NCBI GenBank assembly: GCA_947442095.1
Contig: CANEVG010000003.1
Location: 1 to 34,095, forward strand
Length of the DNA: 34,095 bases
Reading direction: 5' to 3'
Origin: Sphingomonadaceae bacterium
Lineage (GTDB): Bacteria; Pseudomonadota; Alphaproteobacteria; Sphingomonadales; Sphingomonadaceae
In this document: piece after piece, positions 1 to 34,095 of the stretch
Layout: each line of letters starts with the position of its first letter
Position numbering within the stretch: the stretch's first letter is position 1
Translations under genes and position numbers: made by a program
The notes under the pieces: model-generated
Databases searched by the model: none
Told to the model about the DNA's origin: nothing
Seen by the model: only the letters and a program-made list of their open reading frames with translations

Positions 1-1443
1 CCTAGCACTACTTTGGCAGATTGTTCATTATGGTCCTGTCGATGATTTTGTCGCAGTGCGGGCATCGGCTTGGTGGTGGTCGTGCGAAGATGTCAAGAAT
101 GGCTTGCCTGATCGCTGGCATGGTCGGCTGTGGCGGCGGCCCCCCGACTCTTTTTTTTCCGTCCCGCTGCTTTGAGGCGGCGAGATTGGAGGAAGGCGAA
201 GGCGATCATCGCCATCAGGCAATGTCGGTGCAATCCTCTCCATGACCTGCCTTCGAAGTGATCCAGCCCAAGTTCTTCCTTGAGCTGCTGGTGCGCCTGC
301 TCGCAAATCCATCTCGCCTTGATCGCGGCGGCAAGTGTCTTGAGTGTGGCATCGGCAGGCAGGTTCGAGAGGTAATATTTCTGCTCTCCGGTTTTGCGGC
401 GTTCGCCAACCAGCCAGACTTCCTCTTCGCCGGGCATGGCCTGGACCCGGCCGTCGCTCATCCGGTGTCGGTGGCCATCTGCGACCCGGACACGGCAGGC
501 AGCAAATCGGCAGGTCAGCTTGCCTTTGGTCCCGCGCCGCCAACTGATCGTTTTCCATTTCGCCTCGGCAAGCATTGTTTCGGCAGAGACTGCAACGCCG
601 TCGGGCACATGATATTTGCGGCGCCTTCCTGTCGCTGCTTCGGGGAATATCAGTCCGATATCTGCCCGATACACATTCTGGCGCCGTGATATGCCGACAG
701 CCCATAGCAGGCCACGTTTGCTCAAGGCCTGGCGGAACGGCCCGCTCGATCCATAGCCGGCATCGGCCAGTACACAGCCAAAGCGGGCGCCAGCGGAGAT
801 GACGCGGTCAATCTCCTCGATAGCAATCTCCGGCTTTGTCAGGGCAACCTGCCGCTCATGCGGGACCCTCGCCCGCTCCATACGTTCGACATCACCCGTC
901 CAGTTCTCCGGCAAGAACAGGCGTAGACCAACCATGACCGGTACCTCGCGAGATGCCAGGGTCACCGAGACAAGGGATTGGCAATTGGAAGTCTTGCCTA
1001 GCGAAGATGCATACTGCGGTGCCACGCCAACCGAATGGCTGCCCTTCTTCGGCAGAGCTGTGTCGTCGATTACAAGAAAGCCGTTCTCATCGCCTACCAA
1101 GCGGTCGGCCTCCTGCAGGAGAATAGTCTCGAGCGGGGCGCTATCCCAAACCCCTTCGGCTACGAAATGATGAAGTTGGTCGTAGCCAAACTCGCCGTCA
1201 CGAGCCGCCATCGGTTGCACGCTCTTGCGATCACCCGGACCGATCAGTCCGGCGATGTACGCCGGGCAAAGCCTCATCCTGGACTTGTGCCGCAAAGCCG
1301 CCAGAAATGGCGCAAGCCAAACCTCCAGATCGCCCCGCCAGTACTCTGCCATCGCCAGCCTCCCATAAAGCTGGCTCCCCATGAATCACCAAAATAGCTC
1401 CTTGGGAATCGGAAAATTACACTTCTGCCAAAGTAGTGCTAGG
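1..1443 (-). mobile_element. IS701-like insertion sequence, complete or nearly so, abutting the left window edge
   Basis: Perfect 20-bp terminal inverted repeats: cctagcactactttggcaga (1-20) and tctgccaaagtagtgctagg (1424-1443), flanking a DDE transposase ORF. The outer CTAG (2-5, 1439-1442) may be a palindromic target duplication rather than part of the IR. Confidence 0.9.
93..1382 (-). CDS. IS701 family DDE transposase (zero-frame product, 429 aa)
   Basis: DDE endonuclease-like sequence (FLVIDDTALPKKGSHSVGVAPQY, VLADAGYGSS, RWICEQAHQQLKEELGLDHFEGRSWRGLHRH) inside matched inverted repeats. Confidence 0.88.
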   Translation of the reverse strand: MGSQLYGRLAMAEYWRGDLEVWLAPFLAALRHKSRMRLCPAYIAGLIGPGDRKSVQPMAARDGEFGYDQLHHFVAEGVWDSAPLETILLQEADRLVGDENGFLVIDDTALPKKGSHSVGVAPQYASSLGKTSNCQSLVSVTLASREVPVMVGLRLFLPENWTGDVERMERARVPHERQVALTKPEIAIEEIDRVISAGARFGCVLADAGYGSSGPFRQALSKRGLLWAVGISRRQNVYRADIGLIFPEAATGRRRKYHVPDGVAVSAETMLAEAKWKTISWRRGTKGKLTCRFAACRVRVADGHRHRMSDGRVQAMPGEEEVWLVGERRKTGEQKYYLSNLPADATLKTLAAAIKARWICEQAHQQLKEELGLDHFEGRSWRGLHRHCLMAMIAFAFLQSRRLKAAGRKKKSRGAAATADHASDQASHS

Positions 1444-1494
1444 ATAAAACATCTAAGCTAATTCATTGATTTCCCCTTTGGGGATCTCCGATTT

Positions 1495-2541
1495 TTAGCG
1501 CACAGAAGGCAATTCCGCCAGCAAGCGGGCCACTTGTTCACGCATTCCAGGCTTGTTCACGAGTCTCTCGTATAGCACTCTTGCTATGGCATGGTTTCCT
1601 AGCCTCGTCTCAGCTTCGGCCTCCAGCAAAAGTGCGGCGGTGAAATCACGCTTGAAGTCCATTGGCATGGCCTGAAGCGACGTGCGCGCTTCGGCCCAGC
1701 GCCCACGCATGGCATCCAGCCGCGCTGCGGAAAAGCGCAGCAGCGGAAATTTGGGATGCTTGGCCAGCGCGATTTTGAGCGCCTTCTGCGCTTCATCCAG
1801 CCGGCCCAGATCAAGCAGCAGCCCCGCGGCATTTGCGAAAGGTACCGCAAAATCCGGATAGGTCCTGGCCGCAATCTGATAGGGTTCCAGCGCGCCCGCA
1901 AGGTCGCTTTTGGCAATCCTGCTTTCTCCTTGCAGGAGCAAGGCCTCATAATTGTGCGGATCGGCCTGCAGCGCTGCTGCGACATGCGCGTCAGCCGCTT
2001 CCCAATTTCCCTGCAAGGCCAGCAAGCGGCCCGCTCGTGCATGCAGATCAGCAGACCGTGGATAGAGGACGAGGGCAGCGTCAGCAATCTCCGCCGCCTT
2101 TTCGGCCTTGCCCTCCTCCATCGCCGCCCAAACCAGCAACCAAGCATGCCGATCTGGCGGGGGCCGCGTTCCGTTATACTGCTTGATCAGGCTATGCGCA
2201 CTGCGGGTCGCGCCTTGCAGGATCATCGATTGCGCGCGCATCGCGATCCATTCGCTGGTTTCGCCGCTGAACGATCGCCACTCATTGAGCTGGTATTCGG
2301 CCGCATAGCCATCGCCCAGTTCCAGCGCCACGCGTGCGCGCCCTTTGGTGGTTGCAGCGGATGGTCCTGCGGTATCCTGGATTTCGATCAGCTTGCTCCG
2401 CGCATCGCGGAAGCGATGTTCGGTCAGAGCCTGTTCGGCCTGGTTCTGTTCGGCGCGTATCGCATCGGCAGTGGGCCCCGTGTCGCAGCCGCCCAGCAGG
2501 ACAAGCAAGAGCAGCAGAGACGAGATGCGTTTGAATGCCAT
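1495..2541 (-). CDS. TPR-repeat lipoprotein
   Basis: Signal peptide with lipobox (LLLLLVLLGGC) followed by TPR-like repeats (NWEAADAHVAAALQADPHNYEALLLQGES, GRLDEAQKALKIALAKHPKF). ATG at 2541 preferred over TTG at 2547. Confidence 0.75.
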   Translation of the reverse strand: MAFKRISSLLLLLVLLGGCDTGPTADAIRAEQNQAEQALTEHRFRDARSKLIEIQDTAGPSAATTKGRARVALELGDGYAAEYQLNEWRSFSGETSEWIAMRAQSMILQGATRSAHSLIKQYNGTRPPPDRHAWLLVWAAMEEGKAEKAAEIADAALVLYPRSADLHARAGRLLALQGNWEAADAHVAAALQADPHNYEALLLQGESRIAKSDLAGALEPYQIAARTYPDFAVPFANAAGLLLDLGRLDEAQKALKIALAKHPKFPLLRFSAARLDAMRGRWAEARTSLQAMPMDFKRDFTAALLLEAEAETRLGNHAIARVLYERLVNKPGMREQVARLLAELPSVR

Positions 2542-2589
2542 CAGCAACGCCCATACCGAGAAAATCTTACCGAGCGCTTTTCACAACAA

Positions 2590-2617
2590 GAAAAGGGGGC
2601 CTCGCACCCCCCTTTTC
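2590..2617 (-). terminator. Rho-independent-type hairpin downstream of the PEP-CTERM gene
   Basis: GAAAAGGGGG-N8-CCCCCTTTTC: 10-bp stem, 8-nt loop, then TTGTTGTG on the minus strand; lies between the 2646 stop and the 2541 start. Confidence 0.6.
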
Positions 2618-2645
2618 CCTGGTGTTAAAAGCTGGATCGCAAGCC

Positions 2646-3407
2646 TTACTCGGGCTTGCGGCCGTTCTTGACCTTCCAGCGTCTGCGACCCCAGATTGCC
2701 GCAGCTGTGCCCAGCCCAAAGAGGCCCAGCATACCCGGCTCTGGCACCTCGGTACCGCCGGAAGTCGAGGAAGAACCACCGCTGGACGAGCCGCCAGAGG
2801 TCGAGCTGGTCGACGTGGTGCTGCCGCCCGAGGTGGAGGTGGTCGAACCGCCGCTTGAAGTCGAAGTGGAACCGCCACCCGAGGTCGAGGTGGAGCCGCC
2901 CGAGGTCGATGAGGAACCGCCGCCCGAAGTCGTCGAGGAGCTGCCGCCCGAGGTCGATGAGGACGAGCCGCCCTTCTTGGAGTCGCCGCCCTTCTTCGAT
3001 CCCTTCTTCGAATCGCCGCCGCTGCTGCTGCTGGATGATCCGTAGTGATCGTCACCGCCGCTGCTGGTGCTGGAGCCACCCTTCTTGGAGTCGCCGCCCT
3101 TTTTGGAATCGCCACCGCTGGTGCTGCTCGACGATCCATAGTGATCGTCGCCGCCGCTGCTGCTGGACGAACCCTTCTTGGAAGACCCCTTCTTGGAATC
3201 GCCGCCCTTCTTGCTGCTGCTCAGGTTGGCTGCAATGTCGCTCTCGAACAGGCTGCTGAAACCATCGCCAAGGCCGTGATCATTGATCGATGACGCAGTG
3301 CTGGTCTGGGGCAGTTCGACAGCGTGTGCGGGAGCCGCAATGCCACTGACGGACATCGCCAATGCAGCGCCAAGAAATGACGTGTCTTTGATGCTCTGTT
3401 TCTTCAA
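2646..3407 (-). CDS. PEP-CTERM sorting domain protein with Ser/Gly/Lys/Thr-rich low-complexity region
   Basis: N-terminal signal peptide (MKKQSIKDTSFLGAALAMSVSGIAAPAHA), repetitive SKKGGDSKKG / GGDDHYGSSSS region, C-terminal VPEPGMLGLFGLGTAAAIWGRRR (PEP motif + TM + Arg cluster). TTG start preceded by AAGGAG. Confidence 0.88.
   Translation of the reverse strand: MKKQSIKDTSFLGAALAMSVSGIAAPAHAVELPQTSTASSINDHGLGDGFSSLFESDIAANLSSSKKGGDSKKGSSKKGSSSSSGGDDHYGSSSSTSGGDSKKGGDSKKGGSSTSSGGDDHYGSSSSSSGGDSKKGSKKGGDSKKGGSSSSTSGGSSSTTSGGGSSSTSGGSTSTSGGGSTSTSSGGSTTSTSGGSTTSTSSTSGGSSSGGSSSTSGGTEVPEPGMLGLFGLGTAAAIWGRRRWKVKNGRKPE
2758..3221. repeat. Degenerate in-frame repeats within the PEP-CTERM gene
   Basis: Repeated SKKGG(D) units and two near-identical GGDDHYGSSSS-encoding blocks (about 3034-3060 and 3130-3155, ~96 bp apart), then GGSTSTSGGG-type repeats. 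Confidence 0.75.
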
Positions 3408-3544
3408 TTTATAAACTCCTTAAGATTAGTTAACATCAATCACAAATTTATTGAGGCTAGATTGAATACAAACTACCTCGTGTCGAATGGGAAAGTGCCA
3501 CTGTCCCAAATTAAAGCGGCAGCGGTCTAAATCGTTAACAGTGC

Positions 3545-5935
3545 CTAGGCCGCAATTCTGTGGGCGAACCGAAACAGATCGCGATGGTTCTCGGGGACCT
3601 GATTGTGTTCCTGATCGGAGATACCCATTGCTGCGTGCGATTCAAACGCCAGCGTGTCGTGGAACCATGGCATTGTATAAGTGAAGTAAAGCATCGGGCG
3701 TCCATGCGATGCAGCGCATGGCATGCCGCCGTGATAGGTGCGATAGTCTAGAACCAGCGCACTTCCTGCTCGGGTGTAAGCAATGTGAGGATCGCCAGAC
3801 CAGCCTTCACTTCGCGCAGTGCGGTGCGTTCCTTCCCAGAACTGGGTTCCGCCTGCTTCTTCATCCAGGTCGATAAGGGGGATGAGAATGGTGGTGGCAT
3901 AGCACGGCACATTGGCGTTGCCCGCGTCGCTGTGAAACAGCAGCGGATGTTCGCGGTGAACGTGCTGCATCCGCGCGCCTTCATAGGTCGTTACCGAACC
4001 GAAGGCGTGCAGCACCGGCTTTTCGCCCATGACTCGCGTCAGCGTGTCAAGCAGAACGGAATTGGCATAGACCGAAGGATTGTTGAACGGCGCTTGTAGC
4101 CGCACGGGAATGGTAAAGCGCTTGTCGCCGACATTGTTGGGCTTGCCCAGTTCCGAGGTATGCCAATCGCGCACCCTGATTTGCAATGCCTCGCGCAGCT
4201 CGACCACGACATCGGGGTGAAGCAGATCTTCAATCAGCACTGCGCCGCGCTCGTTGAGCAGATCCGCAGCCTTGGCGGCAACGTTCTGTTCGAGGCTCGA
4301 TACGGTCAGATGCGCATACTTGGTCGTGGTGGTTGCCGCAGCCTCCGGCTCCTCCTCGAACAGATTGGCAATCATGCGCTGGGCCGGGAGAAATTGCGGA
4401 TTAAGCTTAGCGGCAGCGCGCATCACGGCTTCTGCCTTGGCAGCATCGCCCAAATGATAGATTGCCAGCGCTTTTTCATACAAGCGCGGCGCATTTTCGC
4501 CGAATTCACCGATGGTATGTTCGATCAGTTGCAACGCCTGCACGTGATAGCCAAGCCGCAAAAGCATCTGCGCAATGCCGCAGTCAAAAATGACATCCGA
4601 GCCGTCGGGCAAATAGGCACGAAAGGCCTCCATGAAGGTCTCGTACAATTGCTCTCGGTCGATCTCTTCTTCACCCTGTTCGATATTGAACAAGATCGGC
4701 CGGATGCATGCCGCAGCAACATCGGGATCAAACTTCGAGAAACGGATCAGGGCCATAATCTGCCGGATCGACATCCCTCCAACGTTGCCCTCGATCATCT
4801 CGATGATTTCGTGCGCATCGTAAGGATTGAAGTCCTTGAGCAAGGTGAGCGCGGTTTCGCGCGTGCGCGACAAAGTCAGCTCCTGCCAACGCTGCTTTCC
4901 GGGCAGTGAAAGCAGGTTGCAACTGAAATTGGCGTCCTTGTGGCGCTGGGATTGCATGGCGCCGCCGTATGCGCCGAACAGTTCTCCAAAGAGATGCATG
5001 TTTGTGTAGTGGGCAAAATAGGTGTCGAATATGAGCGGGCTTCGCAACTGGAACTCGGCCGGGTCCGAATAAGCAAGGTCGCCTGTCAGCAGCAGCAGCG
5101 GCGTATCGCGCTCAAGGAACCTTTCCACGAATTCGAGAGAAATCTGCGGCACGACGACATGAAAATCGCCGGGCTTCTCGGCATAGCGGCGCAATGCTGC
5201 GTCGATCAGCGGATGCCCGGTTGGATCGCCCGTGATCGGCCGACTCTCGAACCGTTCGGTCACGCTTTCGAACGAGGTGATCGGCATTTTCAGGAAGTCA
5301 CGCGATGTGGACTGCGTCTCCATGTAGACTTGCTCGATCTCGTGATTGCATACGCGAACCATGTTTGATGCGATCGAATCAAACAGATAGTTCGCGATGA
5401 TAATCACCGGGCGATCGGCCAGATCTTGGGGCTTCAAATCGCCTTTTTCAGTGCGGATCACGGGATCGGCTTCAATCAGAAGCTCCGCAAACTCCAGCAC
5501 ACCGCTTTCAACCAAAGGTGAAAAGCGTTCCTTCTTCTTCCAGCCCTCGATGTTCTTGGCTGAACCGTCTGTCAGAAGATACGTGAATTCGGGGCAATCA
5601 TCGCTGCCTGCAAAGTGATAGTTGAACAGGCGATTGAGAAACTGCCAGGCAAACCGTCCACTGCCCCCGCCAAGCTCGATGATCAGGGGCGGCTGGCTGT
5701 TGCCTTCGGCAACCAGTTCCTTGAAAAAAGACGCGACAATCGAGGCATACGTGTCAGCGCAGAAAGCATTGGACGTACTGCGCTGCGGCACGATCTTGTT
5801 CGACCATGCCTCTGGCCCGGCTTCTGTGTAAAAACGATGGAGAAGTGACCAGACGATAGACTGATCAAACCGAATCATCTCCTGAATTATCGGCATAGAT
5901 AGAGCTTTCGAGTGCTTCCACGTGAGGTTCGCCAT
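3545..5935 (-). CDS. Multidomain protein: N-terminal SAM-dependent methyltransferase (MidA-like), TPR-like linker, C-terminal phytanoyl-CoA dioxygenase (PhyH)-like domain
   Basis: Glycine-rich SAM motif LIIELGGGSGRFAWQFL and ANYLFDS (cf. ANEFFD of MidA/NDUFAF7-like enzymes); TPR-like ALAIYHLGDAAKAEAVMRAAAKLNPQFLPAQRM; HSD (3926-3934) and distal TYHGG/RP motifs of Fe(II)/2OG dioxygenases. ORF open to 6070, but the first 45 residues look non-native; start uncertain (5935 or later). Confidence 0.75.
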   Translation of the reverse strand: MANLTWKHSKALSMPIIQEMIRFDQSIVWSLLHRFYTEAGPEAWSNKIVPQRSTSNAFCADTYASIVASFFKELVAEGNSQPPLIIELGGGSGRFAWQFLNRLFNYHFAGSDDCPEFTYLLTDGSAKNIEGWKKKERFSPLVESGVLEFAELLIEADPVIRTEKGDLKPQDLADRPVIIIANYLFDSIASNMVRVCNHEIEQVYMETQSTSRDFLKMPITSFESVTERFESRPITGDPTGHPLIDAALRRYAEKPGDFHVVVPQISLEFVERFLERDTPLLLLTGDLAYSDPAEFQLRSPLIFDTYFAHYTNMHLFGELFGAYGGAMQSQRHKDANFSCNLLSLPGKQRWQELTLSRTRETALTLLKDFNPYDAHEIIEMIEGNVGGMSIRQIMALIRFSKFDPDVAAACIRPILFNIEQGEEEIDREQLYETFMEAFRAYLPDGSDVIFDCGIAQMLLRLGYHVQALQLIEHTIGEFGENAPRLYEKALAIYHLGDAAKAEAVMRAAAKLNPQFLPAQRMIANLFEEEPEAAATTTTKYAHLTVSSLEQNVAAKAADLLNERGAVLIEDLLHPDVVVELREALQIRVRDWHTSELGKPNNVGDKRFTIPVRLQAPFNNPSVYANSVLLDTLTRVMGEKPVLHAFGSVTTYEGARMQHVHREHPLLFHSDAGNANVPCYATTILIPLIDLDEEAGGTQFWEGTHRTARSEGWSGDPHIAYTRAGSALVLDYRTYHGGMPCAASHGRPMLYFTYTMPWFHDTLAFESHAAMGISDQEHNQVPENHRDLFRFAHRIAA

Positions 5936-6794
5936 GAACTCCGAGCAGAGCCCATATGGATGAGGGGCTAAAACTAGGGGAATATGGTAAACAATCCGCA
6001 AACCAGTTCCGACTGCGGGCTTGCGAACACGATGCTGCCACCAGCTTTCAGGCGAGTGGTGGTGGTGCATTGCCGGTTGAATTGACGCGTCGGAAGCGCT
6101 GTGTCCGCCCTAAGCTGTCGAGACCCATCTCCGGTACGGTGCGCCATGAGCTATCGCCGCGCTGCGGCGCTTGCCGGCGCAACGCTGGCCCACGCGCAAA
6201 CCCGGCCCCCCAATAGATGCTCGGACCACCGCTGCCACCGGCGCGCCCCCAGCCGAGAATGCGGTGTGAAGCGCAACTGCGCCAAGGTCTTTAAGGTCTA
6301 AAAGCCGGTGTTCCTATCCGCCCGATGAATTCAGGGCCGGAATCGGCACAGTGACAAAACCATGTAAAATGCGCCCGTCGGTCCAGCCGATTCATGCCCG
6401 CGTTTAGAAACGTGCCAGGATGTTGTTCAGAAACGGGTTTGGGATGCGCTGTTGCCGGACCGCTTGATCGAATGGGATTGGCGGGTTCCGGTAGGAGCGG
6501 CCCTTCGCGCTCACGCAAGGGAACGGCGAAAATTGGATCGCAACCTGCTTGTTAGCAACCGGCACCAAAGGTGCCATAGTTGGGGGGGTGATGAACGACG
6601 GGTTTTGCATTCCCACGGCAAAGCCGCGAACGGCGGCAATGCCGACGAAACCAAGGCTAGCAGTCGATCCGTCAGTGTACTGGCCAAAGCCTGATGAAAA
6701 CGCCGCCCGGAAAGCGTCTTCAACGGCGTGCTACCTAGAATGCTACCTAAGGGAGAATGGCAGATCGCCGTCCTGCAATCTTGCGGATGCAAGT

Positions 6795-6814
6795 TTTTGA
6801 TAATATTATCAAAA
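6795..6814. repeat. Perfect 20-bp palindrome just 3' of tRNA-Lys, possible terminator
   Basis: TTTTGATAATATTATCAAAA is self-complementary and begins 2 bp past the tRNA 3' CCA. Confidence 0.6.
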
Positions 6815-6815
6815 G

Positions 6816-6891
6816 TGGTGAGCCCTGCTGGGTTCGAACCAGCGACCTACTGATTAAAAGTCAGTTGCTCTACCGACTGAGCTAAGGGCCC
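6816..6891 (-). tRNA. tRNA-Lys (anticodon TTT), CCA encoded
   Basis: GGGCCCTTAGCTCAGTCGGTAGAGCAACTGACTTTTAATCAGTAGGTCGCTGGTTCGAACCCAGCAGGGCTCACCA: cloverleaf arms pair, anticodon loop CTTTTAA, GGTTCGAACC T-arm. Confidence 0.97.
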
Positions 6892-6910
6892 ACACGCAAT
6901 CGGGATGCGG

Positions 6911-7405
6911 TCACCTAGGGGCGGGGACCTGCCGGGTCAAGCGGGCGTGGAGGTGGCGAATGGTGCAGCCGGTGCCGGGATCGCGCCATTGCGGGGCGAT
7001 GGCCGAGGTTGGGCCAAGCACGAACGGACGCTCACGGAAAGCGGGGTGCGGTATGGTGAGGGCGGCGCTGCGCCATAAGCCGCCACTCCACAACACCACA
7101 TCGAGATCGAGCGTGCGGGCACCCCAGCGGGCACCGCGGCGCACGCGGCCGAAGCGGGTCTCGATCTGCTTCAGCAGCGCGAGGAGCGCGGGCGGGCCAA
7201 GCGACGTGGCAATACGGACGGCGGCGTTGGCATAGCGGCGGCGCGACGGGCCGAGGGGGGCGCTGGCGGTGATCGGTGAGGCGGCGTCGATCTTGAGCCC
7301 TTCGTCGGCCATCGCTGCAAGCGCTGCGCGCAGCACAGCAGGCGGCAGACCGTGGCGCGGATGGCGCACGTTAGAGCCGAGCGCGATAATGTAACGCTGG
7401 GACAC
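6911..7405 (-). CDS. folK: 2-amino-4-hydroxy-6-hydroxymethyldihydropteridine diphosphokinase
   Basis: IIALGSNVRHPRHG, FGRVRRGARWGARTLDLDVVLW, IPHPAFRERPFVLGP: HPPK signature. Confidence 0.9.
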   Translation of the reverse strand: MSQRYIIALGSNVRHPRHGLPPAVLRAALAAMADEGLKIDAASPITASAPLGPSRRRYANAAVRIATSLGPPALLALLKQIETRFGRVRRGARWGARTLDLDVVLWSGGLWRSAALTIPHPAFRERPFVLGPTSAIAPQWRDPGTGCTIRHLHARLTRQVPAPR

Positions 7406-7410
7406 TTGCC

Positions 7411-8277
7411 CTAGATGTCTTGGGCAAGCAGGGCGTATAACTCGGGCCGGCGATCGCGAAAAAAGCCCATTCCGGCGCGGTGGCGCGCGGCTTCGACAAG
7501 GTCGAGCGTCGCAACGAGCACACCGGTCTCATCCGCGCCGTAGTCCGCCAGGAAATCGCCCCACTGATCTGCGATGAAGCTGTGGCCATAGAAGCGCTGC
7601 AGCGGCGTGCCCTGAACGCTCTCGCTGCCGATGCGGTTGGCGGCGACCACGGGCATGCAGTTCGACACGGCATGGCCGAGCATCGCGCGGCGCCAGACGC
7701 GGCTGGTCTCGAGGTCAGGGTCGTATGGCTCGCTGCCGATGGCCGTGGGATAGAACAGCACTTCCGCGCCCATCAAGGCCATCGCGCGCGCGCATTCCGG
7801 ATACCACTGATCCCAACACACGCCCACGCCAATGCGTGTGCCCATCACATTCCACACCTTGAACCCCGTGTTGCCGGGGCGAAAATAGTACTTTTCCTCA
7901 TAGCCCGGGCCGTCCGGGATGTGGCTCTTGCGATAGGTGCCCATGATCTCGCCGTCAGGGCCAATCATCGCCAGCGTGTTGTAGAAATGCGGTCCATCAC
8001 GCTCAAAGAAGCTGGTGGGGATGGCGATGCCGAGGCGTTTTGCGAGTGCCTGCATCGCCTTGACCGAAGGATCTTCCGCAAGCGGATGCGCGAGGGCGAA
8101 GAGCGCCTCGTCCTCGACAGTGCAGAAATAAGGCCCGGCAAAAAGCTCGGGCGGAAGCACGATCTGCGCGCCCGCCTGTGCCGCCTGCTCGACCAGCGCG
8201 GCGACGGCATCGATGTTGGTCTGCGGATCAGGCGCATGGAGCGCCAGCTGCAGTGCAGCTACGGTGAGCTTGGTCAT
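7411..8277 (-). CDS. aguB: N-carbamoylputrescine amidase (nitrilase superfamily)
   Basis: Carbon-nitrogen hydrolase E-K-C motifs (LPPELFAGPYFC, YRKSHIPDGPGYEEKYYFRPGNTGFKVW, GVGVCWDQWYPECARAMALMGAEVLFYPTAIGSEP). Confidence 0.9.
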   Translation of the reverse strand: MTKLTVAALQLALHAPDPQTNIDAVAALVEQAAQAGAQIVLPPELFAGPYFCTVEDEALFALAHPLAEDPSVKAMQALAKRLGIAIPTSFFERDGPHFYNTLAMIGPDGEIMGTYRKSHIPDGPGYEEKYYFRPGNTGFKVWNVMGTRIGVGVCWDQWYPECARAMALMGAEVLFYPTAIGSEPYDPDLETSRVWRRAMLGHAVSNCMPVVAANRIGSESVQGTPLQRFYGHSFIADQWGDFLADYGADETGVLVATLDLVEAARHRAGMGFFRDRRPELYALLAQDI

Positions 8278-8344
8278 GGTGAGAGGAATTGATGGGTCGG
8301 GAGGATTTTGTCAAAGCCCGCCTGCCCCAGCAAGCCTGCGCCGA

Positions 8345-9196
8345 TCAGGGGCGCTTCGCGAAGAGCAGCGTCATGCGGTCGCTTTCGCCGATCGCCACGT
8401 ACTTTTCGCGGTCCTTGTCCTTCAGGGCCAGAGAGGGCGGCAGCGTCCATACGCCGTCGGGCCAGTTGGCGCTGTCCTTGGGGTTCGCGTTGACCTCACT
8501 CTTGCCGACAAGGCGGAAACCGTGGGCTTCTACCAGCGCGATCACATCGGCCTCGCGCATGTAGCCCATCGTGCCAAGCGTGTAGGAACCGGGCGCATCG
8601 GCCTTGGCGCGATGTTCTTCGATGCCAAGCAGGCCATCCTCCTTGAGCAGGCCGCGGATCGTGGCGAGTTCGGCATACATCAGGCCATCGGGCCAAAGAT
8701 TGTGGAACTCGCGCATCATGATCACGCGGTCTACCTTGCCTTTCAGCGTAGCCGGCAGACCATCGGAATTGTACGCATGAACGCGGCTGACCGGCATGCC
8801 GGTCCATGCCGCAGCCTTTGGCGGGAACTTGGTCGCAGCATCGGCAAACCATTCCTTCTGCTGGGCGGTGCCGTTCACGACCGAAGGATTGAGCCCGATA
8901 TACTGCCCCTTTTCGCCCAGATAAGGCAGCAATATGCGCGTGTACCAGCCGCCCGAGGGAATGAAATCGACTACGGTCATGCCCGGCCTGATCCCGAAGA
9001 AAGCCAGCGTTTCAGCCGGATGCCGGAATGGATCGCGCGCGCGGTCCTTGTCGCGGCGCGGATCGGCAAGCACGGCGGCCATGGCCGGATCAGACACGCC
9101 GGGTGCATCAGGTGCTGCGGCCAAAGCGGTCAGCGGGAAGGCCGGCATGGCGGCAGCGGCAAGCAGCAGGGCGGCAAGGAACTTGGCTTTGCGCAT
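8345..9196 (-). CDS. Exported SAM-dependent methyltransferase-like protein
   Basis: Signal peptide (MRKAKFLAALLLAAAAMPAFPLTALAAA), then RDPFRHPAETLAFFGIRPGMTVVDFIPSGGWYTRILLPYLGEKG. Confidence 0.75.
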   Translation of the reverse strand: MRKAKFLAALLLAAAAMPAFPLTALAAAPDAPGVSDPAMAAVLADPRRDKDRARDPFRHPAETLAFFGIRPGMTVVDFIPSGGWYTRILLPYLGEKGQYIGLNPSVVNGTAQQKEWFADAATKFPPKAAAWTGMPVSRVHAYNSDGLPATLKGKVDRVIMMREFHNLWPDGLMYAELATIRGLLKEDGLLGIEEHRAKADAPGSYTLGTMGYMREADVIALVEAHGFRLVGKSEVNANPKDSANWPDGVWTLPPSLALKDKDREKYVAIGESDRMTLLFAKRP

Positions 9197-9359
9197 GGGG
9201 TAACTCCGCAGGATGATGAACTGGGGTCGATTCGCAAGAATGCACATCACCCTAAGCTAGCGCGAGCCGATGACAATCGGCCCTCGCATCCCTATTTGCA
9301 GCGCAAGACATGCCGGGCATGCGCACCCGGCAGAAGAGCCAGCAAAAAGGATGAAATAA

Positions 9360-9887
9360 ATGGCACAGGCAATCATGGCAGGCGGGTGCTTCTGGTGCAC
9401 CGAAGCGGTGTTTCGCGATGTTGTCGGCGTGAGCGGGGTGGAGAGCGGCTACATTGGCGGCAACGGCGCGAACCCGACCTACAAGCAGGTGTGCAGCGGC
9501 ACGACCGGCCATGCCGAGGCGATCCGCGTGACCTATGATCCAGACCAGCTTTCGCTCGACGACCTGCTCGACATTCACTTCGCCACGCATGACGCGACCA
9601 CGCTCAACCGGCAGGGCAACGACATCGGCACACAGTATCGCTCTGCGCTGTTTCCGGCGGACGACGAGCAGCGCGCCGCAATGGAAGCTGCGATTGCCCG
9701 CGCGCAGGCCGCCAGCCCGAAGTCGATCGTGACGACCATCGAAGGCCCTGCGATGTGGTATCCGGCGGAGGACTATCATCAGGAGTATTGGCAGGGCGAA
9801 GGCCAGCGCAATCCCTATTGCCTTGCGGTGATACCGCCCAAGCTGCAGAAACTGCGCAAGAGTTTTGCGGCCAAAGTTAAGGCGTAG
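9360..9887 (+). CDS. msrA: Peptide-methionine (S)-S-oxide reductase
   Basis: AGGCFWCTEAVFRDVVGVSGVESGYIGG catalytic motif; NDIGTQYRSALF; EDYHQEYW. Confidence 0.95.
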   Translation: MAQAIMAGGCFWCTEAVFRDVVGVSGVESGYIGGNGANPTYKQVCSGTTGHAEAIRVTYDPDQLSLDDLLDIHFATHDATTLNRQGNDIGTQYRSALFPADDEQRAAMEAAIARAQAASPKSIVTTIEGPAMWYPAEDYHQEYWQGEGQRNPYCLAVIPPKLQKLRKSFAAKVKA

Positions 9888-9901
9888 AAAATAGCGCCTT
9901 G

Positions 9902-9940
9902 GACAATAGGGCCTGAAAAAATCGGGCCTGTCCCTATTTT
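9902..9940. terminator. Possible bidirectional terminator between convergent msrA and rsmB
   Basis: AATAGGG ... CCCTATT arms (9905-9911 / 9932-9938) followed by a T run; overlaps the rsmB stop. Confidence 0.4.
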
Positions 9941-11196
9941 TCCCACATCGCGGCGAAGAAGCCATCGATGCCTCCGGCCTCTGGCAGCATGCCGGGATCG
10001 CTGCGGAACCAGCTTTCGGGGGTTGGAGCAAGGCCTGCGGGCAGCTGGTCTGCCGTGATGGCGACGCGGCCCATGGCTTTGACCCACTCCGCCTGCGCCT
10101 CGCCTTCTTCCGGCTCCAGCGAGCACACAGCATAGACCAACCGCCCATCGGCACGGAGCGCGCCTGCGCCGCGCTCGAGGAGGCCGCGCTGCAATTCTGT
10201 CAGCGCTTCGCCATCGATCAGGCGGTGGAGCACATCGGGATGGCGGCGGCAGGTGCCGGTGGCACTACAGGGTGCGTCGATCAGCACAGCGTCGAACAGC
10301 GCCTCGGGCCGCCACTGCATCGCATCCGCCACCACGACATCGACTTCCATGCCGACGCGCGCGACATTTTCCCGCAGGCGCTCGAGGCGGCGGGCAGACT
10401 TGTCGAGCGCGGTGACCTTCCACCCGGCGGCGGCGAGCTGCAGCGTCTTGCCGCCAGGTGCAGCGCAGAGATCGAGCACGCGGCGGCCCTCGCCGGGGCC
10501 GAGCAGGCGCGCAGGGACGGTGGCGGCAAGATCCTGCACCCACCATGCGCCCTCGGCAAAACCCTCGATGCTCTCGACCGAACCGGCGCGCGCGAGACGG
10601 ACGTGGCCGTGGGCGAGTGACAGGCCCCCGAGGCGCTCGGCCCATTCGTCCGTCCGGGCCGGATCGCGCAGCGAAAGGTCGAGCGGCGGCGGCACGGCGA
10701 GACCGGCGGCGATGGCTTCCACGCGATCGGGCCAAGCTTGGCTCCATCGCGCCAGAGCGGCTTCGGGAAGCGTTGGCGCAACGGGCAGCCCTTCCCCGCG
10801 CAAAACGGCAGAGAACACGCCGTGGGCGAGCCGGCGCGGACCGCCGGTAAGCAGCGGCAGGCCAGTGGCGATCACGGCGTGGGGCGGCAGACCGAGCCGC
10901 AGCGCCTGCGCCAGCATCAGCCGCAGCACGCTGCGCGCCTTGGCATCTTCGGGGAGAACCTGGCGGGTTGCGCCATCGATCAGGCGGTCGAGATCGGTCA
11001 GCCAGCGCAGCGCTTCAGCCGCGATGGCAAGCGCAAGTGCGCGGTCATCCCCGCGTTCGATCGCGCGCAGGACGGGCGGTGCAGCCTGATCGAGCGGGTC
11101 GCCGCGCCGTAGCACGGCATCGATCAGGCGCAGCGCCGCGCGGCGAGTGGGGACGCCGGGAAGTTCAGCTTCGATGGATTGGGAAGAACGGGCCAT
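9934..11196 (-). CDS. rsmB: 16S rRNA m5C methyltransferase, RsmB/NOP2 family
   Basis: NusB-like N-terminus (TRRAALRLIDAVLRRGDPLDQA); VLDLCAAPGGKTLQLA; DAPCSATGTCRRHPD; VYAVCSLEPEEGE. Start at MARSSQ. Confidence 0.9.
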   Translation of the reverse strand: MARSSQSIEAELPGVPTRRAALRLIDAVLRRGDPLDQAAPPVLRAIERGDDRALALAIAAEALRWLTDLDRLIDGATRQVLPEDAKARSVLRLMLAQALRLGLPPHAVIATGLPLLTGGPRRLAHGVFSAVLRGEGLPVAPTLPEAALARWSQAWPDRVEAIAAGLAVPPPLDLSLRDPARTDEWAERLGGLSLAHGHVRLARAGSVESIEGFAEGAWWVQDLAATVPARLLGPGEGRRVLDLCAAPGGKTLQLAAAGWKVTALDKSARRLERLRENVARVGMEVDVVVADAMQWRPEALFDAVLIDAPCSATGTCRRHPDVLHRLIDGEALTELQRGLLERGAGALRADGRLVYAVCSLEPEEGEAQAEWVKAMGRVAITADQLPAGLAPTPESWFRSDPGMLPEAGGIDGFFAAMWEK

Positions 11197-11267
11197 CCGC
11201 CAGCCTATCGCGCGTGGTGCCCTTCTTGGCAATTGCGCTTGGGCGCGGACTTGGGCAGGCAGGCGCA

Positions 11268-11444
11268 ATGAAGAAGCTGATCAATCGCGCCACGACACGC
11301 CCCGCAGGCTTCACGCGGCCCGCGCACTGGTCCACCGAACCCGCGCCCACACCGCGCCCGGCCGAGCACCGCGACGATCCCGACGGTCTTGATCCCACGC
11401 GCTTTGGCGACTGGGAGAAAAACGGCATAGCGATTGATTTTTAA
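11268..11444 (+). CDS. DUF1674 / SDHAF4-like succinate dehydrogenase assembly factor
   Basis: 59 aa ending DPTRFGDWEKNGIAIDF, the diagnostic DUF1674 C-terminus. Confidence 0.85.
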   Translation: MKKLINRATTRPAGFTRPAHWSTEPAPTPRPAEHRDDPDGLDPTRFGDWEKNGIAIDF

Positions 11445-11456
11445 AGATTTTATAGG

Positions 11457-12950
11457 TTACCTGGCAAGCATTGCCAGCGGCGGGAGCGGGTGCCAGCCCC
11501 ATGGGTTGGGTGCAAAGCCGGTAACGCCACTACGTACCAGCGACCAACGCATCGGACGGGCAATCGGGATAAAGGCGTTCGCGGCGGTGATTTGCGCTTC
11601 GGCATCGCCGAGCAGAGCGGCCCGTTCCCGCGCGTCCTTCGCCTTACGGGCGCTTGCCAAGAGGGCATCGCCCGCCGCGCTGCAGGCCGCCTTGTGGACC
11701 GAACAGGCCAACTGATTGAGGAACCATGTGGCGCGGCCATAGCGGGCAGTAGCATCGACCAGCCGCAAGTCGGCGGGCTTGTTTTCCCCCACCCGCACGA
11801 CCAGCATGCCGATGGCATCGAAGTCCGTGGCCAGCCGATCCAGCACGATGCGCGAGCCAGGACCATCGGGTGCGGCAATGCGAAGGACCGGAGCGCCCTT
11901 GCCCGTGGCCTTGTAGCGCGTGACCAGTTCTGCGGCGAGGGCGCGGCGCTGCTCCATTGCAACGCCCATCCAGCGTTCACCCACAGTGCCCGGATCATCC
12001 ACGAGACCGCTGGATACGACGCGCGTGGTGGGTTGCCAGCCGCCGATGTTGAACGCCGCGATCATGGCATCGCGGTCGATCGCCAGCGCCAGCGCCTCGC
12101 GATTGGGCGCCTCGGCAAGGAAGCCGGTCTCGACATCCACCAGCAGGCCGAACATGCCGATCACCGGATCGAGCTGGATATTGCCGCGGGAAAGCGGAGT
12201 TGCCGAAGCGAGGGGCAGCGAATCTATCCGCCCGCCGAGCACGACGTCGGCATCCCCATCGTTGAAACGCTTCACCGCCGAGACGGCAGGGGCAAAATTG
12301 ATCACAAGGGGGCGCGCACGGCGCTTGAAGTTTTCCGGCGGAGCAAGACCACGCTCTTCGGGCGGGATGAGCGAGAAGATGGTGGCATCTTCCTTGCGCA
12401 CAACGGCCATGGGCCCCGCACCGCTGCGAGCATACGGCAGGCCAAGTTCTGGCTGCGCGAGCAGGGTCAAAAGATCGGGGGCAGGCGCGGAAAGATCGAT
12501 CTCGATCACCCGGTCGGCCATGACCCGCACTTGTTCGATCGCTGCCAGATCAAGCCCGAGCGCGGTGCCTTTGATCTGTGCCAGCGCCTTGCGCAGCGCG
12601 GCAGCAGCGGTTTCGGCAGTGATCCGGGCGCCCCCGGGCCAGGTGCCATCGCGCAAGCGGAAGATATAACTTTCACCATCATCGGTGATGATCCAGCGGT
12701 CAGCCAGCGCCGGAACAATGTGGCCCCCCGCATCGAAGCCGACCAGGCCTTCGACCGTTGCCCCGCGCACCATTTGCGCGGCAGGCGAAATGCGCGGGCC
12801 GTTCGCCTGAAGGGCCGTCTTTTCGCCGATCAATGCGATTGGCAGCGGCCCTTCGCCCCGGCGGCTGCACCCGGCCATGCCAAGCACCAGGGCCGCAAGC
12901 ATTGCAAAGGCGGCGCCAGAAACGGCAGAAAGACGAAAAACACGCTTCAT
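11457..12950 (-). CDS. ABC transporter substrate-binding lipoprotein (SBP_bac_5, peptide-type)
   Basis: Lipobox LGMAGC; GLVGFDAGGHIVPALADRWIITDDGESYIFRLRDGTWPGGARITAETAAAALRKAL typical of family 5 SBPs. Confidence 0.82.
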   Translation of the reverse strand: MKRVFRLSAVSGAAFAMLAALVLGMAGCSRRGEGPLPIALIGEKTALQANGPRISPAAQMVRGATVEGLVGFDAGGHIVPALADRWIITDDGESYIFRLRDGTWPGGARITAETAAAALRKALAQIKGTALGLDLAAIEQVRVMADRVIEIDLSAPAPDLLTLLAQPELGLPYARSGAGPMAVVRKEDATIFSLIPPEERGLAPPENFKRRARPLVINFAPAVSAVKRFNDGDADVVLGGRIDSLPLASATPLSRGNIQLDPVIGMFGLLVDVETGFLAEAPNREALALAIDRDAMIAAFNIGGWQPTTRVVSSGLVDDPGTVGERWMGVAMEQRRALAAELVTRYKATGKGAPVLRIAAPDGPGSRIVLDRLATDFDAIGMLVVRVGENKPADLRLVDATARYGRATWFLNQLACSVHKAACSAAGDALLASARKAKDARERAALLGDAEAQITAANAFIPIARPMRWSLVRSGVTGFAPNPWGWHPLPPLAMLAR

Positions 12951-12966
12951 CGCGCGTTATGGCTAG

Positions 12967-12980
12967 CACGCGCGCGCGCG
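12967..12980. repeat. Alternating purine-pyrimidine palindrome CACGCGCGCGCGTG
   Basis: Self-complementary CG run just upstream of the 12950 start codon. Confidence 0.6.
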
Positions 12981-13034
12981 TGGGTCAGCGCCGCAAGGAC
13001 GCAAGCGCGGTGATATCTTGCAGATTTTGCGGTT

Positions 13035-13529
13035 TCAGATTTTCCGGAGCCTGGCCGGATCGGTCATGGAGATTACTGGCTTGACGAAGCGCGGCGTGCC
13101 TTCCCCAGCGTTGGCAATGGTCGGGTCGCGCGCGAGCTTGGGATCAATCTCTTCCATGAAGGCAATGCCGAAGCGGTTGTCCTGGATCCACGCGACGGCT
13201 CCCGGCACCCAGCCGATGTTGCGCAGATTGATGTCCAGCTTGGCACCGCGGGCCACTTTCATCTGGCCTTCGGCCATCATGCCGCCGCCCGAGAGATTGC
13301 GCACCTTGACCCGGTGCTCGTCACCCGCGCCGGACAAACGCACGTCCGCCATGAGAAACAGACTGTCACGCCCCACTTGCCGATGATCGAGTTCTGTCAC
13401 GCCCGGTTCCGTCTCATCTGCCAAAGAAGGCTCGCAAAATCGGTCCGGAACACCCGAACCGACCGTAACCTTGCAAGCCATGCTGGAAATCGCACGGCTT
13501 TCTGGGGATTTGCTAACCGGGCTTGGCAA
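13035..13529 (-). CDS. PilZ domain protein
   Basis: VKVRNLSGGGMMAEG ... GWVPGAVAWIQDNRFGIAF fits PilZ (NxSxxG and core strands). Confidence 0.75.
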   Translation of the reverse strand: MPSPVSKSPESRAISSMACKVTVGSGVPDRFCEPSLADETEPGVTELDHRQVGRDSLFLMADVRLSGAGDEHRVKVRNLSGGGMMAEGQMKVARGAKLDINLRNIGWVPGAVAWIQDNRFGIAFMEEIDPKLARDPTIANAGEGTPRFVKPVISMTDPARLRKI

Positions 13530-13633
13530 ACAAGATCTTAAACCGGCGGCCCATTAACCGCACTTTGCGCAAGGTGTACCGGACCGGGACAGACATGTTG
13601 CAATCTGTTTCGACCCTGAAGCGGAAAGGCAGT

Positions 13634-14092
13634 TCACATATCGCGCGAGATTTTCTCACGCCGCTCGTGGGCTTCCTGCGCCTCGACGGTCATCGTGGCG
13701 ATGGGACGGGCAACCAGACGGCCCAGACCAATTGGTTCACCTGTGACTTCGCAGTAACCGTATTCGCCTTCATCAATCCGGCGCATGGCGGCATCGATCT
13801 TGGCGATGAGTTTGCGCTGCCGATCCCGGGTGCGCAATTCGATGCCCCACTCGGTCTCGCTCGAGGCGCGGTCATTGAGATCCGGTTCACGGATCGGGCC
13901 ATCCTGCAGCGCCGAAAGCGTGCCTGCCGAGGCTGACAAAATCGACTTCTTCCATTCAAGCAACAGGCGGCGGAAATAATCCTGCTGCGCCTCGTTCATG
14001 TAGGGTTCGTCGTCGGAAGGGAAATAATCCCCGGGCATCGCCCGGCGCGCCTTGGAAAGAACGTCGATCTCGTCACTCAAAACCCCAGCCAT
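13634..14092 (-). CDS. dksA: DksA/TraR family regulator with reduced zinc-finger cysteines
   Basis: DYFRRLLLEWKKSIL ... DRASSETEWGIELRTRDRQRKLIAKIDAAMRRIDEGEYGYCEVTGEPIGLGRLVARPIATMTVEAQEAHERRE. Confidence 0.88.
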   Translation of the reverse strand: MAGVLSDEIDVLSKARRAMPGDYFPSDDEPYMNEAQQDYFRRLLLEWKKSILSASAGTLSALQDGPIREPDLNDRASSETEWGIELRTRDRQRKLIAKIDAAMRRIDEGEYGYCEVTGEPIGLGRLVARPIATMTVEAQEAHERREKISRDM

Positions 14093-14425
14093 CCGGCCCT
14101 CCAAGCTGCTGCTTTTTCGACCACCAGCCGCGCGACCTGCTATAGGGGCAAGGCCTCGCTTACGGTTGCCGCGCCTATAGGCAAGCTGCGGAATCGGCAC
14201 AAGCTATTCCTCTCGGCCCGGGCAGGCATGCGCAGGCAAAACTGATCGAATGGTACCCTGGCATACCTGAGCATCCCCAAACTGATCCCCGGCCGATCCA
14301 CGCCCCTGCCGAGCTTTTTTTCGGCGTTAACCACTTGTTGACCAAGTTTGGTGACTTTGTGCTTGCCCGGCGCCGCACGAAGCGACCCGCCGGAACCGTT
14401 CCAGAGCGTATGAGGGTCAAGGGTT

Positions 14426-14785
14426 ATGGCACAGACATGGATCAAGCTGGTCTCGGGAAACGAGGCCGCTCCGCTTAACGAAACCAGCGCAGACAGCGCG
14501 GCCACGGACACACTGGTTGGGGCCTGTCTCGCAGCTGCCGCTGCAGGTGACAACGATGCGCTGTTCGATCTGGGCGTCGCCTTTTCCATCGGCAGCCACG
14601 GCGCGCCGTGCGACCTCATCGAGGCGCACAAGTGGTTCAACCTGGCAGCCGTTGCCGGACACGAAGAGGCCGCGCTGTGCCGCGCCGAAGTTTCGGACGA
14701 CATGACCGCACGCGAGATCGCCGAAGCTCAGCGCCGCGCCCGCGAATGGCTGCGCACTGCTAAGCCGGATACCCGTGCGGCCTGA
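14426..14785 (+). CDS. Small Sel1-repeat-like protein
   Basis: AAAAGDNDALFDLGVAFSIGSHGAPCDLIEAHKWFNLAAVAGHEEAALCRAEV matches Sel1/TPR-like repeat pattern. Confidence 0.7.
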   Translation: MAQTWIKLVSGNEAAPLNETSADSAATDTLVGACLAAAAAGDNDALFDLGVAFSIGSHGAPCDLIEAHKWFNLAAVAGHEEAALCRAEVSDDMTAREIAEAQRRAREWLRTAKPDTRAA

Positions 14786-14812
14786 TCCGGTACGAAACAT
14801 GAGACAGGAAAC

Positions 14813-15721
14813 ATGTTCGTGGCTGCGCACCGGCTGCGCCCAGTTTCGGCGGTATTGGCTGCACTGGCGGCCCTTACCCCGCCAGACATAGCATCGGCAC
14901 AGAAACTCCTTGTCAACGGTAGCTATGAAAGCCCGGTGCCCCCCAGCGCCAACGACTTCTATGTGAGCATCCCGGGCTGGACGATCTTCAACATCTCGCC
15001 CGCACGGCCGCAGCCCTGAAACGTGATCCGGCCGTGGCCGGGATACGCCGGCAATCCCACCGTCACGCCAAGCGAGGGAGGCATCCGCGAGACGGTAACA
15101 GTCCCCTCGCAGGGCATGGTCGATTTCGGCGGATGGTCTTCCGTCCGCGATGTCCCGAAAGCCCTGACCGGGCTGCCGATCAACATCCGCGAAGCAAACG
15201 GCACGATCATTTCGTCTGCCGGCACCGGCTTTGTCGACAGCGATCCGATCGGCCTGTGGAAACGGGCCGGGCCCTCCAACGTGCCGGTCAGCGCAGGACC
15301 AATAACTTCGTGCTCGTCATTCCCGACTTCGGCAACTTCGATATCGCGGCACTGGTGTTCAAGCCGGCTTTGAACGTCAGCAAGACCAGCGCCGCCTTAT
15401 CCGACCCGGTCCATGGCACGGCCAACCTGAAGCTCATCCCCGGCGGGCAGCCCGCTGATCGTGTCGGATTTCAGCGGGGCGGGGAGCGGACCGGCGGCTT
15501 TCCCCGCAGGGACTTGCGGATTGACCTACAGCTTTGCCGGCCTTGGCAGCACGAGCGACAGCATCAAGTTCTCGAACAACAATGGATTCAGCTGGACTTA
15601 AGCGCCCAGCCCCAATGCGAACGGAGCCGATCCGGCGGTCACCGATGTGCGGGTCAGGCCGCAAGGCATCACGGCGGTAGGCAGTTCGAAATCGCTGCGC
15701 CTGCGCTACCGGGTGAAGTAA
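14813..15721 (+). pseudogene. Degraded secreted protein gene (DUF642/DUF11-type surface protein)
   Basis: Signal peptide + LLVNGSYESPVPPSANDFYVSIPGWTIFNISPARPQP, in-frame TGA 15017-15019, continuing NVIRPWPGYAGNP...GLWKRAGPSNVPVSAG, frameshift near 15295 to NNFVLVIPDFGNFDIAALVFKPALNVSKTSAALSDPVHGTANLKLIPGGQP, second frameshift near 15455 to LIVSDFSGAGSGPAAF...NNNGFSWT, in-frame TAA 15599-15601, then APSPNANGADPAVTDVRVRPQG...LRLRYRVK and TAA at 15719-15721. Confidence 0.82.
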
Positions 15722-15724
15722 CTC

Positions 15725-16855
15725 CTATTCCTTTTTGAACGGGGTCCGTTCACCCAGCCAGAGCTGTTCCTGCGCCACACCGCGCCGTTCGCGCTCCAGA
15801 AAATCAGCAATCGCGCGGCGGAAACCGGGATCGGTGATATAGTGTGCTGACCATGTGGGCACCGGCGCATAGCCCCGCGCCAGCTTGTGCTGGCCCTGTG
15901 CTCCCGCTTCGACCCGCTTCAACCCCAGTGCGATGGCCGCATCAATCGCCTGATAATAGCACAGCTCGAAGTGCAGGAACGGCTTGTCGACCACGGCACC
16001 CCAATAGCGCCCATAGAGCGCCTCGCTGCCAATGAAGTTGAGTGCGCCGGCCACGGGCTGATCGCCGATGAAGGCCATGATCAGCATGATCCGGTCCGCC
16101 ATCCGCTCGCCCAGCAGCGTGAACGCCTCGCGCGTCAGATAAGGCCGGCCCCATTTGCGCGCGCCGGTATCCTGATAGAACACCCAGAACGCGTCCCAAT
16201 ATTCGGGCAGGATGGCAGCGCCGGTAAGCTGTCGGATCTCGACCCCGTCCTGCGCTCTGGCACGTTCCTTGCGCAGGTTCTTGCGTTTCTCGGACGAGAG
16301 CGCGCCGAGGAACTCGTCAAAGCTGACGTAACCCTGATTGTCCCAATGAAACTGCGTGTCGGTCCGCAGCAGCCAGCCCGCTTCCTCAAAAAGCGGCAGC
16401 TGCGCCGGTTCGATGAAAGTGGCATGAGCAGAGGAGAGATTGTTCTGCTCGCACAGCTGCTCAGCCACGCGCAGCAGCGGGACGGCGAGTGCCGGGTTGC
16501 CGCCGGTGAGCAGGCGCGGGCCGGTAGCAGGCGTGAACGGGACGCTGATCTGGAGCTTGGGATAATAGTTTCCGCCCGCGCGCTGCCAGGCGTCAGCCCA
16601 GTTGTGATCGAAGACATATTCGCCCTGGCTGTGGGTCTTGAGATAGGCGGGAAGCGCGCCAGCGGGCGCGCCCGCTTCGTCCTCGATCACCAGCGGCAAG
16701 GGCGACCAGCCGCTACGGCCGCCGACACTGCCGGATTCTTCAAGCAGAGTGAGGAACGCGTGGCTGGTGAAGGGATTGCCGGTTCCGGCAAGCCGGTCCC
16801 AATCTGCGGCGTCGATCTCGGACACATTGTGATGGACGCGCGCCGTGATGCTCAC
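15725..16855 (-). CDS. DUF482 / GNAT-like (peptidogalycan biosynthesis-type) protein
   Basis: NPFTSHAFLTLLEESGSVGGRSGWSPLPLVIED ... GEYVFDHNWADAWQRAGGNYYPKLQISVPFTPATGPRLL ... GAQGQHKLARGYAPVPTWSAHYI. Confidence 0.85.
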   Translation of the reverse strand: MSITARVHHNVSEIDAADWDRLAGTGNPFTSHAFLTLLEESGSVGGRSGWSPLPLVIEDEAGAPAGALPAYLKTHSQGEYVFDHNWADAWQRAGGNYYPKLQISVPFTPATGPRLLTGGNPALAVPLLRVAEQLCEQNNLSSAHATFIEPAQLPLFEEAGWLLRTDTQFHWDNQGYVSFDEFLGALSSEKRKNLRKERARAQDGVEIRQLTGAAILPEYWDAFWVFYQDTGARKWGRPYLTREAFTLLGERMADRIMLIMAFIGDQPVAGALNFIGSEALYGRYWGAVVDKPFLHFELCYYQAIDAAIALGLKRVEAGAQGQHKLARGYAPVPTWSAHYITDPGFRRAIADFLERERRGVAQEQLWLGERTPFKKE

Positions 16856-17658
16856 GCGGTTTCGGCCTCCTCCACCGCCTGCGGTGCTTGAATTCCGCCG
16901 CCTTCCGCAATCGGACCATCGGCGTGGCGAGCGGCGCGTTCCAGCAATTCGGGCGAGCGCACGGTCCAGGTCAGCACCGGAACGCCCCGTCGGCGCTGCG
17001 CAGCGGCAAAGCGGCTAGGCAGATCGGTCACGTCATAGGCCAGGAAATCGGGCCTTGCGCGCCACAGCAGAATGTGACGCCGGGTGCGGGCCAGCACAGT
17101 CCGGTTGCCCTCCTCCATCATGACCAGCCCGCGCACCACATGCGGCGAAAAGCGTGCGAACCAGCGCGGCACGCGCGGGTCGAAGCTCATCACGGCCACC
17201 TCGCCCCGATACCCTTCGAGCATGCGCCGAACCGCAAGGCAGATTGCAGGAATGCGCGAGGACGGCCGGGCCTTGATCTCAATCAGCAGCGGCACGCGGC
17301 CCCCGATCTGATCGAGCAACTGGCGCAAGGTGGGGATCGTGTCGTTGCCGCCTGCTATGCGGATCCGGCCGAGCTGCGCCGCACTGCGCTCGATCAGCGG
17401 GCCTTTTTCGGCGGTCAGGCGGTCAAGATCCCAATCATGAAAGACCATCGCCATCCCGTCGCTGCTGCGCTGGATGTCGCATTCGATGCCATAGCCGGCC
17501 GAAATCGCCGCAGCGAAGGCAGAAGGCGAGTTTTCAGGCAAACCGGCGCCATGCAGGCCTCGGTGGGCGTACGTCACTCCGCGTAGCCACGCGACCCGCG
17601 CCGGGAGCGGCGCTGGGGCTAGCAGGCGGTCAAGCAGGAACGACAGCAAATACAGCAT
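16852..17658 (-). CDS. Glycerophosphodiester phosphodiesterase family protein
   Basis: AHRGLHGAGLPENSPSAFAAAISAGYGIECDIQRSSDGMAMVFHDWDLDRLT: GDPD signature. Confidence 0.9.
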   Translation of the reverse strand: MLYLLSFLLDRLLAPAPLPARVAWLRGVTYAHRGLHGAGLPENSPSAFAAAISAGYGIECDIQRSSDGMAMVFHDWDLDRLTAEKGPLIERSAAQLGRIRIAGGNDTIPTLRQLLDQIGGRVPLLIEIKARPSSRIPAICLAVRRMLEGYRGEVAVMSFDPRVPRWFARFSPHVVRGLVMMEEGNRTVLARTRRHILLWRARPDFLAYDVTDLPSRFAAAQRRRGVPVLTWTVRSPELLERAARHADGPIAEGGGIQAPQAVEEAETA

Positions 17659-18100
17659 CGATTTCCACCGCACAGCCAAGCGGCAGCACCGGCACGCCGA
17701 CGGCACTGCGGGCATGCTTGCCCGCCTCCCCGAATACCGCCACCATCAATTCGGACGCACCATTGGCGACCTTGGGCTGATCGGTGAAACCATTCGTTGA
17801 GGCAATGAACGCGCCGAGTTTGACCACTCGCGCGATCCGGTCAAGCGAGCCGAGCGCAGCCTTGGCCTGTGCGAGCAACATTAGCCCGCAGCCCTGCGCG
17901 GCAATCACGCCTTGCTCCAGCGCCACGTCCTCGCCCAGACGGCCTTTGATCAGCGCGCCATCGACAAACGAGACTTGGCCAGAGACGTAGAGGAAGCCGC
18001 CCGCCTCGACCGTCGGGACATAAGCCGCGACCGGCGCAGCTGGAGCAGGGAGAACAAGGCCGAGTTCGGCCAGTTTTGCATCGATCCGATCAGACATCAT
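17630..18100 (-). CDS. RidA (YjgF/YER057c/UK114) family protein
   Basis: GGFLYVSGQVSFVDGALIKGRLGEDVALEQGVIAAQGCGLMLLAQAKAALGSLDRIARVVKLGAFIAS. Confidence 0.88.
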   Translation of the reverse strand: MMSDRIDAKLAELGLVLPAPAAPVAAYVPTVEAGGFLYVSGQVSFVDGALIKGRLGEDVALEQGVIAAQGCGLMLLAQAKAALGSLDRIARVVKLGAFIASTNGFTDQPKVANGASELMVAVFGEAGKHARSAVGVPVLPLGCAVEIDAVFAVVPA

Positions 18101-18722
18101 TCACTCCGTGGATGCGGTCCAGAAGCCAGGGCAGCGCGCGGCCCCATTCGTCAATACGCGCGTGGGCATGGCCTTGCACATGCGCGCAATCGATGAACGG
18201 CGCCAGCATCGGTTCGCCGCACAGATGAAGACGGCTGACATGGGGGGTGATTTCCATCACCGATCCGTGGTGCTGCGGAAGATCATCGATGAACACCGCA
18301 CGGCTGGGCTGGTATTCGTCAAGGATCGCTTTCAGCGCGGGGCCTTTGGGACCGGTGTTGGTGAAGACCCGCGCCGTGATGCCGACCGCTTCAAGCTGAC
18401 GGGCCCGCGCATCGCGCCGATCATCGTTGAGGTTGGTAAGGATCACCACATCGGCGTGCTGCGACAGCGCATTGATCCCTTCCACTGCCCCGGTAATCGC
18501 GGGCTGGCGGTGCATCTGGGTATCGAAAAACAGGCCGAGCAGGCGCCAGATCTCGGCCGGCGGCACCAGATCGCCGGTGCCAGCGTAGCGCATTGCCTTG
18601 CCGAAATCGTTGTTTTTCATGATGAAATCGATGCCTTGCTGTTCACCCAGCCAATCCTTGAAGGGCGAAACCATGTGCAGCAAAACTTCATCGCAATCGC
18701 TGATCACCAGCGGTTTTTTCAT
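18090..18722 (-). CDS. HAD-like hydrolase
   Basis: VISDCDEVLLHMVSPFKDWL; VILTNLNDDRRDARARQLEAVGI; AVFIDDLPQHHGSV. Confidence 0.7.
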   Translation of the reverse strand: MKKPLVISDCDEVLLHMVSPFKDWLGEQQGIDFIMKNNDFGKAMRYAGTGDLVPPAEIWRLLGLFFDTQMHRQPAITGAVEGINALSQHADVVILTNLNDDRRDARARQLEAVGITARVFTNTGPKGPALKAILDEYQPSRAVFIDDLPQHHGSVMEITPHVSRLHLCGEPMLAPFIDCAHVQGHAHARIDEWGRALPWLLDRIHGVNDV

Positions 18723-19018
18723 TTGAGATACTCCTGAGCCGCAGCGAGATCGCCCGGCTGGACCGACAGCGCATCGGCTGCCGCAATTAGATCGGCCTCA
18801 TGCCCGCACAAGAACTCGAGCACGGCAGCCAGCACGGCCGGATCACCCAGCCCGGCGCGCAGTTCATCGGGCGTCAGGCCCGTCAGCGAAAGAAAGCGTT
18901 CAGCGCGCGGCGCATCACCCAGCACCCAGCCGAGCGCTTGCAACGCGAGCGCGGCAGGATCATGGGTGGAGGCATTTGCGCAGGCGATTGTCAGGGCCTT
19001 CCGGGGTGAATAGAGCAT
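18719..19018 (-). CDS. DUF3572 family protein
   Basis: DPAALALQALGWVLGDAPRAERFLSLTGLTPDELRAGLGDPAVLAAVLEFLCGHEADLIAAADAL; ATG at 19018 preferred over TTG at 19057. Confidence 0.85.
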   Translation of the reverse strand: MLYSPRKALTIACANASTHDPAALALQALGWVLGDAPRAERFLSLTGLTPDELRAGLGDPAVLAAVLEFLCGHEADLIAAADALSVQPGDLAAAQEYLK

Positions 19019-19050
19019 GTAGGCAAGCAGAATGAGGATACGCTGGGTCA

Positions 19051-19413
19051 GTGGCAAAAAGAATTCTTGTTGTCGAGGACAACGACCTCAACCGAAAGCT
19101 GTTCTGTGACCTGCTAAAGGCCAATGGTTTCGCCGTGGAACCCATCGCTGATGGCCGCGATGTGCTTGTTCGCGCGCGGGAATTCGTGCCCAACCTGATC
19201 ATCATGGATATCCAGCTGCCCAATGTTTCGGGGCTTGAATTGATCGAAGCCCTCAAGGGCGATCCCGAACTGCGCCCGATCCCGGTGCTGGCCGTTACCG
19301 CCTATGCAGGCAAGGGCGATGAAGACCGCATCCGTGAGGCGGGGGCGGAAGGATACCTTGCCAAACCGGTTTCGATAACGCCGTTTATGACAGCTGTGCG
19401 CAAGCTGGTCTGA
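19051..19413 (+). CDS. DivK-like single-domain response regulator
   Basis: ILVVEDNDLNRKLFCDLL ... LIIMDIQLPNVSGLELIEALK ... PVLAVTAYAGKGDEDRIREAGAEGYLAKPV: receiver domain with D/T/K residues, no output domain. Confidence 0.9.
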   Translation: MAKRILVVEDNDLNRKLFCDLLKANGFAVEPIADGRDVLVRAREFVPNLIIMDIQLPNVSGLELIEALKGDPELRPIPVLAVTAYAGKGDEDRIREAGAEGYLAKPVSITPFMTAVRKLV

Positions 19414-19414
19414 G

Positions 19415-19990
19415 TTAACCCGCCGCAATAAGGTATTCGGTGATGAACATCACCACTGTCCCCACCAGCCCGGCCATGAACAGGCGGTAGGCGTAGCCCA
19501 GATAGCGATACTTCTTGTGCTGCAGGACCTGGCCGTTTTGGTACATATCATGGAGCATGGTGCGGAACACCGTTTCATCCGCGCGCAGATCGGCCAGCAC
19601 ACTTTCGGTCCACTCGTCCTCGTCTATCGCGGTGAAAGTGCCGAAAAACAGCTTGTTGGGGCGCGGCGGCGGCGCGCTGGCGCGCGCGGGGCCGCCGATG
19701 CTGGGTAACACCGCCATGACCGCAAACATCGCCGAAGCAAAGGCAAAGGCGGCGAGCACCAGCAGCGCTGGCGGCAGATGGCCGTTCTTGGCCTGCCCCA
19801 CCGTGATGGTGAAAACCACAAAGGTCGCGCCCATCAGGATCGAGGCCTTGGAATCGGCCATCTGGCTCAGCGCGAGGTTCACGGTCTGCGCAGTGCGCAC
19901 AAGGTGGATGGCATGGTTCGAATAGCCCGAAGGGGAAAGCGTCGATGGTGTCGCTTTGGGCGGTTCTGAAGGCGGGGTTTGGTCAGCCAT
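19415..19990 (-). CDS. Pycsar-effector-like (PycTM / DUF5706) membrane protein
   Basis: NHAIHLVRTAQTVNLALSQMADSKASILMGATFVVFTITVGQ...LLVLAAFAFASAMFAVMAVLP...LHDMYQNGQVLQHKKYRYLGYAYRLFMAGLVGTVVMF: the ADxKAxILxG motif and multi-TM layout of the Pycsar effector family. Confidence 0.7.
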   Translation of the reverse strand: MADQTPPSEPPKATPSTLSPSGYSNHAIHLVRTAQTVNLALSQMADSKASILMGATFVVFTITVGQAKNGHLPPALLVLAAFAFASAMFAVMAVLPSIGGPARASAPPPRPNKLFFGTFTAIDEDEWTESVLADLRADETVFRTMLHDMYQNGQVLQHKKYRYLGYAYRLFMAGLVGTVVMFITEYLIAAG

Positions 19991-20133
19991 GGGCGTCTCC
20001 GGGGGGCGCTGCATGCATCGCACCGCAAAAATTGGGGATGCCACATAGCGCTTGCGCTTGACAAGCGGCGGGGCTGGCCGCTTTTCAGCCGCAATCTTGG
20101 GGCAAGGGCGCCTCAGTCACGGAGAACACAATA

Positions 20134-20373
20134 ATGGATCGCGCCGCCACTGCTGCCCGCATCGCCGAGGTAATCACCCCGTTCAACAAGAACGCGATTG
20201 GGATTAGCGAAGCCACCTCGTTCTCCGGGGACCTTGAGTGGGACAGCCTCACCGTCATGGACTTTGTTGCAGCTATCGAGGACGAATTCGACATTATCAT
20301 CAGCATGAACCAGCAGGCCGAGATCGAGACGTACGGCCAGCTGATCGATGCCGTGACCACCCTGCAGGGCTGA
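20134..20373 (+). CDS. Acyl carrier protein (sphingolipid-type ACP)
   Basis: SGDLEWDSLTVMDFVAAIEDEFDIII: DSL phosphopantetheine site; 4 bp upstream of spt. Confidence 0.88.
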   Translation: MDRAATAARIAEVITPFNKNAIGISEATSFSGDLEWDSLTVMDFVAAIEDEFDIIISMNQQAEIETYGQLIDAVTTLQG

Positions 20374-20377
20374 ACCA

Positions 20378-21616
20378 ATGAACGACATGACCCCCACCGA
20401 CATGCCCGCCGAGACGAAGACCGACCTGTTCTCGCGGTTCGATCCGCTGATCAAGCAGCGGCAGGACCTGCTCGACACGGGCGTGACCGACCCCTTCAGC
20501 CTCGTGATGGAAAAGGTGCTTTCACCCACCACTGCGATCTGCAGCGGTCGCGAGACGATCCTGCTCGGCACCTACAATTACATGGGCATGACCTTCGACC
20601 CCGACGTGATCGCGGCGGGCAAGCAGGCGCTCGATGATTTCGGCGCAGGCACCACGGGTAGCCGCGTGCTCAACGGCACTTATGCTGGCCACCGCGCGGT
20701 TGAGGATGCGCTCAAAGAATTCTATGGCATGGATCATGCCATGGTATTTTCCACCGGCTACCAGGCAAACCTCGGCATCATCAGCACAATCGCGGGCAAG
20801 GGCGATTACATCGTGCTCGATATCGATAGCCACGCCTCGATCTGGGATGGCTGCAAGATGGGCGACGCCGAAGTCGTGCCGTTCAAGCACAACGATATCG
20901 AAGCGATGGAGAAGCGCCTGAAGCGCATTCCCGAAGGCGCGGGCAAGCTGGTGATCCTCGAAGGCGTCTATTCGATGCTCGGCGATATCGCACCGCTCAA
21001 GGAAATGATCCGCGTCGCCAAGGAAAATGGCGCGATGGTCTTGGTAGACGAGGCGCATTCGATGGGCTTCATCGGGCCCAACGGTCGCGGCGTGGCCGAG
21101 GATCAGGGCGTGCTGGATCAGGTCGATTTCGTGATCGGCACCTTCTCCAAGTCAGTCGGCACCGTCGGCGGCTTCTGCGTTTCGAACCACCCGAAGTTCG
21201 AGATCATGCGGCTGGTGTGCCGCCCTTATGTCTTCACCGCCAGCCTGCCGCCCAGCGTGGTGGCAACCGCCGCGACCTCGATCCGCAAGCTGATGCATGC
21301 CGGAAACAAGCGCGCGCACCTGTGGGAAAACTCGCGCACCCTGCACAAGGCGCTGACAGGCCTTGGCTTCAAACTGGGCACGGCAGAGCCGCAGAGCGCG
21401 ATCATCGCGGTGATCATGCCCGATCTGGAACGCGGGGCGATGATGTGGGAAGCGCTTCTGCGCGAGGGGCTCTATGTGAACCTTGCCCGCCCGCCTGCTA
21501 CCCCTGCGGGGATGACCCTGCTGCGCTGCTCGCTGTGCGCCGAACACACCGCCGAGCAGGTGGAAATCATCACCGGTATGTTCGAACGCGCGGGCAAAGC
21601 CATCGGGATCATCTGA
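20378..21616 (+). CDS. spt: Serine palmitoyltransferase (PLP-dependent alpha-oxoamine synthase)
   Basis: NYMGMTFDPDVIAAGKQALDDFGAGTTGSRVLNGTYAGH; VDEAHSMGFIGPNGRG; GTFSKSVGTVGGF (PLP lysine); adjacent ACP supports SPT over KBL. Confidence 0.92.
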   Translation: MNDMTPTDMPAETKTDLFSRFDPLIKQRQDLLDTGVTDPFSLVMEKVLSPTTAICSGRETILLGTYNYMGMTFDPDVIAAGKQALDDFGAGTTGSRVLNGTYAGHRAVEDALKEFYGMDHAMVFSTGYQANLGIISTIAGKGDYIVLDIDSHASIWDGCKMGDAEVVPFKHNDIEAMEKRLKRIPEGAGKLVILEGVYSMLGDIAPLKEMIRVAKENGAMVLVDEAHSMGFIGPNGRGVAEDQGVLDQVDFVIGTFSKSVGTVGGFCVSNHPKFEIMRLVCRPYVFTASLPPSVVATAATSIRKLMHAGNKRAHLWENSRTLHKALTGLGFKLGTAEPQSAIIAVIMPDLERGAMMWEALLREGLYVNLARPPATPAGMTLLRCSLCAEHTAEQVEIITGMFERAGKAIGII

Positions 21617-22434
21617 TGCGGCATACGAAGGTGAAGCTGGCTGCCATTGCAGCGCTCGCACTTTGGGCTCGCCCCGCAATGGCCCAGACAGGGCCTGCGC
21701 TGAGCTGGCCGCCGCCTTCACCGCCGGTTGAAGCCCCGGGTGAGGGGATGATCGAGAGGCCCTGCCCTGAACAGCAGGGGTTGTGGTTTGCGCATCCCTA
21801 TCTGCTCAAGAACGACTGGGCATGGGAATGCCGCTACGCTGAGGCGAACACACAGATCGCGGCTGCCCCGCGCGTCGTATTCATCGGTGATTCGATCACC
21901 GAAGGCTGGGTGCCTCTGGCACCGGCGCTTTTTGCAGGCGGCGCAGTGGGTCGCGGCATCGGCGGGCAGACCAGCCCGCAGGTGCTTGTGCGATTCTATC
22001 AGGATGTCGTGCGGGTACGCCCGCGCGTTGTGCACATCATGATCGGCACCAATGACCTCGGCGGCAACACCGGGCCGAACAGTCCGGAGATGTACAAGAA
22101 TCATGTCGCCGCGATGGTCGATATCGCGCGGGCCAATGGCATCAGCGTGGTGATCGCCAGCATCCTGCCTGCTGCAAGATTCCCGTGGAAGCCGCAACTG
22201 GCTCCGGCCAGACAGGTCGTGACGCTGAATGCCTGGCTGCGCGATCTCGCGCGGTCACGCGGAGCGGTCTATGCCGATTATCACGGCGCGCTGGTGAACG
22301 CCGAGGGCGGCATGAACCCCGATGTCGCGCCCGATGGCATCCACCCCAATGCCAAGGGTTACCGCCTGATGGAGCCCATCACGCGTGCTGCAATTGCCGA
22401 AGCGGAAAAGCAGGCGATCCCCAAGGCGCGTTAG
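21616..22434 (+). CDS. SGNH/GDSL hydrolase, exported
   Basis: Signal peptide ...ARPAMAQ; block I VVFIGDSITEGW; GIGGQTSPQ; MIGTNDLGGN; DGIHPNAKGY. ATG overlaps the spt TGA by 1 nt (TGATG). Confidence 0.88.
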   Translation: MRHTKVKLAAIAALALWARPAMAQTGPALSWPPPSPPVEAPGEGMIERPCPEQQGLWFAHPYLLKNDWAWECRYAEANTQIAAAPRVVFIGDSITEGWVPLAPALFAGGAVGRGIGGQTSPQVLVRFYQDVVRVRPRVVHIMIGTNDLGGNTGPNSPEMYKNHVAAMVDIARANGISVVIASILPAARFPWKPQLAPARQVVTLNAWLRDLARSRGAVYADYHGALVNAEGGMNPDVAPDGIHPNAKGYRLMEPITRAAIAEAEKQAIPKAR

Positions 22435-22511
22435 CTCCTGCGCGAATATGGCACAAATGCCGGCACCGAGCTGCCGCCGAAGCGCTTGAGCGCCCAACCG
22501 ACAAGGCTGCG

Positions 22512-23237
22512 ATGAAGACCAAGCGTGATGAGGCCCCGATGATCGAACTGCTGACTGCGCCGACGCCCAACGGGTGGAAGATCTCGATCATGCTGGAGGA
22601 ATGCGGGCTGCCTTACCGCGTGCAGTGGATCGATCTTGGCAAGGGCGAACAGTTTGCGCCGGACTTTCTGACCATAAGCCCCAATAACCGGATTCCGGCC
22701 ATCACGGACCATGCACCCGCCGATGGCGGTGAGCCCATTTCGGTGTTTGAGACCGGGGCAATCCTGCTCTATCTTGCGCAAAAGACTGGACAGTTCCTTC
22801 CTGATGACCTTCGCAGCCGCAAGCGGGTGATGGAATGGCTGTTCTGGCAGGTTGGCGGCCTTGGGCCCATGCTGGGACAGCATGGCCACTTCAAGCTCTA
22901 CGCGCCCGATCGGATCGCCTATGCTACGAACCGCTACCGGGATGAGGCGCTGCGACTCTACGGAGTGCTCGAAAGGCAGCTTGCGGGATCGCCATTCTTG
23001 GCAGGCGAGGCCTATTCCATCGCGGACATGGCCTGCTGGCCATGGGTGCGGACCTGGAAGGCGCAGGATATTCCGCTGGACGAATATCCCGCCGTGCGCA
23101 GCTGGTACGACCGGCTTAAGCAGCGGCCCGGTCTGCGCCGGGGCGTGGCGCTTGGTAGCGAGCGGGTGAATAAGCGGCCGCAGGACAGCGCCGAGACGCG
23201 CCGCATCCTGTTCGGCATCAAGGAGCAAGACACGTGA
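22512..23237 (+). CDS. Glutathione S-transferase family protein (YfcG/YghU-like)
   Basis: MIELLTAPTPNGWKISIMLEECGLPYRVQWIDLGKGEQFAPDFLTISPNNRIPAI ... FETGAILLYLAQKTGQFLP. Confidence 0.9.
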   Translation: MKTKRDEAPMIELLTAPTPNGWKISIMLEECGLPYRVQWIDLGKGEQFAPDFLTISPNNRIPAITDHAPADGGEPISVFETGAILLYLAQKTGQFLPDDLRSRKRVMEWLFWQVGGLGPMLGQHGHFKLYAPDRIAYATNRYRDEALRLYGVLERQLAGSPFLAGEAYSIADMACWPWVRTWKAQDIPLDEYPAVRSWYDRLKQRPGLRRGVALGSERVNKRPQDSAETRRILFGIKEQDT

Positions 23238-23842
23238 GCAACACCGCCGAATTCTTCTACGACCTCTCCTCGCCGTGGACGCGGATTGCCTTTGCGAACT
23301 TCGGGAAAGCCATTGAGGGCAAGGATATCGCGGTGACATGGAAGCCAATCCTTGTCGGCGGGGTGTTCAACGCGGTGAACGAGAGCGTCTATGAAAGTCG
23401 CAAGAACCCGGACAACCCCAAGTTCCGCCTCAACTTCGTGTGGCTGAAGGAATGGGCAGGGCTTGCAGGGGTGGCGATGAACTTTCCCTCGGCCTACCAT
23501 CCAGTGAAGTCGGTGAACGCCATGCGCTTCGCTTGTGCGCTGGAGAAGGACCAGGCCGCGCTGGTGCGCTTCAGCGAAGCGGCGTTCGAGGCCTATTTCA
23601 CCGACCAACGCAATATCGATGACCTCGACGTGTTGGAGGAGATCGCCACGGCGTGCGGCCTCAATGGCCCCGTGCTGCGCACGGCGGCGGCAAGCGAGGA
23701 CTGCAAGCAGCGTCTGCGCCGCAACACGCAGGAAGCCATCGACCGCGGCGCGTTCGGATCGCCCACGATCTTCATCGACGGCACCTACATGTACTTCGGC
23801 AACGATCAGCTGCCGCTGGTAATGCAGCGGCTGGGCCTCTGA
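23234..23842 (+). CDS. DsbA-family 2-hydroxychromene-2-carboxylate isomerase-like protein
   Basis: FFYDLSSPWTRIAFANF; NTQEAIDRGAFGSPTIFIDGTYMYFGNDQLPLV; GTG start overlaps GST stop (GTGA). Confidence 0.85.
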   Translation: MSNTAEFFYDLSSPWTRIAFANFGKAIEGKDIAVTWKPILVGGVFNAVNESVYESRKNPDNPKFRLNFVWLKEWAGLAGVAMNFPSAYHPVKSVNAMRFACALEKDQAALVRFSEAAFEAYFTDQRNIDDLDVLEEIATACGLNGPVLRTAAASEDCKQRLRRNTQEAIDRGAFGSPTIFIDGTYMYFGNDQLPLVMQRLGL

Positions 23843-23955
23843 TCACAGCGTCAACTCGGCCTTCAGGGGCATTCCTCGGGGTTGGCCTTGCTTGTCGCTC
23901 CGGCAGCGGTATCTTTGGGCCCAGGCCGCCGTCTGACGGCAGCGAGGAGTTTCAC

Positions 23956-25302
23956 GTGTCTGCCCTGTCTCCCCTGCAGCAGAAGATCCACAGCCAGAAA
24001 ACCGACAATCCCGACATGTTCGGCTCGGTGGATTTCGACCTGGTGCCTGAACGGCTAGTCCGCGGTGATGCGGCGGCGAGCGAACTGCGCGGCCGCTGGG
24101 CAAAGGATGCGCCCCGGCTTGCCGCCAACGCCGAGCTGATCGCGCGCATGGAAGCCTACACCATGCTGGGTGATACGGTGGCCGATCCTTATGCGGCGCT
24201 GATGCCAAAGCTGGGTTTTCGCCCGCTGGTCGATGTGTTGGTCACGGCCTGTGATAAGGGACTTGAAGCAGTACCGGACGCGCCGGAAGAGTTGCACCGC
24301 TTCATCCGCGCGATGGAGGCTCGTCCGAGCTGGGTGAACATGAAGCTGGTGGAGGAAGGCGCGAAGATCCAGCGCAATGCCATGGCTCATTTCGCGCCGT
24401 GGGCTATTCGCGGCGGCTTTGTCGCCACGTTCATGAACAAGTATGCCGCGCTACCGATGGCGCTGACAGGCACGCTTTCAAACGCCACTGCCGGTCGCCG
24501 CATCAAGGAAACCGCGACGTTCTTTGGCACCAGTACGCTGCCCGGCGCACTTGAACGCTTCGGCCCTGGCTTCAAGGCGGCGGCCATGGTGCGCCTGATG
24601 CATTCGATGGTGCGCTTCAACATCCTGTCGCGTGGGCGGAACCAGACTGCGCGCTGGGATCGGGCGGTCTATGGCATTCCGATCCCGCAAGTGGACCAGA
24701 TGCCTGCCGGGCTGATCAGCGACTTCTTCCTTTCGGCCAAGGCGCTGAGCGAAGGCCGCAGCCGGTTCAACGCGGAGGAGCGTGCGCAAGTCGAACTCAG
24801 CCGCTATCGCTGCTTCTTGCTGGGCCTGCCCGAAGACCTGCTCGCCGATACCCCGCAAGGCATCGTCGACAACTGGAATGCGCGGATGCTCACGCTGCGG
24901 CGGGGCTTTGACGACACGACCTGCGGTGCGCTGCTGCGCGCAACGATGGCCGCAGACCTCGGCGATCTCAGCACACCGCAAGGCCGCTTGCGCGAAGAGT
25001 TCGAGCGGAGCTTCTCGAAGATCTACTTTCTGGAGAACTTCTGCGACGGCAAGGAATCCCGCGCGCGGGAATTCGGTGTGGCGATCGATCCGCTCGACAA
25101 GGTTCGCGCTGGGCTTGTCGGGGCACGAGTGATGGCGGGCATCAACGCCTACAAGCTGGCGCGGCGGCTGCCAGTGGTCGATTTCCTGGCTGATCAGCGA
25201 CTTGTCCACAAGCTGAAGCGCTATCTCGGCACGCTGGGGCATGCCGAGTTCACCACCGATGCCAGCACATACAAGCCTGCCACGCATAAGAATCCGGCCT
25301 GA
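23956..25302 (+). CDS. MpaB-like / DUF2236 oxygenase family protein
   Basis: LGDTVADPYAALM, VRLMHSMVRFNILSRG, WDRAVYGIPIPQVDQ layout of the ER-bound oxygenase mpaB/Lcp-like domain; GTG start with GAGGAG upstream. Confidence 0.75.
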   Translation: MSALSPLQQKIHSQKTDNPDMFGSVDFDLVPERLVRGDAAASELRGRWAKDAPRLAANAELIARMEAYTMLGDTVADPYAALMPKLGFRPLVDVLVTACDKGLEAVPDAPEELHRFIRAMEARPSWVNMKLVEEGAKIQRNAMAHFAPWAIRGGFVATFMNKYAALPMALTGTLSNATAGRRIKETATFFGTSTLPGALERFGPGFKAAAMVRLMHSMVRFNILSRGRNQTARWDRAVYGIPIPQVDQMPAGLISDFFLSAKALSEGRSRFNAEERAQVELSRYRCFLLGLPEDLLADTPQGIVDNWNARMLTLRRGFDDTTCGALLRATMAADLGDLSTPQGRLREEFERSFSKIYFLENFCDGKESRAREFGVAIDPLDKVRAGLVGARVMAGINAYKLARRLPVVDFLADQRLVHKLKRYLGTLGHAEFTTDASTYKPATHKNPA

Positions 25303-25340
25303 TCTCGGTCGTCAGCGATCAGGCCCCGGGTCGCGGCGTG

Positions 25341-25717
25341 CTAGCCCAGCCTCGTGCTGAGCGTTACCGTAGCAATGCCCGCCGCCAGATCGAGCGGGTT
25401 CGCCCCCGCCGAATTGGTAATGTACCAGCGCACGGTGTTGGCGGCAGAGACATATCCGGTGATCTCGACCCGCAGCTTGCCGTGCTCCGTCAGCAGCGTC
25501 TTGGCGCTACTCCCGTTCCGCTCGTTATTCGCCCCTCCGGCTTCGTCATCCCTGACGCGTAGCCAAGCTGATGGCTCAACTCGGCCTCCAGAGCCCGTTC
25601 GATCAGCGCCTTCTTGAAGGCTACCCCCGCCGCCGTAATCGCCGCCGCGCTTATCGGCCCGCTAACAAAATGAGCAACCAGCCCCTTTGGCACAGACGGT
25701 AACACCGCTGGCAACAC
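25341..25717 (-). pseudogene. Truncated, frameshifted IS256-type transposase N-terminus joined to the C-terminus of an unrelated ORF
   Basis: VPKGLVAHFVSGPISAAAITAAGVAFKKALIERALEAELSHQLGYASGMTKPEG, frameshift near 25530, then NNERNGSSAKTLLTEHGKLRVEI running directly into TGYVSAANTVRWYITNSAGANPLDLAAGIATVTLSTRLG-stop. Confidence 0.75.
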
Positions 25718-25763
25718 AGACGTCTTCTTCGCTTTGATCGGCAGATAAGCTCGTTCGCTTCAG

Positions 25764-26451
25764 TTATGCCTCACACACAAAATTCATGACAGGCTCCTTG
25801 AGCGAGCGGTAAACTGTGGCCTCGGACACAAAGTGGCGTTCATCGGCAAATCGCACCGCTAGTTCGCGCAGTGACAACTCGGACTGCTTTAGCGCCATGT
25901 CGATGATCTGATTATGCAATTCGGGCGCGATGCGGTTCTGCGCCCTGCTCGGTGCCGACAGCCGATCCTTCAACGCCTCGGAGCCGCCCTCAAGGTAGCG
26001 GGCGTGCCAGCGGCAAAACGTCCGGCGGGCGGTGCCGATCTGGTCGAGCGTCCGCTTGGCGGGAAGGTGCGACTGCTCGACGATCCTGATAACTACGCGT
26101 TTCTCGGATGCGGGATGCCTCATTCTTCGTCGCCACCATCCGGACGAACGCTTTTTTCAGAAGGCGGTTCTCGAGCTTCAGGTCGGCCATGCATTCCTTC
26201 AAGGCGCGTGCTTCGCGGTGCAGGTCTTGCACTTCGCCGGTGGTCACCGCCCGGGCAATGTCACCTGCCAAGCGTCGCTTGCCCGCTTCCATGAACTCCT
26301 TCGACCAAGTGCAATAGAGGCTCTGGGCAATGCTTTCCTTGCGGCACAGCTTGGCCATGCTGTCCTCGCCGAGCAGGCCATCGATCGCGATGCGAATCTT
26401 GTCCTCGGCCGAGAAATGCCGCCGCGTCTGCCACCGGATGTCCTTCACCAC
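25764..26451 (-). mobile_element. IS3-family remnant: orfA plus truncated orfB
   Basis: orfA (25990-26451): RRHFSAEDKIRIAIDGLLGEDSMAKLCRKESIAQSLYCTWSKEFMEAGKRRLAGD; orfB N-terminus (25764-26123): EKRVVIRIVEQSHLPAKRTLDQIGTARRTFCRWHARYLEGG...FVSEATVYRSLK, lost before the DDE catalytic core. Confidence 0.85.
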
Positions 26452-26631
26452 CCGCTAGGCAGGGGCCTTCACCGGCAATTTCTTCAAAGCGTGTTGGGAC
26501 TTCATCTACATTCCTTCGTCACTACGTCGCAGCCCCAACACTCCTTAAATCTCAATCACAAATCTGTGCCAAAAGGCCCTGACGTAGGACGGGACAAGCC
26601 CAGCCCCGATCGCGCCTCTGCAATAGAGTGT

Positions 26632-27201
26632 TCAGTTTTTCGGCACACCGAAGCTGCCGCTAACCCTGCCACCAGCTTGGCTGCTGGATAGCCCAGCCGG
26701 TCCGGTCACACCTGCGCGCCCATCGATGTTGGATAGCCCTGTGGTCAGATCAATCACCAGCCGGCCACCATTCAGTGTGTCGGTGCCGCGCCGGAGCGCC
26801 ACGTTGCCGACCATCGTGATGATCTTGCGATTGAAATCATAAACCGCCGCATCGCCGCTGGCGCGTTCATTGCCCCGGGTAACCGTCACGCCGCCAGTCG
26901 CGTCGATTCGCTGGATCTGCAAGGACCCAGCATCGGTATAGGCCACAGTGGTACGCGCCGCGCGCATCTCCAGTTCGGCTTGCGTAATGTCCACATTGCC
27001 CGAAAGCACAACCCGGTTCTGCTTGTCCTGCAGTTCAATCCGATCTGCAGCATAGTTCACCGGAGCCTTGCTGTTGTGCCCGGCAATCGCCTGTGCCGAA
27101 AGATGCTGAGCGCCTGCGATCAGCGCGGCAGATGCGGCAAAGCCGATCGCAAACGAACGCGTGGGGCGGCTGGCGCAGAGAGTTTCGATCAATTTGGTCA
27201 T
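26632..27201 (-). CDS. lptA: LPS-transport periplasmic protein LptA (OstA-like)
   Basis: KAPVNYAADRIELQDKQNRVVLSGNVDITQAELEMRAARTTVAYTD...GNVALRRGTDTLNGGRLVIDLTTG; 4-nt overlap with lptC. Confidence 0.88.
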   Translation of the reverse strand: MTKLIETLCASRPTRSFAIGFAASAALIAGAQHLSAQAIAGHNSKAPVNYAADRIELQDKQNRVVLSGNVDITQAELEMRAARTTVAYTDAGSLQIQRIDATGGVTVTRGNERASGDAAVYDFNRKIITMVGNVALRRGTDTLNGGRLVIDLTTGLSNIDGRAGVTGPAGLSSSQAGGRVSGSFGVPKN

Positions 27202-27842
27202 GGCATCTGCAGCTTGCCCGGTTCCATCGTGAGGCGTGCATGGCCATCAAGCATGACAGTCCGCGCATCGAGTTCTGCGACTATCCGGTCAGCCGAAAAA
27301 GTACCAGCAGGAATGCGCCCCTCGGCGCGGCCCTGGCTGACCAGACGCCGCTTGCCAATGTCGATATCCGCACCCGCCGTCACCATGCGGTAGCCATCGC
27401 TCGTCTCGAAATTGACCGGCGTAGGAACATCGACCATCTGCCGCGCGAAATCATAAATCCCGGAACCCGTGGTCAGGCTCGCCGGACCACTGCTCAGAAG
27501 AACGCGCGCGGTGATGTCGCGCATTTCGACCTCGTCCTTTGCTGCCGAATGCTGCACGGCGCTGCCCGCTGTCACCGAAAAATTGCGTCCTGCATCGTCC
27601 TGACCTCGGTACATTGCACTCACCACGCGCAACCGATCGGTCACCATGGCCACTTTGTTGCGATCCAGCAGAAAGCTGATTTCTCCGCGCGGTGAGAACG
27701 GCGCGATCACCAGCACGGCCAGCAGCGCACCGATCAACGCGGGTAAGAGCACGGCCAGCACGCGCACCATTCTGTCGTGAAATCCACCAGGCGCGGCAAA
27801 ACCCTGCCGACGACCGCGAACCCTGTCCGCCATCTGGGTCAT
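27198..27842 (-). CDS. lptC: LPS export protein LptC
   Basis: Single N-terminal TM then jelly-roll-type repeats (DEVEMRDITARVLLSSGPASLTTGSGIYDFARQMVDVPTPVNFETSDGYRM) directly upstream of lptA. Confidence 0.85.
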   Translation of the reverse strand: MTQMADRVRGRRQGFAAPGGFHDRMVRVLAVLLPALIGALLAVLVIAPFSPRGEISFLLDRNKVAMVTDRLRVVSAMYRGQDDAGRNFSVTAGSAVQHSAAKDEVEMRDITARVLLSSGPASLTTGSGIYDFARQMVDVPTPVNFETSDGYRMVTAGADIDIGKRRLVSQGRAEGRIPAGTFSADRIVAELDARTVMLDGHARLTMEPGKLQMP

Positions 27843-27884
27843 GCAAAGGCACCAGCGGTCAAGGCGGCAATCACCGGGGTACGC

Positions 27885-28502
27885 TCACTCGTGGCTGAAA
27901 ATGTCGCGATCGGCCCAGCCGGCAATATCCAGCAGGGCCCGAGTCGGCAGGAACTCGAAACAGGCCTTGGCCATCGCAGTGCGGCCCTCGCGCGCGAGCC
28001 TCCCCTCCAGTATCGTATGCATGGCATGGAGGAAGCGCACATCCGAGGCGGCATAATCCTGCTGTGCATCACTCAGCACAGGCGCGCCCCAGTCGCTAGA
28101 TTGCTGCTGCTTGGAAATCTCCTTGCCCAGCAGTTCGCGCACCAGCTCCTTGAGGCCGTGGCGATCGGTGTACGTGCGCACCAGCTTTGAGGCGATCTTT
28201 GTGCAGAACACGGGTGCGGCCATCACGCCCAGATAGTGGTGGATCGCCGCCAGATCGAACCGCGCAAAATGGTAGAGCTTCAGCCGAGCGGGGTCTGCCA
28301 GCACGGCGCGAAGGTTTGGCGCGGCATAATCGGTTCCGGCTGCAAAGCGCACGAGATGCTCATCACCCATGCCATCGGAGATCTGCAACAGGCACAGCCG
28401 GTCACGCGTGGTGATCAGTCCCATTGTCTCGGTGTCTACAGCCACGATCCCGGGCGCGAGCGCATCAGCGGGCAGGTCTTCTTCATGCAGGTAAACGGCC
28501 AT
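27885..28502 (-). CDS. rnd: Ribonuclease D-like 3'-5' exonuclease
   Basis: GIVAVDTETMGLITTRDRLCLLQISDG; HFARFDLAAIHHYLG; CTKIASKLVRTYTDRHGLKELVRELLG; DVRFLHAM: DEDD exonuclease motifs. Confidence 0.88.
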   Translation of the reverse strand: MAVYLHEEDLPADALAPGIVAVDTETMGLITTRDRLCLLQISDGMGDEHLVRFAAGTDYAAPNLRAVLADPARLKLYHFARFDLAAIHHYLGVMAAPVFCTKIASKLVRTYTDRHGLKELVRELLGKEISKQQQSSDWGAPVLSDAQQDYAASDVRFLHAMHTILEGRLAREGRTAMAKACFEFLPTRALLDIAGWADRDIFSHE

Positions 28503-28564
28503 GATGATCGCTTAGGCCTTCGGGCCCGCGGCGGCAAGCGCCGGAGTTGCCCGCTCTCGTCGTT

Positions 28565-29881
28565 CTATTTGCGACCCACACTGCTGTAGTACCAGCCTGA
28601 AGCCCGCACCTCCGCCGGATTGTAGACATTGCGCAGATCGACGAGCACCCGGCTTTTCATCAGTCGGCCGACTTGCTCCAGATCGATCCCGCGAAACGCA
28701 TCCCATTCGGTCACCAGCACGACCGCATCCGCGCCTGTCACGGCATCATACGCGTTTGCCGCCATGGCCACCTGAGGCATCAAGCTTTTGGCCGCCTCCA
28801 TCCCTTCCGGATCATAGGCGACGATGTCGGCGCCCGCATCAATCAGCGCCTGCACGATCGCAATCGAGGGCGCATCGCGCATATCGTCGGTATTGGGCTT
28901 GAACGTCAGGCCCAGCAGCGCGATCTTGCGCCCGCGCGGCTCACCCACCCCGGCCTCGGCCAAGGCCTCGATCACCTTGCGGCCCATGGCGCGCTTCCGG
29001 CTCTCGTTGACCAGCACCACCGCCTCGACGATGCGCACCGGACTGGCAAAATCCTCCGCCGTCTTCAACAGCGCCAATGTGTCCTTAGGGAAGCAACTTC
29101 CGCCATAGCCCGGCCCCGCGTGGAGGAACTTTGAACCGATTCGGTTATCAAGTCCGATCCCGCGCGCCACATCCTGTACATCGGCGCCAACCTTCTCGCA
29201 CAGGTCCGCCATTTCGTTGATGAACGTGATCTTGGTCGCAAGGAACGCATTCGCCGCATATTTGATCAGCTCCGAGCTGCGCCGCCCGGTGAACAGCAGC
29301 GGCGCCTTGTTCAGGAACAGCGGGCGATAGACCTCGCGCATAACGCCGCGTTCCCATTCGTCTTCCGCGCCAACCACAATCCGGTCTGGCCGCTTGAAAT
29401 CGCTGATGGCTGCGCCTTCGCGCAGGAACTCGGGATTGGAGACGACCGCGAATTGCACGCCAGTGCCGCTATCCCGGATGATCCGCTCCACTTCGTCCCC
29501 CGTGCCCACCGGCACGGTAGATTTGGTCACGATCACGGCGGGTGCGGTCAGATTGTCGGCGATTTCCTGCGCCACCGCGTAAACATAGCTAAGGTCCGCA
29601 TGGCCATCACCTCGGCGCGAAGGTGTGCCCACCGCTATGAAAATTGCCTGCGCGCCCTTGATCGAAGCTGCCAGATCCGTTGAAAACGAAAGTCGCCCGC
29701 CTCGCACGTTGGCCGAAACCAGTTCGGCCAACCCGGGCTCATAGATTGGCATGATCCCGGCGTGCAGCCGGTCGATCTTGCTCGCGTCCTTATCGACGCA
29801 TACCACATCATGGCCGAAATCGGCGAAGCAGGCACCGGAAACGAGCCCGACATATCCAGAGCCGACCATTGCAATCTTCAT
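28565..29881 (-). CDS. ugd: UDP-glucose 6-dehydrogenase
   Basis: MKIAMVGSGYVGLVSGACFADFGHDVVCVDKD; KSTVPVGTGDEV; GYGGSCFPKDTLAL (catalytic Cys); LTFKPNTDDMRDAPS. Confidence 0.95.
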   Translation of the reverse strand: MKIAMVGSGYVGLVSGACFADFGHDVVCVDKDASKIDRLHAGIMPIYEPGLAELVSANVRGGRLSFSTDLAASIKGAQAIFIAVGTPSRRGDGHADLSYVYAVAQEIADNLTAPAVIVTKSTVPVGTGDEVERIIRDSGTGVQFAVVSNPEFLREGAAISDFKRPDRIVVGAEDEWERGVMREVYRPLFLNKAPLLFTGRRSSELIKYAANAFLATKITFINEMADLCEKVGADVQDVARGIGLDNRIGSKFLHAGPGYGGSCFPKDTLALLKTAEDFASPVRIVEAVVLVNESRKRAMGRKVIEALAEAGVGEPRGRKIALLGLTFKPNTDDMRDAPSIAIVQALIDAGADIVAYDPEGMEAAKSLMPQVAMAANAYDAVTGADAVVLVTEWDAFRGIDLEQVGRLMKSRVLVDLRNVYNPAEVRASGWYYSSVGRK

Positions 29882-29993
29882 ACCGGAATTCCGCTTTCGT
29901 GATGAATACAACCGGTGGCCAAATAGCAAGCGCTGGAGCAGCGATGCAAATAGTATTCCCGCAGTGCAGCAAAGTCGCTAGTCCCGGATTGGC

Positions 29994-30677
29994 ATGATCA
30001 GCATTCCGGAAACCTGGCGCAATGCACTCGCCCCCCCCCTGGCAAGCCCCCTCCTGCACAAGCTAGGAGAGTTCCTGAAGGCAGAGGAATTGACTGGCAG
30101 GATCATTTATCCGCCTGCGGGCACCCGCCTTGCCGCGCTTGCCCTGACACCGCTGCCTGCGGTGAAGGTCATGATCCTTGGCCAGGATCCCTACCACGGC
30201 CCCGATCAGGCGCACGGGCTGGCCTTCTCGGTTCCGCGCGGACAGCGCGTGCCGCCTAGCCTTGTCAACATATTCAAGGAGCAGGAAACCGATCTCGGTT
30301 TACCCCGCCCCGCGCATGGCCATCTCGAAAGCTGGGCGCGGCAAGGTGTGCTCCTGCTCAACACCGTCCTGACGGTGGAAGCAGGACAAGCCGCCTCGCA
30401 TCAGGGGCGCGGCTGGGAGCTTTTCACCGACGCCGCGATCAGCGCCGTGGCCGAACGGTCTGCGCCGTGCGTCTACCTGCTCTGGGGCAGCTGCGCCCGC
30501 GCCAAGGCCCCACTCATCCGCGAGGCCAGCAGCGGCCCTACTCTCGTCCTTGAAGCCCCGCATCCCAGCCCGCTCTCGGCCCACCGAGGCTTTCTTGGCT
30601 GCCGGCACTTCAGCCGCACCAACGCCTTTCTGGCGGAGCAGGGCTGTGAGGCGATTGACTGGCGGCTACCGGCCTAA
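29994..30677 (+). CDS. ung: Uracil-DNA glycosylase (family 1)
   Basis: VMILGQDPYHGPDQAHGLAFSV; LLNTVLTVE; EAPHPSPLSAHRGFLGCRHFS. Confidence 0.95.
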   Translation: MISIPETWRNALAPPLASPLLHKLGEFLKAEELTGRIIYPPAGTRLAALALTPLPAVKVMILGQDPYHGPDQAHGLAFSVPRGQRVPPSLVNIFKEQETDLGLPRPAHGHLESWARQGVLLLNTVLTVEAGQAASHQGRGWELFTDAAISAVAERSAPCVYLLWGSCARAKAPLIREASSGPTLVLEAPHPSPLSAHRGFLGCRHFSRTNAFLAEQGCEAIDWRLPA

Positions 30678-31657
30678 AGCCAGCCGATTCGGCGGAAGCG
30701 CAACAGCAAGCCGCCACAGATCATGATGATCGCCAGCCACACCATCGGATAGCCCCAGCGCCAATGCAGTTCGGGCAGATAATCGAAGTTCATGCCGTAA
30801 ATGCCAGCAATCGCTGTAGGCACTGCCAGAATCGCAGCCCAGGCGGCCAGCTGGCGCGTGATTACGCCTTGGCGGTGCTGCTCCAGCAGGCCCGCTGTTT
30901 CCACTGTCGCGGCCAGCGTTTCCTTCAGGCTGTCCATCCGGGCCATGGCACGGCGCACGTGATCGAGCACGTCGCGGAACCAGATGCGCGCCGACGGATC
31001 GACAGTCGGCAGTTCGGCCACGACCAGCCGCTCGACCATTTCCTCCATCGGCCCGATGATCCGCTCGAACCGGCGCAGCTGGCGGCGCAGGCGGAAGATG
31101 CGGCGGATCGTCACCGGATCGGGAAACTGGTCGATGGCAGCTTCCTCGATCGCAATCGCTACTTCCTCGAACTGATCGGCAATCGGCAGATAGCCATCAA
31201 CGATGAAATCGAGCACCGCGTGGAGCACATAATCAGGCCCTTCGGCGAGATGCTCCGCATCAGCCTCCAGCGCGCGGCGCAGATCGGCATGGGCCCGCGC
31301 CGAACCCATCCGCACCGAAACGATGAAGCGCTCGCCAAGGAAGAAGGCCGTCTGGCCATAGGTGATTTCGTCTTCGCCCGGCCCCGGCATGGCGGTCCGC
31401 GCCACCACGAACAGCTGGCGCCCATAGATATCGATCTTGGGCAGCTGGCGCGGATTGAGCGCATCTTCGATCGCCAGCGGATGCAGGCTGAACTGCCGGC
31501 CGACGCGCTCCATTTCCTCGGGCGCCGGGTCACACAGGCCGATCCAGTCAAAACAGCCCGGCGGCAGCGCATCCGCCGCCACCGGCTCTCCCGTCACGGC
31601 CACGTCAGGCGAATGGACTTTCCCTTGCGTGTAGCGGCGTGCGGCGATGATCGTCAT
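30674..31657 (-). CDS. corA: CorA-type magnesium/cobalt transporter
   Basis: PLAIEDALNPRQLPKIDIYG ... LAAWAAILAVPTAIAGIYGMNFDYLPELHWRWGYPMVW: GMN motif and two C-terminal TMs. Confidence 0.92.
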   Translation of the reverse strand: MTIIAARRYTQGKVHSPDVAVTGEPVAADALPPGCFDWIGLCDPAPEEMERVGRQFSLHPLAIEDALNPRQLPKIDIYGRQLFVVARTAMPGPGEDEITYGQTAFFLGERFIVSVRMGSARAHADLRRALEADAEHLAEGPDYVLHAVLDFIVDGYLPIADQFEEVAIAIEEAAIDQFPDPVTIRRIFRLRRQLRRFERIIGPMEEMVERLVVAELPTVDPSARIWFRDVLDHVRRAMARMDSLKETLAATVETAGLLEQHRQGVITRQLAAWAAILAVPTAIAGIYGMNFDYLPELHWRWGYPMVWLAIIMICGGLLLRFRRIGWL

Positions 31658-31782
31658 GACTGGGCTTTTGAAGCGTCGCGGGCCGAAGTGCAATTCCCCC
31701 CCCGGCTGAACCGTCCGTTGAAACAGGCTGGCGTTCACGCCCCCTGCTGCTATCACGCTTGTCAATAACACCGGAGGATTTG

Positions 31783-33306
31783 ATGGGTTTCGAAGCCAAG
31801 CTGGACGCGCGCACAAAACCGGACATCGATGTCGCGATCATAGGCGCTGGCCTTTCAGGCATCGGCATGGCGGCGCACATGCAGATGCTCTGCCCCGATC
31901 GCAGTTTTGCGCTGTTTGAAGGCCGCAAGAACCTTGGCGGCACGTGGGACCTGTTTCGCTACCCCGGCGTGCGGTCCGACAGCGACATGCACACGCTCGG
32001 CTTCGTGTTCGAACCCTGGAAGCATGAGAAATCCATCGCCGACGGCCCCTCGATCCTCGAATACCTTAATCGCATCGTCGACGAACGCGATATTCGCCGC
32101 CATATCCGCTTCCAAACCAAGGTTGTCTCCGCCAATTGGGAGAGCGTGGACGCGCAGTGGGTTATCACCACGGAAAGCCCCGACGGCCAGCGTTCGCGCA
32201 GCACCGCGCGCTTCCTCTATCTCGGCGCAGGCTACTACGATTACGACAAACCGTATGACGCGCAGATCCCGGGCATCGCGGACTTTGCCGGAACGGTTCT
32301 GCATCCGCAGTTCTGGCCGCAGAACCCGGACTATGCCGCCAAGCAGGTGGTCGTGATCGGTTCGGGCGCTACGGCTGTCACCATGGTCCCGGTGATGGCC
32401 GAAACCGCCGCCCACGTTACCATGCTCCAGCGCACGCCCACCTGGTATGCCGTGCGCCCTGCGCGCGATGCCATTGCCAACGCGCTGCGCAAGTTCCTGC
32501 CCGAGAAGCTCGCCTACCGCATCACGCGCTTCAAGAACGTGAAAATGCAGGATCTGGTCTACAAGCGCGCGCGCAAAATGCCCGAAAAGGCCCGCGCCTT
32601 CCTCACCGAGAAGCTTAAAGCCGAGCTTGGCCCCAAGTATGACGAGGCCGCCTTCACCCCGCCATACAACCCTTGGGAGCAGCGTCTTTGCCTTGTCCCC
32701 GATGGCGATCTGTTCATGGCGATCAAGGCAGGCAAGGCCGATGTCGTCACCGATCACATCGAGCGGATCGACGCCCAGGGGATCCAGCTCAAGTCCGGCA
32801 AGCGCATCGATTGCGATGTCATCGTCACCGCCACGGGCCTTACCCTCACAGTTGGCGGCAAGATCGCGATCAGCGTGGATGGCAAGCCCGCACTGTTCAA
32901 CGAACGCTATTACTACAAGGGCTGCATGTATTCGAATCTGCCCAACCTCGCGCAGGTCTTCGGCTACCTCAACGCCTCTTGGACCCTGCGCGCCGATATC
33001 GATTCCGATTTCGTCTGCCGCCTGCTCAATCACATGAAAGCCATCGGTGCCGACGCCGCCACCCCCTACCTCGCCCCGGACCACAACCTGGGCGAAGACA
33101 CCCCGCTCGATCTCTCATCCGGCTACATCCAGCGCGGCCTCGCCATCCAGCCCAAGAACGCGCCCGAAATGCCGTGGCGGCTTAATCAGGACTATGTCTT
33201 CGACCGCGTCTACCTGAAGCAGAACCCCCTCGACGACGGCATCCTGCGCTTCACCAAGGCGCGGCCGGTCGCCGCGGTTGCAGCGGAGCAAGAAGCGGCG
33301 GAGTAA
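31783..33306 (+). CDS. Flavin-containing / Baeyer-Villiger-type monooxygenase (EthA-like)
   Basis: FAD motif IIGAGLSGIGMAAHM; BVMO fingerprint FAGTVLHPQFWP; NADPH motif VIGSGATAVTM; ATG preceded by GGAGG. Confidence 0.9.
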   Translation: MGFEAKLDARTKPDIDVAIIGAGLSGIGMAAHMQMLCPDRSFALFEGRKNLGGTWDLFRYPGVRSDSDMHTLGFVFEPWKHEKSIADGPSILEYLNRIVDERDIRRHIRFQTKVVSANWESVDAQWVITTESPDGQRSRSTARFLYLGAGYYDYDKPYDAQIPGIADFAGTVLHPQFWPQNPDYAAKQVVVIGSGATAVTMVPVMAETAAHVTMLQRTPTWYAVRPARDAIANALRKFLPEKLAYRITRFKNVKMQDLVYKRARKMPEKARAFLTEKLKAELGPKYDEAAFTPPYNPWEQRLCLVPDGDLFMAIKAGKADVVTDHIERIDAQGIQLKSGKRIDCDVIVTATGLTLTVGGKIAISVDGKPALFNERYYYKGCMYSNLPNLAQVFGYLNASWTLRADIDSDFVCRLLNHMKAIGADAATPYLAPDHNLGEDTPLDLSSGYIQRGLAIQPKNAPEMPWRLNQDYVFDRVYLKQNPLDDGILRFTKARPVAAVAAEQEAAE

Positions 33307-33396
33307 TGACACAGACCCCCTCCTCTTCAGAGGAGACGTTGGGGGCGGTGGCTTTCCACCAAATGAATTGGAGCCTCAGGCATGGAAGCGCGCGGT

Positions 33397-34095
33397 TCAT
33401 GCCGCTCGCGCATCAGGCGCCGGCTCTTCCGGCGCAAGTGCTGCCCTGCCCCGGATAACATCGGCAACCTTTTCGGCGATCATGATCGTCGGCGCATTGG
33501 TATTGCCTCCGATCAGCGCCGGGATGACCGAGGCATCGACCACCCGCAAGCCCTCCAGCCCGATCACTTTGCAGTCCTTGTCGACCACTGCCATCGGATC
33601 ACCTGCAAGGCCCATCTTCGCGGTGCCCACAGGATGGTAGATCGTCTCGCCCTTCGCGCGCACCCATGCATCGATCTCGGCATCGCCCTGCACGTGCGCG
33701 CCGGGCCAGATCTCCTCGCCGCGATAGGGCGCCAGCGCCTCCTGCATCGCCACCTCGCGCGCGATGCGGATACCCTCTCGCACCACACGGCGATCTTCCT
33801 CGGCAGCCATGAAGTTCGCCATGATTGACGGATCGGCATAGGGGTCGGCGCTCGTCAACCCCACCCGGCCGCGGCTTTCCGGTCGCAACTGGCAAATATG
33901 GATGGTAAAGCCATCGCGGTTCACCCGAATCTTGGCATGTTCCTGCATGATTGCGATCACGAAATGGATCTGCAGATCGGGCCTGTCCAGATCCGGGCGC
34001 GATTTCAAGAAGGCCCCTGCCTCCAGGCCGTTTTGCCGCCCAGTGCCCTTGCCGGTCAGCAGATACTTGAGTCCCGCTGTCAGCTGCCCCAGCCC
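33397..34095 (-). CDS. GMC-family oxidoreductase, choline dehydrogenase-like (C-terminal part; cut by window edge)
   Basis: GMC C-terminal domain IYHPVGTAKMG ... LRVVDASVIPALIGGNTNAPTIMIAEKVADVI; frame open to 34095 (GLGQLTAGLKYLLTGKGTGRQNGLEAGAFLKSRPD). Confidence 0.9.
   Translation of the reverse strand, partial: GLGQLTAGLKYLLTGKGTGRQNGLEAGAFLKSRPDLDRPDLQIHFVIAIMQEHAKIRVNRDGFTIHICQLRPESRGRVGLTSADPYADPSIMANFMAAEEDRRVVREGIRIAREVAMQEALAPYRGEEIWPGAHVQGDAEIDAWVRAKGETIYHPVGTAKMGLAGDPMAVVDKDCKVIGLEGLRVVDASVIPALIGGNTNAPTIMIAEKVADVIRGRAALAPEEPAPDARAA

What the first reader, a model, noticed from the sequence alone, without database searches (positions are those of the whole stretch)
3545..6070. Three-domain fusion: MidA-like methyltransferase + TPR + phytanoyl-dioxygenase in one polypeptide
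Seen: one uninterrupted frame with a SAM-binding motif (IIELGGGSGRF, ~5654-5683 encoding), a TPR-like segment, then a non-heme Fe/2OG dioxygenase HSD facial-triad pair (3926-3934) with distal His (TYHGG, 3731-3733) and Arg. Known: MidA-like methyltransferases and PhyH dioxygenases are separate families. Inference: coupled methylation and hydroxylation of one substrate, with TPRs as scaffold; it lies co-directionally just upstream of a PEP-CTERM gene, so modification of an exported protein or polysaccharide is a testable idea. This is my best candidate for an undescribed system here.
Basis: partly seen in the sequence, partly recalled or inferred. Interest (0 to 1): 0.68.

Follow-up and report, generated by a model that had tools for sequence, protein, structure and literature searches.

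The report
Two-enzyme fusion beside a lysine-pair protein
A bacterial gene that fuses a methyl-adding enzyme to an oxygen-adding enzyme is always found next to a gene for an exported, Ser/Gly-rich protein studded with lysine pairs, which suggests a dedicated system for chemically modifying a cell-surface protein, as diatoms do for their silica-forming proteins; the chemistry itself is still untested.

Summary
The fusion is real: one frame (3545-6070, minus strand; true start most likely the ATG at 5896, 783 aa) with a remote MidA-like class-I methyltransferase domain, a short TPR segment and a C-terminal PhyH dioxygenase domain. It is conserved full-length in seven other genomes (54-93% identity). 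The gene heads a three-gene cassette: fusion, exported PEP-CTERM protein, TPR lipoprotein. The PEP-CTERM protein has a Ser/Gly/Thr-rich repeat region in which lysines occur almost only as pairs (SKKG...) and arginine never. The trio is seen in all six loci long enough to show it, at changing chromosomal sites. Among 401 family genomes, fusion and lysine-pair protein occur in exactly the same three, while related Ser/Gly-rich PEP-CTERM proteins are common there (169 genomes). Best explanation: the fusion methylates and hydroxylates the lysine pairs before export, giving a silaffin- or HBHA-like surface protein. The linkage is shown; the chemistry and target are inferred. Structure prediction failed.

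The parts
3545..5896 (-). Fusion gene: MidA-like methyltransferase + TPR + PhyH dioxygenase, 783 aa from ATG at 5896 (frame open to 6070)
   Evidence: dN/dS 0.07-0.11 for pairs with finite dS
4907..5896 (-). N-terminal methyltransferase-like domain (residues 1-330)
   Evidence: Methyltransf_28 at 19 bits, below cut-off 23.3; homologous stand-alone L043 at 50 bits; invariant E74xGxGxGR, T109 (D110 nearly), N169YxxD173 across fusions and stand-alone relatives
5654..5677 (-). SAM-binding motif ELGGGSGR (residues 74-81)
   Evidence: invariant in 8 fusions
4352..4594 (-). TPR segment, about residues 435-515
   Evidence: family profile A5 matches TPR structures over positions about 443-513; weak in the window protein alone
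3548..4312 (-). C-terminal PhyH-type Fe/2OG dioxygenase domain (residues 529-783)
   Evidence: PhyH 30 bits, cut-off 22; kanamycin B dioxygenase 6.7e-07 by single sequence, 2.4e-32 by profile
3950..3958 (-). Metal-binding pair H647-R-E649 (HxE; HxD in most stand-alone relatives)
3731..3733 (-). Distal metal-binding His H722
   Evidence: invariant; aligns with the distal His of KanJ
3698..3700 (-). Conserved Arg R733 (2-oxoglutarate binding by analogy)
   Evidence: invariant
2646..3407 (-). Exported PEP-CTERM protein with lysine-pair repeats (253 aa, TTG start)
   Evidence: PF07589 27.6 bits; homologous partner in all eight loci
2960..3220 (-). SKKG / SKKGGD repeat stretch: 8 Lys runs, all pairs, no Arg (approximate bounds)
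2679..2747 (-). PEP-CTERM sorting signal
1495..2541 (-). TPR lipoprotein, third gene of the cassette
   Evidence: many TPR hits and TIGR02917 (PrsT) 83 bits, below cut-off 312; same position in L038, L039, L040, L079, L080

Best explanation
The locus is a three-gene cassette for making a chemically modified surface protein. The fusion is a soluble cytoplasmic two-domain enzyme that acts on the neighbouring PEP-CTERM precursor while it is still unfolded. The methyltransferase domain methylates, and the PhyH domain hydroxylates, side chains of the repeat region, most likely the lysine pairs of the SKKG units; the TPR segment holds the substrate. The precursor is then exported by its signal peptide and processed by the genome's exosortase through its PEP-CTERM tail. 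The TPR lipoprotein assists sorting or assembly in the envelope. The product would be a permanently charged, hydroxylated, disordered matrix or adhesion protein. Shown: domain composition, conservation, cassette, co-occurrence, lysine-pair pattern, presence of an exosortase. Inferred: catalytic activity of both domains, the substrate, lysine as target, order of steps and final function.
For: Cassette recurs with the same order, strand and similar gaps in six loci from at least three genera at different chromosomal sites; two further loci show the first two genes before the contig ends. Fusion and lysine-pair protein are each found in 3 of 401 family genomes, the same three (289, 273, 239 bits; next best 66). 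The same profile matches Ser/Gly-rich PEP-CTERM proteins in 169 genomes, including paralogues in the same genomes as the fusion; the control proteins read contain no comparable lysine pairs. In the repeat regions 63 of 70 Lys runs are exact pairs, Arg is absent, and Lys codons vary. Among 318 Alphaproteobacteria the KKG-x-KKG pattern meets such a protein only in the window genome. SAM motif, H647-x-E649, H722 and R733 are invariant in 8 fusions. Both domains are under purifying selection. No hydrophobic segment in the fusion, consistent with a cytoplasmic enzyme. Exosortase in G000, G734 and G645.
Against: No biochemistry. The characterised MidA-type enzyme NDUFAF7 methylates arginine (PMC3829151), and the repeats have none. 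The solved PhyH relatives act mostly on small molecules. HxE in place of HxD could lower activity. Stand-alone relatives of either half show no lysine-pair protein nearby. Low-complexity repeats can expand by slippage. Both structure predictions were unusable (pLDDT 38 and 34).
Confidence: 0.45

Rival explanations
1. The fusion modifies a sugar or small molecule (for instance an exopolysaccharide precursor), and the cationic lysine-pair protein is an independent matrix component that binds that product; the genes travel together because they build one matrix.
For: Closest solved PhyH relative is kanamycin B dioxygenase, which acts on an aminoglycoside. PEP-CTERM systems are linked to exopolysaccharide (PMC1569441).
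Against: No glycosyltransferase or sugar gene belongs to the conserved trio and the flanks differ between loci. Exclusive pairing with lysine-pair repeats is not predicted.
Confidence: 0.2
2. The fusion acts on the same PEP-CTERM protein, but on the conserved GG(H/Y)YG tyrosine/histidine motifs or on Ser/Thr rather than on lysine.
For: HYG, YYG or YG motifs recur between the lysine-pair blocks in all loci. The Ser/Thr/Gly region makes up most of the protein.
Against: Ser/Thr/Gly-rich PEP-CTERM proteins without lysine pairs are common without the fusion; the lysine-pair feature is what tracks it.
Confidence: 0.15
3. Only the PhyH domain is catalytic; the methyltransferase-like domain is a SAM-binding or adaptor module. 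Hydroxylated residues may then be glycosylated or phosphorylated by other enzymes.
For: The methyltransferase domain is remote: below the Pfam cut-off and no significant PDB hit.
Against: SAM motif and N-Y-x-x-D motif are invariant in fusions and stand-alone relatives, and the domain is as constrained as PhyH.
Confidence: 0.12
4. The genes are neighbours without a functional link; the lysine pairs are a low-complexity accident inherited with the cassette.
For: Few independent lineages carry the cassette (the window genome, two genomes of other genera, five related MAGs).
Against: Order kept while the flanks change and identity falls to 54%; lysine pairs retained although repeat units diverged and Lys codons vary.
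Confidence: 0.05

Closest known systems
Diatom silaffins (PMC3820600, PMC4557024)
   Same: Exported Ser-rich, repetitive, disordered proteins with Lys-Lys pairs; in silaffins the lysines carry methyl groups and trimethyl-delta-hydroxylysine, that is methylation plus hydroxylation. The R5 repeat SSKKSGSYSGSKGSK resembles SKKG units with Tyr.
   Different: Eukaryotic, ER-targeted, with polyamine chains and phosphoserine; no sequence homology claimed. Nothing here shows modification or silica binding. The bacterial protein has a PEP-CTERM tail.
Mycobacterial HBHA adhesin (PMC3293801)
   Same: Bacterial surface adhesin with lysine-pair repeats (KKAAPA); its methylation is known (that paper cites work on methylation-dependent immunity to it; methylation on lysine is from own knowledge).
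   Different: Ala/Pro repeats, no PEP-CTERM, no fused dioxygenase and no hydroxylation reported to my knowledge.
MidA/NDUFAF7, Methyltransf_28 (PF02636; PMC3829151)
   Same: N-terminal domain shares the SAM motif and the N-Y-x-x-D region; related stand-alone proteins pass the Pfam cut-off.
   Different: Window protein scores below the cut-off; NDUFAF7 methylates arginine of NDUFS2; no TPR or PhyH there.
PhyH family dioxygenases (PF05721), nearest solved KanJ
   Same: Sequence match over the whole domain, HxD/E...H facial triad, conserved Arg.
   Different: HxE instead of HxD; fused to methyltransferase and TPR; KanJ oxidises kanamycin B.
PEP-CTERM/exosortase sorting and PrsT (PMC1569441)
   Same: C-terminal sorting signal, exosortase in the genome, TPR lipoprotein.
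   Different: PEP-CTERM proteins are on average poor in basic residues (PMC1569441); this one is lysine-rich. The third gene is far below the PrsT cut-off (83 against 312 bits).

Membership tests
PhyH (PF05721) | Profile score over the gathering cut-off | tested here: met
   30 bits, cut-off 22; L079 32.3 and L080 33.1 bits
PhyH (PF05721) | HxD/E...H metal triad and 2OG-binding Arg | tested here: met
   H647-x-E649, H722, R733 invariant in 8 fusions; Glu variant, geometry not modelled
PhyH (PF05721) | Fe(II)/2OG-dependent oxygenase activity | not testable with these tools
   needs assay
MidA / Methyltransf_28 (PF02636) | Profile score over the gathering cut-off | tested here: not met
   19 bits, cut-off 23.3; L079 21.3 and L080 22.6 bits; homologue L043 at 50.2 bits. 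Called MidA-like, not a member.
MidA / Methyltransf_28 (PF02636) | Class-I SAM motif | tested here: met
   ELGGGSGR invariant
PEP-CTERM proteins (PF07589) | C-terminal motif over cut-off, with N-terminal signal | tested here: met
   Window 27.6 bits, cut-off 20.7; L079 and L080 (PAP variant) slightly below, 17.6 and 19.7; signal peptide judged by eye
PEP-CTERM proteins (PF07589) | Exosortase in the same genome | tested here: met
   PF09721 in G000, G734, G645
PrsT (TIGR02917) | Score over the equivalog cut-off | tested here: not met
   83 bits, cut-off 312
Silaffins (works-like comparison only) | Ser-rich exported protein with Lys-Lys pairs | tested here: met
Silaffins (works-like comparison only) | Methylated/hydroxylated lysines, polyamines, silica precipitation | not testable with these tools
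   needs mass spectrometry and a silica assay

The most novel reading that the evidence does not exclude
A bacterial counterpart of the silaffin system: one fused enzyme installs methyl and hydroxyl groups on lysine pairs of a dedicated exosortase-sorted repeat protein, yielding methylated hydroxylysine-rich surface material for adhesion, matrix formation or mineral binding.
Probability: 0.25. Interest if true: 0.9.

Novelty: new variant of a known kind. Interest (0 to 1): 0.66.

Why it matters
The reviews read here name no enzymes for methylating and hydroxylating silaffin lysines beyond proposals, and coupled lysine methylation and hydroxylation by one polypeptide on a dedicated exported substrate is not described as far as I found (literature searches bearing on this returned nothing relevant). 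A compact cassette gives a direct test with one enzyme and one substrate, would explain why one class of PEP-CTERM proteins is lysine-rich, and could supply a tool for making modified cationic biomaterials.

Tried and rejected
AlphaFold2 on the whole fusion and on the PhyH domain alone: pLDDT 38.5 and 34.1 with six similar sequences, so not used and no fold search run. Viral contigs: no relatives. Plasmids: only separate halves at 24-29% identity. Neighbourhoods of stand-alone halves: no lysine-pair proteins, no shared partner seen by eye (listing stopped part-way on an error). Link to the N-carbamoylputrescine amidase upstream (polyamine idea) rejected: not seen beside the other cassettes by inspection of their flanks. 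Methyltransferase domain against PDB: nothing significant.

Full report
Observation. The frame 3545-6070(-) is uninterrupted. Homologues start at MPIIQ/MPVIQ, so the likely product is 783 aa from 5896; residue numbers below count from there. PhyH passes the Pfam cut-off; Methyltransf_28 does not (19 against 23.3 bits); TPR hits are weak. A profile from fusions plus stand-alone relatives finds KanJ (2.4e-32) for the C-terminal part and TPR structures for the middle, but no methyltransferase structure for the N-terminal part. The stand-alone relative L043, 26% identical over about 530 residues, reaches 50 bits for Methyltransf_28, so the N-terminal domain is a remote MidA-like methyltransferase.

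Active sites. ELGGGSGR (74-81), T109-D110 and N169YxxD173 are invariant in eight fusions. Alignment to stand-alone PhyH proteins (HVHRDHP, HLHADHP and others) and to KanJ (VHLDEP) shows that the metal pair is H647-x-E649, with H722 and R733. The Glu is specific to the fusions among the sequences aligned, apart from one distant relative without either residue. From general knowledge, HxE triads occur in active 2OG enzymes such as clavaminate synthase.

Distribution. Full-length fusions: five MAGs named Erythrobacteraceae, Erythrobacter or Novosphingobium at 75-93% identity, and G734 (59%) and G645 (54%) of other genera. 3 of 401 genomes of the family carry it; no full-length copy in samples of class or phylum outside the family. 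dN/dS is 0.07-0.11 for the window pairs; synonymous sites are saturated between L079 and L080.

Cassette. In window, L038, L039, L040, L079 and L080 the fusion is followed on the same strand, after 137-229 bp, by a PEP-CTERM-type protein and, after 38-107 bp, by a TPR lipoprotein. L036 and L037 show the first two genes before the contig ends. Flanking genes differ (HPPK/tRNA-Lys and IS701 in the window; TonB receptor after L038; NAPRTase after L039; LOG-like protein before L040; gpmA/purE-like genes near L079; MacB-like permease near L080), so the trio stays together while its location changes.

Putative substrate. The PEP-CTERM proteins share a signal-like N-terminus and a Ser/Gly/Thr-rich region with SKKG, SKKGGD or SKKGSKKG units alternating with GG(H/Y)YG motifs. 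Of 70 lysine runs in eight proteins (two incomplete), 63 are exact pairs; Arg is absent; Lys codons mix AAG and AAA, about half AAA in L080. A profile of these proteins hits 169 of 401 family genomes, mostly through the Ser/Gly tail and PEP-CTERM signal, but full-length strong hits (239-289 bits; next 66) fall only in the three fusion genomes. Of the weaker hits examined, none has three or more KKG/KKS pairs, and other PEP-CTERM paralogues in G645 and G734 have none. If the two features were independent, the chance of the same three of 401 genomes is about 1 in 10.7 million; physical linkage makes this one linked unit rather than three independent events. An exosortase is present in all three genomes.

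Mechanism. PEP-CTERM proteins are on average poor in basic residues (PMC1569441), so paired lysines without arginine are unusual and point to lysine-specific chemistry. Silaffins combine Lys-Lys pairs in Ser-rich repeats with methyl-lysine and trimethyl-delta-hydroxylysine (PMC3820600, PMC4557024). A methyltransferase fused to a hydroxylase, always beside such repeats, fits that chemistry. This is analogy, not homology, and no modification has been observed. The linkage to the PEP-CTERM protein is strong; the target residue, the activity of both domains and the biological role are inference.

Limits. Structure prediction failed. The phyletic test uses samples of the family and class, not all genomes. 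The lysine-pair pattern search used a narrow motif. Repeat regions from MAG contigs may be misassembled, although independent genomes agree.

Noticed in passing
window 93-1382(-): IS701-family transposase directly downstream of the cassette (414.7 bits), consistent with a mobile neighbourhood.
   Followed up: partly
window 7411-8277(-): N-carbamoylputrescine amidase (AguB, 433 bits) close upstream; not seen beside the other cassettes whose flanks were inspected.
   Followed up: partly
window 6816-6891(-): tRNA-Lys (TTT) between the cassette and HPPK, a possible integration site.
   Followed up: no
L122, L123, L099, L113: Many Sphingomonadales genomes encode several Ser/Gly/Thr-rich PEP-CTERM proteins, often in tandem; 169 of 401 genomes match the profile.
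   Followed up: partly
L043, L044, L049, L050, L052: A scattered family of stand-alone MidA-like methyltransferase-TPR proteins (about 535-610 aa) in Alphaproteobacteria, with no description found here.
   Followed up: partly
L079:1934-3724(+): Carbamoyltransferase gene a few kb downstream of the cassette in G734.
   Followed up: no
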